Counted from the first letter of the stretch, positions 1-64,000 are shown. The stretch: DNA of 64,000 nt from Fibrobacter sp. (GCA_017412605.1 JAFPWY010000003.1:186001-250000), one strand, 5' to 3'. The notes: a model not told the origin generated them from the letters alone. A program made the numbers and translations.

Positions 1-231
1 ACGCACGGAAGCGTCGAGATGAACTTTGCCTTGCCTCGTTCGGGCAAGGTGGATGTCCGCATCTTCGATTTCCAGGGCCGCGAAGTGGGTGCCGTTCCTG
101 GGCGCGAATACGCCTCGGGCCGTGGCGATATGCGCTGGGATGCGTCGGGCCTCTCGAAGGGCCGTTACCTGGCCGTATTGCGGGTAGATGGCAAAATGGT
201 TGCGAAGAGTGGCTTCGTGAAAGTGCGGTAA
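1..231 (+). CDS. C-terminal end of a secreted protein with a sorting-domain-like tail (5' partial)
   Basis: The reading frame is open from the first base and stops with TAA at 229-231, so only the last 76 codons are visible. They read as a compact beta-sandwich tail: VDVRIFDFQGREV, a DMRWDASGL segment, then GRYLAVLRVDG and a basic end, VKVR. This pattern matches C-terminal sorting tails of type IX-secreted proteins, which also occur in Fibrobacter. The catalytic or binding part lies outside the window, so its function cannot be told. The stop is five bases before a duplicated fragment of the ruvX 5' end, suggesting that ruvX once followed it directly. Confidence 0.6.
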   Translation, partial: THGSVEMNFALPRSGKVDVRIFDFQGREVGAVPGREYASGRGDMRWDASGLSKGRYLAVLRVDGKMVAKSGFVKVR

Positions 232-234
232 AGT

Positions 235-264
235 TATGAACTATCTCGGACTTGATTATGGTGA
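235..264 (+). repeat. 30-bp exact duplicate of the ruvX 5' end (positions 2137-2166)
   Basis: These 30 bases (T plus ATG and the first codons, MNYLGLDYG) are identical to 2137-2166, where the real ruvX begins. After base 264 the two copies diverge at once. The fragment lies five bases after the stop of the preceding gene, so it looks like the original ruvX start left behind when the lipoprotein gene between the copies was inserted. Confidence 0.85.
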
Positions 265-309
265 TGTAATGTCAACTAAAAACAAAATAATTCCTAAAAG
301 GGGAAATTC

Positions 310-1908
310 ATAAAAAAACTCTCTCTCCTCATACCTCTATCCTCATTCCTTCTCTTCGGTTGCGACGAGACGACCAACGTCACCGAGACGACCGGCCCGA
401 CATCGGTCGCGAAGTTCAAGGACCTTGCCGAATGTACCGATGAAAACGAGGGCGACCTCGTGTACGTGAAGGATTCTGCGGCGGCGTACCTGTGCGCCGA
501 CGGCGTATGGAACGTATTGAGCGCCTCCGCCGCGGATGGCTCCGACGGAAAGGGTGGCTCCGACGGAAAGGGTGGTTCCGACGGTTCTGACGGTAAGAAC
601 GGCGAAAACGGAACGTCGTGCACGGCGACTGCGTTGAAGGACAAGTCGGGGTTCGAGCTGACTTGCGGTGGCAAGGTTGTCGGAACGATTACGAACGGTA
701 CGGACGGCGAAAACGGAACGTCGTGCACGGCGACTGCGTTGAAGGACAAGTCGGGGTTCGAGCTGACTTGCGGTGGCAAGGTTGTCGGAACGATTACGAA
801 TGGTACGGACGGCACCAACGGTTTGAATGGCGAGAAGGGAACCTCTTGCGAGGGCAAGAAGAACAAGGACGGCTCCGTGACGATTTCGTGCGGAGGTAAA
901 GAGGTCGCTACTATCAAGAGCGGCGACGACGGCAAGTCGGCCTACGAGCTGTCAGGATTCGAAGGTACCGAAGAGGAATGGCTTAAATCGCTGAAGGGTA
1001 AGGATGGTGCAAAGGGTGAAAACTGCACGTCCGAAGAGAAGGGGAATGGTGTCGTTACGCTGAAATGCGGCGATGAAGACGCCGTGACGCTGTACAAGGC
1101 AGTGTGCGGAAATCAGCCGTTTGACCCGTCGAAAAAGTTCTGCTATGGATTGAAACTGTACGACTTTTGCGATGGCAAGGTTTACGACCCGGAAAATCAA
1201 TTCTGCTATGGATTGAAACCGTACGACCTTTGCGATGGCAAGGTTTACGACCCGGAAAATCAATTCTGCGCAATGCGTGGCGATGATGTTGAACGTGTCT
1301 ACAAGAAGGTGACCATTGGCACGCAGACTTGGATGGCGGAAAATTTGAACTACCAGACCGAAAACAGTTGGTGCGGTGGCGGAAGCGGAACTACGGAAGG
1401 CAACTGCGAAACCTACGGTCGCCTTTACACATGGGCCACGGCTATGGGCAAGGACGAGTCCACGTGCGGCTACGGCTACGATTGCGACCTTGGCACGGGC
1501 GATGTGCAGGGCGTATGTCCCGACGGCTGGCATTTGCCGAGCAAGGCGGAATGGGAGGCTCTGTTCACCGCAGTGGGCGATCAGGACATAGCAGGCCGGA
1601 AACTCAAGGGTACAACACTCTGGAAAGCGGAAGACGGCATCACCAACGAGGACGCCTACGGCTTCTCTGCGCTCCCTGCTGGCGAAAGGGACAACCGTGG
1701 CAACTTCATCGTACCTGGCTACTACGGCAACTTCTGGAGTGCCACTGAGAGCAATAGCAGCTACGCCGACATCATGTTTCTGCACTACAGCAAAGAGAGT
1801 GCGTACTTGAGCCTCAGCAGTAAGGACATCGCACTCTCGGTTCGTTGCCTCGAGAACTCGCTTGTAGAACTCCAACTAGGGGTGCGTAGCGCCACTAGAA
1901 AACCCTAG
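310..1908 (+). CDS. FISUMP-domain lipoprotein with collagen-like Gly-rich repeats, apparent ATA start
   Basis: The frame contains an almost complete lipoprotein signal (KKLSLLIPLSSFLLFGC, lipobox Cys about residue 18), but the codon where ATG is expected is ATA (310-312). It is preceded at good spacing by AGGGGA. The first standard start in frame is a GTG at 460, which would lose the signal peptide, so I chose 310; the gene may alternatively be silenced by an ATG-to-ATA change. After the signal come Gly-Asp/Lys collagen-like repeats (about residues 75-230) with a near-perfect 35-codon duplication. A duplicated 21-codon CYGLK..YDPENQ unit follows. A FISUMP domain closes the protein (IGTQTWMAENLNY, GVCPDGWHLPS, SVRCL). 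The protein is probably outer-membrane anchored and surface exposed; the role of FISUMP domains is unknown. Confidence 0.7.
   Translation: MKKLSLLIPLSSFLLFGCDETTNVTETTGPTSVAKFKDLAECTDENEGDLVYVKDSAAAYLCADGVWNVLSASAADGSDGKGGSDGKGGSDGSDGKNGENGTSCTATALKDKSGFELTCGGKVVGTITNGTDGENGTSCTATALKDKSGFELTCGGKVVGTITNGTDGTNGLNGEKGTSCEGKKNKDGSVTISCGGKEVATIKSGDDGKSAYELSGFEGTEEEWLKSLKGKDGAKGENCTSEEKGNGVVTLKCGDEDAVTLYKAVCGNQPFDPSKKFCYGLKLYDFCDGKVYDPENQFCYGLKPYDLCDGKVYDPENQFCAMRGDDVERVYKKVTIGTQTWMAENLNYQTENSWCGGGSGTTEGNCETYGRLYTWATAMGKDESTCGYGYDCDLGTGDVQGVCPDGWHLPSKAEWEALFTAVGDQDIAGRKLKGTTLWKAEDGITNEDAYGFSALPAGERDNRGNFIVPGYYGNFWSATESNSSYADIMFLHYSKESAYLSLSSKDIALSVRCLENSLVELQLGVRSATRKP
601..810 (+). repeat. 105-bp tandem duplication inside the lipoprotein gene
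   Basis: Bases 601-705 and 706-810 are near-identical in-frame copies of a 35-codon unit starting GENGTSCTATAL; I see one C/T difference near the end. A second in-frame duplication of 63 bp lies at 1138-1200 and 1201-1263. Both keep the frame and point to recent slippage or unequal recombination. Confidence 0.9.
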
Positions 1909-1917
1909 CAGACCCCA

Positions 1918-1936
1918 GCCCCGCCCAAAGCGGGGC
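1918..1936 (+). terminator. GC-rich hairpin after the FISUMP lipoprotein gene
   Basis: GCCCCGC and GCGGGGC form a perfect 7-bp stem around a 5-base loop, ten bases after the stop codon. No T-run follows, so intrinsic termination is uncertain. Confidence 0.35.
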
Positions 1937-2137
1937 AGGGGGCGTGGACCGCTTTGCGCATCTTTGTATTGCGTTCAAAAGTCAATCACACCAATAAAAA
2001 TATGGCTATAATTCTCTAAATGTTGTGATTTGGGCCTAAATTGTACAGATTTTGGGCTAAAAAACAAAAACGCCGAAACTCTATTTTGAGTACTTTCTGG
2101 CGGATTTTGGGGCAAAAGTTATTCTATATTGGTTTCT

Positions 2138-2548
2138 ATGAACTATCTCGGACTTGATTATGGTGAGCACCGCGTTGGGGTCGCATTCGCCGACTCCGAG
2201 CTGCGCATGGCTTTTTCCCGTGAAACGATAGACCAGAAGACGACTAATTTATTTGTGCGCCTTGACGAACTGGTGAAAGTCAACAAGATCGACGCTTTCG
2301 TGGTGGGGATGCCCTACCATCCAGACGGGCGTGCCGACGGCAAGAACGTGGTAGTGGAAAAGTTTGTCGAAGACCTGAAATTGCGCTTCCCGAATATCCC
2401 GATTTACACGCAGGACGAATCGTATTCGAGCGTACAGGCGCAGGAAAAGACATCGTATTTCAGCAAGAAGAAAAAGCAGAAGAACAAGGCCGTCATTGAC
2501 CAGCTTGCCGCCGCAATAATATTGCAGAGGTGGCTGGATCAATCTTAG
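2138..2548 (+). CDS. ruvX: RuvX/YqgF-family putative pre-16S rRNA nuclease / Holliday-junction resolvase-like protein
   Basis: The 136-residue protein opens with MNYLGLDYGEHRVGVAFAD, the RNase H-fold signature of YqgF/RuvX (first catalytic Asp in GLDYG). It continues with VVGMPYHPDG and ends with a DQLAAAIILQRWL helix, the normal family length and order. Family members process the 5' end of 16S rRNA and have been proposed as alternative resolvases. A TTG nine bases upstream is in frame, but the ATG at 2138 fits the family and is the start preserved in the duplicate at 236. The gene appears cut off from its former upstream neighbour by the inserted lipoprotein gene, and its 3' end overlaps the convergent DUF4143 ATPase by four bases. 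Confidence 0.88.
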   Translation: MNYLGLDYGEHRVGVAFADSELRMAFSRETIDQKTTNLFVRLDELVKVNKIDAFVVGMPYHPDGRADGKNVVVEKFVEDLKLRFPNIPIYTQDESYSSVQAQEKTSYFSKKKKQKNKAVIDQLAAAIILQRWLDQS

Positions 2549-3891
2549 AATTCAATCTTGTCTAGTACGATTTGTTCAGAATCTTTCTGCAAGAACATAA
2601 CCATGTAAATGGGGAGGTACGTCACTTTCCCTTTTTGGGAGACATTGCAGTTAGCAAAGACGAAGCCCTCCTGCATTTGGTATTCGGAATTCGCAAGACA
2701 GTTGTTCATGGCGGAATGAATGGTGTAATCCTTGCCACTTTTCACTTCAATGGGCATAACGTGATTGTTGTATTCGATTACAAAATCTAACTCACCCAAG
2801 CGTTTTGAATTGTAGTAATAAAGCTGGAACCCCTTTGAATAAAGCTCCTGCGCTATAGCGTCTTCGTAGATTCCACCAGCATTCAGGTTTTGATTTTTTG
2901 TCAGCAGCATGGACTTCGTGTTCATTCCGTATTCCGAAGTCAGCATGCCGACATCAGCAAGATAAAGTTTGAACAAACTGCTTTTTTCGTTCAGCTTGAG
3001 TGGAATCCTTGGCTCGGTGCTATTAAAAACAGAAAGTGCAACACCTGCATTTTTTAACCAAAGAAACGTACTTTGCACACGATCAAAATGAAGGCCTTTT
3101 TTCAAGTCTGTAACAATGTAGCGTCGATTATGTTTTAAAAGTTCTGCGGGAATCAGTTCATACGCGTTCGTCAACAACAGGCGCTTATCCTCTGTTTCAT
3201 ATTGCGTAAAGTCGAGTTTGTACTGGCTCATAATGTCTCGATGAATCCGCATGACATCGTTCAAGTTGCTGTTGTCCGCAAAATTGCTTACAGCCTCCGG
3301 CATGCCACCAACAATAAGGTAGCGGGTGAACATGTCCAGCATCTTTTGGTTAACCGCATCCATGACTGGCGTCCGATTTTCGAAGGAAGAACGCAAGCTA
3401 GAAATGATTTTTTCATCGATGTTTGTGATTTGCAGAAATTCTTCGAAATCCAGCGGGAACATTTCTACCGTGGTCATGTAGCCCACTGGTGCGGAGTCGA
3501 GATTTGTCAGTTCCACTCCAAGAAGCGATCCGCTCAAAACATATCGGAAACTCCCTTCTTCTACAAAGAACTTGATTTTGGTAATCATCTCCTTGTATTT
3601 TTGGACTTCGTCAATGAAGATGATTGTCTTGTTTTTTTCCAGTTTCTGCGTGCTAAGAGCAGAAAAACCCAGAATAAGATCATCGACAGTTTGTGCGGCA
3701 GCAAGTACATCTACTGCAGCGGGGGTTTCTATGAGGTTTATCTCGAAAAAATTCGCACGCTCAGCAGTTAGCACGCGCCTGATAGCGTGTGTTTTCCCCA
3801 CCTGGCGAGCCCCTTTTACAAGCAAGGCTTTTTTTTGGCCGTTTTTGAACCATTCACGAATGGTATTTTCGCTTTTGCGCTTCAATTCCAT
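2545..3891 (-). CDS. AAA-family ATPase with C-terminal DUF4143 domain
   Basis: The 448-residue protein has a Walker A (GARQVGKT, about residues 27-34), a Walker B (TIIFIDEVQK, about 88-97), and a winged-helix-like middle. A C-terminal DUF4143 region carries ELDFVIEY followed by MPIEVKSG, an arrangement resembling a PD-(D/E)XK nuclease core. Such ATPases are abundant and often multicopy in anaerobes; their role is not settled. The start ATG follows GAGG at seven bases. The promoter region contains four direct repeats spaced exactly 32 bp apart, suggesting binding of a regulator. It converges on ruvX with a four-base overlap. Confidence 0.85.
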   Translation of the reverse strand: MELKRKSENTIREWFKNGQKKALLVKGARQVGKTHAIRRVLTAERANFFEINLIETPAAVDVLAAAQTVDDLILGFSALSTQKLEKNKTIIFIDEVQKYKEMITKIKFFVEEGSFRYVLSGSLLGVELTNLDSAPVGYMTTVEMFPLDFEEFLQITNIDEKIISSLRSSFENRTPVMDAVNQKMLDMFTRYLIVGGMPEAVSNFADNSNLNDVMRIHRDIMSQYKLDFTQYETEDKRLLLTNAYELIPAELLKHNRRYIVTDLKKGLHFDRVQSTFLWLKNAGVALSVFNSTEPRIPLKLNEKSSLFKLYLADVGMLTSEYGMNTKSMLLTKNQNLNAGGIYEDAIAQELYSKGFQLYYYNSKRLGELDFVIEYNNHVMPIEVKSGKDYTIHSAMNNCLANSEYQMQEGFVFANCNVSQKGKVTYLPIYMVMFLQKDSEQIVLDKIEF

Positions 3892-3926
3892 TAAAAAACC
3901 TCGTTTTTTGCGAATTTTTAGCTTTT

Positions 3927-4034
3927 TGTCAAAAGTGTAATTAAAATATACAATTTTTTGTCAAAAATACAAATGCTTTTTAGCAAAAAATGTCAAAAAT
4001 ACAAATGTTTTTGGCTACAATTTGTCAAAAATGC
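3927..4034. repeat. Iteron-like array: four TGTCAAAA repeats with exact 32-bp period
   Basis: TGTCAAAA starts at 3927, 3959, 3991 and 4023, each exactly 32 bp from the last. The central two copies extend to TGTCAAAAATACAAATG. Read on the minus strand each repeat contains TTTTGACA, resembling a -35 box, so the array may carry promoters or operators of the divergent DUF4143 ATPase gene, moxR, or both. Confidence 0.8.
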
Positions 4035-4081
4035 GATATTTGAGGCTCCAACCGCCAACCACTTTTATATATATTTAAAGC

Positions 4082-4993
4082 ATGATTAAAAACTTAATTC
4101 ATGCTTTAGAGGGGATACTGCTCGGGAAGCCCGAGACGGTAGAGCTATTGGTAATGGCGCTGTTGGCGGACGGTCACGTGCTGGTGGAAGATGTTCCCGG
4201 CACGGGCAAGACGACGCTCGCGAAGGCGCTTGCCGCCGCCATCGGTGCAGATTTTGCGCGAATCCAGTTTACGCCGGATTTGCTGCCGGCCGACGTGACC
4301 GGCGGTGCCGTGTTCAAGGCGAATACGGGCGAGTTTGAAATCCGCAAGGGGCCTGTCTTTACGCAGGTGCTGTTGGCCGACGAAATCAACCGTGCCTCGC
4401 CGCGCACGCAGAGCGCGCTTTTGGAGGCGATGGAAGAACGGCAGGTTTCGCTCGAGGGGCAGCGTTACAAACTGCCCGAACTTTTCATGGTGTTGGCAAC
4501 CGAAAATCCGGTGGAATTTCATGGAGTGTTCCCGCTGCCCGAAGCGCAGATGGACCGGTTCCTGGTGCGCATCTCGGTGGGTTACCCGACAGCGGAGACC
4601 GAACTGGAAATTTTACGGGCGCATCGTAACGGTCGGCCGATTGACTCGCTGACGGCGGTGACGACTCCCGAGGCGATTTTAAAGGCCCGTAGCGAAGTGC
4701 AGAAAATCCACATTGACGAGGCGCTGGAACGCTACGTGATTTCGCTGGTGCAGGCGACGCGTAACGATGGCGGCGTGCGCCTGGCGGCAAGTCCGCGTGC
4801 CGGGATGAACCTGGTGCGCATGGCGCAGGCGTGTGCGTTCGTGGATGGACGCGACTTCGTGAACCCCGATGACATTCAGCGTGTATTCTTCCCGGTGATG
4901 GAACACCGCGTGTTCGCCAAGGACACCGGCAACCCCGAAGCCAGCAAGAAGATATTGCAGGGAATCCTGAAGCAAGTGGCGGTGCCGAAATGA
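4082..4993 (+). CDS. MoxR-family AAA+ ATPase
   Basis: The 303-residue protein has Walker A PGTGKT (residues 39-44), Walker B VLLADEINRASP (about 97-107), the MoxR sensor segment ATENPVEFHGVFPLPEAQMDRF, and a C-terminal AAA lid, all in the canonical order and length. MoxR ATPases act as chaperones with DUF58 and von Willebrand-type partners on cell-envelope targets. The gene heads a three-gene set with a DUF58 protein and a transglutaminase-like membrane protein, the usual neighbours. ATATATATTTAAA just upstream is AT-rich and promoter-like. Confidence 0.92.
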   Translation: MIKNLIHALEGILLGKPETVELLVMALLADGHVLVEDVPGTGKTTLAKALAAAIGADFARIQFTPDLLPADVTGGAVFKANTGEFEIRKGPVFTQVLLADEINRASPRTQSALLEAMEERQVSLEGQRYKLPELFMVLATENPVEFHGVFPLPEAQMDRFLVRISVGYPTAETELEILRAHRNGRPIDSLTAVTTPEAILKARSEVQKIHIDEALERYVISLVQATRNDGGVRLAASPRAGMNLVRMAQACAFVDGRDFVNPDDIQRVFFPVMEHRVFAKDTGNPEASKKILQGILKQVAVPK

Positions 4994-5009
4994 GCGGAGA
5001 GCGCTAACC

Positions 5010-5136
5010 CCTAGATCCTTAACCTAGAGATTGCTTCAGGACTACGTCCTTCGCAATGACAACTTTTTTCTTTCCTATCGTCTTTCGTCTCTCGTCTCTC
5101 GTCTTTCGTCTTTCGTCTTTCGTCTCTCGTCTAACT
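5010..5136. repeat. Dispersed intergenic repeat plus TTTCGTC/TCTCGTC tandem array within the moxR operon
   Basis: The first part (5013-5064) matches 8453-8504 closely: a CTAGATCCTTA block, then AGATTGCTTCAGG and CCTTCGCAATGAC forming an imperfect hairpin (ATTGC with GCAAT). GTCATTGCGA-type hairpins like this are widespread intergenic repeats in bacteria. The second part (about 5078-5134) is a run of CGTCTTTCGTCT / CGTCTCTCGTCT units ending next to the DUF58 start. Together they separate moxR from DUF58 by 143 bp. Confidence 0.75.
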
Positions 5137-6342
5137 ATGTCCCTCTTCCACTGGTTCATTCGCTCGATTCCGCGGGCCCCGAAAAAAACGGGACTCCTGA
5201 TGGCGATATACTTTTGGTGGCTGGACTACTTCACTCCGGCGGGGCGGGCGTTTGCTTCGCTCTTTCTGCTGGCGATGTTCGCGGGAGCCATTCCAGGTTT
5301 TTGGGCGGCGTGGATTTTCGGCGGGCTCGATTTTCTGCTTTTTTTGGGACTCGTGTTCAGCCTGTTCGTGACGGCGAAGCGGAGCAAGATTCAAGTCGAA
5401 AGCGTTTCGGTGAATCGCGTGCGCGAGGGCGAGACGGCGACGGTGACGGCCTATTTGGCAGTGCGTTCGACAATTGACTGCGTGAACCTGGGCGCAAACC
5501 GTTTGCCTCCTTCCTTGACGGGCATTGAGTCCGATAACGTGAAAATCAAGGTGGGCGAGCCTCCGCGCAAGCTGGAATGCTTCGTAAAAACGACGCGCCG
5601 CGGCTCCTACATGCTGGGCAAGGTCTCGGCCAACGTGCCCGAGATTATGGGCCTTTTGCGCTGGCCTTATGGTTACAACGGTTCCGTGGAACTGCTCGTT
5701 TACCCGCGTGCGCTCAAGGTGCAGGATTTCCCGTTCCTCACGCAGGGGCCATCGGGTATGGCTTTTGCACCGTTCCTGATGCCGAGCCTCACGCGCGGGA
5801 TGAATTTTATAGGCGTGCGGCCTTACCGCGAGGGCGATTCTCTGCGCGACTTGCACCACAAGGCTTTTGCCCGTTACGGCAAGCCGTTTACTAAGGAATT
5901 CGAGGTGGAGCGCGGTGCGGGCGTGATTCTGCTTTTGGATACGGCGACTCCGAATTTCAAGTCGCGGCAGTACTTGGAACATGCGATTCGCTTGGCGGCG
6001 GCGGTGGGCGAGTGGCTCCTGGACCGAGAAATCCTCGGGCGATTCTTTATTGACAGTGAAGAGATTGCGCTTGACGGCGGTTCCGAAAGCCGCAAGAACT
6101 TGCTTGACGCCTTGGCTCGTATTCCGCCAGCGTCGCTTGCATCTGCTAGGCAGCCCGCACCTTGGGCTCCGGCGGCACGCCCGATGGATCCGGTGCTCCG
6201 CATCGGGCTTTACGCAAGTGATGAACCGCTTGTAAACAAGCATATCGTGGTAGGGACGCAGCCTGCCTCGACAGAAGATAAGCTGCTGGTGGTTTCGCCG
6301 GAAGATTGCGAAGGCATTGAACGCGGGACGGTTGTGCTATGA
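5137..6342 (+). CDS. DUF58-domain membrane protein
   Basis: Two membrane segments lie near the N-terminus (FWWLDYF through FVTA, about residues 27-75). An extracytoplasmic or cytoplasmic beta domain follows, then the DUF58 signature RGMNFIGVRPYREGDSLRDLHHK (about 228-250) and a degenerate von Willebrand A-like region (GVILLLDTATPN). I placed the start at ATG 5137 (401 residues). The in-frame upstream extension only translates the TTTCGTC repeat array into repeated FRLSS-type residues. No clear ribosome-binding site precedes 5137. Its end overlaps the next gene by four bases, so the two are translationally coupled. It probably works with MoxR on an envelope or surface process. Confidence 0.85.
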   Translation: MSLFHWFIRSIPRAPKKTGLLMAIYFWWLDYFTPAGRAFASLFLLAMFAGAIPGFWAAWIFGGLDFLLFLGLVFSLFVTAKRSKIQVESVSVNRVREGETATVTAYLAVRSTIDCVNLGANRLPPSLTGIESDNVKIKVGEPPRKLECFVKTTRRGSYMLGKVSANVPEIMGLLRWPYGYNGSVELLVYPRALKVQDFPFLTQGPSGMAFAPFLMPSLTRGMNFIGVRPYREGDSLRDLHHKAFARYGKPFTKEFEVERGAGVILLLDTATPNFKSRQYLEHAIRLAAAVGEWLLDREILGRFFIDSEEIALDGGSESRKNLLDALARIPPASLASARQPAPWAPAARPMDPVLRIGLYASDEPLVNKHIVVGTQPASTEDKLLVVSPEDCEGIERGTVVL

Positions 6343-8378
6343 TGGAAAAAGTAGACATCCGTTACGTTTTCAAGGTGCTGTTCCTCTGCATCGCTTCGGT
6401 GACTCTCGGGAACACGTTCGATTTCCTTTGGCTCGGGCTCTTGTTCGCGCTTTACTTCGTGGTAATCGGCATATTGAATGCGACATCCCGCCGTGAATTT
6501 GCGAAGCGCCCGCGCTATAAAAAAATCTTTGCGTATGGTGCGATTGTCCCGCTTGCGCTCTTCTGGGTGATGACTCCGACAGTCGAAAACGGCGTATCGC
6601 CTTACCTGATTTTCTTGCCGGGGATTTATCTGCTCTACTTGGCGGCATTGCAGGAACGGAGCCGCGGAAACGGCGGCTTTGAAGTCTTTGTCGCGTTCGA
6701 TGGCGTGGCGGCTCTGCTGTTCGGAATGTATATGGTTCCGCATGGTTGGGGGCATGTCGGGCTGTTCGGCTTTTTGCTTGCACTCTGCGCCTATACTCGC
6801 CGCGGGACTTCTCCGTACAAGTACCTGATTTTTATACTCGTGCTAGCCGCGCTTGGGGGAATATCTTATGGCGGTTGGCGGTACTGGAAAACGCAGCGTT
6901 ACCATTACGGTGCAGAAATGGCCGAAAGTTACTACCTGCGTGAACGCGTGATGGGCTTCGATCCCGTGGTGGCGCTGGGCTCTTTCGGCAGCAACTTCAG
7001 TTCGCGCTACAACAACCAGGTGGTGCTGCGTGTGTGGGATACGCTCCCGCCGACATACCTCAAGGCGGCCAGCTACGAAAAATATATCGGCGGTCTTTGG
7101 AAACTGCCGACGGTGCCTGCGGCAAGGTTGTTCCCCGCTTATTATCGCGTGGATTACCCCGTGTTCGAGCTTTCCGATTCCACGACGCGCAAACCCGGAG
7201 CCCATGAAGTCTGGGTACAGTCGTCGCTCAATACGTTTGGCTTCCTTTTTGCCCCGTATGGCGCGGTAGGCTTTGCCGAAAAGAACGTTGACTCGCTGGA
7301 TTATTATGCGGGTGGCATGGTGCAGGGCATGGACAGCAAAAAACGCTCGGACTGGTACTATTTTGTGTGTCGTCCGGCAGAAGGGGCGGCTCAAGATGCT
7401 TGCGTCCAGGTTCCTGATTCGCTTAAGGAGCCCTCGTCGGGCGATTTCCAGATTCCCCCGCGCAGCATTCCGCTGGTCGATACCGTCATCGTGGCGATGG
7501 GACTGCACAATTTCTCGGGTGATTCCTTGGGAGACTCGCTGGGTGACACCTTGCACGGCGTGGAGACGCTCCATAAAATCCTGACGTACTTCCGCGAGAA
7601 CTTTACCTACTCCCTTTCGATTCCCGGGCTGCGCAGGCGTTTCGGCACTAATTCGGGCGGTGACCCGCTGGCCGTCTTCTGGCGCGAAAAGCAGGGCTAT
7701 TGCGAATATTATGCGACGCTCTCCGTGCTGGTGCTGCGCCGCCTGGGCTTTCCGGCCCGCTATGCGACAGGGTTTGCGCGCCCCGAAGTGGTGGAGGGCC
7801 GTCCGTATTCCGTATTCCGCCGTAAGAATTCGCATGCGTGGGCCGAGGTCTTTGTCGACGGCCATTGGGTAATTTTTGACCCGACGCCACCGCTGCGCAT
7901 TGCTATTGGCTCGGAACCGGGCTGGTGGAACCTGAAGTGGGAAGGCTTGCGCGGGCGTTTTGTGTACATCATGCACTTGCTAAAAGAAGGTGGGTGGAGG
8001 CTCGTGGTGGACCGTCTCCAGGATCGTTCGCGCTCCGTTGTCGAAAGCCCGGTGCTGTATGGCGTGCTCCTGGCGCTTGTGCTTGGCCTTGTTGCCCACA
8101 AAATGCGGATTGCCTACAAGAAACGGCGGAAAAACCGCATAATTGTAACGGCCAAGGCGCTTGAATGGGCGAAAAAACTGAATGCAGCGGAACGGGCGCT
8201 TGCGCGTTGCGGATACCGCCGCGAAACTGGCGAAACGGTGGGCGCATTTGCGAGACGAGTTGGAACCGCATTGTCGCAAGTGACGGCAAATGCAGATTCC
8301 CCGAAAAAAAAGCAAAAGTCAAAAGACGCACTTGCCGTTCTCAATAACTACGAATCAAACCGCTGGCTCGAGCAGTGA
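6339..8378 (+). CDS. Transglutaminase-like membrane protein (TgpA/DUF3488 type)
   Basis: The 679-residue protein starts with five or six hydrophobic segments (about residues 8-175). It then has a large soluble domain with the transglutaminase core: GYCEYYATLSVLVLRRLGFPAR (nucleophile Cys), NSHAWAEVFV (His) and WVIFDPTPP (Asp). A further membrane helix (VLYGVLLALVLGLVAH) and a cytoplasmic tail follow. This order is that of TgpA-type periplasmic transglutaminase-like proteins, whose genes sit with moxR and DUF58 genes as here. The start is ATG 6339 within an ATGATG; the second ATG is equally possible. Confidence 0.88.
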   Translation: MMEKVDIRYVFKVLFLCIASVTLGNTFDFLWLGLLFALYFVVIGILNATSRREFAKRPRYKKIFAYGAIVPLALFWVMTPTVENGVSPYLIFLPGIYLLYLAALQERSRGNGGFEVFVAFDGVAALLFGMYMVPHGWGHVGLFGFLLALCAYTRRGTSPYKYLIFILVLAALGGISYGGWRYWKTQRYHYGAEMAESYYLRERVMGFDPVVALGSFGSNFSSRYNNQVVLRVWDTLPPTYLKAASYEKYIGGLWKLPTVPAARLFPAYYRVDYPVFELSDSTTRKPGAHEVWVQSSLNTFGFLFAPYGAVGFAEKNVDSLDYYAGGMVQGMDSKKRSDWYYFVCRPAEGAAQDACVQVPDSLKEPSSGDFQIPPRSIPLVDTVIVAMGLHNFSGDSLGDSLGDTLHGVETLHKILTYFRENFTYSLSIPGLRRRFGTNSGGDPLAVFWREKQGYCEYYATLSVLVLRRLGFPARYATGFARPEVVEGRPYSVFRRKNSHAWAEVFVDGHWVIFDPTPPLRIAIGSEPGWWNLKWEGLRGRFVYIMHLLKEGGWRLVVDRLQDRSRSVVESPVLYGVLLALVLGLVAHKMRIAYKKRRKNRIIVTAKALEWAKKLNAAERALARCGYRRETGETVGAFARRVGTALSQVTANADSPKKKQKSKDALAVLNNYESNRWLEQ

Positions 8379-8708
8379 GCCATGAGCGATGAGCAATGAG
8401 CCGTGAGAAACCTCAAAGCGACCGAAGGTCGCGACCTCATACCCCTAGCCCCTAGATCCTTATCCTGGAGATTGCTTCAGGGCTTCGCCCTTCGCAATGA
8501 CAACCAAGGCGAATGACATGCCAAAACGCTTGCGTTTCGGCATGGCTGAGCCGACGAGTCATGCGCCTGCGAATGACAACCAAGGCGAATGACAAGCCTA
8601 GTCTCTAGATCCTAGCCTCTAACCCCAAAATTATACTTCCTAGATCCTAGCCTCTCTAGATCCTAATCCCTAAAATTCTATCTTTTACCTAAAAACTTAG
8701 GAGCACTT
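8379..8708. repeat. Intergenic repeat cluster without genes
   Basis: This 330-bp stretch holds a CAAAGCGACC...GGTCGCGACCTCATAC hairpin unit related to 9612-9671, a second copy of the AGATTGCTTCAGG/CCTTCGCAATGAC element (8468-8504), and a palindromic CCAAAACGCTTGCGTTTCGG. It also has three CGAATGACA repeats and four CTAGATCCTA-type blocks. I see no open frame with coding character. TTAGGAGCACTT before 8709 is the dapB ribosome-binding region. Confidence 0.7.
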
Positions 8709-9539
8709 ATGTCTGTACAAGTGATGGTTAATGGTATCCCGGGCAACATGGGCCGCATTGTGGCCGAAACTTGCATTGCCCGCGGCTTGGAACTGGTCCC
8801 GTATTCTTTGACGGGTGAAATTATCGTCGAAAACGAATCTGTTGTGGCTGGGAGAACAATCCAGCTTTTGAAGCCGAGCAACCGCGAAGAACGCATTGGC
8901 GAAGTGCTCGCGAAGTACCCGAACGTCATTTGCATTGACTACACGCACCCGACAGCCGTGAACGACAATGCCGCCTTCTACGTGAAGCACAAGATTCCCT
9001 TCGTGATGGGCACCACCGGTGGCGACCGCGAAGCGCTTGCCCGCCTTGTCGCCGAAGCGAACCACCCGAGCGTCATCGCCCCGAACATGGCGAAGCAGAT
9101 TGTCGCCTTCCAGAGCATGATCGAGTTCCTCGCGAATGAGTTCCCGTCTGCATTCGATGGCTACAAGCTTTCCGTGGTCGAGAGCCACCAGAAGACCAAG
9201 GCCGACACGAGCGGTACGGCCCGCGCGGTCGTGGGTACCTTCCAGAAGATGGGTTTCGCCTACACGCCGGACGATATCGAGAAGGTCCGCGATGAAAAGG
9301 AACAGATGGAACGCATGCATGTGCCCGAGGAATACCTCGGCGGTCACGCCTTCCACACCTACAGCCTCGACAGCGCCGACGGAACCGTTCATTTCGAGTT
9401 CCAGCACAACGTGTGCGGCCGCAAGATTTACGCCGAAGGCACCGTGGACGCCGTGAACTTCCTTGCCGAGCAGATTGCCGCCGGTACAGCCAAACCCTTC
9501 AACATGATGGACGTCCTGCGCTCCGGAAAGATGCGTTAG
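8709..9539 (+). CDS. dapB: 4-hydroxy-tetrahydrodipicolinate reductase
   Basis: The 276-residue protein has the N-terminal Rossmann motif VNGIPGNMGR (normally GxxGxMGR). It also has the hydride/substrate region FVMGTTGGD (about residues 98-106) and the catalytic and substrate loop SHQKTKADTSGTA (about 157-169), corresponding to HHxxKxDAPSGTA of E. coli DapB. The replacement of the first His by Ser and of PSG by TSG is typical of a divergent DapB subgroup. It reduces hydroxy-tetrahydrodipicolinate with NAD(P)H in lysine and diaminopimelate synthesis. An AGGAG lies seven bases before the ATG. It stands alone, flanked by repeats on both sides. Confidence 0.88.
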   Translation: MSVQVMVNGIPGNMGRIVAETCIARGLELVPYSLTGEIIVENESVVAGRTIQLLKPSNREERIGEVLAKYPNVICIDYTHPTAVNDNAAFYVKHKIPFVMGTTGGDREALARLVAEANHPSVIAPNMAKQIVAFQSMIEFLANEFPSAFDGYKLSVVESHQKTKADTSGTARAVVGTFQKMGFAYTPDDIEKVRDEKEQMERMHVPEEYLGGHAFHTYSLDSADGTVHFEFQHNVCGRKIYAEGTVDAVNFLAEQIAAGTAKPFNMMDVLRSGKMR

Positions 9540-9611
9540 AGCTCGCACTTCGTGCTTTGAGCGATGAGCTCGTTCGCCTAACGGCTCACTTTGAGGTCTG
9601 AGTTAGAATTA

Positions 9612-9671
9612 TCAAAGCGAGTGAAACGAGCGACCTCATACCTCAAAGCGAGTGAAACGAGCGACCTCACT
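9612..9671. repeat. Two-copy 31-bp tandem repeat before the ABC permease gene
   Basis: Units starting at 9612 and 9643 (TCAAAGCGAGTGAAACGAGC followed by GACCTCA) are almost identical. A related unit occurs near 8412. They end about 13 bp before the permease ATG, replacing any recognisable ribosome-binding site. Confidence 0.75.
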
Positions 9672-9684
9672 CCTCATACCTATT

Positions 9685-10701
9685 ATGCGTTCTTATATCC
9701 TCCGACGTCTGCTGCTCATGATCCCGACGCTCATCGGGATTTCGCTGGTGTGTTTTATACTCATCCAGCTCTTGCCGGGCGGTCCCGTGGAGGAAATGAT
9801 TTCACGTGCGCAGCAGGCCGCGGCGATGAAGGGCGGGGTAGATGCTTCCAAGGCGCTCTCGCCCGACCAGATTGCCCAAATCCAGGCGTACTTCGGCTTT
9901 GACCAGCCCGCTTGGAAGCGCTACCTGACCTGGCTCTGGAACGTGCTGCACCTCGACCTCGGTTCCAGCTACACCTACGGTCTCCCGGTCTGGGATGTCA
10001 TCGTGAGCCGCTTCCCGATTTCGCTGTTTTTCGGTATCACCTCGTTCTTCCTGAGTTACCTGATTTGCATCCCGCTCGGTCTGTGGAAGGCGGTGCATCA
10101 CGGGAGCAAGCTCGATTCGCTTAGTTCGGGCGTGATTTTCTCGGGCTACGTGATGCCCGGTTATGCACTCGGCATCTTGCTCATCATCTTCCTTGCGGGC
10201 GGTTCGTACCTCGACATCTTCCCGCTGGGCGGCCTCACGAGCGACGACTTCGAGGATTTCTCGTTCTTCGGAAAAATCGCAGACCTCGGGCATCACCTGA
10301 TTCTCCCGATTTTCTGCTACATGATCAGTGAGTTCGCATTCCTGACCTTCCTCATGAAGAACTCCGCGCTCGAGGAACTGGGGAGGGACTACATGCGTAC
10401 CGCACTCGCAAAGGGCATGAGTTTCAACCAGGCGCTCGTTCGCCACGCGCTCCGTAACGCGCTCATCCCGATTGCCACCCGCCTCTCCGAAATCTGCACG
10501 CTCATGTTCGCGGGCGCACTCCTCATCGAGAAGGTCTTTGATATCGACGGCATGGGCCTTCTGTATTACAACTCCATGGTGAACCGCGACTACAACGTGG
10601 TCATGGGCATCATCTTCCTGAGCAGCCTCATGGCGATGGTGGGCCGCCTCTTCAGCGACATCCTCTATACGCTCGTAGACCCGAGAATCAAGTTCTCGTA
10701 A
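9685..10701 (+). CDS. Peptide-type ABC transporter permease (DppB/YejB-like)
   Basis: Starting at ATG 9685 (338 residues), the protein begins MRSYILRRLLLMIPTLIGIS with a first membrane helix and the LLPGGPVEE segment. This is characteristic of the DppB/OppB/YejB family and closest in wording to YejB. The permease coupling loop is present late in the protein (EELGRDYMRTALAKGMSFNQALVRHALRN), followed by the last helices and LVDPRIKFS. It would carry oligopeptides or microcin-like peptides with a partner permease, ATPase and binding protein. None of these is next to it here: the following gene is an unrelated lipoprotein, so the transporter operon looks split or scattered. Confidence 0.85.
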   Translation: MRSYILRRLLLMIPTLIGISLVCFILIQLLPGGPVEEMISRAQQAAAMKGGVDASKALSPDQIAQIQAYFGFDQPAWKRYLTWLWNVLHLDLGSSYTYGLPVWDVIVSRFPISLFFGITSFFLSYLICIPLGLWKAVHHGSKLDSLSSGVIFSGYVMPGYALGILLIIFLAGGSYLDIFPLGGLTSDDFEDFSFFGKIADLGHHLILPIFCYMISEFAFLTFLMKNSALEELGRDYMRTALAKGMSFNQALVRHALRNALIPIATRLSEICTLMFAGALLIEKVFDIDGMGLLYYNSMVNRDYNVVMGIIFLSSLMAMVGRLFSDILYTLVDPRIKFS

Positions 10702-10728
10702 ATTTTATTACAATTAAGAGGGGGTCGT

Positions 10729-12681
10729 ATGAAAAAAATTGTATTTGCATTATTAATTCTTTGCCTCAATTTTATTTGGATTGCTTGCGGGGATGATACT
10801 GATTGTGATATTGAAATTCCGCAAATTGATTCTATATCTGAAAATCTTTCATCCTCCTCAGAAGCTGGCGATAAATCTAGTTGTTCAAGCGAAACGGACA
10901 AGTGCGGTTTCGTAGTAGCGACTTATAAGTATGGTTGGCCAGGATATTTAATGCAAATATCGTCATTGAAAGAGGTTTCACTTTATGGAAACGATTTTTT
11001 TTGCGATCCTAATAAGCGTATAAAGACAGCAACATTGTATTATGAGGATAGATATTGGCATTGGGAAATGATTGGCACGGTTGAAGTGACTGCAATTTTT
11101 GATGAAAACAATGGAAACGTTGGTCAATATATTGCTGATTTCAGTATTTTTGATGAACAAACTCCTTTTGCAGATGGACTTTATAAAATTGTATGGAAGG
11201 GGGAATATGAAAATCCGGTTGAATTTTATTTAGTGCGAGATAAACCCAATTTTTATTTTGAGATTCTTTGGAAATCCAATGAAGATATTGAGGTGAATGC
11301 AAGATTTCCTGATGCTATATTCGATATTAAGTACAGAGGTTATTTAATTGACACAGTTCATGGTAAAACATATCCAATCGCTTTTGATTCTTTAATAAAC
11401 CCGCATGTGTTATATACTTGTAAATTGAACGAATATGTAGATACATTGGCTGATGGAGCTTATAAATTTCGTTGGGAATTCTTTTCGACTAGAATTGCAC
11501 CAGATTCAAATGTTTATAATAATATAATCAACAATGACAGCGCTGCCGTTTGGTCTTATGTCGTTGATTCTGATGGAAACATGAGGGATGGTGTTTACGG
11601 CCTTACAATAGAAAAGGACTTTTTTCTTGACCGAACAACCGCTAAAATTGTTGATGTTTTGAAAAGCGAGTATTCTGTTAAAGCAAATGATTCAATTACA
11701 GTTAGAAATTTCAATGTGAAATTGAAGTTATATGATAATCTTTTAGGACGAAAGAGCGAACTTTTGAAGGTCACATGCCGGGCAAGAGGAGTTTATGCAT
11801 ATCGTGATCTTATTGATCTTGATAAGGACACTGTCGTTGTTGATATAAATTTTAAACATTCTATAAAAAGTTATAAAGATATATTTTTAGGCATCTACAT
11901 TGAAGATGAAAACAAGCATATTGACTCGGTTAGAATTGAAAATTTTGATGTAGTGGATTCTCTATTTGTAAAGAACACCCTTGATCGGATTCCTGTTGAA
12001 ATTTCTTATAAAAATTATGACTGTACTCAGTACAAATGTGTAAGTACGATTTATTTGAATCCCGATATAGATTATGGTGAATTTCTTGATGTAAGGGATA
12101 GCCAGGTTTATAAAACGGTTCAAATAGGTAGTCAGACTTGGATGGCTCAAAATTTGAATTTTGAAACAGAATCTAGCTCTTATACAGATGGGTTGGATTC
12201 TTCAGAGATTCATGGTCGGGTTTACACTTGGAATGATGCAGTGGGATTAAGGATGGAGGATTGTCCTAAAGATTCTATATGTTCTCTAAAAGGAACTGTT
12301 CAGGGGGTATGTCCTGAAGGGTGGCATGTACCCTCATTTGATGAGTTTCGCATTTTAAAAAATACGGTTACGGAGCTTTATGATAGTAAACATGACTTGT
12401 GGGGAAGTCGTTTGTTAAAATCTCAGTATGGTTGGAATGAAGGGTATTCAACAAACGAAACGGGTTTATCAATTATTCCAACAAATAAACGGAAAACCGA
12501 AGGGGCGCTTTGGCTGTCTGATGGTTTTTTAACCGATTTTGATGACGAAATGATTCATTATCTGTTTTATAGCGCTAAGTACGCCATTTCTGTTGAATTT
12601 GACAGAAATTGGGATGAATTTCCTAGATTCGGTCAAAGAGAAAAAAATCAACAAATCAATGTTCGTTGCCTAAAAGATTAG
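10729..12681 (+). CDS. FISUMP-domain lipoprotein
   Basis: The 650-residue protein has a lipoprotein signal (MKKIVFALLILCLNFIWIAC, Cys 20) and an acidic/Ser linker. A long region of beta-rich sequence of unknown type follows, then a C-terminal FISUMP domain: LDVRDSQVYKTVQIGSQTWMAQNLNF, GVCPEGWHVPS and a final NVRCLKD. GAGGGGG nine bases upstream is a strong ribosome-binding site. The gene is markedly AT-rich compared with the permease before it and ruvB after it, which suggests separate acquisition. It sits where a permease partner gene might be expected. Confidence 0.85.
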   Translation: MKKIVFALLILCLNFIWIACGDDTDCDIEIPQIDSISENLSSSSEAGDKSSCSSETDKCGFVVATYKYGWPGYLMQISSLKEVSLYGNDFFCDPNKRIKTATLYYEDRYWHWEMIGTVEVTAIFDENNGNVGQYIADFSIFDEQTPFADGLYKIVWKGEYENPVEFYLVRDKPNFYFEILWKSNEDIEVNARFPDAIFDIKYRGYLIDTVHGKTYPIAFDSLINPHVLYTCKLNEYVDTLADGAYKFRWEFFSTRIAPDSNVYNNIINNDSAAVWSYVVDSDGNMRDGVYGLTIEKDFFLDRTTAKIVDVLKSEYSVKANDSITVRNFNVKLKLYDNLLGRKSELLKVTCRARGVYAYRDLIDLDKDTVVVDINFKHSIKSYKDIFLGIYIEDENKHIDSVRIENFDVVDSLFVKNTLDRIPVEISYKNYDCTQYKCVSTIYLNPDIDYGEFLDVRDSQVYKTVQIGSQTWMAQNLNFETESSSYTDGLDSSEIHGRVYTWNDAVGLRMEDCPKDSICSLKGTVQGVCPEGWHVPSFDEFRILKNTVTELYDSKHDLWGSRLLKSQYGWNEGYSTNETGLSIIPTNKRKTEGALWLSDGFLTDFDDEMIHYLFYSAKYAISVEFDRNWDEFPRFGQREKNQQINVRCLKD

Positions 12682-12694
12682 GCACAATGATTTT

Positions 12695-13738
12695 TTAAAG
12701 GAAACTTTCCTGTTCTGTCTCGTTTGCAAATGTTCTAGACGGAATGCTCCTGTGCAGCAGCTTGTAGGCGTTGGTGGTCGCGACGCGGCCTCTGGGCGTA
12801 CGACTGAGCAGACCCTTGCGAATCAGGTAGGGCTCGTAGACTTCTTCTAGCGTGTCCGTTTCTTCGCCGAGGGCGGCACCGATGGTGCCGAGGCCGACAG
12901 GCCCGCCGTCGAACTTGTCAATCATGGTCGAAAGGATTTTGCGGTCCATCGGGTCGAGGCCCTCGCTATCGATTCCCAGCATGTCGAGCGTCTTTGTGGC
13001 GGATTGCACGTCGATAACGCCCGTTCCCCGGACTTGGGCCACATCGCGGCAACGCCTGAGCACGCGGTTTGCGACACGGGGCGTCCCGCGGCAGCGAGCG
13101 CCGAGAAGTTCGGCGGCGTCCTCGGCGAGTTCAACCCCCAGAATTCCCGCACTGCGCACGAGAATCTTCGCAATATCCTTGTCGCTATAAAGCTCCAGCC
13201 TGTACTGCAGGCCAAAACGGTCACGCAGCGGGCTGGTCAGCAAACCGCTACGGGTTGTCGCGCCCACGAGCGTAAAATGCTTGAGCGGCAGGTTCACGCT
13301 GCGGGCTGCAGGGCCGGAATCGAGCATGATGTCGAGCCGAAAATCTTCCATGGCGGGGTAGAGGTATTCCTCGACAACGCGGCTCAGCCGGTGAATTTCG
13401 TCGATGAACAGCACGTCGTTTTCTTGCAAGCTGGTAAGCAAGCCGGCCAAATCGCTCGCCTTCTCGAGCACCGGGCCGCTAGTTACATGGATGTTCACGC
13501 CCATTTCCTTGGCGATAATCCCGGCGAGTGTCGTCTTGCCGAGGCCGGGAGGGCCCGCAAAAAGGCAGTGGTCCAGTGCATCACCGCGGTGGCGGGCCGC
13601 CTCGATGGCAATAGAAAGGCTTTCCTTGATGTCGTCCTGGCCGGTAAAGTCGTTCAGGCTGGGCGGGCGCAAATTTCTGTCGGTATCGTTTTCGTCAAAG
13701 GCGATTTTTTGCGGAGAAATGATGCGGTTGTCTTCCAT
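12695..13738 (-). CDS. ruvB: Holliday junction branch migration ATPase RuvB
   Basis: The 347-residue protein has the RuvB order: [18 protein letters not shown] near the N-terminus, Walker [10 protein letters not shown] (about residues 65-73), Walker [10 protein letters not shown] (about 115-123), sensor GATTRSGLL, and a C-terminal winged helix with the family motif [15 protein letters not shown]. It drives branch migration of Holliday junctions with RuvA. It lies 12 bases downstream of ruvA in the same operon and converges on the FISUMP lipoprotein gene with 13 bases between stops. Confidence 0.97.
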
Positions 13739-13750
13739 TTGAATCTCCGT

Positions 13751-14359
13751 CTAAAGGTATTTGAGGGCTTCCGGGATAAGCGTGGCCGCGTCAGCCGTGT
13801 CCCCGAGGATTTCTGCTGCCTTGACGACAGCCTTTTCTGCAGCGGGATCCTTGACGCCAAGCGTGTGCAGGGCGAGTACGGCCTCCATCTTTGCTCCGGT
13901 GAGCGCACCCATGCTTGTGACGCCGGAACCTTCGACATTGCCGAGGGCCTGGAGCATCGTGCCTGCCTTGTCCTTGAGCGCAAGCACCATCTGTTCGCAT
14001 GTCTTCTTGCCGAGCCCCTTGATCTTGCCGAGGGCGCTCTTGTTGTCGCTTGCAATCATGTTCAGCAAGTCGGCGGGGGAGACTCCGCTCAGAATGCGCT
14101 GCGCCATCTTGGGCCCCACACCGTTCACGTCCAACAGCATCAGGAAAATGTCCTTTTCCGTCTTGTCGGCGAACCCGAACAATGTCATGGAATCTTCGCG
14201 GACAACGAGGTTCGTGTACAGCAGCACCTCGCTGTCAACCTCGGGCAGCTTGCCTGCCGTATAGGCGGAAATATTCACGCCATAGCCGACACCGTTCACG
14301 TCCACCACCACGAAAGTGGGCGACTTTTCGACAAGAATTCCGCGAATACGTTCAATCAT
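13751..14359 (-). CDS. ruvA: Holliday junction branch migration protein RuvA
   Basis: The 202-residue protein starts MIERIRGILVEKSPTFVVVDVNGVGYGV, the RuvA OB-fold. It then has two helix-hairpin-helix motifs (LLDVNGVGPKMAQRILSG and IKGLGKKTCEQMVLALKDK) and a C-terminal three-helix domain that contacts RuvB. It binds four-way junctions and loads RuvB. It is the first gene of the ruvAB pair. Upstream lies a repeat block (TACTGCACAAATATATACTA) that may hold the promoter. Confidence 0.97.
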   Translation of the reverse strand: MIERIRGILVEKSPTFVVVDVNGVGYGVNISAYTAGKLPEVDSEVLLYTNLVVREDSMTLFGFADKTEKDIFLMLLDVNGVGPKMAQRILSGVSPADLLNMIASDNKSALGKIKGLGKKTCEQMVLALKDKAGTMLQALGNVEGSGVTSMGALTGAKMEAVLALHTLGVKDPAAEKAVVKAAEILGDTADAATLIPEALKYL

Positions 14360-14385
14360 CCAGAGCCTCTAAACGATGTGTACGA

Positions 14386-14429
14386 ATGTTTACTGCACAA
14401 ATATATACTATTTAAATAGCTCTGTCAAG
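14386..14429. repeat. Half-copy of the GGCTCTGTCAAG repeat family
   Basis: ACTGCACAAATATATACTAT then TTAAATAGCTCTGTCAAG matches 15402-15440 with small differences. The inverted left arm present in the palindromic copies at 15668-15699 and 20622-20647 is missing here. It lies just upstream of ruvA, and the next 110 bases hold no gene. Confidence 0.65.
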
Positions 14430-14540
14430 ACATTTTATACGGTTCCGTCGTCATAGCAAAAAAAATCGGTTTCGTAAGCTACTCCGAAGCTGTTTATTCA
14501 CTACAGAATTGCAGAATTTAGGCTATTTCGGCGGTTCTTT

Positions 14541-15140
14541 CTACGAAACAAAATCAATCAAATCTAGATACATCATCCGCGTATTTAGTGTTTGATTGAC
14601 ATTAATGTGAAAAGCCTCTTTTTCGAATTTTTCGTCCGAATACAGAAACCGGAAACCGTTCTTTTGGTAAAATTCTGTGGTCTCGGGCCTATTGTATGCG
14701 TCGACAACCATAAAACGGCAGCCGGTCTTGTTGTCAGGATGGATAAACCAAGAAATTAGGTAGTCTATAACCTGGCTCCCTAGATGCAATCCACTTCGCT
14801 GGAATTGTCCGTTGACACCTAAACGCCCTATCAGCAGTGCAGGATACGTGCGTGTATGCTTTGCGTTGGGAACTTTTCGTTCTAGGCGATTTCTTGAGGA
14901 CTTTGGAATCATCGTGGATTTGATGCTGTCGTTGGCAAGCGTGAACGCACACGCAATTTGTGGCGATTCCGAGTTTGTCACGGCGATGTAACTTTTTCCC
15001 AAGAGTTGCGCGGAATATAGGTACGCATCGTTCCTGAAAAAATCGTCCAGATCATCGTCTCCGCAACAAAACGAAGACATGTCGGTGTTTTTGTCGATGG
15101 GGTAGATTGTGCAATCAGATGCTAAACGGATTCTTTCCAT
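14541..15140 (-). CDS. GNAT-family N-acetyltransferase, possible toxin of a toxin-antitoxin pair
   Basis: Starting at MERIRLASDC (199 residues), the protein shows GNAT features: a beta strand LIGRLGVNGQFQRSGLHLGSQVIDYL, which is the acetyl-CoA loop (RxxGxH/GxxL), and a late FYQKNGFRFL segment. I rejected a 36-residue N-terminal extension that lies inside the upstream gene. Its start overlaps the end of the 64-residue upstream gene by 26 bases. A short protein followed by an overlapping GNAT gene is the arrangement of TacAT-like pairs, which acetylate aminoacyl-tRNA. The upstream protein lacks an evident DUF1778 sequence, so toxin activity is inferred. Confidence 0.7.
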   Translation of the reverse strand: MERIRLASDCTIYPIDKNTDMSSFCCGDDDLDDFFRNDAYLYSAQLLGKSYIAVTNSESPQIACAFTLANDSIKSTMIPKSSRNRLERKVPNAKHTRTYPALLIGRLGVNGQFQRSGLHLGSQVIDYLISWFIHPDNKTGCRFMVVDAYNRPETTEFYQKNGFRFLYSDEKFEKEAFHINVNQTLNTRMMYLDLIDFVS

Positions 15141-15309
15141 TATGGGCCTCTTTATAAGAACGCGCGCGGGCGGCCATTTCGTCAATCTGGGCAAAGGAAA
15201 CCTTGAGAGAGAGATGGCGTGGATTCTTTTCGCGTTCTTCGGCAGCACGAATAAACGACTCTGCCGTAGAGCCAGTAAGAACCGGGATGTTTCTTATTTC
15301 AAGAGCCAT
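15115..15309 (-). CDS. Small protein partnered with the GNAT gene (antitoxin candidate)
   Basis: The 64-residue protein starts MALEIRNIPVLTG after GGGGGAAATT, a strong ribosome-binding site, so I reject a 13-residue extension. It contains a TGSTAESFIRAAEE helix and a second charged helix ending in NPFSI. I cannot assign a family; an RHH fold is not obvious. Overlap with the GNAT gene indicates translational coupling. Confidence 0.55.
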   Translation of the reverse strand: MALEIRNIPVLTGSTAESFIRAAEEREKNPRHLSLKVSFAQIDEMAARARSYKEAHNGKNPFSI

Positions 15310-15383
15310 AATTTCCCCCAATCTAGATTTTTTTGCCTTTCTAGTCAACTTCTGACGATTTCTTTGAAGGCTACGGGCTTTAT

Positions 15384-15699
15384 AGCTCTGTCAAATATAC
15401 GTACTGCACAAATATATACTAATTTAAAGGCTCTGTCAAGCCAATCCGTATAAAAAGTAGGTGCTAGCAAACTTTTCTCGATTTGTAAGCCCATAGAAAA
15501 CTGCATTTTTACTTCAAAAACGCCATATTTAGGTAGTTTTTAGGTTTCGGCGCCGCAGCATAACCACAGCCAAAAAATAGCCGTACGACCAGACTTGACA
15601 GAGCCGAGGTCAAAACCGCAGCAGAACCGCAGTTTTTCGGAAATAACCACGCAGCTATATAAAAAGGCTTGACAGAGCCAATTTAAAGGCTCTGTCAAG
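15384..15699. repeat. Cluster of GGCTCTGTCAAG repeats with one perfect inverted pair
   Basis: GCTCTGTCAA-type motifs occur at 15384 and 15429-15440, and inverted copies at 15594-15605 and 15668-15679. The last pairs with 15688-15699 as 12-bp perfect arms around AATTTAAA. Segments such as GCAAACTTTTCTCGATTTGTAAGCC between arms resemble 20437-20460, so full units of about 165-250 bp bounded by inverted GGCTCTGTCAAG arms seem to exist. No gene is visible between 15310 and 15759. Confidence 0.75.
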
Positions 15700-15759
15700 T
15701 CAAATCGTACACAAAAATCGGTTTGCGGACGGATTTATAGGTCTTATTTCGATGCTTTT

Positions 15760-16878
15760 CTAAAATTCAAACAATTTATCCGGAAATTTATCTGCGCTCC
15801 GGTAGGATGCTGTTAATGTAATTGTGCTTGTGACATCTCTACCAAGATCTTGCGAATGAATAATGGCGACATAGTACTGCTTGTTTACAAGACCGTTTTC
15901 ATATTCCGGGCGGTATTCCGCATCAACGATATCGCCATCATCGCTTATGTATTGTTCCTGAAAAAGTTCCCAGCTTTTTTTGTTAGTATTGTAATAGAGT
16001 TCAGCTCCATCAAAGCGAACTACACGGAAAATGCTGTCATCTACTTGGATTGGCTCCTTCCATTCCATGGAATCCATTGGGTTCTTAAACTGTTTTCCAA
16101 GGACATTCCTTATAGAGTCCGTATAAGATTGCTCTGTAGCCAGAATTCTCGCAGCAGTTCCATCAAAAAAGATCACCTTTCGGCGATCGCCATTGATAAC
16201 AGTGCGTGTTTTTTTCAAGTAATCCGAATCCATAGACTGTTCATAATAGCACCTATCTTTTCCCTTCGAGACAAAGTAATATGTTGCACTATATCTCATG
16301 CCAGCTGCAACGCCACTCACCGTGTAATTGACTTCAAAAGTATCTGTTGCAAACAAGTCACTCGACATAGCCTTGTTGATATTTTGTTTGATTTCGGCTA
16401 GACTTATTGAAAAGACCTTTTGGGCAGGGCCTTCAGGAATGACAAAGTAATAGCTACTTGACGATTCAACAACAGATCTTGAACTTTCCGAGCAGGAAGA
16501 TGATTCGCTTAACGAAAGAATCTCATTCGAAGAACTTGACCCTGCGGAACTAGAATCGTACTTGCTTGAAGAACTTTCCACAACAGTGCTCGAACTAATT
16601 TTACTAGAAGAACTTGCTGAAGCAGAACTAGAGTCTTTTACACTTGAAGAACTTGCCTTCGTTGAACTGGACCTCGCCTTGCTTGATGAACTCTTCAAAG
16701 ACGAGCTTGACTTTGCCGAACTAAAGTAAAGCAAGCTCGATGAGCTAGAAGTAGCGGAATCAGAACTCGTCTCTGCCGCGGAATAATCATCGGCAATAGA
16801 TGAGACCGAATCGTCCCCGCAAGCAACAAGAAAAAGGACACTTAGAACAGACCAAATTTTTTTCATAGATTTCATCAT
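15760..16878 (-). CDS. Lipoprotein with long serine-rich linker, unknown function
   Basis: The 372-residue protein has a lipoprotein signal (KKIWSVLSVLFLVAC), then about 110 residues dominated by Ser with Lys/Ala spacers (SSSSL, KSSSS, KASSSS). A globular C-terminal domain of about 230 residues follows, starting GPAQKVFSISLAEIKQNI. I recognise no catalytic motif. It begins three bases after the stop of the GLUG protein gene, so both are likely cotranscribed and may act together on the surface. Ser-rich linkers of this kind separate domains in many Fibrobacter secreted proteins. Confidence 0.8.
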   Translation of the reverse strand: MMKSMKKIWSVLSVLFLVACGDDSVSSIADDYSAAETSSDSATSSSSSLLYFSSAKSSSSLKSSSSKARSSSTKASSSSVKDSSSASASSSSKISSSTVVESSSSKYDSSSAGSSSSNEILSLSESSSCSESSRSVVESSSSYYFVIPEGPAQKVFSISLAEIKQNINKAMSSDLFATDTFEVNYTVSGVAAGMRYSATYYFVSKGKDRCYYEQSMDSDYLKKTRTVINGDRRKVIFFDGTAARILATEQSYTDSIRNVLGKQFKNPMDSMEWKEPIQVDDSIFRVVRFDGAELYYNTNKKSWELFQEQYISDDGDIVDAEYRPEYENGLVNKQYYVAIIHSQDLGRDVTSTITLTASYRSADKFPDKLFEF

Positions 16879-16881
16879 TCC

Positions 16882-19800
16882 CTACTTAATATTAACCCTT
16901 CTCATTGATTGGCCGATTCGTACAATGTACCCTCCCGCAGTCTGTAGTTCTACTTTGAATTGGGATTGACTTACATTGTCAGCAAGAACGACTCGTCCCT
17001 GCATATCCATGATGGCAAAATCATTGCCGGGAACCACATTCCTAATTATTAGTCTACGACCTTCCACAATCATGGCAAAACGAGATTCGTGAGCAACAAC
17101 AACAGCGTCTTTTTTGATGCTGCTAGATGACTTTTTTGTTTTGCTAGAAGAACTTTTTGCAGAAGAATGCGAGGAAGATGAAGTTTTCGCAGAAGACGAA
17201 CTACTTTCAGCCGAAGAAGTAATTACGGAAGAAGAAGATGTTACAAATGAAGAACTGGCTGAAGAAGAAGTTGTCACAGAAGAAGAACTAGAAACAGAAG
17301 AAGAGCTATCTTCAGGTTTCTTGAATTTTCCATAAATAATGAGGTCATGCTCAGGCATAAATTCTGGCAAATCAATTGGTTCATATTTAAATCCCGCTCT
17401 TTCGGGCAATTCCACCAAAGCCAATTTAGTTCCGTTGTACACCATAACTGTTTTTACAACCGTAGTACTTACCATAAATTCAAGTTTGTAGGCGCGTCCC
17501 ATCAAAACGGGATACGCATCTTCACCTACATTCTGTTTCCATACAGTTCCAAAAATTTCATCTTTTGCATATTCATGTAGTTTTTTGTACAACGTTCCGT
17601 CGGCAAGTTCAGAATTATCAAATACGATTCCGCCATACCGGCAACTATCTCCTTTCAGATAATAAGAATTATCTATAACGACATCGTTTTGCGAATAAGA
17701 TTCACCTAGAATACCGCCATGCTTAAATTTACCAATACTCGCCGTAATTTTTCCAGCATTATAGCTATTGATTGCAGTCATTTGGACACCCGAATACAGA
17801 TATCCGACAAGGCCGCCGCCGGTCTTATCTCCTGCGTTGACATCACCCACATTGTAGCTATTAACGATAGTCAGTGTATTGTCGTTTCCTGTGAGTCCGA
17901 CAAGCCCACCGGCGTAATACCAGTCACGCGAGCTACTTGCCAAAGCCAAATCATTCACTCCAACAATTCCCTTGTTGTACGATTCCGATATATAAATATT
18001 TTCTACATAGCCAATAATTCCTGCAGAAACACCAGAACCTTCAATAGCACCGACATTGTAACACCTAGAAATCCACCCCCCAGACGATCCAATTATTCCG
18101 CCAGCAGCATCACCTCGTATGGTTCCCGTATTATAGCTATCTGAGACATCAATTGTTGCGCGACTTTGCCCCACAAGTCCGCCAACAATGCTCATTCCTT
18201 CGACAACACCTGAATTATAGCTTTCCGAAATGTGCAATTTGTTGTGGGAACTATACCCAACAAATCCGCCAGCAACACTATTTACACTAACGACATGACT
18301 AGAATTATAGCAGTTAATTATTTCCGTATCTTTATTATTATAAATTACAGTTCCAACAAGGCCTCCCACATTTGAATTCCCTTTTATGTAAGAATCAACA
18401 AAGCCCAAATTTTTGATTGTAACTGGGCCCTCCATGCGATCAAACAGGCCGGCTGAAAAACGGAGTATTTCATTGAGATAAATACCCGAAATAACATGAC
18501 CTTGACCATCAAATTTTCCGCCAAAGTTATCCATAGGTGTCCACGGGAAAAAATTAGATGTATCTGCCAAACGAACGGTTCCGTCAGCGTCTAGTACGTT
18601 CTTGTTCACAATGATGTCGGCTGTTAATTTTGCGCAAGCCGAATTATTTTGTATCATTCCATTCGTTCCATTGACAATTGAGGCGAAAGAGTAAAGGGAA
18701 ACCATGTCCGAAATCAAATAACAATTGTCGGAATCCATCGGAGGCTCGGCAACCTTAATCAGCTTTGCATACAAAGTCAGGTCGCCTTTGGCAGAAACCG
18801 GAATATTTGAGTATTTTTCGCCTGTAAATTCTGGATTGTCATACCAGGCATAAATATAACTGCTGTCGGTTATTTTCGGGAAGTCCATAGCAATGCCCTC
18901 TTGGTATTGCTTCGGATAATCTGTTTTGTCATTTTTGAACGAAACAAAGGATAGCTTGTGGAATATGCCCTCTTTGGCATTCTTGATTACGCCGCTAAAT
19001 ATGGGATGGTCGTCCTTGCCGATTTCCTGCCCCCATACAGATCCATCAATCGCTCCAGTATGGTAGGTGTGTAACATTTTTGCCAAGGAACCATTTTGAA
19101 TAAATTCATCAGTAATTTCAAATCCCCCATTAGGGCTGGTTACACCTGTACTATAAAAACAATTCTCTATTGTCAAATAATCTCCTGTATTGGCGACAAC
19201 AATTCCCCTCGTCAAATCATTGCGTCCTTTTATTTCGCCCATATTATAACTGTTTGCGATAAGAGCCATCTTACCCCTCAAAATCGGGGTATCGTCATAT
19301 GTTCCTACAAGCCCACCCACACGTCCAGTGCTGTTCAATGAGCCAACATTATAGCTATTCGCAATTATCAGGGTATCTCCGCCAAAATGACCGACTAAGC
19401 CAGCAGCTCGTCCTCCCCCATTGACCGTAGCGACATTATAACTTTCACTAATAAACGTCCTTCCCGTTGTTTCGCCAATAAGGCCTGCAGCGCCGCTACG
19501 ACCTTCAACAGTCCCGTCTGCATATGATTTTTTTATGGTTATTTTTCCATATACGGACCCCACTATGCCGCCAGCATTTTGATAATCTTGATTGGCAAAT
19601 TTGGCATTGGTATGACTATTGGTAATTGAGACTTCCGAATTATCACGAACTCTTCCAATTAGTCCACCCACGAAAAAGGCGGACGTAAATTCTCCTACAA
19701 AAGAAGTTCCATCTATCACTACAGAGCCATATGCTTCTGCGATTAGTCCTCCGATGGTGTACCCACCTATAACGCGAGCATCTACATGAGTATTTTCAAT

Positions 19801-20310
19801 ACTTAGAGTCGATCCTTCTGTGACTTCCGTAACAAGGCCTCCAACAGTTGATTCGCGTGCACTAAAAATAGATTCCTTTATGATCAGGTTCTTTATAACG
19901 GCATTGCCTGCACTTTTCCAGACAAAACCTATATAGGTGTCACTTGCATTTCCATAGAAATACTGGTATAAACCCGAAATTGTGTGTCCGTTGCCATCAA
20001 ACGAACCTTCAAATTTGATTAATGAAGTCCATGAAGTAAGTCCAGATCTACAGCAGGAATCGACAGCTACAAAAGTATTTTCGTTAACAATAATGTCGTT
20101 TATGAGTTTTCCACACGCCTTAGTATTTTTTGACATGCCATCGGAGCCATTCACAATGGCTGCGAAACCATAAAGTTCCTGGGGGGTTGAAATTAGGTAG
20201 CAACCATCGGCATTTGTCGAAGGCAAGGTTGGCGTAATAGCTGCATAGGTCCCAACCACAAGGAACAATAATGCAGTGTAAAATCCCTTAAAAAATTTAT
20301 TTTCCTTCAT
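16882..20310 (-). CDS. Large secreted GLUG-repeat protein with Ser-rich linker and sorting-type C-terminus
   Basis: The 1142-residue protein has a signal peptide (about residues 1-24). Two large homologous halves follow, each opening CYLIS..LY.FA.IVNG..GM and containing many GLUG-type repeats (SYNxGxVxG...GGLVG), in all roughly twenty. Between them and after them lie Listeria-Bacteroides-type repeats (Y..WYDNPEFTGEKY and LEFMVSTTVVKTVMVYNGTKL). A Ser-rich linker (about 1005-1060) and a 65-residue tail (FAMIVEGRRLIIRNVVPG ... GGYIVRIGQSMRRVNIK) like a type IX sorting domain complete it. Such proteins are typically surface adhesins. It leads a two-gene operon with the following lipoprotein. Confidence 0.88.
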   Translation of the reverse strand: MKENKFFKGFYTALLFLVVGTYAAITPTLPSTNADGCYLISTPQELYGFAAIVNGSDGMSKNTKACGKLINDIIVNENTFVAVDSCCRSGLTSWTSLIKFEGSFDGNGHTISGLYQYFYGNASDTYIGFVWKSAGNAVIKNLIIKESIFSARESTVGGLVTEVTEGSTLSIENTHVDARVIGGYTIGGLIAEAYGSVVIDGTSFVGEFTSAFFVGGLIGRVRDNSEVSITNSHTNAKFANQDYQNAGGIVGSVYGKITIKKSYADGTVEGRSGAAGLIGETTGRTFISESYNVATVNGGGRAAGLVGHFGGDTLIIANSYNVGSLNSTGRVGGLVGTYDDTPILRGKMALIANSYNMGEIKGRNDLTRGIVVANTGDYLTIENCFYSTGVTSPNGGFEITDEFIQNGSLAKMLHTYHTGAIDGSVWGQEIGKDDHPIFSGVIKNAKEGIFHKLSFVSFKNDKTDYPKQYQEGIAMDFPKITDSSYIYAWYDNPEFTGEKYSNIPVSAKGDLTLYAKLIKVAEPPMDSDNCYLISDMVSLYSFASIVNGTNGMIQNNSACAKLTADIIVNKNVLDADGTVRLADTSNFFPWTPMDNFGGKFDGQGHVISGIYLNEILRFSAGLFDRMEGPVTIKNLGFVDSYIKGNSNVGGLVGTVIYNNKDTEIINCYNSSHVVSVNSVAGGFVGYSSHNKLHISESYNSGVVEGMSIVGGLVGQSRATIDVSDSYNTGTIRGDAAGGIIGSSGGWISRCYNVGAIEGSGVSAGIIGYVENIYISESYNKGIVGVNDLALASSSRDWYYAGGLVGLTGNDNTLTIVNSYNVGDVNAGDKTGGGLVGYLYSGVQMTAINSYNAGKITASIGKFKHGGILGESYSQNDVVIDNSYYLKGDSCRYGGIVFDNSELADGTLYKKLHEYAKDEIFGTVWKQNVGEDAYPVLMGRAYKLEFMVSTTVVKTVMVYNGTKLALVELPERAGFKYEPIDLPEFMPEHDLIIYGKFKKPEDSSSSVSSSSSVTTSSSASSSFVTSSSSVITSSAESSSSSAKTSSSSHSSAKSSSSKTKKSSSSIKKDAVVVAHESRFAMIVEGRRLIIRNVVPGNDFAIMDMQGRVVLADNVSQSQFKVELQTAGGYIVRIGQSMRRVNIK

Positions 20311-20685
20311 TAATCACCATCCTCTTGTATTATAAGAAATATATATAAAAAAATAAATTTTACTTTTTTCCCACTAGCCTTTTGTACAAATATAGTTGGC
20401 TCTGTCGGGCTAAACTGTACACTTGTGCCCGGCTAGCAAAAAATCCTCAATCCGTAAGCCCTTCCAAAACTGTTTTTCGGCTGCATGACCGATGTTTTTA
20501 CGCTGAAATGACCATTCGGCGGTCCGCAGCATGTTCGCAGCTATACGGCCTGGCCTAACAGAGCCAGAGGGTCATTTTCGCAGCTTTTTCGCAGTTTCGA
20601 CCCAAAAGTACGGCCTGGCCCGACAGAGCCATTTAAATGGCTCTGTCAAGACTTTTTATACAGTTTCGGCACCATACTTCTTTTC
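20311..20685. repeat. Intergenic repeat element bounded by inverted GGCTCTGTC arms, plus perfect 26-bp palindrome
   Basis: A unit runs from GGCTCTGTCGGG (20398-20409) to CCTAACAGAGCC (20554-20565). Next to it, GACAGAGCCATTT and AAATGGCTCTGTC (20622-20647) make a perfect palindrome. Internal segments (CGCAGCTATACGGCCTGGCC and CGCAGTTTCGACCC...CGGCCTGGCC) recur. The block separates two divergent or facing minus-strand genes and has no coding frame of its own. It could be a non-autonomous mobile repeat; a terminator role is also possible. Confidence 0.75.
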
Positions 20686-21381
20686 TTATTTAAGCCATGC
20701 GCAGTCGTCTACTCGCGGGATGTAACTAGCGCATCTTGCGGGATCTGGTGCCGTTGGGCATTTTGTGGCGCGAATATCGACAAGCTTGTCGTAGACATCC
20801 TTATTTGTTGCAGCCCTGAACCACAATCCGTGTCGAATGCATCCAAAACAGCATTTCCTGTCATGGACACTCAGTGTTTTTTCGATTTTATCAATCACCT
20901 TTGTATCGCCTGTAGCAGCGAAGTAGGCCCAGTGGGCATCGACATCTTCGGGTGTGCATGTGACAGAATCCATAAAAAATTCGTTACCTTGAATTAGCTT
21001 GCTTATGCTTTGCTGTTTCGGGAATCCTTTGGGGAAGACACGCTGAAAATCCTTTTTTTCTTTTTCTTCGAGGTGCGACATGATCCAGTTTTCGTCAAGG
21101 TAATCGCTGTTCTTCAAGCTTATAAGGTTGATGAGGGTTGGGACGTAAACACTTGTTTGTTCCAAATTGAGCGTATTTGCTCTAATTAATGCCACGATGA
21201 GCTCATTTGTGTATTCGGGTTTCATTTTGTAGGTATCACCGAAGAAAATGTCTAGTGAATCGGCAACGGCTGGGGTTAAATCATCCCGTTTAAAATTTTC
21301 ATTAAATTTTGGTTTGAAAAGAGCACAACTAGATAGGACTAGGATGGCTAGAACAAATGATAGATATAGTCGCTTTTTCAT
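20686..21381 (-). CDS. Putative lipoprotein of unknown function
   Basis: The 231-residue protein has a lipoprotein signal (MKKRLYLSFVLAILVLSSCALF, Cys about 19). A mostly helical domain follows, with a Cys-rich middle (RKCCFGCIRHGLW) and more Cys near the end (ATKCPT, ARCASY, DDCAWLK). No known motif is seen. The cysteines suggest disulfides in the periplasm or outside. It stands alone between repeat blocks. Confidence 0.7.
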   Translation of the reverse strand: MKKRLYLSFVLAILVLSSCALFKPKFNENFKRDDLTPAVADSLDIFFGDTYKMKPEYTNELIVALIRANTLNLEQTSVYVPTLINLISLKNSDYLDENWIMSHLEEKEKKDFQRVFPKGFPKQQSISKLIQGNEFFMDSVTCTPEDVDAHWAYFAATGDTKVIDKIEKTLSVHDRKCCFGCIRHGLWFRAATNKDVYDKLVDIRATKCPTAPDPARCASYIPRVDDCAWLK

Positions 21382-21414
21382 AAATAAGCCTTAGTTTGTT
21401 TACTAATATATATA

Positions 21415-21441
21415 AAGTCGCCCACATGGTGGACGACTTTT
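21415..21441. terminator. Hairpin terminator, possibly bidirectional
   Basis: AGTCGCCCAC and GTGGACGACT pair with one mismatch around ATG, followed on the plus strand by TTTTTA and on the minus strand by TTTATA. On the minus strand it would end the truncated tail gene at 21475. Confidence 0.5.
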
Positions 21442-21474
21442 TATTACAAGATTAGTTTATTGAGTCGATTAAAT

Positions 21475-21680
21475 TTATTTCACTACTTTCTTGATGTAGT
21501 TGGATTTCAGGTCCTTGAGGTAGTATGTTCCATGCGGAACCTGCAGGGCCTTGAAGGAATCTTCGGCAGACTGCGGGATGGCCACGAAAGTCTTCACCAG
21601 CACGCCCGTAGCGGAGAACACGGCAAAGGTTGTCGGCGTATTGCTTGACCACTGGACTTTCTGGGCAATGGTGTCCGCTG
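21475..21680 (-). pseudogene. Truncated sorting-type C-terminal tail of a lost secreted protein
   Basis: The minus-strand frame ends with TTFAVFSATGVLVKTF ... VPHGTYYLKDLKSNYIKKVVK, a typical type IX-like sorting tail of about 65 residues with a normal stop. Upstream of about 21680 the frame continues only into sequence that codes on the plus strand for a FISUMP end, so the rest of the gene is gone. It is a relic cut at the same point as the plus-strand fragment. Confidence 0.65.
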
Positions 21681-21681
21681 A

Positions 21682-22089
21682 AATACAGATTTTTGGACTT
21701 CTGATGAAAGCGGAAAGAGTGTAATCGTTACTATAGGTTTTACAAGCAGCGACAGAGCCTATGCTGCGACGCATGAAAATAAGGATTTCGGCTTTTCGAT
21801 TCGTTGCCTTATGGATTATCCCGAAAAAGAAACATCCCATTCTGGCATACCCCATGATCCAGATAAATTATACCAGTGCGATGAAATACTAATGGACGAC
21901 ATAAATACCTGGCATTTCATAAACGATGGTTTTAATGATGAATTTCAGTACTTTATTGACGACAGTGATTCAATATCTGTTCGTATAAAAGACCTCTATT
22001 CAGATCATACATCTAGATCAGACTACGCCAACAACGAAGAGGGCCTTTACTATATGTTCTGGGCGGCTTTGAACGCCTGTACTTTATGA
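21682..22089 (+). pseudogene. 3' fragment of a FISUMP-domain lipoprotein gene
   Basis: From 21682 the plus strand reads NTDFWTSDESGKSVIVTIGF, then DRAYAATHENKDFGFSIRCL, the usual C-terminal part of a FISUMP domain, and continues for 92 residues to a stop at 22089. A stop codon precedes 21682 and no start or signal peptide exists, so only the last 135 codons remain. Its start coincides with the cut end of the minus-strand tail gene. Confidence 0.7.
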
Positions 22090-22205
22090 TGTCGTAATGA
22101 TTCTTCAATGCCTTATTCCAAAATAGACCCCAAAAAAAGAATGGGCCGGGTACGGTATGTAAATTTTTATTATAGATTGCTAAGGATGTCAACAGGGAGC
22201 ATGAC

Positions 22206-23867
22206 ATGCGTAGATTAATCCATATTTTAACTTGCACAACCGCCCTTTTGGGGCTTTTAGCCTGTTCCGATGATTCAGATAGCGCTTCGGGCGCTGCTGT
22301 AGTACAACAGGAAGGAACCAAACGGATCGTCTCTGACGGGGATTTGAGGTATGCCATTCCCATGGAGCGGGATATTATCTATACGACCCAAAACGAAGAG
22401 GGCGTTACGATTGGCTGGTTCGGTTCCGATGATTTCGCGAAAAAATCGTTCAGTCTTGCCACTACCGATACGTTGACGGCTATCGCAGCCTATGATAATG
22501 GCCTCGTCGCCTTTATTGTGGGCGACAAGTTGATGGCCGTGAACATCTGGAATAAGGATGGTGAAGGCAACCCGATCATCAGGATAGACACGCTTGTCCA
22601 AGGACTCAGTTCATCGGGTAAACGGACTGCGCTTGCCGTGAATGCCGACGGGATTTACTACAAGGAAGGTAGTTCAATCAAGGTGTTTCCGATGGAAAAA
22701 GGATATGTCGATTTGTCCGTGTTCCCGATAGAACTTGTCGACAGGGTCTATAACCAGAATAACGCCTATTCCGCATTTACGGACCTTATCGTATCTGAAA
22801 ATGTGCTTTATGCGTCCGTTGCCTGGGATTCTCCCAATGGCACCGTCGTGAGCGTAGACTTGAACGCTGTTGACTGGAAGCATGGGGAACGCCCGGAATT
22901 GAAGACATTTGCCGACGGATTAGGTTCTCCGACCGATATCCAGGCGACCAAGGATTACGTGTGTATCAACGGAACAAGCCTCACTTGTGTATCCAAGAGA
23001 ACGGGTGAACAAAAGATTGTCCAGTCGTCGGCCTTATTTGCATTCAACAACTACAGACTGGCATCTTATGACAATCAGCTGTTCTTCCAGTCCTCCGATG
23101 GGTATTACTATCGCTATTCATTGGATGATGGAACCCAGACGCAATTGACGAAATATAGCAGTACGGTCATGGCCGCGATGAGTTCCCAGTCCGGAACCCT
23201 GGTCGCGGTGGAAGGAGGTTTTTTCTGGCTTGAAAAAATGAATGCCATCTATTATCTCGATTTACGGGAATTTGAATCGAATTCAAAAGAAAAAGAGCAG
23301 AAATCCTCCATATCGCCACCGAAAGTTTCGGGCAAGTGCATTACAGAGACGGGTTCGTACAAGAATTCTCCGTATGCGGGGTCGTACATGGGACGTTTCG
23401 AATACAGGACTAAGCCCGAAGGTTCCGAAACTTGGAGCGCAAACAGCTTTACGGTGAATATAGCCATGGAATGTATCGCAGACGTGATGGGCATAACGAC
23501 ATTGAAAATTGTCTGGGCCCAGTCGAGCGAACCCTTCTTCGGGTGCACAATGGGCTGCACGCCGGAAGAGGCTTCTGCTGCGGTTCTTCCTTCTGGGGCG
23601 GCGAACCCCTCGAGCCCATCCGTGGGGGGTGAAGGGATTACGATTTCGTTCCCGAACGGAACCTTGTTGACGACTTCCAATGCGGATGGTGAAATGAACG
23701 TGTCGACAGACGGCAGGACCATCGCCAGCGACTTTGATGCCGGTTACGGCGTGAGCGATAAGCAGATGACCTGGATAGCCTCTTCGAGGAATGGAGATAC
23801 GTTCCCGAGTGGTTTCAAGGGAACCGTCGAGATGACAAGCTGGATATTTAACCAGAGTGCACTTTAA
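22206..23867 (+). CDS. Putative lipoprotein, beta-propeller-like, unknown function
   Basis: The 553-residue protein has a lipoprotein signal (MRRLIHILTCTTALLGLLAC, Cys 20) and a Ser/Ala linker. About 330 residues with repeated strand patterns follow (IYYKEGSSIKVF, LYASVAWDSPNGTVVSVDL, YYYRYSLDDGTQTQL), resembling propeller blades. A separate C-terminal domain starts at about residue 375 (GKCITETGSYKNSPYAGSYMGRFEY) and carries a CTMGCT motif. No catalytic residues were recognised. It is an isolated plus-strand gene with a weak AGGGAGC ribosome-binding site. Confidence 0.75.
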   Translation: MRRLIHILTCTTALLGLLACSDDSDSASGAAVVQQEGTKRIVSDGDLRYAIPMERDIIYTTQNEEGVTIGWFGSDDFAKKSFSLATTDTLTAIAAYDNGLVAFIVGDKLMAVNIWNKDGEGNPIIRIDTLVQGLSSSGKRTALAVNADGIYYKEGSSIKVFPMEKGYVDLSVFPIELVDRVYNQNNAYSAFTDLIVSENVLYASVAWDSPNGTVVSVDLNAVDWKHGERPELKTFADGLGSPTDIQATKDYVCINGTSLTCVSKRTGEQKIVQSSALFAFNNYRLASYDNQLFFQSSDGYYYRYSLDDGTQTQLTKYSSTVMAAMSSQSGTLVAVEGGFFWLEKMNAIYYLDLREFESNSKEKEQKSSISPPKVSGKCITETGSYKNSPYAGSYMGRFEYRTKPEGSETWSANSFTVNIAMECIADVMGITTLKIVWAQSSEPFFGCTMGCTPEEASAAVLPSGAANPSSPSVGGEGITISFPNGTLLTTSNADGEMNVSTDGRTIASDFDAGYGVSDKQMTWIASSRNGDTFPSGFKGTVEMTSWIFNQSAL

Positions 23868-23923
23868 AAATATATATTTCCCAAAAAAGGATTTTTGTCT
23901 TTAATGAAGTCCAGGGGGCTTTC

Positions 23924-25688
23924 ATGAAAAATACACTTAAATATTTTTTGGGGATATTTCTCCTGTTTTCTGTTTGCGCATGGAGCAAAGCATCTGATAT
24001 CCTCATCGTCGTTGACGACGAAATGATAAAGGACAACGAAATCAGGAATGCCATAAACACCTATACAGATGACATTTGGAATACTTATCAAGTAAATGCC
24101 TCTATCGTATCTTTCAAATCCCAGAAGAACGGCGGGAAAGTCACCGACCTGAAAGAAATGCTCGTAAGCAAGAAGGATTCCATCACGGGAGCCATTTTTG
24201 TTGGAGACATTCCGCGAGCTCAATTTGAATTCTACCAGAAAACAGAAGAAGGATTCCGATACCAACGTTGGGTAACAGACTTTTACTTCATGGATCTTGA
24301 CGGTGTTTGGAAAGACACTGCTGCCGGAGGCCCCGAAGCCTATGGCGGAAAGTTGTTTGATACCACCACGACAACATTAAACTTCGATGTACGCGACGGT
24401 TCTCCGATACCAGAGAAAGTACCGGCGGATAGTTTTTTCAATTGCATATTCCGGATACCTCAAATCTCCAGTCACCGCACTTTGTTCCCTGCAACTTACC
24501 ACGGACAACGACAGGCGGCTTTGGATTAACGATTCCCTGCTCATTGACGCATGGTTCAACAACTGGGACATTCCATATTACAGCGCTTTTCAATTCAAGA
24601 AAGACAGTCTCTACAAATTCAAACTGAACTATGCAGAGGAATATGGCGCCGCATATCTTACGCTAAAATGGAAATGCGGGGATGATGCCTCCTATGAACC
24701 AATCCCTGATTCTGTTTGGCGTCAAAATGACAAGAGCACTCCCGGTCTCAACCAAACCTATTTCGGAAATATTTTCATGAAGGATTCGCTCCCCGAAGAA
24801 GACGTAAAGCACCTTTGGATTTCTGGAAAATCCAATGGAGTTTTTGACGGGCACTATTCCAAAAGTGGCGCGGTTTCTGATTCCTTTGAGATATGGGTCT
24901 CTCGAATTGACCCCAACACGGCAGGTTTCTACGGTAACCCAAAAACACTTTTATTGAACTATTTCGACAAAATCCACAACTACTATCTCGGTTTGTTCAA
25001 GAAACGTACGCGTAGTGCCATGTTCCTAACTGAGGAAGGTGGCCTAAACAATCCTCTCGACCAGAAATTCGTTGATGGCTTGAGTCTTCTTTATTCCCCA
25101 GACTCCCTTGATAAGTCTATCGCTGACGGGCAGGAATATCTAGACAACATAAAATCAGATAAGTATGATTGGGCCCTATACGGTGGGCACGGAGGCCAGA
25201 CGGGTCTTGGAAACGGGCTGGATATAACACGAGTGGAAAGAAACATGTGCGTGTCGCCGAGATTCTTCCACTTTGCCTGCTGCGGTCCGCTTACCTGCTA
25301 TGATTTCTACGGCAACGCCAATAGCGCCTCTGTTGGAAGCGAGCATATCTTTAACACGATTAACGGCGGTTTTGTAAGTATCGGTTCATCCAAAACCAGT
25401 GGAAGCGACCAAATGGATGGTTTCATGTACTACGCCTTTGAGCACAAATTCATTGGCGAATCGTTCCGGGAATGGGTAAACGAAAGGGTAAAAAGGAACC
25501 AGTACAGTAACAAGGAAGACCTTTACGATTGGTTCTATGGAGAATCGATTATCGGAGATCCGATGCAAAAACTGGCAGTGCCAGAACAAGCAACGACTCG
25601 CATCCATAAGGTCAAAGCACAACAGATGCCACAAAGAAGCGGCAAGCTGTACGACCTTTTGGGAAGAACCAAAAGATTGCCAAAATAA
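23924..25688 (+). pseudogene. Secreted caspase-fold/C25-like protease with PA14 insert, split by a frameshift
   Basis: The first frame (from 23924) gives a signal peptide and ASDILIVVDDEMIKDNEIRN ... ITGAIFVGDIP, the start of a C25-type propeptidase fold, and runs through VPADSF. The second frame, offset by +1, continues with SIAYSGYLKSPVTALCSLQL, then TTDNDRRLWINDSLLIDAWF (PA14 domain) and later ALYGGHGGQ (candidate catalytic His) and FHFACCGPLT (candidate catalytic Cys), ending near 25688. The two frames join naturally at a T6 tract (24433-24438), where one T too many disrupts the gene. It could be a true mutation, a phase-variable tract, slippage, or a sequence error. C25-like peptidases cleave after basic residues and are exported. 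Confidence 0.75.
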
Positions 25689-25757
25689 CCTAATCAGCAC
25701 CTAATCTGATTCGGCTGTCTGCGCCCTGTTCTTTACGCAACGAACAGACATAATTTT

Positions 25758-26165
25758 CTACTTCACCAGAACTTCAAATAGGAGACAGTCGTCAGTTCCT
25801 TTGCGGGCGATTTCGAGCGTGTCTTCCGAGAGATGCATCTTGACATTGTAATCGGCGTATTCGGTGCATACGGAATCCTGCGCAATAGAACCGGATTCGC
25901 CTTCGGCGGAGCCCTCGACAAGCGGGGAGCCGTTAGCTGGGTTCAAAAGCTTTGCCTTTACCACGTCGTTCTTGACTGTTTTGCACACAGCGCGCGTAGA
26001 CTGCTTCTTATGAATCTTTCCGAAGAGAAATCCGTCGTAGAAGGTGCCCTTGAACGACTGTTCGATGGATCCATCACGGCTGGCCAACGAGCACGAAAAA
26101 CGGAGTGCGTCGGAACAAAGGGCTGCAGAAACCAGGACCAGGGTAATCAGGGCAATTTTGCGCAT
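25758..26165 (-). CDS. Small exported protein of unknown function
   Basis: The 135-residue protein has a signal peptide (MRKIALITLVLVSAALCSDA) and a small beta-rich domain with cysteines at FSCSLA, AVCKTV, SVCTEY and DDCLLF, likely two disulfides. No family recognised. GGAGAATATCC before the ATG gives a ribosome-binding site. It follows, in the same direction, the larger secreted protein gene, with a probable terminator between. Confidence 0.7.
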   Translation of the reverse strand: MRKIALITLVLVSAALCSDALRFSCSLASRDGSIEQSFKGTFYDGFLFGKIHKKQSTRAVCKTVKNDVVKAKLLNPANGSPLVEGSAEGESGSIAQDSVCTEYADYNVKMHLSEDTLEIARKGTDDCLLFEVLVK

Positions 26166-26200
26166 GGATATTCTCCTTTTTGAAAAAAAATAGTAATAAA

Positions 26201-26236
26201 ATAAACAGCCCTCCGCTGGGCGAAGAGCTGTTCGTT
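26201..26236 (-). terminator. Hairpin terminator downstream of the 526-residue secreted protein gene
   Basis: On the minus strand AACAGCTC ... GAGGGCTGTT forms a stem around CGCCCAGCG, followed by TTATTTTATT. Its position between two same-strand genes fits an intrinsic terminator of the upstream gene. Confidence 0.55.
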
Positions 26237-26266
26237 TTGAACAATGGTAATTGACGATAATTTGGC

Positions 26267-27847
26267 TTATCTCAGAATCACGTTCTTTGCGGCAATCTTG
26301 CCGTTATGTTCAACCGTCACGACGTAAATGCCGTTCGGCACGATTCCGGAATTCCATTCAATCTGGTGGACGCCCGGCTGCAGGCTTTCCTTGACAATCT
26401 TGGCGACAACGGCACCCTTGACGTTAGCAATGGTGACCTTGGCATAGCCGGCAGACTGGAGTTCTACACTTACTGCAGAGTGGTCAAAGCCACGGATTGC
26501 AGGAGCATGCGAGATGTCGGTGGCTACGGCCTTGTCCATATTCACCGAGGCTTCGCTCTTGGCAAGACCACCGCCAATCCATTTGATGCCATACATTCTT
26601 GTATCGTAATCGCCGTATATGATATTCTGAACCTTGGTTTGTCTAGAGCTCGACATGCCTCTCCAGTCCCACGAATTATGATTGTTCGTGTCTTCGTCAT
26701 CTATATAGAGTCTGCTACGGGAAATCTTGTTAGTAACCTCGTAGTTGGCGAAGACGCTGAACAACTTGTCGACGGGATAATCTTTCGTTGAACTGCTGTT
26801 TTTCGTTACAAGGCAATATTCCAATTTCATATCTTCGCCTGCTTTAGCAACATTCGGCCATACATCTCCCGTATGTTTGTTGCTGTTTTCCGTGTGGTGA
26901 ATACGAGCGAACTCGTACGAACCGGAGGGACACGTGGTATCCATCTTCAATACGATATAGTCGAACGGAACTTTCGGCATGCTTGTAAAAGCTTGAACGC
27001 AATAATCGAATCCCACATTTTTGTTAGGGTATACATAAGCACCATTAGGTCTTGGGCTTATTTCAAAAGTAGATGCCGCATAAGTGTCTTCCGCATCCAT
27101 CATAATCCAAGCATAGTTTTTTTCGTTCCGGCACCGCGAAGAATATTCTGTCAAAAGGCCGACTCTTCTGGCGTTGTCTACCGTGGGATGTGTCTTTGTT
27201 CCATTGTTGTTCAGCTCAGGCCCGTACAGGACGGTTCCAGATTTTGACGTAATGGCAAATCCGCTAAGTTCGTGCCCCGGTCTGGCCCAATCTGATACGT
27301 AGGTCAAAGGAGCATCGGGGTCGGTAGACTCCATTCTGATGTACATTGCGCCTTCTAACGGAAAATTTTCGCCTGCGTGAATGGTGGTATTGCTGAAATC
27401 AAGGAGGACCCTATACTGCACAGCAGACAATCTTTCAATTTTTATTTCTCTAGGCTGAATGCCGTAGTCTTTCATTACAATTCCGCGGTCACTGCGTTTT
27501 GCGTAGAAGAAATGGTACAGACGGGCGTTGAAATTCTTAGAAGGAGGGGCGTTGAAATAGTGGTAAAATTTAAAACCCGGAATATCCGAACCAGTGTTGT
27601 TGTGGATTGTGTACGATCTGGCCAGGCCCGATTTGCCATCAGGAATGATCTGATTGTCATTGCAGCACTTGTGCGATGAAACTCCGAGAGAACTGCCATA
27701 GACAGTAACCCAATCTGGGACTTCCTTAATTAAAGTATAGCCGCTTGTCTCTGGTAAAGGGTCTCCATAGTGATACGTTTGCATCACGTATGCGTTTGCC
27801 AGGTTTAATGATGCGGCAAGTAATATTGCTAAATGGATTTTCTTCAT
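26267..27847 (-). CDS. Secreted protein with sorting-type C-terminus, possibly carbohydrate-binding
   Basis: I start at MKKIHLAILLAASLNLANAY (526 residues) because it is a clean signal peptide; ten residues upstream lack one. The first domain (about 20-190) contains YTIHNNTGSDIPGFKFYHYFN, wording reminiscent of cellulose-binding modules of the CBM3 type. The resemblance is weak and I treat it as a hint. A second similar domain covers about 230-420. The tail VTIANVKGAVVAKIVKESL ... GIYVVTVEHNGKIAAKNVILR is a typical type IX sorting domain. No catalytic site is recognised. A fibre-binding role would suit the organism. Confidence 0.7.
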   Translation of the reverse strand: MKKIHLAILLAASLNLANAYVMQTYHYGDPLPETSGYTLIKEVPDWVTVYGSSLGVSSHKCCNDNQIIPDGKSGLARSYTIHNNTGSDIPGFKFYHYFNAPPSKNFNARLYHFFYAKRSDRGIVMKDYGIQPREIKIERLSAVQYRVLLDFSNTTIHAGENFPLEGAMYIRMESTDPDAPLTYVSDWARPGHELSGFAITSKSGTVLYGPELNNNGTKTHPTVDNARRVGLLTEYSSRCRNEKNYAWIMMDAEDTYAASTFEISPRPNGAYVYPNKNVGFDYCVQAFTSMPKVPFDYIVLKMDTTCPSGSYEFARIHHTENSNKHTGDVWPNVAKAGEDMKLEYCLVTKNSSSTKDYPVDKLFSVFANYEVTNKISRSRLYIDDEDTNNHNSWDWRGMSSSRQTKVQNIIYGDYDTRMYGIKWIGGGLAKSEASVNMDKAVATDISHAPAIRGFDHSAVSVELQSAGYAKVTIANVKGAVVAKIVKESLQPGVHQIEWNSGIVPNGIYVVTVEHNGKIAAKNVILR

Positions 27848-28323
27848 CTTTCCTTCCTTTGTTTGTGATGAGTACAAATTAATATAACCACAAACAATGT
27901 TGTGTGCAATAGGCGAAAAATGAGGAAAAAGTCATCTTGAACAAATGAATAAAAAGTTGTATATAAGTTAATTTTCAATGTAAACAAATAATTTTAAAAT
28001 TTGCGTAGTGTTGTAATTGGGTGAAAATGTTGTACGTAAAGGAATTGACGATGCGTCTGACAAAAAAGTCAATCTAAATGTAAACAAAAAATTAATTTTC
28101 TCTTTTATCTGTAAAGAAGACGAGGCTCCCGGGAAAGGGATCTTATTTAATTTTTAAATAATCTTTTTGTAAGTTAGGGGTGCTGGCTCTCTGCAAACAT
28201 TGACCAAAATTGCCTAAAAATATCGCTCTAGGAATGAATTTTCAGTTCTCGGTGGACTGATTAAACTGTTTTTATTATCATTGGGTTGTCCGAGATGTTG
28301 ACTCTAGATAAAAGGAGAAACGC
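27848..28323. other. AT-rich 476-bp intergenic region between divergent genes
   Basis: No coding frame is visible. The stretch contains two ATGTAAACAAA motifs followed by TAATTTT or TTAATTTT (about 27979 and 28079), which could be regulator sites for the divergent flanking genes, and a hairpin CTCCCGGGAAAGGGATC near 28125. AAAGGAGAAA before 28324 is the ribosome-binding site of the downstream lipoprotein gene. Confidence 0.5.
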
Positions 28324-30213
28324 ATGAGCGTTCATCGTAAGCGTCACTTTCTTTTATGGTTTGTTTGCTTTTTTGTCGCGGCTTTTGTTTTTGCGTGCGA
28401 TTCCGATTCTTCGTCTGGTTCGGAGCCGTCCGATGAACCTGGGACCAGTTCGGGTTCAAAAAGCAAGAAATCTGGCGATTCGGAGATCGATGCCGATTAT
28501 AGCCTCCATACTCCGAATGTTATACTCGACACGATTTATGATACACGTCATCGTATCGACATGCCTACGGTTCAGTTCGGCCCGTATATTTGGACCGGTA
28601 AAAATGCCTGGTCAGACGCGAATGTGTCCGGATTGACGTGGTGTTATTCCGGCAATCATGAAAACTGCGACGCCTACGGGATGCTTTATCACAACGATGC
28701 ACGTAATGCTTGCCCGCCGAATTTTTATCTCCCGTCCAGAGAAGATTGGACCATGGCCATGAAGTACCGGGAGCAGTTCCCGGAAGTCGAAGCGGCCCTG
28801 ACCTTCCCTTTGGGGGGATACTGCAATTACAAAACATATATGTTGCTTGGCGAGGAAGGGGTTTATCTTACCTCCGGGGGGTATACAGCCCGAGTGAAGT
28901 CAGGTTCCGTGACGTTTGAGCCTCTTGAAGATAATGACTACGCCTCGGTACGCTGCGTCCGTTATTCGTACATTGTGGCAACCGAAGAGGACCTGCCTCT
29001 GTGCGATTCCGACCATCACGTACCTTTGCCCTATTTTGTGATGAAGGAAAAGTCCAATTTCCGTTGCATGAATGACCACTGGATCGATGTGTTTACGAAT
29101 ACTTGCGCTGACGCAGAGCCGGGAACTTATTCTATCTATAAGGACAGCACGTATATTTGCAAAGATGAAGAATGGCAACTGGCGAATATGAGGGATGTCG
29201 GTGGTCCCGATTGTACCAAAGAAAATGTGGGGGCCACCTATCAATTAAACGGAATAACGTACCAATGTACTTCCTTAGGTTTTTGGGATAAACCTAATAA
29301 CCAGGACAAAGAATTTGGATTATGTACAAAAGAAAGGGAAGGGGAGATTGATACCCTTTTCTACACGCGTTACGGCTTGAATAGCGATGATTCCGTTGTT
29401 TTCCATGAAGAGTACGTCTGTAGATCTTTCAAATGGGAAAAGGTTAGTTTTACGGATTATTTTGAAAAATGCGACAGTACAAGGCTTTACGAAATAGGTG
29501 AATACCTAGATATGAAATGGGTTTGTGATAAGCCACGCCTAGCCGGGTACGGTTGGAGGCGCTTCAATCTTTTGGAAAAAAAGATGGGATTATGTACACT
29601 AGGCCATATAGGAGTCCTAGATACAACGGATAATGGCGAGGTGTACTGCTGCGACTCCTCTGGTTGGCGTGAACCAAGATTGACCGACTATCTGGGGGTG
29701 TGTACGCCCGAAATCCCGGACGATAAAATCGAGGTTCATGAAGGTGTAAAATATGTCTGTCAAGCGAATGCTTGGCGCGAATTAACTTATCGCGATTCGG
29801 TTTTTGGAGTGTGTTCGTCTAAATCGCAGGGCGCGAGAGATTCCGCTGGAAATTTCATCTGTGATGACTTCCGTTGGCGCGGAATTGTGGTGTCCGATGA
29901 TGCCGGGGAATGTACTGCGGATAACCTGTATGAGATTTTTGAGTTTAATCAAAAAAAATACCATTGCGCCGACACTGGGTGGGCAGAAATGACGAAGCTC
30001 GAGCTTGAATTTGGACTTTGCAGAGAAGAAATAGAAGATAAAGTCGATTCCCTCGACAGCTTTTATTATGTCTGTAAAAAATCGAAATATTGGACATGGA
30101 CGTTTACAACCTACGCTGAATTAATGTTGGGTGAATGCGTAACAGAAGGAGAAGTCGAAGAACTGGATGGCGTACCGTACGAGTGTGATGGACTCATATG
30201 GAGGAAGAAATGA
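28324..30213 (+). CDS. Lipoprotein with degenerate FISUMP domain and about nine C..W/Y.C modules
   Basis: The 629-residue protein has a signal and lipobox (FVCFFVAAFVFAC, Cys about 24) and a Ser/Gly linker. A reduced FISUMP domain follows (FGPYIWTGKNAW, ACPPNFYLPSREDW, ASVRCVRY). Then come repeated modules of about 40 residues, each with an acidic tail, a Y.C or F.C motif and a Trp (for example LGVCTPEIPDDKIEVHEGVK followed by YVCQANAWRE). Paired cysteines in each module suggest disulfides. It overlaps the next gene by four bases and shares its architecture, so they are coupled paralogues. Function unknown; surface exposure likely. Confidence 0.82.
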   Translation: MSVHRKRHFLLWFVCFFVAAFVFACDSDSSSGSEPSDEPGTSSGSKSKKSGDSEIDADYSLHTPNVILDTIYDTRHRIDMPTVQFGPYIWTGKNAWSDANVSGLTWCYSGNHENCDAYGMLYHNDARNACPPNFYLPSREDWTMAMKYREQFPEVEAALTFPLGGYCNYKTYMLLGEEGVYLTSGGYTARVKSGSVTFEPLEDNDYASVRCVRYSYIVATEEDLPLCDSDHHVPLPYFVMKEKSNFRCMNDHWIDVFTNTCADAEPGTYSIYKDSTYICKDEEWQLANMRDVGGPDCTKENVGATYQLNGITYQCTSLGFWDKPNNQDKEFGLCTKEREGEIDTLFYTRYGLNSDDSVVFHEEYVCRSFKWEKVSFTDYFEKCDSTRLYEIGEYLDMKWVCDKPRLAGYGWRRFNLLEKKMGLCTLGHIGVLDTTDNGEVYCCDSSGWREPRLTDYLGVCTPEIPDDKIEVHEGVKYVCQANAWRELTYRDSVFGVCSSKSQGARDSAGNFICDDFRWRGIVVSDDAGECTADNLYEIFEFNQKKYHCADTGWAEMTKLELEFGLCREEIEDKVDSLDSFYYVCKKSKYWTWTFTTYAELMLGECVTEGEVEELDGVPYECDGLIWRKK

Positions 30214-31415
30214 AGAACTTGAATTGTATTCCTTTTATTGTTGCGGTGCTATTTGGATTTGGTGTGCTCGCTAGCTCTTGTTCCCAGTCTTCTTCGTCGA
30301 CTTCCGGACCTGACGAAGAAATAGCCTCGTCCGATTCTTCTGATACCGATACCGAGAAAAGTGCAGGTAGCACCGGTAAAAAGACAAATGACGGCAAGAA
30401 AACGAGCGCCGAATCGCACGAGGAAAGAACGTACAAGACGTTAGATCGCGGCCCGATAACCTGGATGACGGAAAACCTGGATGAGGGAAATGCCATCAAC
30501 GTCAAGGGAACTTGCTATGGTTACGATGATGAAAAATGCGACAAGTATGGCCGCCTCTATATGTCGCATGACAAGAGCAAACCGTCGTCGCTTTGCCCTT
30601 TGGGGTTTGACCTCCCTTATAGCGGCTTGTGGAAGGACCTTGTAGATAACGATGTTGACTTTGATCCCGTGCTTGCGGGAGTATGCGACCTGAAGGATTC
30701 CTTGGAATGTTCGGGGCTTGGCGAAACGGCGAGATACCTTGCTTATGGAGGCGAGGCGGTTGTTCTTACCAAGGATGCGAACGGAAAGTTGACCTATAAA
30801 GTTCAGGAAACTTCGGACAAGGAATTTTACTCGGTGCGGTGCGTGAAATATCGCTCCATGGTTGAAACTCTGGACGACCTCCCGAAATGTGATTCCTCTT
30901 TATCGAATATGTTCAGAATTTCTGTTCTAGAAAAAGGGATGTCATATGCCTGTAGCCAGGAAACTTTACAGTGGGTGGCTTCATCTAGGTCGGAAATGGT
31001 GTGTAATGATCCCAAAGGTGTGTTGTATCATAGCAAAAGCGGGGCCTTGCTTGCGTGCGAAGAATTGGATTGGGTTATGGCAACGCCTGTACACCTTCAA
31101 ATCCCATGCAACGACGACAGCCTGTACAAGGAGTACGTGGTGAACAACAACCACTTTGTCTGTTTATGGGACGGATGGACAATGCTTTCGTACCCTGATT
31201 CGGTTATAGGTTACTGTGGATCAAAAGAGTCCATGGGAAAAGTTGCGCAAGCTTCGGAAAACTATACATACATTTGTAAGTCGGATGGATGGACTTTGGC
31301 TAACATCACCGATGTATATGGTGAGTGCAATCGTGAAGGTAGAATAGAAACGGTTGAATTTAACTCGCGTCAGTGGACTTGCAACGGAAATGGAAGTTGG
31401 TCGCAGGAACCGTGA
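30210..31415 (+). CDS. Lipoprotein paralogue with reduced FISUMP domain and C..W modules
   Basis: I start at ATG 30210, inside ATGA with the previous stop, preceded by GGAGGAAG; an in-frame ATG at 30198 lies in that ribosome-binding site. The 401-residue protein has a lipobox (LFGFGVLASSC), a Ser/acidic linker, a reduced FISUMP domain (RGPITWMTENLDE, LCPLGFDLP, YSVRCVKYR) and then four or five of the short Cys/Trp modules seen in the preceding protein. The two probably arose by tandem duplication and are expressed together. Confidence 0.82.
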   Translation: MKNLNCIPFIVAVLFGFGVLASSCSQSSSSTSGPDEEIASSDSSDTDTEKSAGSTGKKTNDGKKTSAESHEERTYKTLDRGPITWMTENLDEGNAINVKGTCYGYDDEKCDKYGRLYMSHDKSKPSSLCPLGFDLPYSGLWKDLVDNDVDFDPVLAGVCDLKDSLECSGLGETARYLAYGGEAVVLTKDANGKLTYKVQETSDKEFYSVRCVKYRSMVETLDDLPKCDSSLSNMFRISVLEKGMSYACSQETLQWVASSRSEMVCNDPKGVLYHSKSGALLACEELDWVMATPVHLQIPCNDDSLYKEYVVNNNHFVCLWDGWTMLSYPDSVIGYCGSKESMGKVAQASENYTYICKSDGWTLANITDVYGECNREGRIETVEFNSRQWTCNGNGSWSQEP

Positions 31416-31497
31416 GAGGGTAGAGGTGGAATGGGCAAATTGTATTTTTTGCAGAAAAAAACTATATTTGGCCCATCTTTTTTTTGAGGAGACTACC

Positions 31498-32436
31498 TTG
31501 TTCTACAAATTCAGCTTCAGCATGCTAACTCTTTTAGCGGTTCTTTCGTTCAGCCTTTCCGCCTGTAGCGACGACGATTCATCGCTTTCCGGTCCTGGAG
31601 GAACTTCGGTCGATTATCGCGTGGCATCCATCGATAGCCTGGAAGACTGCAAACCGGAATTGGAAAATGAAAGAGCCTACATCGAAGATGATTCTACATG
31701 GAGAGTCTGCAAATCCTACAAAGCGGACACTCTCATTAAATGGGCCTGGAGACGGCATTTAAATATCAACGGAGAACTGTACCTGGTCGGATACGTACCC
31801 GCTGGAACCTACGATTGTAATGTTTACGACTGTGTCACCACAGAGTATTTAAACCCAAACGTCACCTACGGAGAATTCCTGGACACCCGAGACAACAAAG
31901 TCTACAAGACCGTCTATATCGGCGAACAGCTGTGGATGGCACAAAATCTGGCCTACACGCAGGGCAACGACTCCTTGACGGGGGCAAATTCTTACGATAC
32001 TGATTCAACCAAGAAAGGCTACTATTACCAGGCCGGATATAATTGCCCGTACGGTTGGACAAATCCGTCAAGAGATGACTTTACCAAATTGGTCCAGTTC
32101 ACGGGTGATACTACGTTAAGTGCTCTAAAAACAGCCAACGGTGATTGGAAAAATTCTGAAAATTATACCAATCCATTCGGTTTTTCACTTGTAGAAACAT
32201 GTGACATGTCCTATCTCACCGACGCTCAAATGGAAGAATTCCGCCGAGATTGGGGCTTATCGACATCACAATGGTCCGCGACTTGTGGCGGCTCCTATTT
32301 GTGGCTAGAATCCCACAACAGCTATTATTGGTGGTATGTCGAAGTAAACGAATTCGAACAGAATTACGAATACTATACGGATGTCAACAAAAAGAAATAT
32401 AAGACACTGCGTTGCATCGCTTTAAATTACTACTAA
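31498..32436 (+). CDS. FISUMP-domain lipoprotein with TTG start
   Basis: GAGGAGA lies seven bases before TTG 31498, which starts a proper lipoprotein signal (MFYKFSFSMLTLLAVLSFSLSAC). Longer in-frame extensions run back into the previous gene and lack a signal, so I reject them. The 312-residue protein has a short linker, a 70-residue spacer, then NPNVTYGEFLDTRDNKVYKT with VYIGEQLWMAQNLAY, a divergent CPYGWTNPSRDDF segment and a final TLRCIALNYY, that is, one FISUMP domain. It follows two related lipoprotein genes. Confidence 0.8.
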   Translation: MFYKFSFSMLTLLAVLSFSLSACSDDDSSLSGPGGTSVDYRVASIDSLEDCKPELENERAYIEDDSTWRVCKSYKADTLIKWAWRRHLNINGELYLVGYVPAGTYDCNVYDCVTTEYLNPNVTYGEFLDTRDNKVYKTVYIGEQLWMAQNLAYTQGNDSLTGANSYDTDSTKKGYYYQAGYNCPYGWTNPSRDDFTKLVQFTGDTTLSALKTANGDWKNSENYTNPFGFSLVETCDMSYLTDAQMEEFRRDWGLSTSQWSATCGGSYLWLESHNSYYWWYVEVNEFEQNYEYYTDVNKKKYKTLRCIALNYY

Positions 32437-32452
32437 TCGCTAAATCAAGTAA

Positions 32453-32486
32453 GGGGCCCTTTAATTGTAAGGGCTCTTTTTTGCCC
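32453..32486 (+). terminator. Intrinsic terminator of the lipoprotein cluster
   Basis: GGGCCCTT and AAGGGCTC pair with one wobble around TAATTGT and are followed by TTTTTT. It lies about 15 bases after the FISUMP stop codon. Confidence 0.75.
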
Positions 32487-32663
32487 CGTTTGCCCTATAA
32501 GACGTTTTTACGCGCATTTTTGTCCGAAAAATTTTGTTAATGTGGCTTTTTTTACAAAAAAGGCTTCTCGTGGTTCATTTTGGGGCCTCCGGGTGTGTAT
32601 GTTTTTTGACATTTTCCGGGTAATTTGTTCGTTGCCCGTTCGCGAATATCCTATATTCGTATC

Positions 32664-32810
32664 ATGTACCCACGCTGCCTCAAACGAGTCCTGGACTTCT
32701 GCTGCGCGCTTGCGGCCCTGTGCTGCCTGAGCCCGCTGCTGGTCGCGCTCACCCTCCTTGGCGCAGTCAAGATGAAGGGCAACCCCTTCTTTACGCAGCC
32801 ATATCCTTAA
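32664..32810 (+). pseudogene. 5' relic of a priming sugar transferase gene
   Basis: The frame MYPRCLKRVLDFCCALAALC then LSPLLVALTLLGAVKMKGNP ends after FFTQPYP with TAA. It matches the first 47 residues of the intact sugar transferase at 34939 closely (LSPLLVALTLLGAIKMRGNP), but DNA identity is clearly below 100 percent, so it is an older or different copy. The FISUMP lipoprotein gene at 32955 now lies between the relic and the intact gene. Confidence 0.8.
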
Positions 32811-32954
32811 TTTAATCTTTACTTTCCTGAATTGTACCCCCAAAAAAGCGGTTTTTGGGGCTGGAATTGAGGTTTTTACGCTGAAATCGACATTTAATCC
32901 GTAGAACAATGTCTATAAATTTTATTACATTCTTCCCCAAAAAAGGGGAAAAAC

Positions 32955-34832
32955 ATGAAAATAAAAGGTATAGAAAAAAATTTGATGGCTGCAATGCTCT
33001 TGGGAACGGTGTTCCTTGCGGGCTGCGGTGGTGACGATAGCTTATCTACGGTCGAAAAGAACCACGAACCCGACTATGAGTTCAAGTCAAATAAGGAATT
33101 CGCAGATTATCCGTGCGGCGAGGTGCGCGAGGGCCAAGAGGCCGTTGTGGGCAGCGAAAAGGATAGCTACTCCTGCCAGTTCGACGAACGCGATTCCGTG
33201 TATATCTGGGCCGGCGATAACGACACGCTCACGGCAACCGGCAAGGAGTTCGTTCGCAAGAATGAATCCGACAAGTCACATGTGTCTAGCAGCTATGAAG
33301 AAGATGATGAATCCAGCAGTTCTCGGTCTTCCTCGAAATCCAGTTCTTCACGCAAGCGCTCTTCCTCGAGTAAGAGCGTGGATAAGGAAAAATCCAGCAG
33401 TTCTCGGTCTTCCTCGAGTTACAGTTCTTCCAGCAAGCGCTCGTCGTCGAACAGTAGTTCTTCACGCAAGCGTTCGTCGTCGAGTAGCTCCTCCTCGAGT
33501 AGTTCTTCGTCCAGCAGTTCCTCCTCGAGCAGTTCTTCGTCCAGCAGTTCCTCCTCGAGCAGTTCCTCCTCCAGTAGTTCTTCCTCCAACAGTTCCTCGA
33601 GCGCAACACTCCAAGACATCAAGGAATCGCACTTCAACCCGAACATCAATTACGGGACAATGGAGGATTCCCGCGATGGCAAGACTTACAGGACCGTCGT
33701 TGTCAATGGCGTCACCTGGATGGCAGAAAACCTGAACTACAAATACCACCCCATAGGAAAATCCGACTGCTACGGCGAAAATCCCGACAATTGCGAACTG
33801 TATGGTCGCCATTACAGCCGCGATGCGGTGATGAACGACAAAAGGTGCGCATACAGAAAAAGCTGCGATTTGGGCGATGACCCCATACAGGGCATCTGCC
33901 CGGACGGCTGGCACATCCCGACAAAGGCAGAAGCGCAAAACTTGTTGAGCTACGTCACTTCTACAGCATCATTGAAATCGGCGGCATCGACTTGGTACAC
34001 TCCGGGTACCGACAACTATGGCCTCTCCTTCGTGGGAGCCGGGAATTGGGAAAGCGAAGATGGTTTTGAGGATATGCACTACTATGAAGCCATGTGGCTT
34101 TACGCAGCGAGTACTTACCAGTATTTCCTCCTGATATCCTCTTCTGCTGACATCTGGGACTATAATGCGAGAGAATACTATGCCACAGTCCGCTGCATAA
34201 AGGGCGAAGGCTCGAAATTCGTTCCCTACCTGGATGCCGGCACGCAGTTCAACTCTGCAATCTCATACGGCACCATGACAGACTCGCGTGACGACAAGAC
34301 ATACAAGACCGTAAAAATCGCTGGCAAGACCTGGTTGGCCGAAAACCTGAACTACGCCGGTAACAAAATAGGGGAATCATTCTGCTTCAACAACGAAGAC
34401 CGTTTCTGCGATATTTACGGACGCCTGTACAGTCGCGATGCGGCAATGAATAACGCCGGGTGCAACAAAACTAGTTGCGACCTGGGCGATGGCCCCATAC
34501 AGGGCGTATGCCCCAACGGCTGGCACATTCCGTCAACAGCCGAAATGAGAGACCTATTAAGCCTTGCGGGCAATAAGGCCTTGCCGCTGATATCGGCGAA
34601 GAGCTGGAATGAGTCTATAGCAGCAACCGATAAGTTTGGGTTCTCCCTGATTGGGGCCGGAGACTTCGACTCTAGTAAGCATTTCGAGCACCTCGGCGAC
34701 GATGCTTTCGTGTGGGTTTATGACGAAGGCATGCAGACTTATTTATTAATTCGCAGCGAAGATAACCATGCAGCGGTCTTATCGTATAACAGCACACAAA
34801 TGTACATCAGCGTACGCTGCGTGATGAACTGA
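32955..34832 (+). CDS. Lipoprotein with polyserine linker and two FISUMP domains
   Basis: The 625-residue protein has a lipoprotein signal (LMAAMLLGTVFLAGC, Cys about 25) and a short N-terminal domain. A Ser-dominated linker of about 105 residues follows (33300-33606, encoded by mixed AGC/TCC/TCG/AGT codons). Then come two complete FISUMP domains (about 220-415 and 425-625), each with TWMAENLNY or TWLAENLNY, the CDLGDxPIQGxCPxGWHIPS motif and a VRCI or VRCV end. AAAAGGGGAAAA precedes the ATG. It is probably surface anchored, with the serine stretch as a flexible stalk. Confidence 0.88.
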   Translation: MKIKGIEKNLMAAMLLGTVFLAGCGGDDSLSTVEKNHEPDYEFKSNKEFADYPCGEVREGQEAVVGSEKDSYSCQFDERDSVYIWAGDNDTLTATGKEFVRKNESDKSHVSSSYEEDDESSSSRSSSKSSSSRKRSSSSKSVDKEKSSSSRSSSSYSSSSKRSSSNSSSSRKRSSSSSSSSSSSSSSSSSSSSSSSSSSSSSSSSSSSSSSNSSSSATLQDIKESHFNPNINYGTMEDSRDGKTYRTVVVNGVTWMAENLNYKYHPIGKSDCYGENPDNCELYGRHYSRDAVMNDKRCAYRKSCDLGDDPIQGICPDGWHIPTKAEAQNLLSYVTSTASLKSAASTWYTPGTDNYGLSFVGAGNWESEDGFEDMHYYEAMWLYAASTYQYFLLISSSADIWDYNAREYYATVRCIKGEGSKFVPYLDAGTQFNSAISYGTMTDSRDDKTYKTVKIAGKTWLAENLNYAGNKIGESFCFNNEDRFCDIYGRLYSRDAAMNNAGCNKTSCDLGDGPIQGVCPNGWHIPSTAEMRDLLSLAGNKALPLISAKSWNESIAATDKFGFSLIGAGDFDSSKHFEHLGDDAFVWVYDEGMQTYLLIRSEDNHAAVLSYNSTQMYISVRCVMN

Positions 34833-34853
34833 TTTACATCAGTTAAGGATATG

Positions 34854-34882
34854 GTCCGGCGGGTATGACGCCGGACTTTTTT
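34854..34882 (+). terminator. Intrinsic terminator after the double-FISUMP lipoprotein gene
   Basis: GTCCGGCG and CGCCGGAC form a perfect 8-bp stem around a 7-base loop, followed by six T residues. It lies 22 bases after the stop codon. Confidence 0.9.
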
Positions 34883-34904
34883 GTCGAATTCCGAGATATT
34901 TTTG

Positions 34905-34927
34905 CTATATATTAGTTTAGACACAAA
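34905..34927 (+). promoter_or_regulatory. Promoter-like motif duplicated at 35758-35780
   Basis: CTATATATTAGTTTAGACAC plus AAA is found identically at 35758-35780, and both copies sit upstream of polysaccharide genes on the plus strand. Here the motif ends 11 bases before the sugar transferase ATG. TATATT resembles a -10 box; exact conservation over 23 bases suggests a shared promoter or leader. Confidence 0.6.
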
Positions 34928-34938
34928 AAATTGGACCT

Positions 34939-35625
34939 ATGTACAAGAACCACCTCAAGCGCTTCTTTGACTTCTGCTGCGCCGCTCTCGCCATCGTGTG
35001 CCTGAGCCCGCTGCTGGTTGCGCTCACGCTCCTTGGCGCCATCAAGATGCGTGGGAACCCCTTCTTCACGCAGCCGCGCCCCGGGCTGAACGAGAAAATC
35101 TTCAGGCTCGTCAAGTTCCGCACCATGACCAACGAGAAGGACGCGAGCGGCAACCTGCTCCCCGACGACAAGCGTCTGAACGCCTACGGCAAGTTCCTCC
35201 GCTCCACCAGCCTCGACGAACTCCCCGAACTATTCAACATCCTCAAGGGCGACATGGCCGTCATCGGGCCGAGGCCGCAACTCGTGCGCGACATGGTCTT
35301 CATGACTCCCGAACAGCGCAAGCGCCACACCGTGCGCCAGGGCCTCAGCGGGCTGGCGCAAATCAACGGCCGTAATGCAGTCACCTGGGAAGCGAAAATC
35401 GGCTACGACCTCGAATATATCCGCAAAATCACCCTCCTGGGCGACATCAGGATCATCCTCGCCACGCTCGGCAAGGTGTTCAAGCGCGACGGAATCACCG
35501 AAGAAGGCTCCGACACCGCCACCGACCTCGGCGACTACCTGCTCGAAAGCGGCAAAATCACCCGCGAACAGTACGACCAGGGCCAGACCGAAGCCAAGCA
35601 GCTCATCGCCTCGCAGCTTCGATGA
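34939..35625 (+). CDS. Priming glycosyl-1-phosphate transferase (bacterial sugar transferase)
   Basis: The 228-residue protein has an N-terminal membrane-embedded helix (FDFCCAALAIVCLSPLLVALTLLG). The bacterial sugar transferase core follows: NPFFTQPRPGLNEKIFRLVKFRTM, STSLDELPELFNILKGDMAVIGPRP, and GLSGLAQINGRNAVTWEAKIGYDLEY. It fits the short monotopic (PglC-like) type and would attach the first sugar phosphate to undecaprenyl phosphate. A C-terminal extension (LLESGKITREQYDQGQTEAKQL) goes beyond the catalytic core. It heads the polysaccharide locus, and a truncated related copy lies at 32664. Confidence 0.93.
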   Translation: MYKNHLKRFFDFCCAALAIVCLSPLLVALTLLGAIKMRGNPFFTQPRPGLNEKIFRLVKFRTMTNEKDASGNLLPDDKRLNAYGKFLRSTSLDELPELFNILKGDMAVIGPRPQLVRDMVFMTPEQRKRHTVRQGLSGLAQINGRNAVTWEAKIGYDLEYIRKITLLGDIRIILATLGKVFKRDGITEEGSDTATDLGDYLLESGKITREQYDQGQTEAKQLIASQLR

Positions 35626-35757
35626 ACGTCAAACATGCGTGCTGCACAAACATGCATTATTTCGTGGGTGGATTCGATATTTTGCACGATAAAATCCCTT
35701 GACCCGCGACGGCAGTGCAGACCCGCGCGGCTTCTTACGGAATAATTACATTTTTTA

Positions 35758-35780
35758 CTATATATTAGTTTAGACACAAA
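35758..35780 (+). promoter_or_regulatory. Second copy of the 23-bp promoter-like motif
   Basis: It is identical to 34905-34927 over 23 bases, while flanks differ (TTTTTTA before, CCGTCCGG after). It lies about 104 bases upstream of the glycosyltransferase start at 35884, leaving room for a leader. The CCGTCCGGATTCGCCGGAC just after it could fold into a small hairpin. Confidence 0.55.
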
Positions 35781-35883
35781 CCGTCCGGATTCGCCGGACA
35801 CAACCATGGTTCGAGGCTGTTGCTTAACCGACTGCACATAGGATTTTTCATGCGTCGCGGAATGCTGGAAGGGGCTGTTTAGC

Positions 35884-36663
35884 ATGTACGGCCTGGTCTC
35901 CATAATCATGCCCAGCTACAATACCGGCCGGTTCATCGCCGAATCGATACGGTCCGTGTTGGCCCAGACCTACACGAACTGGGAACTGATTATCGTAGAC
36001 GATGCCAGCACCGACGACACAGATGCCGTTGTCGAAGACCTGAAACGGAATTGCGAACGAAGCAAAGCAATCCATTACCTTAAAAACGCCCAAAACAGCG
36101 GCGCGGCAGTCTGCCGGAACCGGGCCCTGCGCGAAGCTCGCGGCAAATGGATCGCCTTCCTCGACAGCGACGACCTCTGGACGCCAAACAAGCTGGAAAA
36201 ACAGCTGTCGTTCATGGCCCAAAACGGCTACGCGTTCAGCTACACCTGCTACGGAGAAATGGGCGAGGACGGCAAACCGACAGGGACGCTCGTGGGCGGC
36301 CCCAGGCGTATCACAAAGACGGGGATGTTCAATTACTGCTGGCCGGGTTGCCTTACCGTGATGTACAATCGCGAAGTCGTGGGCGATATTCAGATAGCCG
36401 ACATCCGCAAGAACAACGATTACGCCATCTGGCTCAAAGCATGCCGCAAGGCGGACTGCTACCTGCTCCCCGAAACGTTAGCCAGCTACCGCAAGCGCGG
36501 CGGCTCCATCAGCCGTCACAGCTATGTGGCGTTGATTAAGTGGCATTACAAGCTCTATCGGGAGGCCGAAGGCTTGAACCCGGTGAGTTCGCTCTGGATT
36601 ACAGGCCGGAACCTGTTCTTCGGCGTTTGGAAAAAGATTAAGTATGTGGAGAGGGCAGCATGA
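35884..36663 (+). CDS. Family 2 glycosyltransferase
   Basis: The 259-residue protein has the GT2 (GT-A) core: VSIIMPSYNTGRFIAESIRSVLAQTYTNWELIIVDDASTDDT, NSGAAVCRNRALREARGKWIAFLDSDDLW (the DxD motif) and KNNDYAIWLKACR with a late YRKRGGSIS segment. It transfers a nucleotide-activated sugar to the growing lipid-linked oligosaccharide. It overlaps the next gene by four bases (ATGA). Its GC-rich coding style matches the sugar transferase, not the AT-rich genes that follow. Confidence 0.92.
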   Translation: MYGLVSIIMPSYNTGRFIAESIRSVLAQTYTNWELIIVDDASTDDTDAVVEDLKRNCERSKAIHYLKNAQNSGAAVCRNRALREARGKWIAFLDSDDLWTPNKLEKQLSFMAQNGYAFSYTCYGEMGEDGKPTGTLVGGPRRITKTGMFNYCWPGCLTVMYNREVVGDIQIADIRKNNDYAIWLKACRKADCYLLPETLASYRKRGGSISRHSYVALIKWHYKLYREAEGLNPVSSLWITGRNLFFGVWKKIKYVERAA

Positions 36664-37154
36664 TTCTGGTGAAGTGGCTATACGAAAAGATCAAGAAGCG
36701 CCCCGCGCCCTATTATTACAATTATTCTTTATGGACTATATTCATGAAACCCATTAGGAAATTTTTCACTAATGTTATTGCTCCGTTGTGTCCATTTAAT
36801 TTCATCCGTATAGCAATCTATAGGATGTGCGGCTTTAAAATCGGTAAGCACGTATTTATCGGAATGCATTGCTATTTGGATGATATGTGCTATGATTTGA
36901 TGACCATTGGCAATAATTGCATTATATCTTATGGCGTTTATTTTGCCTGTCATGGACGAAATCAAGATCATTATCCAATAAAGATTGAAGACGGGGCCTA
37001 TATTGGTATGAGGGCCAGCATTATATCAAAAACACCAACAAAAGATGGTGTTGTTATAGGCCAAAATGCCGTTGTAGGGGCTTGTACTTTGGTTAATAAA
37101 AATATTCCCAGCGGAGCAACTGCTGTTGGCGTACCTTGCAGGATTATACAATAG
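36660..37154 (+). CDS. Hexapeptide-repeat acyltransferase
   Basis: The 164-residue protein shows a left-handed beta-helix: IGKHVFIGMHCYLDD, LMTIGNNCIISYGVYFACHG, IKIEDGAYIGMRASI, VVIGQNAVVGACTLVNKNIPSGATAVGVPCRII. This is typical of O-acetyltransferases that modify capsule or O-antigen sugars. The first 55 bases are GC-rich like the gene before. From about 36715 the codons turn strongly AT-rich, so a recombination boundary probably lies inside this gene. Confidence 0.88.
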   Translation: MILVKWLYEKIKKRPAPYYYNYSLWTIFMKPIRKFFTNVIAPLCPFNFIRIAIYRMCGFKIGKHVFIGMHCYLDDMCYDLMTIGNNCIISYGVYFACHGRNQDHYPIKIEDGAYIGMRASIISKTPTKDGVVIGQNAVVGACTLVNKNIPSGATAVGVPCRIIQ

Positions 37155-37156
37155 AA

Positions 37157-38299
37157 ATGAATTATTTGATGGTAGATATATCCGGCAAAGTGCTGAATTA
37201 CGATATCGCCTTATGCGAATCGTTATCAAAAATTTTGCCTCCTAATGACCATCTAAAATTTCTGGCTGCAAATATCATTCCTGCAGAAATCAAATGTGAT
37301 TGTCGAAAGTTAATAAGCCTTATACCAAAATCGTTGCAAAATAGCGAAAATATTGTAAAACGATCTTTTAAGGCCTTGGAAGGCGTTGTTAACTATCTTT
37401 ATTTGATTCTTTATCTTCTGTTGCACAAGATAGACGTACTCCATTTGCAATGGTTGCCATTCCTTGAGATTTGTTCTATCGAAAAAAAATTTCTTCGTAT
37501 AATTAGGTTTGTCTCTCCAAAGACTAAAATCCTTCTTACGGTACACAATCTTTACCCACATAATTCTAGTAAAGTCCAAAAGACTGCCTATCGACAAAGA
37601 TTTAAAGGTGTTCAGGAATTTATCGATAAATTTATACTCCATTTAGAGGTGTCTAGACGTGAGTTTTGCAAAGATTTTGCTATTGAAGACGCTAGAACAT
37701 GCGTAGTTCCTCATGGAATATTTGAGCCTAAGGGAATAAAAATTGAACCATGTGAGCGTGGTGAGAAACTTAATTTGATTATGTATGGTAATCAAAGCTA
37801 CTATAAGGGTACAGATATTTTAGTAGATGCATTGACATTGCTTTCTAAAGAATGCCAGAAAATTGTTCACACGGTGATTGTTGGGAAAATTGCTCCAAAT
37901 TATTATGCTGAATTACGAAAAAAGACGAAATCACTTGATGTCGAATGGATTCCAGAATTTGTTCCTGACAATGTGTTGTATAATAAAATTTCGGAGTCAG
38001 ATGTAATAGTAATTCCATATAGGGAAATTTCTCAAAGTGGAGTGCTGTTGCTTGCATTAAGTTTTAAACGAGCAATAATTGTTTCGGATTTGCCGAGTTT
38101 TAAAGAGACTTTAGCTGGTTTTGGCAAAGACGTTTTCTTTGAAAATGAAAATGCTGAAAGTTTGGCAAAATTGATAGAGATGTATGCTTTTGAGCAGAAT
38201 GACATGCATTTTATTTTAAGTGCAATAGAACGTCTTTACAAAACAAATTCTTGGGAATCAGCATCAAATCAGCTGATTGATGTCATGGAGAAATTATAA
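37157..38299 (+). CDS. Glycosyltransferase, group 1 (GT4-like)
   Basis: I start at ATG 37157, two bases after the previous stop, rather than a TTG overlapping that gene. The 380-residue protein carries a GT-B C-terminal half: VVPHGIFE, LNLIMYGNQSYYKGTDILVDAL, IPEFVPDNVLYNKISESDVIVIPYREISQSGVLLLAL and AIIVSDLPSFKETL, the sugar-nucleotide binding region with the Glu-containing motif reduced to SQSG. The N-terminal half is divergent. It overlaps the next gene by one base (TAATG). Confidence 0.85.
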   Translation: MNYLMVDISGKVLNYDIALCESLSKILPPNDHLKFLAANIIPAEIKCDCRKLISLIPKSLQNSENIVKRSFKALEGVVNYLYLILYLLLHKIDVLHLQWLPFLEICSIEKKFLRIIRFVSPKTKILLTVHNLYPHNSSKVQKTAYRQRFKGVQEFIDKFILHLEVSRREFCKDFAIEDARTCVVPHGIFEPKGIKIEPCERGEKLNLIMYGNQSYYKGTDILVDALTLLSKECQKIVHTVIVGKIAPNYYAELRKKTKSLDVEWIPEFVPDNVLYNKISESDVIVIPYREISQSGVLLLALSFKRAIIVSDLPSFKETLAGFGKDVFFENENAESLAKLIEMYAFEQNDMHFILSAIERLYKTNSWESASNQLIDVMEKL

Positions 38300-39387
38300 T
38301 GGCTCAGTTTGTTGCTTTTTATCTTCCACAATTTCATCCTGTCGCAGAGAATGAGAAATGGTATGGACCTGGATTTACGGAGTGGACGAATGTCGCAAAG
38401 GCAAAGCCTCTTTTTCGTGGGCATTATCAGCCACATATCCCTGCCGATTTAGGATTTTATGATTTACGCTTGCCTGAGGTTAGACGTAAACAGGCAACCA
38501 TGGCATATGATGCTGGTGTATCGGCTTTTTGTTATTGGACTTATTGGTTTGGGGCCGGCAAACAATTGTTAGAAATGCCCATTTTTGAAGTTTTAAAAGA
38601 TAAAACAATAACACTTCCTTTTTGCATAGCTTGGGCTAATCATTCATGGGAAAAGAAATTGTGGGATAGTAAGGGAAGTAAGGAACTTATTGTTGAACAA
38701 AGATATTTGGGTGAGCAGGATTATGTAGATTTTTTCTATAAAATGTTACCATTATTCAAAGACAATCGTTATTTTCGTGTAGAAGGCAAACTGTTTGTAT
38801 GTATTTTTGATCCGTTAGCAAATGCTGAAATAAAAAAATTTATAAATGTTTGGCGTGAATTGGCCAAAAAAGAATCTTTAGGAGATTTTTTCTTTTGCGG
38901 TAAAGATTCTGCTTGTAGAAATAAACAGAAAATCTTTAGTTATGGCTTTGATGCTGTTTATGATGATAATGTGTATAACATTCATCATAATTTATCAATG
39001 TTTTCTAAAGTGTGGCTTTATTTTAAAAGAAAGTATTTAAAGTTGCCTACTATATTTAAGTATAAAGATGCAATTAAATATATGGTAACTAAAGATGCGC
39101 TACAAGATGATGTTTTTCCGGTGATTTCCCCGAATTGGGATCATTCTCCGCGATCTGGTAGAAACTCGATTTTGCTACACGATTGTAAACCAGTTTATTT
39201 CTTCAAATTGGTGAAATATGTGATTTCTATGTTGCAAAACAAAACCTCTTCAAGACAGATTGTGATGATAAAGGCGTGGAATGAATGGGGCGAGGGAAAT
39301 CATATGGAACCGGATTTGAAATATGGTCGAGGATATTTAGATGCCTTGAAGTCTGCTATTGACAAAAAGGATTTTACTAATGATTGA
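38299..39387 (+). CDS. WbsX-like protein (glycosyl hydrolase 99-like domain)
   Basis: The 362-residue protein has WbsX family wording throughout: FYLPQFHPVAENEKWYGPGFTEWTNVAKAKPLFRGHYQPHIPADLGFYDL, VSAFCYWTYWFGAGKQLLEMP, FCIAWANHSWEKKLWD and AWNEWGEGNHMEPD near the end. Such proteins are common in O-antigen and capsule loci. Their fold is that of GH99 but their precise role, transferase or hydrolase, is not established. It is tightly packed: the start overlaps the previous stop and the end overlaps the next gene by eight bases. Confidence 0.9.
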   Translation: MAQFVAFYLPQFHPVAENEKWYGPGFTEWTNVAKAKPLFRGHYQPHIPADLGFYDLRLPEVRRKQATMAYDAGVSAFCYWTYWFGAGKQLLEMPIFEVLKDKTITLPFCIAWANHSWEKKLWDSKGSKELIVEQRYLGEQDYVDFFYKMLPLFKDNRYFRVEGKLFVCIFDPLANAEIKKFINVWRELAKKESLGDFFFCGKDSACRNKQKIFSYGFDAVYDDNVYNIHHNLSMFSKVWLYFKRKYLKLPTIFKYKDAIKYMVTKDALQDDVFPVISPNWDHSPRSGRNSILLHDCKPVYFFKLVKYVISMLQNKTSSRQIVMIKAWNEWGEGNHMEPDLKYGRGYLDALKSAIDKKDFTND

Positions 39388-40405
39388 TTCCGCCTTAGTT
39401 TCTGTCGTAGTTCCAGTTTTTAATACAGGGAGCCTTGTAATTGATTTTATTAAATCAATTATAGCGCAGACATATACCAAATGGGAACTTCTTCTTATAG
39501 ATGATGGTTCGGATGAATCTACTTTAAATTATATAGAGTCCATAAAAAAAATGGATTCCAGAATATTTCTCTTTAAAAGAGATCGACAACCTAAGGGATC
39601 CTTGACGTGTCGTAATATAGGAATGCTACATTCAAAGGGACAATACATTATCCATTTTGATGCGGATGATTTAGTTGAACCATTCTGTTTGGAACAACGG
39701 GTATTGTTTATGGAAGAAAACCCATCATTGGAATATGCTGTGTTTAAAGGGGCTTCTTTTTATTCCGATGGCGATTCGAAAATTCATATAATTAATCATC
39801 GATGGGGCCGGAAAAGACATCAAGATGATATAATTTCTTTCTTAAGCAATGATTATCCCTTCTCAATATGGAATTGCATCTATAGATCCTCTGTGTTTAA
39901 AGATCTCTTATGGGATGAAAATGTGAAAATTTACACGGATTTTAGTTACATTCTACCAATCTTGATGACTGGCTATAAATATGATTATTCCATAGATTCC
40001 AGAGAAGATTATCTATATCGTGTAAATCAAAAAAATGCAATGACATCGTCGTTCATTTCAGAAGAAAAATATAAGTCTACATTATATTTATTTAATAAAA
40101 CTCAAGAACTTATTTTGTCTTCACCTCAAAGGAATGTCCATAAAAAAGCTTTTAAAAAATATTATATTATTCAATTAGAAAGAATTCTTAATACAAAAAA
40201 CAATGACTTTTTTGTTGATTTTAAGTTTTTCTACGAAAAATTTTATGGAAAAGAACTCAGAATGATGATTTTGACATTTGTGAATGAAGCTATAATAAAA
40301 AAAATGAATTTGCGAAATCGAAAGATTGTTCGTTTTTTTATAGCTTTTCTTTATAATCCTCTTTTATTTAAAAAATGGATAATATCCTTAAATAAACATG
40401 CTTGA
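39380..40405 (+). CDS. Family 2 glycosyltransferase
   Basis: I start at ATG 39380, eight bases before the previous stop, since MIDSALVSVVVPVFNTGSLV is a standard GT2 opening. A seven-residue upstream extension from a TTG is less likely. Core motifs are IAQTYTKWELLLIDDGSDE, GSLTCRNIGMLHSKGQYIIHFDADDLVEP (DxD) and SIWNCIYRSSVF. The C-terminal 110 residues are Lys/Phe-rich and divergent. The sequence is very AT-rich, like its neighbours. It overlaps the polymerase gene by eight bases. Confidence 0.9.
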   Translation: MIDSALVSVVVPVFNTGSLVIDFIKSIIAQTYTKWELLLIDDGSDESTLNYIESIKKMDSRIFLFKRDRQPKGSLTCRNIGMLHSKGQYIIHFDADDLVEPFCLEQRVLFMEENPSLEYAVFKGASFYSDGDSKIHIINHRWGRKRHQDDIISFLSNDYPFSIWNCIYRSSVFKDLLWDENVKIYTDFSYILPILMTGYKYDYSIDSREDYLYRVNQKNAMTSSFISEEKYKSTLYLFNKTQELILSSPQRNVHKKAFKKYYIIQLERILNTKNNDFFVDFKFFYEKFYGKELRMMILTFVNEAIIKKMNLRNRKIVRFFIAFLYNPLLFKKWIISLNKHA

Positions 40406-41597
40406 CACTTTCCTATACTTTACAATTATTGTTCTTTTGATAATCTTTTTTATAAAGATTAAAAGTAATATTTTAGGAATATTTCTTCTTATTTCTTATG
40501 GGTTTATTGCTTTAGCATCAATCGGCCTTTGTCTTTTCCCTAATTCGGAATTGAATATATCGATTATTACATTCCTGCCTTATTTATATCTTATTATTGC
40601 TTATTTGATTTTCTTTGCTCCATTTCTTTATTCAAAAAAAGACTTGTCTTCGTCAAAGGTGGTTTTTAAAATCAACAAATATTATTTGATCTTTGCTTTT
40701 TTGTATATAACAGCCTCTTTAATTACGATTAAAATCTCAATACCATTTGCGTCATTGATGCTTCAATTAGGTGATTGGGCTGCGTCATATCGTGAAGAAA
40801 CACCTGTCATTTATTCTAATTTTATTGAATATGTGGCGATTCTTTTTACTAGTTATACTCGTCTTTTAGCATTAATATTGGGCGTTTTGATGTTTAGAAA
40901 GTATCAGCTATTGAAATATAAATATATTGCATTTTTTCTAATCTTATCTGGGATCGTAACGCAAATTTTTAGCGCTATTATTTGTACATCGCGATCCATG
41001 ATATTTGAAATATTTCTACTTTTACCAGCAATATATTTATTTTTCTACAATGACATAGATAATAAAAGAAAGAAGATTATCAATACTGTGATTTTGCTAT
41101 CTCTTCTTTATGTTCTTCATTTCTTTATTGATGTTACCATATCTAGATTTGAATCACGAGGTATTTTTGATTCAATGTTGTCGTATATGGGACAGGCTCC
41201 AATAGTCTTTAATACACAAATGTTCGGAATTTTGGACCATTTCCTATATGGAGATTATACGTTAGGAAATTTATATGGAATCAAAAGTTTTTCGCCTTTA
41301 TCAATTGGTGGACTTTGGGGTACAAGATTCTATACCTTTGTTGGATGGTTGTATGTTGATTGGGGCGAAATAGGAACTATTATCTGTGGTTTGTTGCTGA
41401 ATCTTTGTTGTTATTTGTTTATCAAAAAGAAGTCTTTTGATATATCAGATGTGTATATTCTTTTTTCATATTATTTATTCTTGATTAAAGGTGTTTTTGT
41501 AATAGGTAGATCTTATGTAATACAAATTATAGCTATTGTTATTATTTATTTCGTGCTAAAAATTATGGATTATTTTAGTAGAGGTCAACGTACATGA
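40398..41597 (+). CDS. Oligosaccharide repeat-unit polymerase (Wzy-like)
   Basis: The 399-residue protein is almost wholly hydrophobic, with about ten to twelve membrane segments from FLYFTIIVLLIIFFIKI to YVIQIIAIVIIYFVL. It has a larger soluble loop around residues 115-140 and another around 250-310 (FESRGIFDSMLSYMGQAPIV, FSPLSIGGLWGTRFYTFVGWLYVDWGEIG). This topology, the AT-rich sequence and its place next to glycosyltransferases and a flippase identify a Wzy-type polymerase, which joins lipid-linked repeat units in the periplasm. Sequence identity among such polymerases is always low, so the name rests on topology and context. Confidence 0.82.
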   Translation: MLDTFLYFTIIVLLIIFFIKIKSNILGIFLLISYGFIALASIGLCLFPNSELNISIITFLPYLYLIIAYLIFFAPFLYSKKDLSSSKVVFKINKYYLIFAFLYITASLITIKISIPFASLMLQLGDWAASYREETPVIYSNFIEYVAILFTSYTRLLALILGVLMFRKYQLLKYKYIAFFLILSGIVTQIFSAIICTSRSMIFEIFLLLPAIYLFFYNDIDNKRKKIINTVILLSLLYVLHFFIDVTISRFESRGIFDSMLSYMGQAPIVFNTQMFGILDHFLYGDYTLGNLYGIKSFSPLSIGGLWGTRFYTFVGWLYVDWGEIGTIICGLLLNLCCYLFIKKKSFDISDVYILFSYYLFLIKGVFVIGRSYVIQIIAIVIIYFVLKIMDYFSRGQRT

Positions 41598-42529
41598 ATA
41601 AGTTGAACACATTTTTAAAATTATTGAAAAATGATCGATTCGGAATCATTTGCGCGTTAATAAAAAATGTGCAAAAAACTTGTATAGGTCGTTTGTTGTC
41701 TGATTCATTATTTATTAAGCTTGTTTATTTTGCAAATTTTCGAAAAAGATTAAACTTGAATAATCCTCAATCTTTTAATGAAAAACTTCAATGGCTTAAA
41801 TTAAATGATCGAAATTCTCTTTACACGATTTTGGTTGACAAGTGCGCAGTAAAAGATTGGGTCGCGGAAAAGATTGGTGCTAATCACATTGTACCAAATT
41901 TGGGTGTATGGAAAAAATTTGATGAAATCAACTTTGGTGAATTACCGAAAAAATTTGTTTTAAAATGCACCCATGATTCAGGTGGATTGGTTGTAGTGAA
42001 AGATAAGAATATGCTTGACATTCCTTCTGCAAAAAAGAAAATTGAAAAATGTTTGAAAAAGAATTTTTATTATGAAGGAAGAGAATGGCCGTATAAAAAT
42101 GTTCCATCGCAGATTATTGCTGAAGAATTTCTTGATGATAATGGGCATGTTCCAATCGATTATAAGGTTTATTGCTTTAATGGTGAACCATACAAGGTAA
42201 TGTTGTGCCTTGATAGAGATAAAGATGAACCAACAAAGTTTTATTCATTTGATTTTAAATGGAATCTCTTGAGGCATAATTTAAGGGGGAAAAGTGCGCC
42301 AGAAGGTTTTACATTGCCTAAGCCGAAATCGTTAGATTTGATGTACGAAAGCGCAAAAAAACTTTCTCAAGGAATGCCTTTCGTTCGTGTTGATTTTTAT
42401 GATTTGGATGGACATATGTATTTTGGTGAAATGACGTTTTATCCAGATTCTGGCTTTGATGCTGCTATATTGCCTGAAATTGATCAACTTTATGGTACAA
42501 TGATTGATTTAAATGGGTTGAATAAATAA
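41594..42529 (+). CDS. ATP-grasp protein of the TupA type (amidoligase-like)
   Basis: The 311-residue protein matches the TupA-like ATP-grasp family found in polysaccharide loci: NPQSFNEKLQWLKLNDRN, LVDKCAVKDWV, LPKKFVLKCTHDSGGLVVVKDK (ATP-grasp nucleotide strand), QIIAEEFLDDNGHVPIDYKVYCFNGEP and MPFVRVDFYDLDGHMYFGEMTFYPDSG with metal-binding acidic residues. The family is related to teichuronopeptide synthesis and is thought to form amide bonds. It overlaps the polymerase gene by four bases and is followed 14 bases later by an opine-dehydrogenase-like gene, suggesting both install an amino-acid-type substituent. Confidence 0.85.
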   Translation: MNKLNTFLKLLKNDRFGIICALIKNVQKTCIGRLLSDSLFIKLVYFANFRKRLNLNNPQSFNEKLQWLKLNDRNSLYTILVDKCAVKDWVAEKIGANHIVPNLGVWKKFDEINFGELPKKFVLKCTHDSGGLVVVKDKNMLDIPSAKKKIEKCLKKNFYYEGREWPYKNVPSQIIAEEFLDDNGHVPIDYKVYCFNGEPYKVMLCLDRDKDEPTKFYSFDFKWNLLRHNLRGKSAPEGFTLPKPKSLDLMYESAKKLSQGMPFVRVDFYDLDGHMYFGEMTFYPDSGFDAAILPEIDQLYGTMIDLNGLNK

Positions 42530-42543
42530 GAAGGATTATTCAA

Positions 42544-43524
42544 ATGAAGAAAATGGGATTTCTTATTAGCCATAAAAATGGTGAATGTAGAAGGGCTCTG
42601 TTGCCTGAGCATATGAAGGAAATCAGAAATCTTGATTCCCTCTATTTTGAGCAGGGATATGGGGTGGCTGTTGGAGTCTCTGATGATGAATACCTAAAAC
42701 TCGGCTGTCACGTCGTTCCAAGAGAAAAGATATTTTCCTGCGACATTATTACCGATGTTAAATTGGGCGATGCGGACTATTTGTCTTCTATTGAAGATGG
42801 AAAAATCCTTTTTGGGTGGGCTCATACGGTTCAAAATGTTGAGTTTACATCCCAAATGATAAAAGCGAAGCATACTGTTATTGCTTGGGAAGAAATTTTT
42901 GAGGATGGACGCTACATTTTCCACCGTAATAGGGAAGTGGCTGGCGAAGCTGCTATTATGCATGCATTCCGTTATTGCGGCAAAATGCCTTATGACACCA
43001 AGGTGGCTATTTTAGGGAATGGGCAGACGACAAAAGGGGCTTTGCGAATCCTTCATGGGTTGGGCGCGAAAGTTGATGTATATGGTCGTAAACTAGAGTC
43101 CCTTTTCAAAAAGAAGATGTTTGATTATGATGTTCTAGTGAATTGCGTAATGTGGGATACGTCAAGAACGGATCGTATTATTTATAAAGAAGATTTAAAA
43201 AAGATGAAACCAGGAACATTGATTATTGACGTAAGTTGTGACCCGCATCTTGAAATTGAAACATCGCACCCAACGACCATTGACAACCCAGTATACGAAG
43301 TTGATGGCATTATCCATTATGCGGTGGACAACACTCCAGCAATGTACCCAATTACAGTATCGAAAGTTTTGAGCGAAGGTGTTTCCAAATACATTGATTG
43401 CTTAATTGAAAAATCAAGTAATGAATATCCGGAGAATATAAAAACAGCTACTGTCATTAGAGAAGGCTGTGTTATAGACGAAAGAATTAGGAAATTCAGA
43501 GAACGTTTAGGCCTTTCTTGCTAA
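42544..43524 (+). CDS. N5-(carboxyethyl)ornithine synthase-like / alanine dehydrogenase-family protein
   Basis: The 326-residue protein follows the alanine dehydrogenase/PNT fold. The N-terminal catalytic segment is GFLISHKNGECRRALLPEHMKEI, with the Arg-Arg/Leu-Pro signature; the middle has NREVAGEAAIMHAF. The NAD-binding part carries VAILGNGQTTKGALRILHGLGAKVDVYGR, and the end has IHYAVDNTPAMYPITVSKVLSEGV. The order and length fit N5-(1-carboxyethyl)ornithine synthase, which reductively joins pyruvate to the side chain of ornithine or lysine. In a capsule locus the likely product is an N-carboxyethyl amino acid attached to the sugar. Simple alanine dehydrogenase is less likely because of length and context. 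Confidence 0.78.
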   Translation: MKKMGFLISHKNGECRRALLPEHMKEIRNLDSLYFEQGYGVAVGVSDDEYLKLGCHVVPREKIFSCDIITDVKLGDADYLSSIEDGKILFGWAHTVQNVEFTSQMIKAKHTVIAWEEIFEDGRYIFHRNREVAGEAAIMHAFRYCGKMPYDTKVAILGNGQTTKGALRILHGLGAKVDVYGRKLESLFKKKMFDYDVLVNCVMWDTSRTDRIIYKEDLKKMKPGTLIIDVSCDPHLEIETSHPTTIDNPVYEVDGIIHYAVDNTPAMYPITVSKVLSEGVSKYIDCLIEKSSNEYPENIKTATVIREGCVIDERIRKFRERLGLSC

Positions 43525-43528
43525 AATT

Positions 43529-45034
43529 ATGCTCAGTCAAAAACGAAAACTCCACTTGACATCTGGATTTGCGTTGTTCCTGCAAATCTTTACGATTGTA
43601 TATGGATTTATTCTGCCGAGGCTTTTCCTTGAATACTTCGGTTCTGCTGTCAACGGGCTTGTTTCGTCAATTACGCAGTTCCTTGGTTTTATTGCGTTGG
43701 CTGAATGTGGTGTGGGGGCTGTTGTTCAATCTGCTCTCTATAAGCCGCTTGCCCAAAAAGATGCAGGTGAGCTTTCGAGGATTATTGTTGCTGCGGAGCA
43801 TTTCTTTAGGAATATCGCGAAGCTCTTGCTTGTATATACCGCAGTTCTTGTAATCATCTACCCGAATATCGTCAATGGACAATTTGAATTCATTTACACA
43901 GCATCTCTTATCTTAATCATTGCGATTAGTTCTTTCGCTCAGTATTATTTCGGGATAACATATAGGTTGCTTCTCTTTTCGGACCAATTTGGTTTTGTTC
44001 CGATTATTGTACAGATTGTTGCGCTCTCTTTGAATCTCGTTGCCAGTGTTGGCTTGATGAAGTGGGGCGCGTCCGTGCATATTGTCAAGCTTGCTTCATC
44101 CGTTGTTTTCTTGCTGCAACCATTGACGGTTTCGTTTATTGCTCGCCGTTGGCACAAGATTGACAGAACGGTTGCGTTTGACAAGTCTGCAATCCCGCAA
44201 AAGTGGAATGGACTTGCTCAGCATATTTCTACGGTGGTGCTCCAGAGTTCCGGTATTGTCGTCTTGACAGTTCTCTCTACGCTGGAAAATGTATCCGTTT
44301 ATGCGATTTATAGCCTCGTTGTGCATGGTGTCCGCAATTTGACGATGTCCGTCACGAATGGCATACAGGCGTTTTTGGGGAACCTCTTTGCAAAAGGGGA
44401 TATGACTGCATTCAAAAGTAATTTTGAAAACTTTGAGTGGAAGTTGCACTTTGTCGTCTCGCTAGTTTTTGCATCTACGGCCGTGCTGATAGTCCCGTTT
44501 GTTGGAGTCTATACACATGGGATAACCGACGCGAACTACATTGTTCCTGTATTCGGAATTATGCTGACGGCAGCGTGGGGGATGTATTGTATTCGACTTC
44601 CGTACAATATCGTTGTTTTGGCCGTCGGGCATTACAAGCAGACCCAGGCGAGCGCGATTATCGAAGCCGTCCTTAACCTCGTGACCGCAGTCGTCCTCGT
44701 CCTGAAATTCGGCCTGGTCGGCGTCGCCGTCGGAACCCTGGTCGCGATGGTCTACCGGACCTGTTACCTCGCGTGGTACATCTCCAGGAACGTGATAAAC
44801 CGCAGCCTCTGGGCCTTCGTGAAACACCTGTGTGTCGATGCCATCGCCGTAGCTGCATTTCTTGGCCTTACGACCAATGTTCTTGGCCCAATTACCGAAA
44901 TCACAGCCTCTTCCTATCTTGACTGGATGATTGAAGCCGTTAAAGTCCTGATTCTAGGAATCGCCTCTGTCGGACTCGTAAACGCAATATTCTACGGCCG
45001 TAGAATCACCACGCTGCTGAAAAAGAAAAAGTAG
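43529..45034 (+). CDS. Polysaccharide flippase (Wzx, MOP superfamily)
   Basis: The 501-residue protein has 12 to 14 membrane segments, starting LHLTSGFALFLQIFTIVYGFILPRLFLEYFGSAVNGLVSSITQFLGF, the usual beginning of Wzx flippases. It moves lipid-linked repeat units across the inner membrane. The gene starts four bases after the previous stop. The region 44640-44830 is much more GC-rich than what precedes it. The segment coding VYRTCYLAWYISRNVINRS is shared almost base for base with a truncated second copy at 52184, so the gene is probably a recombinant. Confidence 0.9.
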   Translation: MLSQKRKLHLTSGFALFLQIFTIVYGFILPRLFLEYFGSAVNGLVSSITQFLGFIALAECGVGAVVQSALYKPLAQKDAGELSRIIVAAEHFFRNIAKLLLVYTAVLVIIYPNIVNGQFEFIYTASLILIIAISSFAQYYFGITYRLLLFSDQFGFVPIIVQIVALSLNLVASVGLMKWGASVHIVKLASSVVFLLQPLTVSFIARRWHKIDRTVAFDKSAIPQKWNGLAQHISTVVLQSSGIVVLTVLSTLENVSVYAIYSLVVHGVRNLTMSVTNGIQAFLGNLFAKGDMTAFKSNFENFEWKLHFVVSLVFASTAVLIVPFVGVYTHGITDANYIVPVFGIMLTAAWGMYCIRLPYNIVVLAVGHYKQTQASAIIEAVLNLVTAVVLVLKFGLVGVAVGTLVAMVYRTCYLAWYISRNVINRSLWAFVKHLCVDAIAVAAFLGLTTNVLGPITEITASSYLDWMIEAVKVLILGIASVGLVNAIFYGRRITTLLKKKK

Positions 45035-45040
45035 CGTCAT

Positions 45041-45475
45041 CCGGGCAAATTTTTTACAGAAATTTAAGGACAAAAAGTCGATCTGAAACGTCCATTCGCA
45101 TGGGACCCTTCCATGTTTACACCTTTTTTCAAAAATGGCAGGACAAAAATCCGGTTTGAAACGTCGCTATCCCCGGGATGAAGCCCTGCCTGGCCATCCG
45201 ACCTGCCGGCGGGGGAGGTAAACATCTTTTTGCGAATTTTCCAGGACAAAAACCGGATTTCAAACGTCTATATATGCGTATTGCCCGAACTGCGCCGTTC
45301 CCATCCCCGTCACGCGAGATGCCACGGAACGCAACCCTTTCCGTATCCAACAAAACCACTCCTTGATTAAGAGAATTAGATATACGAGGCCGCCTACATG
45401 CGAACCCGCCCCGTTTACATTTTTTAAAAAAAAATCCGGACAAAAAGCCAATCTCAAACGTCTATATATACGTCA
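45041..45475. repeat. Left flanking repeat of the defence module, four GGACAAAAA...AAACGTC units
   Basis: The 263 bp at 45041-45303 recur almost unchanged at 49386-49647. Inside, a smaller motif repeats: a T-rich stretch, AGGACAAAAA, about eight variable bases, then AAACGTC. It occurs at 45068, 45141, 45244 and 45437. From 45304 to 45613 no gene is visible. Unit spacing is irregular (about 73, 103 and 193 bp), so it is not a CRISPR array. Confidence 0.85.
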
Positions 45476-45613
45476 ATGGGTTTCTCGCCAATGTTCCCCG
45501 GCTGTCATTGAGTTTGTTGAACTTGACTTGGCTAACTAGTATGTATTTTACGACAAACATGGATTTTCTTAAATAAATTATTGATTATATTTGAATGAAA
45601 AAAGGAATAGCAT

Positions 45614-46897
45614 ATGTTGAAAATAAAAGTACATGATGAATATAAAATCCGTGAAGATTTTTTTTTAGAATTAAAAAAATATATGAACCAAAAAAAATTT
45701 TCACTAGAACAAGACTTTAAAATACAAAATAAAGGGCGAATTGATTGTTGCATTCTTGATTCTCGAAAAAAACCTTATGTATTTATTGAATTTAAGAGTT
45801 TATTAAATAGTTCTTTTGCTCGTAAAAGCGGGAAAAAACAACTTCTTGATTATCTTGAACAAGTAAAAGAGAAACCAACATTCTCTATTTTGACGGATGC
45901 AAAAAAAAGATTTTATCTTTATAAAACATCTCAGGAAGAGAATCAATTTAAAAAACTTTCTTTTAATCAACTTGTAACAACTCTATTCCCTGAAGCCGAG
46001 AATTTATTTGTTCCTAAAAATTATACGATTATTAAGAATCTTTTGGATGAAAATAAACTAAATTATCCCGGTTTGGGAAAAAAAGATATTGTGTATGAAA
46101 ATGGAGCTTTTTCTTTTGTAGGAGAGTATAAAGATTTCATTGCAAATCGATTTCCTTCGTTTAATACAAACGAAAAAATTGTTTGTAGATATCTTTCTTT
46201 AGAAACTGCTTTTAAGATTATAAAAAATAAATCTTTAAAAATGAATTGTATTATAGGAATGAATGATTCTACAGAACCAGATTTTATTGAATCAATGCTT
46301 TATGACGGAATGGATAAAATACCAGGATTGCAAAGGCTTGCTAGAAATGTCTATATAATGTCCTGTAGTTCTGAAAAAACAATTGATAATTTGACGCATT
46401 GGCGCTTATATGGAAATGATGCAAAAGGAGTTTGTTTAGTTTTTAAGGTAAAAAAATTGAAAGAGAGTCGTTTTAAATTGGGAAAGGTTTCTTATTTAGA
46501 TAGAGATTTGCCAATTGAATCAATTGAAAAAATAAATACTTTTTTTGAACAGATCTTGGCAAAAACAAAAATTCCTTTTGCACCATACGATTTTCATAGT
46601 TGGGCCCATTTTTACAAACCCCTAGAATATAAGATTGAAAAAGAAATTAGATTGGTGTTTGTAAATGATGGTATGAAGGATAAAGAATGGATTTTATCTG
46701 AACAATTTAATATAGTTAATTCATCTATTGATGTTTCGTTAATGGAAGATGATTTTCCACTGGAGTTATGTCAAGTTATTCTTGGATCGAAATGTCCTGA
46801 ACGCGAAGTAAATAAAACACAATTTGAAGTTCTTTTGGAAGAATCGGGAATGGAAGAAGTTAAAGTTAAGCTTTCAACAATCAATTCGTATAGATAA
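45614..46897 (+). CDS. Defence-type protein: N-terminal PD-(D/E)XK nuclease fused to DUF2971
   Basis: The 427-residue protein opens with a nuclease-like domain (about residues 1-120): GRIDCCILD with Asp44, then PYVFIEFKS with Glu59 and Lys61, and Gln76 in a following helix. This is the order of HSDR_N/PD-(D/E)XK enzymes. The second part (about 185-400) fits DUF2971: ICRYLSLETAFKIIKNKSLK, MNDSTEPDF, VYIMSCSSEKTIDNLTHWRLYGNDAKGVCLVF. DUF2971 function is not known. The gene is very AT-rich, preceded by AAAGGAATAGC, and followed 61 bases later by an AAA_13-type ATPase, so I infer a two-gene antiphage or abortive-infection module. Confidence 0.72.
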   Translation: MLKIKVHDEYKIREDFFLELKKYMNQKKFSLEQDFKIQNKGRIDCCILDSRKKPYVFIEFKSLLNSSFARKSGKKQLLDYLEQVKEKPTFSILTDAKKRFYLYKTSQEENQFKKLSFNQLVTTLFPEAENLFVPKNYTIIKNLLDENKLNYPGLGKKDIVYENGAFSFVGEYKDFIANRFPSFNTNEKIVCRYLSLETAFKIIKNKSLKMNCIIGMNDSTEPDFIESMLYDGMDKIPGLQRLARNVYIMSCSSEKTIDNLTHWRLYGNDAKGVCLVFKVKKLKESRFKLGKVSYLDRDLPIESIEKINTFFEQILAKTKIPFAPYDFHSWAHFYKPLEYKIEKEIRLVFVNDGMKDKEWILSEQFNIVNSSIDVSLMEDDFPLELCQVILGSKCPEREVNKTQFEVLLEESGMEEVKVKLSTINSYR

Positions 46898-46958
46898 AAG
46901 AATGGTGATTCTATAACAGAATGAGAAGAATGCCAAAGAACAAAGGTAAGGAGTAAAA

Positions 46959-49187
46959 ATGATAAAGAAAATTACAATGGATGGGTATGCGTCTTTTAAA
47001 CAACCAACCATTCTTGAAACGCAAAAAAAAGTAAATCTTATATATGGATTAAATGGTGTTGGCAAAAGTACAATATCGAATTTTTTGTACAACATCCATG
47101 ATGAATGTTTTGATAAATGTAAAATAGAATATGATATAGGAGATGAAAATTCCTATGAGTTTCACGTATTTAACAACCAATTTATTACAGATAACTTTTA
47201 TGAAGAAAAACTTAAGGGTGTGTTTACGTTATCTGGTGAAAATAAGACTGCTTTGCAAAATATAAAAAATGCAAAAACAGTTATAGAGGAAAAAGAACAA
47301 GATATTATTGCTTTGAATGATGAGATTTCAAGAAAACAATCGGAACTACGCGCTGTACAGCAGCAAACCAATAATGCCATTTGGGAGATAAAGACGAAAT
47401 ATTCTGATTCTGCTAATCCGCTAAATTATTGCTTAGATGGATTAAAGTCGGATAAACAGAAATTGTATGAATTTATTAAGTCGGTGCATTTACCTGAAAT
47501 AAAGCCTCAAAGAGGTATAGAGGATATTTCTAGAGACGCATCGTTATATAATAAAAAAGACAAGGTTCCGATTGTGCCATTATCTAAGATTGCAGGGGCA
47601 TTTGAAAGTGTTGAAGAAGATCCTTTGCTAAAAAAACATATAATTGGTGGAACAGATAGCGTTGTTTCAAATCTTATTAATGAAATTGAATGCTCTGATT
47701 GGGTGAAGAAGGGCGCTAATTATCTTGATAGATTAATTCAGAAGGGACGAAACGTGTGTCCTTTTTGCCAGAGTGAAATAAATGCAAAGGTTCTTGCGGA
47801 AAATATAAAGAAATATTTTGATGATTCATATGAGAAAGATGTCGCTGGCATAGAAGTCCTTTATACAAAGTATACGCAGCTTGTTGATTTAGTGACTAAT
47901 TGTGAAGATATTCTTGTGCAAAACGAACATTTGCTTGGAATATATCAACCTCAATATGTCTCTGCTTTTGCTGAATTAAAGGGTGTTCTTCAGGATAATG
48001 TTCGTAATCTTGAAGAAAAGAAAAATAATCCGGGAAATCAAATAGAATTAATCAAAACAAGCGATAAAATTGACAAACTTAATTCTGTGGTTGATTTGAT
48101 AAATAATGAGATAGTGAAGTTTAATAAAAATCTTTCTGAATCAAATAAAATATTAGTGGAATTAAAAAAAGAATTTTGGGCTTTGATGCGATATGAAAAA
48201 GACGGTCTATTAAATGAACTTGAAGGATTATATGAAAGTTGTAAAAACTTTTGTCAAAATAAAAATAATGATATAATAGATAGACAAAACGAAATAAAAA
48301 GACAACAAATGATTATTTCCTCTGAAGAGAAGAAAGTTGTTAATGTACATGAGGCTATTAATCATATTAATAGCGGGCTTTTAGATATTGGAATAACAAA
48401 TTTTAAAATCGTTGAAGCTGATAATGATATGTATCAAATAGAACGCGAAGGCTCTCGCTCAAATATTTTTAAAAGTCTTAGCGAGGGCGAAAAAATGATG
48501 ATTAGTTTACTTTATTTTATTGAAACATGTAAAGGAAATATCGCCAGAGAAACGGGTTCAAAAAGAAAAATTGTTATTATAGATGACCCTATTTCAAGTC
48601 TTTCGCATATTTATGTTTTTAATGTTGGAATGTTGTTGAAGAAAATTTTTACAAGTGAAGATCCTTTAGATGAGAAAAATACAAAAAAATATGAGCAAAT
48701 ATTTTTGTTAACGCATAATATGTATTTCTTTTATGAAATGGCTATTCCTCATAAAAGGAATTCCAACGGTAATGAAAAAGAGAATAACCAAGCATTATTC
48801 CGCATAAAAAAGTTGGATTCTACGAGTTATATCGTCCCGATGAAGTATAATGAAATTCAAAATGAATATGAATCATACTGGTCTGTTGTTAATTCGCAAG
48901 ATGTAAATCCGATATTACAAGCGAACTGTATGCGTAATATTATTGAATATTTCTTTGGTTTTGTGGAAAGAAAACAATTGAATACTGTTATGTCTATAAA
49001 AAAACTACGTGACCCGAAATATCAAGCCTTTTATCGATTTATTAATAGAGAATCTCATTCGGAAACTCAGAATATTTTTGATTTTAAGGAATATGACCCA
49101 GAAATCTTTAAAGAGGCTTTTAAATCTGTATTTGTGGAAAACAATTATGAAAAACATTACAATGAAATGTCCTCATTAAAGTTTTAG
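46959..49187 (+). CDS. AAA_13/RloC-like SMC-type ATPase with CxxC zinc hook
   Basis: The 742-residue protein has Walker A GLNGVGKST (residues 30-38), a coiled-coil middle containing VCPFCQSEI (Cys267, Cys270), an ABC signature SLSEGEKMMISLLYF, Walker B IVIIDDPISSLS and a switch LLTHNMYFF. This resembles RloC and Rad50-like ATPases with a zinc hook. The C-terminus (CMRNIIEYFFGF, FINRESHSETQNIFDF) is that of AAA_13 proteins, and I do not see the PrrC/RloC anticodon-nuclease triad with confidence. Nuclease activity may instead come from the upstream PD-(D/E)XK-DUF2971 partner. Ribosome-binding site AAGGTAAGGAG. Confidence 0.8.
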   Translation: MIKKITMDGYASFKQPTILETQKKVNLIYGLNGVGKSTISNFLYNIHDECFDKCKIEYDIGDENSYEFHVFNNQFITDNFYEEKLKGVFTLSGENKTALQNIKNAKTVIEEKEQDIIALNDEISRKQSELRAVQQQTNNAIWEIKTKYSDSANPLNYCLDGLKSDKQKLYEFIKSVHLPEIKPQRGIEDISRDASLYNKKDKVPIVPLSKIAGAFESVEEDPLLKKHIIGGTDSVVSNLINEIECSDWVKKGANYLDRLIQKGRNVCPFCQSEINAKVLAENIKKYFDDSYEKDVAGIEVLYTKYTQLVDLVTNCEDILVQNEHLLGIYQPQYVSAFAELKGVLQDNVRNLEEKKNNPGNQIELIKTSDKIDKLNSVVDLINNEIVKFNKNLSESNKILVELKKEFWALMRYEKDGLLNELEGLYESCKNFCQNKNNDIIDRQNEIKRQQMIISSEEKKVVNVHEAINHINSGLLDIGITNFKIVEADNDMYQIEREGSRSNIFKSLSEGEKMMISLLYFIETCKGNIARETGSKRKIVIIDDPISSLSHIYVFNVGMLLKKIFTSEDPLDEKNTKKYEQIFLLTHNMYFFYEMAIPHKRNSNGNEKENNQALFRIKKLDSTSYIVPMKYNEIQNEYESYWSVVNSQDVNPILQANCMRNIIEYFFGFVERKQLNTVMSIKKLRDPKYQAFYRFINRESHSETQNIFDFKEYDPEIFKEAFKSVFVENNYEKHYNEMSSLKF

Positions 49188-49194
49188 AAGTTTG

Positions 49195-49647
49195 AAACGT
49201 CGCAATTCTTGGGATGAACCCCCGCTAGGCAATCCGACCTGCCGGCGGGGAAGGTAAACATCTTTTTGCGAATTTTCCAGGACAAAAACCGGATTTCAAA
49301 CGTCTATATATGCGTGTTGCCCGAACTGCGCCGTTCCCGTCCACGTCACGCGGGATGCCACGGAACGCGTCCACCCCCTAGAACGCCGGGCAAATTTTTT
49401 ACAGAAATTTAAGGATAAAAAGTCGATCTGAAACGTCCATTCGCATGGGACCCTTCCATGTTTACACCTTTTTTCAAAAATGGCAGGACAAAAATCCGGT
49501 TTGAAACGTCGCTATCCCCGGGATGATGCCCCGCCAGGCCACCCGACCTGCCGACGGGGGAGGTAAACATCTTTTTGCGAATTTTCCAGGACAAAAATCG
49601 GATTTCAAACGTCTATATATGCGTATTGCCCGAACTGCGCCGTTCCC
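49195..49647. repeat. Right flanking repeats of the defence module (one partial and one full copy)
   Basis: 49195-49373 repeats the second half of the left repeat (TTGAAACGTCGC through CACGGAACGC). 49386-49647 is a full copy of 45041-45303 with only scattered substitutions. The repeats start within ten bases of the ATPase stop codon, so the two-gene module is bracketed by direct repeats. Bases 49648-49743 are non-coding. Confidence 0.85.
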
Positions 49648-49743
49648 TTCGCCAATAAAATGGGTGTATATCCGCTTCAGGGGTATGTTAGGTAGGAAAT
49701 ATAGTGGGGAAAGTAAGTTCGGCATTGGCGATATCGAGAAAAC

Positions 49744-52119
49744 TTACACAATAAGGTTCTTTTTTTGCTGCATCAGGAATCTCACACAATCCACAGAAAA
49801 CTCCTCCTTCCTGTACATCGCGTCGACATACTGATCAAATTCTGCATTACTTAAATGCGCAGATTTTACCATTTCAAGTTCTTTTTTGAAATTTTGTGGA
49901 ACAAAAGAAATTTCAAAAGGATCTTTTTTTGGGGGCGGATTCATTTCGTTTTGAGTATTGACCATTTTTTTATTTTTTTCAACAAAAGAAATCATGGTGT
50001 CAATATCTTTTCTAACTGATTCTGTTACATTCTGTTTTAAGTTCTGTAGTTTTTCGGTCAATGAATCAAATATCAAATAATTGAGTTTTTCGTCATTGCC
50101 TATAATCTTAAAATCTTTTTCTTCAAGTAGGCCAACATTGCGCGTATCAACAAAGCCATATCTCGACATTCCATTCAAAAAAAGTACGAGAAATTTTTGA
50201 TATTCGGGGTTCGCATTCATATTTCCAACAATATTCTGTTCGTTGAATATCTTCAAAATGTGCAAATACACATCTCTTCTTATTCCCCAGCATAAATTTA
50301 GACTTTTTATTAGCTCATAACTAATAGTATGCACATTTTCTTTTTTGATATAAAAATCCAACAGACGGTTGAATACACTGGAATCTTCTTCGTGTAATAC
50401 AAAAGCGGGCAATAACGTGTAAAACCAATCAACAGTATATCTCATGATAGTTCTATTATCTCTTTTAGAAGATAAATTATGATACAAAGATTCCATGAAG
50501 GCGTGAAAGTTTGCTTCTAGATTATCGTCATTTTTGTTAAGGACGTGTTCTATGAATTGTAATCTTGCGTTTTCTAAATCAGTATATTCTGATTTTCCGC
50601 GCCAACGTAAATAACGAATCAACCTGTCAATTTTATCATTATGTTCCTGAGATTTCATGACTTTGATATTTTCGAAGTTGTCGTCAAACTTTTTCATTTC
50701 CCTATCAATAAGGACATCAAGTTTGTAGTCAAAGATGCGGAAAAGGGCAAAGGCAGTCTCATTATATATATCTTCCATAAATCTTTGAGAATCCTGAATT
50801 TGCATTTCAGGGATATCCTTTATGGCGATAGATTCCCCTTTCCAGTTAAACAATTTAAGTTTGCTAAAAGGTGTGGCAACATCTATCTTTTTGTATATTT
50901 CATAAACAAAATGCTTTGTGAAATAATAGGCATAAACGGCCCTGGCATTCTGTTTTAGCGGTGGCGTGTCTAGGGCCGAATTAACATCATTTAAATACAA
51001 TTTTACTCTTCGGATATTTACACCATTGGGGACAAAGTTAATGGTTAGGTCGGCGTTAAATAATTTCTTAGTGTAATACTCTGTATAAAAAGGAGTGAAA
51101 ATGTCCTTCAATATTTTCGTGTCAATATTCGGTAAAGAGCGTTTCTCGTTTTCATATACCCGCTCTATTGTGGTGCGTAAGGAAACAGGAGTCAAGTCTA
51201 CAACATAGGGAATATATTTTTCTATATAATAACGATCTTGTTGGAGAAGATTCAGCAAATTATTTTCGTTATAAAGGAATAGAACCTTGATGTTTTCGTT
51301 TAAACTGGTTAGTTGTTCTGATAAATAAAATATTTTTTCAACGATAGATTTTTCAGAAACTCTATCAAGATCTTCTATTGCAATAAGAAGTTTTTTGTCG
51401 AGGCGACAAATTTCTGATTTTAGAGATTGAATTAAATTGGTATATGAATCTTGCCCCCATAGGAAGTTCGCAAGCCACGACCAACTAGAATCCTTCAAAA
51501 GTCTTTTAATTCTGGTCGTTGAAGTTGAAAAATAGCCGTTGTTTTCAAGTGCATGACCAAGTTCTGAAATAAAATAACTTTCTATGGAGTCAACAGTCGA
51601 TGCCATTGCTTCGATTGTTACAAAATGGAACTTCTCGTTAAGCCTGCTTTTTAGAATGTTGAAAAGATAAGTCTTTCCTCCTCCCCATGGTGCATTGATG
51701 CCTACAACATTAATCTTTTCAAGATATTCTTCAATTTTATCTAAATCGTATTTTCTTTCAAAAAAATAGTTTGGAAGTTCTTTAGCTTTTTTATTCTTGT
51801 ACATATTTTTTGCTATAAGTCTGCAAATTTCAATAACAACAGCTAATCCAGATAATGCGGCAATTATATACCATACGCAACAGCTGCAATTAGAACTAAA
51901 GAAGTGAATCAGGGCAAAAGCAATTATCGCAGGGATACAAATAGTAAGCCAAAGCTTTTTATTTCGTGATATGGGATAAACAATGATTAAAATTGCAAAT
52001 ACGCAAAAAAATATTATGAGGTAGTAGCGGTAGTTTACCCCTGGTATGTAAAACAGGATTGATGAAAATATCGATCCAACAAATAAAGAAATGAAAAAAT
52101 GCTTTAAATTATGCATCAT
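49744..52119 (-). CDS. KAP-family P-loop NTPase with N-terminal membrane segments
   Basis: The 791-residue protein starts with four hydrophobic segments within the first 105 residues (HFFISLFVGSIFSSILFYI ... WYIIAALSGLAVVIEI). A KAP NTPase domain follows: VVGINAPWGGGKTYLFNIL (Walker A, PWGGGKT) and KLLIAIEDLDRVSEKS (Walker B), with further VLFLYNENNLLNLLQQDRYYIEKYI. The C-terminal half is helical. KAP NTPases with membrane segments occur in phage-defence and exclusion settings, consistent with its position in this island. It is on the opposite strand from the preceding module, with stops facing each other. Confidence 0.8.
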   Translation of the reverse strand: MMHNLKHFFISLFVGSIFSSILFYIPGVNYRYYLIIFFCVFAILIIVYPISRNKKLWLTICIPAIIAFALIHFFSSNCSCCVWYIIAALSGLAVVIEICRLIAKNMYKNKKAKELPNYFFERKYDLDKIEEYLEKINVVGINAPWGGGKTYLFNILKSRLNEKFHFVTIEAMASTVDSIESYFISELGHALENNGYFSTSTTRIKRLLKDSSWSWLANFLWGQDSYTNLIQSLKSEICRLDKKLLIAIEDLDRVSEKSIVEKIFYLSEQLTSLNENIKVLFLYNENNLLNLLQQDRYYIEKYIPYVVDLTPVSLRTTIERVYENEKRSLPNIDTKILKDIFTPFYTEYYTKKLFNADLTINFVPNGVNIRRVKLYLNDVNSALDTPPLKQNARAVYAYYFTKHFVYEIYKKIDVATPFSKLKLFNWKGESIAIKDIPEMQIQDSQRFMEDIYNETAFALFRIFDYKLDVLIDREMKKFDDNFENIKVMKSQEHNDKIDRLIRYLRWRGKSEYTDLENARLQFIEHVLNKNDDNLEANFHAFMESLYHNLSSKRDNRTIMRYTVDWFYTLLPAFVLHEEDSSVFNRLLDFYIKKENVHTISYELIKSLNLCWGIRRDVYLHILKIFNEQNIVGNMNANPEYQKFLVLFLNGMSRYGFVDTRNVGLLEEKDFKIIGNDEKLNYLIFDSLTEKLQNLKQNVTESVRKDIDTMISFVEKNKKMVNTQNEMNPPPKKDPFEISFVPQNFKKELEMVKSAHLSNAEFDQYVDAMYRKEEFSVDCVRFLMQQKKNLIV

Positions 52120-52183
52120 ATTATCTAATATATAAAAACAGTAGGAATGGCGAATGTACTGGAGAAACGTTCATCATATGCTT

Positions 52184-52474
52184 TGGGTTTATCGCGGACA
52201 GGTCGGCTACTTGGCGTGGTACATCTCCAGGAACGTGATAAACCGCAGCCTCTGGGCCTTTGCGAAACACCTCTGCGTGGACGCCTGCTCGATCGCATTG
52301 TTCGTCGGCCTGGTGTACTATGTCCTGGGCCCGATCCAAGAACTGCACGCGACCACTTACTTCGGCTGGAGCATATTGGCACTCAAGACAATCGCCCTGG
52401 GCATCCCCGCAATCGCCACCGTCAACACCGTGTTCTACTATCCCAAAATCACCCGATACATAAAGAAACAGTAA
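52184..52474 (+). pseudogene. 3' relic of a Wzx flippase gene
   Basis: From about 52184 the frame reads VYRGQVGYLAWYISRNVINR, then SLWAFAKHLCVDA, and runs to a stop after YYPKITRYIKKQ. It matches the intact flippase from residue 408 on, with the first 80 bases nearly identical at DNA level. No signal or N-terminal part exists upstream, where the KAP gene begins. It marks the far edge of the block inserted next to the capsule locus. Confidence 0.8.
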
Positions 52475-52541
52475 CGAATTTCAACCAAAAAGGCAAATTT
52501 ACCGATTTTACCCCAGAAAATAGCAGGGAAGGGGCAGACTC

Positions 52542-52568
52542 GAGCTGTTCGGAATATCCGAACAGCTC
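52542..52568. repeat. Perfect 12-bp inverted repeat
   Basis: GAGCTGTTCGGA and TCCGAACAGCTC form a perfect 12-bp stem with a three-base loop, 67 bases after the flippase relic. No T-run follows, so it may be a Rho-independent terminator remnant or a protein-binding palindrome. Confidence 0.6.
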
Positions 52569-52732
52569 CCTGAGTTGTCTGGTCATTTTAGAGATGTGTA
52601 AAAAAAGATAGATGTTTTTCCATTAATGGATTATGCGAAAGAAAATATATGCTATCATGCAAAATGGAGGCTTGTCAAGTGCATCAGCCGCAAAATGAAT
52701 GTATATTGGCTTATAGTCGGAGTAACCGGGGT

Positions 52733-52906
52733 ATGTCGAATACAGAACTGCAAAATTTCATAGACGAACTAGGCAAGCCGAAAATGACCGATGCTAAGGT
52801 AATCGAACTTTACGACCACTACACTGGTAGCATCAAATCCGCCTCGTTGATGGAGTGCCGCAAAGAGAAATTGGAATACCTTGACGAGAGGTATGGCCTT
52901 GACTAA
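52733..52906 (+). CDS. Small protein of unknown function
   Basis: A 57-residue protein starting MSNTELQNFIDELGKPKMTD, helical and charged, ends in KLEYLDERYGLD. GGAGTAACCGGGG upstream offers a ribosome-binding site, so I prefer this ATG over an in-frame one at 52649 that adds a Cys-rich, uneven leader. I recognise no family. After it, to 53165, there is only a short open stretch (EHPEEELHKEPHDHYHEQ) without a start, probably a relic. Confidence 0.45.
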   Translation: MSNTELQNFIDELGKPKMTDAKVIELYDHYTGSIKSASLMECRKEKLEYLDERYGLD

Positions 52907-53165
52907 GCATGGCCAACCTATAAAGACAAATTGCCGTTCCATCTCCCCAAAAAAATAAGCATATATCCGCGTGCGAAGGGTGCTTGGGTGGATTAAGCGG
53001 AAAAATTGTCATAAAAAGTGACGTTGGCGTGAACAGAACATCCCGAGGAAGAACTACACAAAGAGCCGCACGACCACTACCACGAACAGCCCAAGCCATT
53101 CGAGTTCGCCCTGCTCGTTACCCGGGCAACCTGTACCGTTTGGCCTTTTCTGATGAGATTGTTTT

Positions 53166-56100
53166 TTAAGGGTGTTCTTTCAGATTAATACAGATAATAC
53201 GGATGTTATTCTTGTATTTGCCTGTTACACATTCTTGCAATTCTTTTTGAAGTTTGTCTGAGCTCTTTTTAAAGCAGAAAACTAAATAGATGCCATAACT
53301 GACATGTGTGTGTTCTAGATACTTCGTTATAAGTTGGTCATTAATGGCTGTTTTCAGACTTGGATTTTTATCAACTTTGCATTCTACGCGGACCGTATAT
53401 TCTTCTTTCTCTCTCCATTTTATGTTGATGTCTGCTCGGTTGTCACCGATAAGGTGTTCTCGTGTTGCTGTGGCGATTTTGTCGTAACGATCTCGCCAGC
53501 GTTGAACGAGAATATTTCGACACTGATTCTCATCACCTTTGGTTAGCATAAATATTTCTTTTTGATTGTCTTCTCCATTTTCAATATCATCTTTAATTGA
53601 TTCAATTTTTTCGCATACATCTATCCAAAAGTCACGATCGCTTGAGTATGTCTTACTGAAAAGGAATTCCTTTGCCTGCTTAATGTCAATAGATGTAATA
53701 GAATTCTCGTTGTTCTTTTTTGTTTCCAATTCGTATATTTTGCTTTGAATACGGTTTGTCCAATAATCGTTTGGATGTTTGTCTTTGAGATTTTCTAGGA
53801 TATTTTTCCATTTAGGTTCGTCCATCTGGTTCCACATTGTATGGTTGACAAACCAAGCACACATGTCTTGTGATGACTGAATTCCTGAATGAAATTCGAG
53901 AGTCTGTTCATTGTTGAATGTACATAGAAATATATTTACCAGTTTAAATCGATTTTCTGAAGAAAGATGTTTGTATACATTGTTGCTTTGACTGAGCATG
54001 TTAAATAGTAAAACAGCCTCATCGATGGACCAATCATCGGAACCATCGTGGAATTTTAGGATAAGGCTTGTTTTTTTGTCAATACCTTCATTAATTTTCC
54101 CAATTTCTTTAATCAGGTTATGCGATAATGTGAGCCCATAGTTGTCAATTACATTCTTGAATAACGTTGTAGCGCATTCCTTTGCAGAAGAAGAAAATAG
54201 TCCATGTGTCAAACTCTTTGTTTTGCTTAGGCATTCTTTATTGGGCCATTTATTTTTCAATTCCAAGATGATTTTTGAAAAAATATGTTCTTTTTCAGGG
54301 AAGTTGTAGTGGATGATTTTTTTCATGTACTCCACTATTAGGGATGTTGTTTTATTAGGATTCTCTTTTTCAATAATATCACTGAAGGAATTCTTTTTTA
54401 TGTTGCCGATCCGTTTCTCAAGTAAGGATAAAATGTATAGATAATCCTTGATACTTTGGGGGCGGATTGATTTGTAATCTTTGGTAGAATTGAGACAAAG
54501 ACAGGCATAATACAGATCATCGATATTACGCCCTGCTCCAGGAGCATACTGCGCCAGTGAATCTAAAGAGAGATATTCTTTGTAGGGTGATTTTCCGATG
54601 TTTTTTAATAGATTTTTTTTCATCAATTCAAGAATCTGTTGGTATGTTTTTTTTGTTAGACCTACAGACTCCTCTTTGAATTCATTGTTTAATAGATAGT
54701 GTGGTGTTACGTAAAAAAAGAAATTCCATGCATTCTTTTTTTGTTCATCTGTTAATGTCGTAAATTTCGCTTCGTTATCTTTAATGATGTTTTGTAATCT
54801 TTCTTTGTGCTCGGCCTGGATTTTCTTGCCTTCTGATTCCATTTTCGCTATTTCTGGGTCTTTTTTCCAATAATTTCTCCAAAAATCTACTAGGCCATAC
54901 TGTTTTGCTAATTCAGTACAGTGTTTTTTGGCGATTTTTGTTGTTTCCTTCTTGTTTCGCATTCCCTCGTATATCTTTCGGAGCAAAAATTTTTTTGAAG
55001 ATAACTCAGTTTTCTTTTGAATCATTTTACTCAAAATTTCATAGCTGTTTTGGGGTAAAATGGAATTCTCTAAGTGTCGAAGGCCGAACTCTTTTTTCCA
55101 ACATTCACTAATATGATTGTCGTCTTGCGGAAGAATGAACTCGATAAATTGGACATAAAATTTCTGCTTTGTTTTCTCGTCCCATAGTTTTATCTTTTTA
55201 GAGATGTTGCTCAAGGCATTTTCTGAAAAGGATATATCAATTTTATTGTGCTGCAGTAAAATGCTGAATGCGTCTTCTGCTGTTTCTTTTTCCAACATTT
55301 CATAATAGAAATCGCCAACAAAGCATTCTAAATCGTAAGCACGACGAAATTCTCGTCTTAATTTCTCAGAATCTGAGGAAAAAATTTGCGAAACAATAAC
55401 CTTTTTATGTTCGTATGAAATATCCTTTCTTAAATATGAAAAATGACCATGATGAATTTCAGATGTTTCTTTATACATCTTTATGTAGTCTATAATTTCG
55501 TTGTATTTAATGTTTGATGGGTAAAGATATCCGATGGCTTTGTCTAATATTTCGTCATCGTAATCCTTTATCTTTTCATTAGATATTTTTTCAATAATAT
55601 TTTTTAGGTGTTTGCTATTGCCGTTTAATAATGGCAATAGACGTTTCTTGTACATGTCCTTGAGATCTGGGTCACAAATCATTAAATAGGCGAAGTCTTG
55701 CAGGTCTTTAGACGGCTTTAGGGCTGATTGCATCAAATCGCTTAGCAAGAATAGGTAATGATTGTCCTCTTTTTTAGCAGACCTGTATTCTGATATGAGA
55801 AAATTGTCTAGTTTTGGCTCATAGAATGTGTTTGGACCGTAATTACGGCCAATGGATAGAAAATAAGGTGATTCCTTTGCGAAAGTCCTTATTCCTTGCA
55901 GAACCTTCTTCTTGTTGTTAATGCTAAAAAGAGAATTGTCTCCATAAATGTACTGCCCGTAAGGATCGACTTCGAATAATTCAGCGCTTTCGGTAAAACA
56001 GCATAGCCATGCGAAAATTCCTCTATATTCAGATGCGATTTTGGTTGTTTTTGGAACCAGACATAGGGTTGTGAGTCTCTTTGTTGAGAGAACGCCTGTG

Positions 56101-57014
56101 TCTAACAAAAACTTTGCGCATAGAAATTCAGCAACGGTTCTGTGAGTGAATGTGGAGGAGGTCTCTTTTTTAAAAAGATTTGTATTTCGTACTTCCTCTA
56201 ATTTATTTTTGGAATATCCATTTGTTTCGTCTGCAATTTCAGAAATGTTTTTTTCGTCGATTTGATTCATTCCTGCGAAAATATTGTAGTATGCAAGATA
56301 ACCGGCATATTTATATATTTCATCAACGGATAAAACTGCTGAATTTTTTTGACGTTTCTTATTCTTCTCGCGTGAAGATTCTATGAATTTTTCGTAAATT
56401 TCTTTCTTTGTTTTGGGGAAAGAATTATTTTTCGTGTCCTTGTATGATTCAAGGAACATTGTTAATATTTGCGGATTATCTAAAATTGGACAGTTGCCAA
56501 TTTTTTCAAGAAAACAATCAGATGCGTTGCCTAGATGTTGCTTTGTAAGCTCAATTCGCTGTTTCACGCTTAATGGCTGGATGAAAAATACTACAGGAGC
56601 AAAATCTTTGCTGATAATCTGCAAATCTTCACTATCATACCAATCCATGGCCCTGCAGCTAAGAATAATTTTTATGTTTTTATTTTTCTTCTTGATGTTA
56701 TTTATGATGTTTTGAATATCATAGAGGGGTTTAAATTTGTCAATGCTAGAAGAACGAAGTTCGTCAAATCCGTCTATTAGTAAATAGTTTTTTTTGATTG
56801 TATATGAAATAATATCGTTCCTATAGAGAAAATCTCTTATGCTAAATAAAGCTGCATTGAATTTTTGGGCAAAATGATTGAGAAGGGTTGTTTTGCCACT
56901 TCCTGGATTGCCTAGCAAAATGACAAAGCCATTATCTATCAGGGCTTTTTCTAACGAGAATTCTTCTTCATTGCCATATTTTTTTAATGTCAAATCAACA
57001 AAAATATTGCTCAT
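53166..57014 (-). CDS. Giant NACHT/STAND-like NTPase with C-terminal PD-(D/E)XK-type domain
   Basis: Starting at the second ATG (MSNIFVDLTL, nine bases after AAGGA) gives 1282 residues. The N-terminus carries Walker A GNPGSGKTT (35-43), Walker B NYLLIDGFDELRS (about 76-88) and a KIILSCRAMDW sensor, the NACHT/STAND order, then LRVTEF-like TFTHRTVAEFLCAKFL. About 800 helical residues follow, as in STAND sensor regions. The last 100 residues contain ADINIKW (Asp1195) and VRVECKVDK (Glu1211, Lys1213), a PD-(D/E)XK nuclease pattern. Bacterial STAND ATPases sense phage proteins and trigger effectors. Most known Avs proteins carry the nuclease at the N-terminus, so this order is unusual. Confidence 0.72.
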   Translation of the reverse strand: MSNIFVDLTLKKYGNEEEFSLEKALIDNGFVILLGNPGSGKTTLLNHFAQKFNAALFSIRDFLYRNDIISYTIKKNYLLIDGFDELRSSSIDKFKPLYDIQNIINNIKKKNKNIKIILSCRAMDWYDSEDLQIISKDFAPVVFFIQPLSVKQRIELTKQHLGNASDCFLEKIGNCPILDNPQILTMFLESYKDTKNNSFPKTKKEIYEKFIESSREKNKKRQKNSAVLSVDEIYKYAGYLAYYNIFAGMNQIDEKNISEIADETNGYSKNKLEEVRNTNLFKKETSSTFTHRTVAEFLCAKFLLDTGVLSTKRLTTLCLVPKTTKIASEYRGIFAWLCCFTESAELFEVDPYGQYIYGDNSLFSINNKKKVLQGIRTFAKESPYFLSIGRNYGPNTFYEPKLDNFLISEYRSAKKEDNHYLFLLSDLMQSALKPSKDLQDFAYLMICDPDLKDMYKKRLLPLLNGNSKHLKNIIEKISNEKIKDYDDEILDKAIGYLYPSNIKYNEIIDYIKMYKETSEIHHGHFSYLRKDISYEHKKVIVSQIFSSDSEKLRREFRRAYDLECFVGDFYYEMLEKETAEDAFSILLQHNKIDISFSENALSNISKKIKLWDEKTKQKFYVQFIEFILPQDDNHISECWKKEFGLRHLENSILPQNSYEILSKMIQKKTELSSKKFLLRKIYEGMRNKKETTKIAKKHCTELAKQYGLVDFWRNYWKKDPEIAKMESEGKKIQAEHKERLQNIIKDNEAKFTTLTDEQKKNAWNFFFYVTPHYLLNNEFKEESVGLTKKTYQQILELMKKNLLKNIGKSPYKEYLSLDSLAQYAPGAGRNIDDLYYACLCLNSTKDYKSIRPQSIKDYLYILSLLEKRIGNIKKNSFSDIIEKENPNKTTSLIVEYMKKIIHYNFPEKEHIFSKIILELKNKWPNKECLSKTKSLTHGLFSSSAKECATTLFKNVIDNYGLTLSHNLIKEIGKINEGIDKKTSLILKFHDGSDDWSIDEAVLLFNMLSQSNNVYKHLSSENRFKLVNIFLCTFNNEQTLEFHSGIQSSQDMCAWFVNHTMWNQMDEPKWKNILENLKDKHPNDYWTNRIQSKIYELETKKNNENSITSIDIKQAKEFLFSKTYSSDRDFWIDVCEKIESIKDDIENGEDNQKEIFMLTKGDENQCRNILVQRWRDRYDKIATATREHLIGDNRADINIKWREKEEYTVRVECKVDKNPSLKTAINDQLITKYLEHTHVSYGIYLVFCFKKSSDKLQKELQECVTGKYKNNIRIICINLKEHP

Positions 57015-57104
57015 AAAACCCATTCCTTATAATTCGGTATATCTATGCCCCAACTCTGCTTGAAGTATTTGTAAAGCCAAATGTATTTTAATCGGACTTT
57101 GTTT

Positions 57105-58052
57105 TGTCAGCTACCCATTTTTAGGACCGGTTTAAAGTATACAAAATCACCCAGTTCTTGCCAACCGATATTCCATTGGAGCGAGGTTGTTTAAGGCGTC
57201 ATGGGGTCTTTCGTTGTTGTAGTAGTCCATCCATTTTTCGGTAACTTCCCTTACATCGTCTAGAGTCCTGAAAATATATGCGTCCAGAACAGCCCTGCGA
57301 TACGACCCGTTGAACCGTTCGATATAGCTGTTTTGAGTTGGGCGTCCTGGCTGCGTGTACAAGATCTTGATCCCGTTACCCTCGCACCATTCCTGGAACT
57401 CATGCGAGATGCCGGTATGGAGTGCGCCGCTTTTTGAGCGACGGCAACTCTATCGCTGTCATCGATGATGTTCAGTACGCGGAACTTGCGGTTGCTTTGC
57501 AAGACATCCGTCACGAAATCCATAGACCAGGTTACGTTTTCCTGCTCCGGAGTCACGAGCGGATTCTTGACTCGGGCAAGCAAGCGCTTGCGCAACGGCT
57601 TGCGCTTGTTGAAGTGAATCGCCTCGTAGACACGGTAGACCTTCTTGTGGTTCCACGGATGCCCATCCTTGCGAATCAGCCTGAATATTTTCCAGAAGCC
57701 ATCGTTGGCAGCCTCGGCCTTCTGCCGTATCGCAGCCTCGACCTCGGAATCATCCTTGGTTGATTCGTAGTACCATTCGGCGCTAGAGTTTTTTTTCGAT
57801 GACCTCACGGAGGATTTCGTTGTCCAGGGCGAGGTTTGCGTACATCTTCTTGAGCTTGGCGTTTTCTTCTTCGAGTTCCTTGAGCTTTTTTAGCTGGCTG
57901 GCATCAAGTTCGTTTACGCTTTTGACTATTTCCGATTCGGAGTGAGTCAGTTTTTTCATGGCTGTTCATTCGCTACCAAAGGTAGCATTTTGACAATGGC
58001 AAAATCGCCGTTTGTCTAGTTATGAACAGTCCTAATTATGGGGAAGCTTACA
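57105..58052 (-). mobile_element. Decayed IS3-family element, copy 1
   Basis: The ends are imperfect inverted repeats: TGTCAGCTACCCATTTTTAG at 57105 and, inverted, TGTAAGCTTCCCCATAATTA at 58052. On the minus strand orfA (ATG 57959) starts MKKLTHSESEIVKSV and jumps directly to NELDASQLKKLKELEEENAK, lacking the usual HTH. It runs to an A8 slippery tract before orfB. OrfB has EWYYESTKDDSEVEAAIRQK and TWSMDFVTDV (first catalytic Asp). It then skips the second Asp region and resumes, shifted, with SHEFQEWC and LYTQPGRPTQNSYIERFNGS. The element is thus inactive. No target duplication is visible. Confidence 0.85.
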
Positions 58053-58069
58053 AAAATGGGTAGCTGACA
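58053..58069. repeat. Fragment of an IS3-type right end next to copy 1
   Basis: AAAATGGGTAGCTGACA matches the right terminal repeat of the element, here inverted beside the left end of copy 1. It shows that a second element once abutted this one. Confidence 0.65.
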
Positions 58070-58268
58070 CTGTCAACTATAGTTGCAAAATGACAAATCT
58101 TCGCCGCGGGTATTGACTTTGGCTGTTTGTTTGTGTATATTTGATAGTGAACAAATGTGCATTATATGCAAAATTTGTTCATAAATCCTTGAACAAAACC
58201 GACTTAGGTCCAATAGAGGGGGTTGACTCGAATGTTGAAATTTCATATTTTTAGGGGAAAGGAATCGC

Positions 58269-58811
58269 ATGTCCGCATTTAAACCATTGTTCGGCAAGGA
58301 TGTCCTGATCAATGCCGCCTTGTGGGTCGCCACGAGGTTGCCCGAGGATCAGTGTCGCTTGCACAAGATTTTCAAAATCTTGTGGTTTGCGGACTTGTAC
58401 CACCTGAAAAAATACGGCAGGACCGTCACTGGCGACACGTATATCGCCATGAATAATGGACCTGTGCCGTCTGTCTTGTACGACGAGATGAAGCCGGACC
58501 CGTCGGAGGGCGATGCCTTCCGGCGTTTCGACCGCGGAAACGAGAAGGGCTTCGTGGTGCCGCTGAAGAGTGTCAATGCGGATTACCTTTCGGAGACCGA
58601 TGTCGAGGCCCTGACCTACTCGCTTAATTTGTACAAAGACAAGTCATTCGACGAATTGACCCAGTTGTCCCACAAACATGCCTGGAATTCGGCCCGGAAC
58701 GCGGGCATGAATACGTCTATCAGGATAGATGAAATCCTTGATGAGATTGGTGCGGACAGCGAACTCCGCGAATACGTAAAAGACGATATTCTCTTCAGGC
58801 AGGCGCTTTAA
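58269..58811 (+). CDS. Panacea-domain (SocA-like, DUF4065) antitoxin candidate
   Basis: The 180-residue protein shows the Panacea pattern: INAALWVATRLPEDQCRLHKIFKILWFADLYHLKKYGRTVTGDTYIAMNNGPVPSVLYDEMK, with the hallmark GxxxxxDxYxAxxxGPVxxxLY core, and C-terminal LSHKHAWNSARN. Panacea proteins are modular antitoxins paired with varied toxins; the original SocA was a proteolytic adaptor. It ends two bases before the next gene, so the pair is surely cotranscribed. GGGGAAAGG before the ATG is the ribosome-binding site. Confidence 0.82.
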   Translation: MSAFKPLFGKDVLINAALWVATRLPEDQCRLHKIFKILWFADLYHLKKYGRTVTGDTYIAMNNGPVPSVLYDEMKPDPSEGDAFRRFDRGNEKGFVVPLKSVNADYLSETDVEALTYSLNLYKDKSFDELTQLSHKHAWNSARNAGMNTSIRIDEILDEIGADSELREYVKDDILFRQAL

Positions 58812-58813
58812 TT

Positions 58814-59221
58814 ATGGAACTGCCTAAGGAGTTAACGGGGCGCTTGTATTCTGAGCGCAGTGCTGTGGTCCATTCGGAAGTCAATTCTGTTATAAAAACG
58901 GACCATGGCAAGTATTTGCTGGTTGTCAAGAAAACCGAATCGCTAGTGGTATGCTGTTCCATCAATTCGGAACGCTACCGTTTCAAGCCGGAGGAATCGC
59001 AGCCCAAGATTCTGAAGAGCGAGAACGACTTTCTGCATCACGATTCCTTTGTAGACTGTGCGCAGATCTTTGCGATAGATGTGAATGTCTTTCTGAATAA
59101 CATGAGTAAGGGCGTGTTTGTACCGGTGGGCCTGTTGAACGAAATCTCGATGGCGTTTGTCCTACGTGCGGGGCAGACCTGCCCGATGTTGAATAAGGTC
59201 GAGCAGAGTTATTTCAAGTAG
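58814..59221 (+). CDS. Partner of the Panacea protein, putative toxin of unknown family
   Basis: The 135-residue protein begins MELPKELTGRLYSERSAVVHSEV and has beta-rich sequence (KYLLVVKKTESLVVCCSINSE, SFVDCAQIFAIDVNVFLN, KGVFVPVGLLNEISMAFVLR). The arrangement of strands could fit a PemK/MazF-like barrel, but I do not see its motifs and make no assignment. Its position directly after a Panacea gene predicts a toxin. Confidence 0.6.
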   Translation: MELPKELTGRLYSERSAVVHSEVNSVIKTDHGKYLLVVKKTESLVVCCSINSERYRFKPEESQPKILKSENDFLHHDSFVDCAQIFAIDVNVFLNNMSKGVFVPVGLLNEISMAFVLRAGQTCPMLNKVEQSYFK

Positions 59222-59287
59222 TAGGCCTCTCTGTAAGTTTCCCCATGAACAGTTGCAAAAAATGCAACAACTGCAATTCTTGCGTTC

Positions 59288-59311
59288 TGCGTTAGGCCTC
59301 CAGCCACTTGC
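59288..59311. repeat. Short dispersed repeat, copies also at 60735-60758 and 60785-60798
   Basis: TGCGTTAGGCCTCCAGCCAC plus TTGC recurs identically at 60735-60758 and partly at 60785-60798, each before another relic or IS end. The GC-rich stretch 59312-59517 behind it holds only palindromic segments (CTTGCGGCTGTGCCGCTTAG, CATGCTGGCATG) and no credible gene. Confidence 0.65.
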
Positions 59312-59517
59312 GGCTGTGCCGCTTAGTGGCTATGGTCCCCTTTAGGGGAGATCGAAGCCCGAAGGGCCGGGAGGGCCGCCCGTATCCCGCGCACGGCCCT
59401 CTAGGCGGAAAATATCGAAGGCGAGTGAGCGAAAACATGCTGGCATGTTTTCGTATCCGAGCCGAGTATTTATGCCGCGAGAGCCCGCCCCTGCGCAGCA
59501 GGGAACGCCCGGTGTCG

Positions 59518-59682
59518 AATGCGACGGCCGCCTGTGCAAAGGATGAGTCTGTCCGTCTGCAGTCTTCCAGCGGTGGAATCTTCACCGTCTTGGCGGAGCG
59601 CGTCTTGGATGACGGCGGGGTAGTGGTCGGTGTCGCCCAGACTGCTCCGACCCGTTTCGGACATATCGTTGTTGACAACAAG
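59518..59682 (+). pseudogene. Fragment of an FrhB-like (coenzyme F420 hydrogenase beta) polysaccharide-locus gene
   Basis: The frame reads NATAACAKDESVRLQSSSGG then IFTVLAERVLDDGGVVVGVA, the N-terminal signature of FrhB/F420-hydrogenase-beta-like proteins that often sit in exopolysaccharide loci (RxxSSSGGxFxxLAExxL..GGxVxGA). It stops being homologous at the IS end at 59686, and there is no start upstream. It is a truncated relic of 55 codons. Confidence 0.6.
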
Positions 59683-59685
59683 GCG

Positions 59686-59715
59686 TGTAAGCTTCCCCAT
59701 AATGGGTAGCTGACA
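59686..59715. mobile_element. 30-bp remnant of the IS3-type element: both ends fused
   Basis: TGTAAGCTTCCCCATAA (left end) is followed immediately by TGGGTAGCTGACA (right end), with all internal sequence gone. It truncates the FrhB-like relic. A weaker left-end match (TGTAAGTTTCCCCAT) lies at 59232-59246. Confidence 0.7.
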
Positions 59716-59823
59716 AAAGGAACTGCGCAGCAGGGAACGCCATTTATATGTTTTTGACTCCTTTTTCTGCCCGAAAATGAAATCCGGCTTGTTTTTAACG
59801 ACTACATAATCTATATTCAAATT

Positions 59824-60042
59824 ATGGCCGACAAGTACAAAATACCTTACGTGAACATGTGCATCCGCCTTTTTGCGCGGCGTTTCCAAATGACGCTTCA
59901 GGGGGCGGCAGATTACCTGTGCAAGTTTAAGGGAATTCGGTTTCTGGATGACTGCTATCCTTCGGAACATCTTCTGCCTGTGGAAGATGCCTTGGACGAC
60001 CTTGTCGCCGTCTGCAAGAGTAACGGTGGAGCCATCGGATGA
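59824..60042 (+). CDS. DUF3791-family small protein
   Basis: The 72-residue protein MADKYKIPYVNMCIRLFARRF contains MTLQGAADYLCKFKGIRFLDD and HLLPVEDALDDLVAVC, the DUF3791 pattern. Members are normally found just before DUF3990 genes, as here, where an ATGA overlap couples them. A regulatory or antitoxin-like role is inferred from this linkage. Confidence 0.65.
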   Translation: MADKYKIPYVNMCIRLFARRFQMTLQGAADYLCKFKGIRFLDDCYPSEHLLPVEDALDDLVAVCKSNGGAIG

Positions 60043-60512
60043 TCCTGTACCATGGGACTAATTGCGACTTTTCCCAAATTAATCTGGGGAAGACCAAGCC
60101 CTACAAGGACTTTGGAAAAGGTTTTTATGTAACCGATATCTAACAACAGGCTGTTGATTTGGCAAAAAGTCGTTGTCGGATTTGGGGTGGAATCCCGGTT
60201 GTTCAGGAATATGATTTTGACGAAAGCGTTCTTCTGTCGGATGCTTTAAAAATTCTGCGATTTGAAAAAGTCTGTGTTGAATGGGCGGATTTCATATACA
60301 AGAATCGGAGCCGTTCGGCGGGATTTACCCATCAATATGATGTCGTGATAGGGCCTATAGCGGATGATGGCGTTGCTTACTTGTTGAATCTGTACGAAGA
60401 AGGCTTGCGAACCTTAGAAGAGTTGGCTAAGGAACTTGAATACAAAGATTTGAATAACCAGTTCTGCTTTTTGACGGATCGGGCAATTTCACTTTTGCAT
60501 CGGGTAAAATAA
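60039..60512 (+). pseudogene. DUF3990 gene with an in-frame stop
   Basis: From ATG 60039 the frame reads MILYHGTNCDFSQINLGKTK, PYKDFGKGFYVTDI, then TAA at 60141-60143. It resumes in the same frame with QQAVDLAKSRCRIWGG and runs to a stop at 60512, totalling about 157 codons. The YHGT motif and length are those of DUF3990, which I recall as related to ADP-ribosyltransferase folds. A single base change explains the stop (for example AAA or GAA to TAA). Alternatively a TTG at 60159 starts a shortened protein, but it would lack the YHGT motif. Confidence 0.72.
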
Positions 60513-60730
60513 TGACGGCAGCGCAAAGCGAATCTCTCGTATCAAAAATTGTCGAGAAAAACGTTCAGCTTTTGATGAACGAGTTCTCCTTGGATTTGGA
60601 GTCCGCTTTTGCCTTTATATACAAAACGAAGGTGTTTGAGTCGTTGAACGCGCCTGACACGGGATTGCGTGCCCGTAGCGCCGATTATATTTACGAACTT
60701 GTGCGCGAAGAATTTTTAGCTAAACGGTAG
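60512..60730 (+). CDS. Second DUF3791-like small protein
   Basis: The 72-residue protein has VQLLMNEFSLDLESAFAFIYKTKVFESLNAPDTGLRARSADYIYELVREEF, matching the DUF3791-type pattern of EFSLxxExAxxFIYxSxVYxxLxDPxTGL. It starts within TAATG, overlapping the preceding stop. It completes a DUF3791 / DUF3990 / DUF3791 set, common in anaerobes. Confidence 0.68.
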   Translation: MTAAQSESLVSKIVEKNVQLLMNEFSLDLESAFAFIYKTKVFESLNAPDTGLRARSADYIYELVREEFLAKR

Positions 60731-60817
60731 TTTTTGCGTTAGGCCTCCAGCCACTTGCAATAGAGCATCTTTTTTCCCGCTTTCTGCGTTAGGCCTCCAT
60801 GTAAGCTTCCCCATAAT

Positions 60818-61415
60818 TGTAAGCTTCCCCATAATTAGGACTGTTCATAACTAGACAAAAGGCAATTCTGCCTGCGTCAAAATGCTTCCTTTGGTAGCAA
60901 AGGAACAGCCATGAAGAAACTGACTCATTCCGAATCGGAAATCGTCAAAAGCGTAAACGAACTTGATGCCAGCCAGCTTAAGAAACTGAAGGAACTCGAA
61001 GAAGAGAACGCCAAGCTCAAGAAGATGTACGCCAATCTCGCCCTGGACAACGAGATTCTCCGCAAGGTTATCGAAAAAAAACTCTAGAGCCGAATGGTAC
61101 TACGAATCAACCAAGGACGATTCCGAAGTCGAGGCTGCGATACGGCAGAAGGCCGAGGCTACCAACAATTCATTTCACATGAATTTCAAGATTGGTGCGA
61201 TGGAAGCGGAATCAAAATTTTGTACACGCAGCCCGGGTGTCCGACACAGAACAGCTATATCGAACGGTTTAACGGATCGTACCGAAGGGCTGTTCTTGAC
61301 GCCCACATTTTCAGGACACGACTCCTTAAACAAACTCGCTCCAATAGAGTATCGGTTGATGAGAACAGGGTGATTTTGTATACTTTAAACCAATCCTAAA
61401 AATGGGTAGCTGACA
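60818..61415 (+). mobile_element. Decayed IS3-family element, copy 2
   Basis: It runs from TGTAAGCTTCCCCAT (60818) to AAATGGGTAGCTGACA (61415), 598 bp. OrfA (60911-61087, 58 residues) begins MKKLTHSESEIVKSVNELDA and has the same missing HTH as copy 1. OrfB keeps only a short start (RAEWYYESTKDDSEVEAAIR in another frame) and a scrambled C-terminal part (FHMNFKIGAMEAES, SLNKLAPIEYRL). An extra tandem left end (TGTAAGCTTCCCCATAATTG) lies directly before it at 60800. Confidence 0.85.
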
Positions 61416-61547
61416 GGACAAATACACTCTAGACCAGTTGATAAAGAAGTATTGCCCCTTCCCGTCACCTTTGAAGCGTGTGTATACCCGTGTGCGGGGA
61501 CTGCTTGGGCGATTGAAGCGGATGGTTGTGGGGTAGGGAAAGACAAA

Positions 61548-61577
61548 AGGACCGCCGTAAGGCGGTCCTTTCGTTGG
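61548..61577 (-). terminator. Strong intrinsic terminator of the 43-residue protein gene
   Basis: On the minus strand AAAGGACCGCC and GGCGGTCCTTT form an 11-bp perfect stem around TTAC, followed by TGTC. It lies 16 bases after the small gene's stop on the same strand. The stem also reads well on the plus strand. Confidence 0.85.
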
Positions 61578-61592
61578 TTTGAAGTTGCTTGG

Positions 61593-61724
61593 TTATTTGC
61601 GTCTTGGCTCTCTTTGCGAAAGGGCGCTACCAGCTATGCTTTTCGTAGTTTTGCTGGTTCGGCCATCTCGAAGTGCTCGAGAAGCCTTCGACGCGATTTT
61701 AGGCGAAGTTACTTTCTTTGCCAC
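61593..61724 (-). CDS. Conserved small basic protein with GTG start
   Basis: A 43-residue frame on the minus strand begins with GTG after AGGAG at seven bases: VAKKVTSPKIASKASRALRD, then GRTSKTTKSIAGSALSQREP, and ends RRK with TAA. I recall closely worded short proteins (VTSPKxASKASKxL..GxxxKxxKSxAGSALSQ) in unrelated bacteria, often on mobile DNA, without known function. A perfect terminator follows. The composition (Lys, Ser, Ala) suggests a nucleic-acid-binding or disordered peptide. This is better supported than the longer plus-strand frames that cross it. Confidence 0.72.
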   Translation of the reverse strand: MAKKVTSPKIASKASRALRDGRTSKTTKSIAGSALSQREPRRK

Positions 61725-62068
61725 TTTATCGCTCCTGGATTTTGTGGATCCGAGTGATTCCTATTCGATGGTTAAACCTGCAGTGCAGGTCTAGTGGATC
61801 GAAAAAGGTGTGTTAAAGAGACTAGAATGGATTGTCTCTGGACAAATTGGAGGATTTCGGCTATATTTGGGTTCCTATCACTCAAATGGAGCCGAACCAT
61901 TCGGTCCTTTGAATTGGGCTTCGCCTTAGCGGGCGGAGCCCTTTTCTCTTACAAAGATAGTAAAAAATGTAGAAATATTACGATTTGTTGTAAAATATTT
62001 TTGTTTTAGGTGGATTTTTTGTATATTTTTGTAGCGTAACTACGAATTTTATACAGAAAGGCTCGTCC
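61725..62068. other. Intergenic region with divergent regulatory signals
   Basis: No coding frame with a credible start is visible in this 344-bp stretch. It contains GGTTAAACCTGCAGTGCAGGTCTAG, a palindrome (ACCTGCAGTGCAGGT) near 61775, and an AT-rich TTTTTTGTATATTTTTGTAG segment near 62014 that is likely the promoter of the RloA-like gene. AGAAAGG precedes the ATG at 62069. Confidence 0.5.
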
Positions 62069-63349
62069 ATGATAAGAAATTTTTGGGTAAAGAATTACCT
62101 TTCCATTCGCGACAAGCAAGAATTAAGTTTCTTGGCTAAGGGGCCCTCGTCGGAACTTGTTGCGGAAGTTGCCGATGGTGTATTCTTATATAAATTGGGT
62201 ATCCTTTATGGTTCGAATGCTTCTGGAAAATCGAACATGCTTACTGCGTTGAATGAAGTGTTCCGCATATTGGTCTTGTCGAAATCAGATGCAAGCAAGA
62301 AAATTTACGGAAGCATTCCGTTTGCTCTCACAAAAGATGAACCCATAGAGATGCATGTGTCATTCTATGCCAATGGTATTAGATATGATTATGATGTAAA
62401 GTTCAATGAAAAATACATTTTGAATGAAGCCTTGTACTATTATCCCAACAAGTCTAAATCATTATTCTATGAACGTTCATTTGTTGGCGAAAATATACAG
62501 GCCGATATCAAGTTTGGAACCAGTCTGAAACTACAGGTTAAGACCCAAGAAAGTATTCGCGAGAACACTTTGAACAACCATAGTGTTTTATCTGTTTGCA
62601 GAAAGGCCGCGCTGAAAGAGGATATTGCCCCCTTCAACGAGCTTCATCGTTGGGTCATGGACAACTATCATGATGTGGATGGCGATGGGGAAAGGGGTAT
62701 TGTTGAAATTCTAACGGAGGCTTATAATAATCCAAGGAAACGCAAGTTCTATAACGCCATGCTACAGAAGGCTGATTTGAACATTGTGGAATATCGGCCT
62801 GTTGTGGAAGATAATTTAATGCCTGCAGAATATCGAGAATACTTTCAAAGGGAAAACTTTCCCCAAAAAATGAAGGATGAATTGCTTAAGCCAACAGTCG
62901 ATTCTGTGGCATTTGTCAATCATTCTGTCGATGGCGATTTTGAAATTTCTCTTAATTGGCAGTCAAAAGGGACCCAAAAATACATCCGCATTTTAGATGC
63001 TTTATACGATATGATTACCGGCTCTCATGTGTACTACCTTGATGAATTAGGAGAGGATCTACACAATGACTTGTTGTATTATTACCTTAACGTTTTCATT
63101 TTCAATTCAGGCAAATCGCAACTGATTATCACGAGTCAGGAAACGACGCTCTTGTCTCAAGATTTGATTAATGAAAATAGAGGCGTTGTATGGTTTGTTG
63201 ATAAAAACAAAGAGACTGCATCGTCGACATATTCTCGTGGAGATTCTTTTGGATTGCATAAGAACCTATCCCTTTACAATTCATATCGCATTGGCCGACT
63301 TGGAGCTAAGCCCGAACTTGGTAGTATCTTTATAAATCTGGATGATTGA
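62069..63349 (+). CDS. RloA/AbiLi-like AAA_15/AAA_21 ATPase
   Basis: The 426-residue protein starts MIRNFWVKNYLSIRDKQELS and has Walker A GSNASGKSN (48-56), an internal coiled and helical insertion, then Walker B HVYYLDELGEDLHNDLLYYYLNVF and a LIITSQETTLLSQD switch. The order is that of RloA-type ATPases, which pair with RloB TOPRIM-like proteins in AbiL and related abortive-infection systems. The C-terminus ends GSIFINLDD, then overlaps the next gene by eight bases. It is probably cytosolic and triggered by phage infection. Confidence 0.85.
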   Translation: MIRNFWVKNYLSIRDKQELSFLAKGPSSELVAEVADGVFLYKLGILYGSNASGKSNMLTALNEVFRILVLSKSDASKKIYGSIPFALTKDEPIEMHVSFYANGIRYDYDVKFNEKYILNEALYYYPNKSKSLFYERSFVGENIQADIKFGTSLKLQVKTQESIRENTLNNHSVLSVCRKAALKEDIAPFNELHRWVMDNYHDVDGDGERGIVEILTEAYNNPRKRKFYNAMLQKADLNIVEYRPVVEDNLMPAEYREYFQRENFPQKMKDELLKPTVDSVAFVNHSVDGDFEISLNWQSKGTQKYIRILDALYDMITGSHVYYLDELGEDLHNDLLYYYLNVFIFNSGKSQLIITSQETTLLSQDLINENRGVVWFVDKNKETASSTYSRGDSFGLHKNLSLYNSYRIGRLGAKPELGSIFINLDD

Positions 63350-63950
63350 TATGGGCCAACTACGTCAAACAGTTCTTATCTTAGGTGAAGGGCCTACTGA
63401 ATTCTATTACTTCAAGTCCTTGTGCGATGTATTCAAACGTTTGACCATCAAACCAGACTCTCCAAAGCATACGAACCTAACGGAACTTGAGGCTAAGATA
63501 AAAGAGGGCATTGAATTGGGCTTCAACCATATCTTCTGCATTATCGATATGGACACGAAGGACAAAGAACCCGAACATACTCAATATCAAAAGTTGAAAA
63601 AGAAGTATGCCGAACCAATCAAAAAACCAAAGAAAGGTATTGACTGTAAGGTCGAATTTTTCGAAACACATCGCTGTACAGAGTTGTTCTTCCTTTACTA
63701 TTTCCGATACACATCGCGTCCTTATGAAAATCAAGAACAACTTTTAAATGATTTGAATCAGTGTGTGATTTACAAGAAGGCAAATGAGTTCTTCAGAAAG
63801 GGTTTGCACAGCTACTTTGAACGGAACAAAGGAAGTCTTGATAATGCAGTAGCCAATGCTGAAAGATCAATGGCGGAAAAGCAGAAGGATGAAAGAGAAT
63901 ATACATACTCGGAGTTGGGGCGATTAATGACTTTATTGAAAGAATTATAA
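63342..63950 (+). CDS. RloB-family protein (AbiLii-like, TOPRIM-type)
   Basis: The 202-residue protein begins MIDMGQLRQTVLILGEGPTE, with the conserved Glu16/Glu20 of the EGxTE motif. It continues with HIFCIIDMDTKD (DxD, about residues 66-77) and FFETHRCTELFFLYYFRYT, as in RloB-like proteins of TOPRIM fold. The start could instead be the ATG at 63351. The pair with the RloA-like ATPase is the AbiL/RloAB arrangement. The stop and the next ATG overlap as TAATG. Confidence 0.85.
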   Translation: MIDMGQLRQTVLILGEGPTEFYYFKSLCDVFKRLTIKPDSPKHTNLTELEAKIKEGIELGFNHIFCIIDMDTKDKEPEHTQYQKLKKKYAEPIKKPKKGIDCKVEFFETHRCTELFFLYYFRYTSRPYENQEQLLNDLNQCVIYKKANEFFRKGLHSYFERNKGSLDNAVANAERSMAEKQKDEREYTYSELGRLMTLLKEL

Positions 63951-64000
63951 TGGTAAGAGTGGCTTATAAATACGGCCCTTTTTCCAATGAAAAAATTCCG
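63950..64000 (+). CDS. Third gene of the RloAB operon (3' partial)
   Basis: An ATG overlapping the RloB stop (TAATG) opens a frame, MVRVAYKYGPFSNEKIP, that leaves the window after 17 codons. Too little is visible to name it, but the tight overlap marks it as part of the operon. Confidence 0.4.
   Translation, partial: MVRVAYKYGPFSNEKIP

Follow-up and report, generated by a model that had tools for sequence, protein, structure and literature searches.

The window analysed in this study is a 64,000-nt stretch of Fibrobacter sp. DNA (GCA_017412605.1, JAFPWY010000003.1:186001-250000). At 45614-49187 it carries two open reading frames on the plus strand, both real and located where a preliminary description of this DNA had placed them, and these are bounded on either side by a repeat array.

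45041-45462, plus strand: left repeat array, four copies of a GGACAAAAANNNGATTTNAAACGTC-type repeat (at 45068, 45141, 45244, and 45438)
45614-46897, plus strand: gene 1, ORF of 427 aa with HSDR_N_2 and DUF2971 domains, GC 27.6%
46959-49187, plus strand: gene 2, ORF of 742 aa, AAA_13 protein very probably of the RloC family, GC 29.8%
49190-49653, plus strand: right repeat array, four further copies of that repeat (at 49280, 49413, 49486, and 49589)

The two genes are separated by a gap of 61 nt on the same strand, in which an AGGAG site is present; a plus-strand terminator-like site was sought between them and none was found. The content between the two arrays is exactly gene 1 and gene 2, whose GC contents of 27.6% and 29.8% compare with 45.6% across the upstream 43.5 kb. 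The segment 45041-45308 is a direct repeat of 49386-49653 (268 nt, 96.6% identity), and the right array includes a second, partial copy at 49190-49368. All eight copies of the repeat core in the 3.5-Mb genome fall inside the two arrays, and the number of copies expected by shuffling of the window was 0. Since both genes are AT-rich and exactly enclosed by repeat arrays that are unique in the genome, they look co-acquired, as a repeat-bounded unit visible in the sequence itself. The repeat family that bounds the cassette follows the pattern GGACAAAAA-N8-AAACGTC, and a few related copies were observed in three other Fibrobacter genomes.

A polysaccharide cluster precedes the cassette, and its last gene (43529-45034) is flippase-like as read from its sequence. 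In another genome (G031), these repeats also occur at the end of a similar polysaccharide cluster, together with a fragment of a flippase gene, and an AAA_15 gene comes next; the piece matching the flippase-like gene gave a weak MurJ match. At this locus (L147, 7303-8017), where the same repeats stand before the AAA_15 gene, pieces match 44643-44842 (94%) and 52208-52475 (98%) of the window. This arrangement suggests that the end of the polysaccharide cluster is an exchange hotspot. Downstream of the cassette lie the following genes.

49744-52119, minus strand: KAP-family NTPase, 791 aa (profile match), in the same island
53166-57023, minus strand: STAND-type NTPase (nSTAND3), 1285 aa (profile match), in the same island
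58269-59221: SocA/Panacea antitoxin-like gene (E 5.6e-22), then a gene of weak PemK likeness; the two are probably a Panacea-type toxin-antitoxin pair
62069-63950: complete AbiL pair (PADLOC; AbiLi E 2.1e-59, AbiLii E 1.5e-13)

The AbiL, STAND, KAP, and Panacea-type neighbours place the cassette in a defence island and agree with the preliminary description, which had proposed a candidate defence module, and the cassette very likely has a defence function.

Gene 2 matched AAA_13 of Pfam over nearly its full length (residues 11-725, E 2.4e-107) and the PADLOC candidate PDC-S06 over its full length (E 2.4e-217), with a weaker PADLOC match to PrrC in the C-terminal third (residues 497-735, E 4.8e-10). 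No functional test of PDC-S06 was seen in the literature examined. The ATPase motifs comprise a Walker A, an SEGEK signature, and an IDDPISSLS Walker B, and a CPFC zinc hook (aa 267-270) is set between long helices, for example 91-148 and 395-457. Structure prediction gave a head of Rad50/SMC fold (best Z 17.1); most of the Rad50/SMC structural matches leave out a helical domain at the C-terminus (predicted helices 651-738). The full-length AAA_13 match, the CPFC motif, and the Rad50-like head bear out the earlier claim of an RloC/Rad50-like ATPase with a CxxC hook. The same description held that this ATPase seems to lack a nuclease centre of its own, which proved incorrect: the C-terminal region contains an intact RloC triad, R659-X3-E663-X36-H700, with S699 preceding the histidine.

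Two features define RloC: an ABC ATPase interrupted by a coiled coil that bears a CxxC hook, and the anticodon-nuclease motif that it shares with PrrC, a C-terminal R-X3-E-X36-52-H, often with Ser before the His; mutation of any triad residue abolished tRNA cleavage by RloC (PMC2610378). A survey of HEPN domains placed the RloC/PrrC nuclease domain in a superfamily of metal-independent RNases (PMC3710099). In an alignment of 29 relatives, R659 was conserved in 29, E663 in 26 (Asp in the other 3), H700 in 28, and both hook cysteines in 29. In a set of 84 relatives drawn from many phyla, almost every protein kept RNxxEYFF...RESH together with CPFC. Since gene 2 has the sequence features that define RloC (the triad, the hook-split ATPase, and a length of 742 aa inside the published range of 658-897 aa), it is very probably a member of this described defence family; the assignment is based on motifs, size, and architecture rather than on alignment to a protein of proven activity. 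This copy of RloC is predicted to cleave tRNA. RloC of G. kaustophilus and A. baylyi (PMC2610378, PMC3874168) shares with gene 2 the size class, the hook-split ATPase, and the triad with Ser before His, whereas gene 2, known here from sequence alone, adjoins an HSDR_N-DUF2971 gene inside a repeat-flanked cassette.

The preliminary description had likened the pair to Septu or PARIS, in which case a nuclease-less sensor ATPase would activate a separate PD-(D/E)XK-DUF2971 effector. Septu (PtuA/PtuB) and PARIS (AriA/AriB) also have an ABC/OLD-type ATPase beside a nuclease-bearing gene, and gene 2 weakly resembles PtuA and AriA. However, the PtuA and AriA scores in PADLOC were far below that of PDC-S06, the triad of gene 2 is complete and conserved, and the partner of gene 2 is an HSDR_N_2-DUF2971 protein, with neither the HNH (PtuB) nor the Toprim (AriB) partner present. 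The ATPases of Septu and PARIS are not known to have an RloC-type nuclease triad. On the basis of R659, E663, and H700, the nuclease-less reading of gene 2 was rejected, and activation of gene 1 by such an ATPase is highly improbable. Because the ATPase carries an intact anticodon-nuclease triad of RloC type, gene 2 would instead be both sensor and effector.

PrrC with EcoprrI shares with the cassette the nuclease triad, the ABC ATPase motifs, and a neighbouring HsdR-like domain. It differs in its length of 341-416 aa, in having no zinc hook, and in its linkage to type Ic R-M, and gene 2 was rejected as a PrrC by its 742 aa and its zinc hook; no hsd genes were found among the scanned neighbours of gene 2. 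This likeness raises the question of whether gene 1 silences RloC as EcoprrI holds PrrC inactive, with the HsdR-like domain substituting for the restriction enzyme, such that loss of gene 1 function in infection would unleash RloC. The HSDR_N_2 domain beside RloC recalls the arrangement of PrrC and R-M, and rloC of G. kaustophilus adjoins an hsdR relic (PMC2610378), but the activation of A. baylyi RloC is independent of R-M proteins (PMC3874168), and gene 1 has one small HsdR domain only, without a motor. A silencing role for gene 1 is thus quite unlikely.

In gene 1, the HSDR_N_2 domain covers residues 11-115 (E 2.3e-7, 31.3 bits against a Pfam cut-off of 25) and DUF2971 covers residues 263-347 (E 1.5e-6, 29.9 bits against a cut-off of 22). 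The nuclease residues can be read directly as GRI-D44...FI-E59-F-K61, so that an HSDR_N-like domain with Asp44, Glu59, and Lys61 is fused to DUF2971, as had been described. In the predicted structure, the PD-(D/E)XK domain had a pLDDT under 50, and the model was mostly confident from about residue 187 on, some loops excepted. Shedu (SduA) is likewise a PD-(D/E)XK nuclease, and in two related Fibrobacter genomes the gene that comes directly after RloC is SduA. In contrast to Shedu, gene 1 carries DUF2971, and its SduA_C/DUF4263 score was 14.9 bits against a cut-off of 27, by which Shedu membership was rejected.

No close relative of gene 1 was found in GTDB contigs (a weak test with a single-protein query and short peptide patterns), in viral contigs (with an alignment or a single protein as query), in samples of 395 and 348 genomes from two phyla (a search without a positive control), or in phage records. 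Plasmids gave one partial match, and the order to which the genome belongs gave partial matches only, in four other genomes. PDB sequence searches with both proteins returned nothing relevant, and a Foldseek comparison of the model of gene 1 with viral structures gave no informative match. Likewise, we found no description of the gene pair or of the PD-(D/E)XK-DUF2971 fusion. The opinion that the combination was an unfamiliar one stands for the fusion, of which the genomes searched gave no close relative, and falls for the other half of the pair, which matches the named system RloC; a match to a named system was among the refuting conditions set in the preliminary description. The novelty lies in the partner, in which DUF2971 is joined to a PD-(D/E)XK domain.

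In PADLOC, this DUF2971 portion corresponds to the candidate PDC-S31. In the literature searched, DUF2971 was named only in a genome re-annotation and PDC-S31 was not named. An alignment of 25 DUF2971 proteins conserved N217-D218, W263, Y266, G272, Y294, K335, E342-x-E344-x-R346, and G391. The 13 best structural matches of the DUF2971 model were all chains of the ADP-ribosyltransferase superfamily with Z at most 7.6, and although a Z below 8 alone proves nothing, the consistency of these matches is notable. They included yeast Tpt1 (Z 7.6), SopF, archaeal KptA, and DarT (four Thermus chains and one mycobacterial chain, Z 5.6-6.3); among the lower matches, cholera toxin A1 and pierisin were interspersed with unrelated gelsolin chains. 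E344 begins a predicted strand in the model, and the E-x-E motif of ADP-ribosyltransferases often sits at a strand start. The best structural matches, in the DarT and Tpt1-KptA superfamily, and the position of E-x-E are set against a profile-profile comparison with DarT, made with a small DarT set, that was not significant (hhalign probability 0.3, E 0.23). These observations suggest that DUF2971 probably adopts an ADP-ribosyltransferase fold. That it is also an active ADP-ribosyltransferase enzyme is close to a toss-up, leaning slightly against. The preliminary description had noted neither this likeness of fold nor the repeat arrays around the pair and its low GC content.

On a Segatella copri plasmid (L162, 5233-10759), a 492-aa DUF2971 protein is encoded directly upstream of a NACHT-domain gene; over its C-terminal half it shares 28.7% identity with gene 1. 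The neighbours of DUF2971 genes in other genomes (L165-L184) encode GajA-, PtuA-, RT/DnaG-, and AriA-like proteins. A defence-linked DUF2971 family is in line with such neighbours.

Co-occurrence of DUF2971 with an RloC-type ATPase gene, suggested as a check in the preliminary description, proved to be rare elsewhere: DUF2971 adjoined RloC at 1 of the 80 RloC loci, and it was present anywhere in 13 of the 48 genomes of RloC loci searched. At that locus (L033, Bacteroidales), 78 nt separate a DUF2971 gene from the RloC gene downstream of it, whose product is 42% identical to gene 2; the DUF2971 gene itself follows a YhcG-type PD-(D/E)XK nuclease gene, hsdM, and hsdS of a type I R-M locus, the latter two assigned by reading the sequence. 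Within the genus, the closest DUF2971 relative (L016) is flanked not by RloC but by HNH and AbiH/SIR2-like genes. RloC elsewhere has varied neighbours or none. The 79 same-strand genes adjoining RloC were diverse with many singletons, hsdS being the commonest (7), followed by hsdR-type genes (4), methylase genes (4), SduA (2), and AlbA_2 (2). In the two related Fibrobacter genomes (L012/L032 and L013), SduA starts 12-46 nt after RloC (L012, 7144-10606; L013, 8462-11921), and the two genes are flanked by an Eco57I-like methylase gene and a GmrSD-type gene. Since L012 and L013 share neighbours, they probably represent one lineage of the island. The RloC frame of L013 is split into two ORFs of 128 and 623 aa.

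These neighbourhoods bear on the alternative that two independent defence genes travelled together, with RloC acting by itself as an anticodon nuclease that senses breaks, while the HSDR_N-DUF2971 protein would be a separate single-gene defence factor. In its favour, PDC-S06 and PDC-S31 are each single-gene candidate models in PADLOC, unlike the pair here, RloC has no constant partner, and DUF2971 is found elsewhere near GajA-, PtuA-, RT/DnaG-, AriA-like, or NACHT genes. Moreover, the RloC described in the literature is controlled by a switch of its own and does not require R-M proteins (PMC3874168). On the other hand, the two genes have a short same-strand gap and a common low GC content, the unique repeats enclose just these two, and the adjacency of DUF2971 and RloC recurs in an unrelated phylum (L033). 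Independence of the two genes is possible, though not what we would expect.

We favour, at a probability of roughly 50%, the reading that this is a foreign defence cassette of two genes, gained by horizontal transfer and centred on RloC, with gene 1 as a partner and a layered logic. Earlier work presents RloC as a break sensor that carries an internal switch and is seldom linked to R-M; DNA breaks activate it, and it then cleaves tRNA (PMC3874168; PMC2610378). In the proposed mechanism, the Rad50-like, zinc-hooked ATPase of gene 2 would respond in infection to broken DNA or DNA ends by releasing its own putative C-terminal HEPN nuclease, which would cleave tRNA anticodons and stop translation in the infected cell. 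Gene 1 would be a co-acquired partner, in which the PD-(D/E)XK domain most likely cleaves or nicks the DNA of the invader, and the DUF2971 domain is probably an ADP-ribosyltransferase-like effector or an NAD-related sensor. The layering would most likely be that gene 1 attacks DNA first, and that the resulting ends, or phage that is not cleared, trigger RloC. Functional coupling of the two genes is plausible, at slightly less than an even chance. A stronger form is a genuine system of two enzymes: a PD-(D/E)XK nuclease fused to a hitherto unrecognised ADP-ribosyltransferase family (DUF2971) would be coupled to RloC. This form, in which DNA cutting, ADP-ribosylation, and tRNA anticodon cleavage would make up one layered abortive response, is rather unlikely.

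A DNA nuclease beside RloC appears to recur, which would fit the activation of RloC by DNA ends (PMC3874168), and the nuclease genes found next to it (HSDR_N-DUF2971 and SduA) suggest a source of the breaks that trigger RloC during infection. If DUF2971 is an ADP-ribosyltransferase, a common defence-island family of unknown function would gain a predicted activity. Should the cassette be a true two-enzyme system, DUF2971 would be a widespread ADP-ribosyltransferase effector that pairs with different sensor ATPases.
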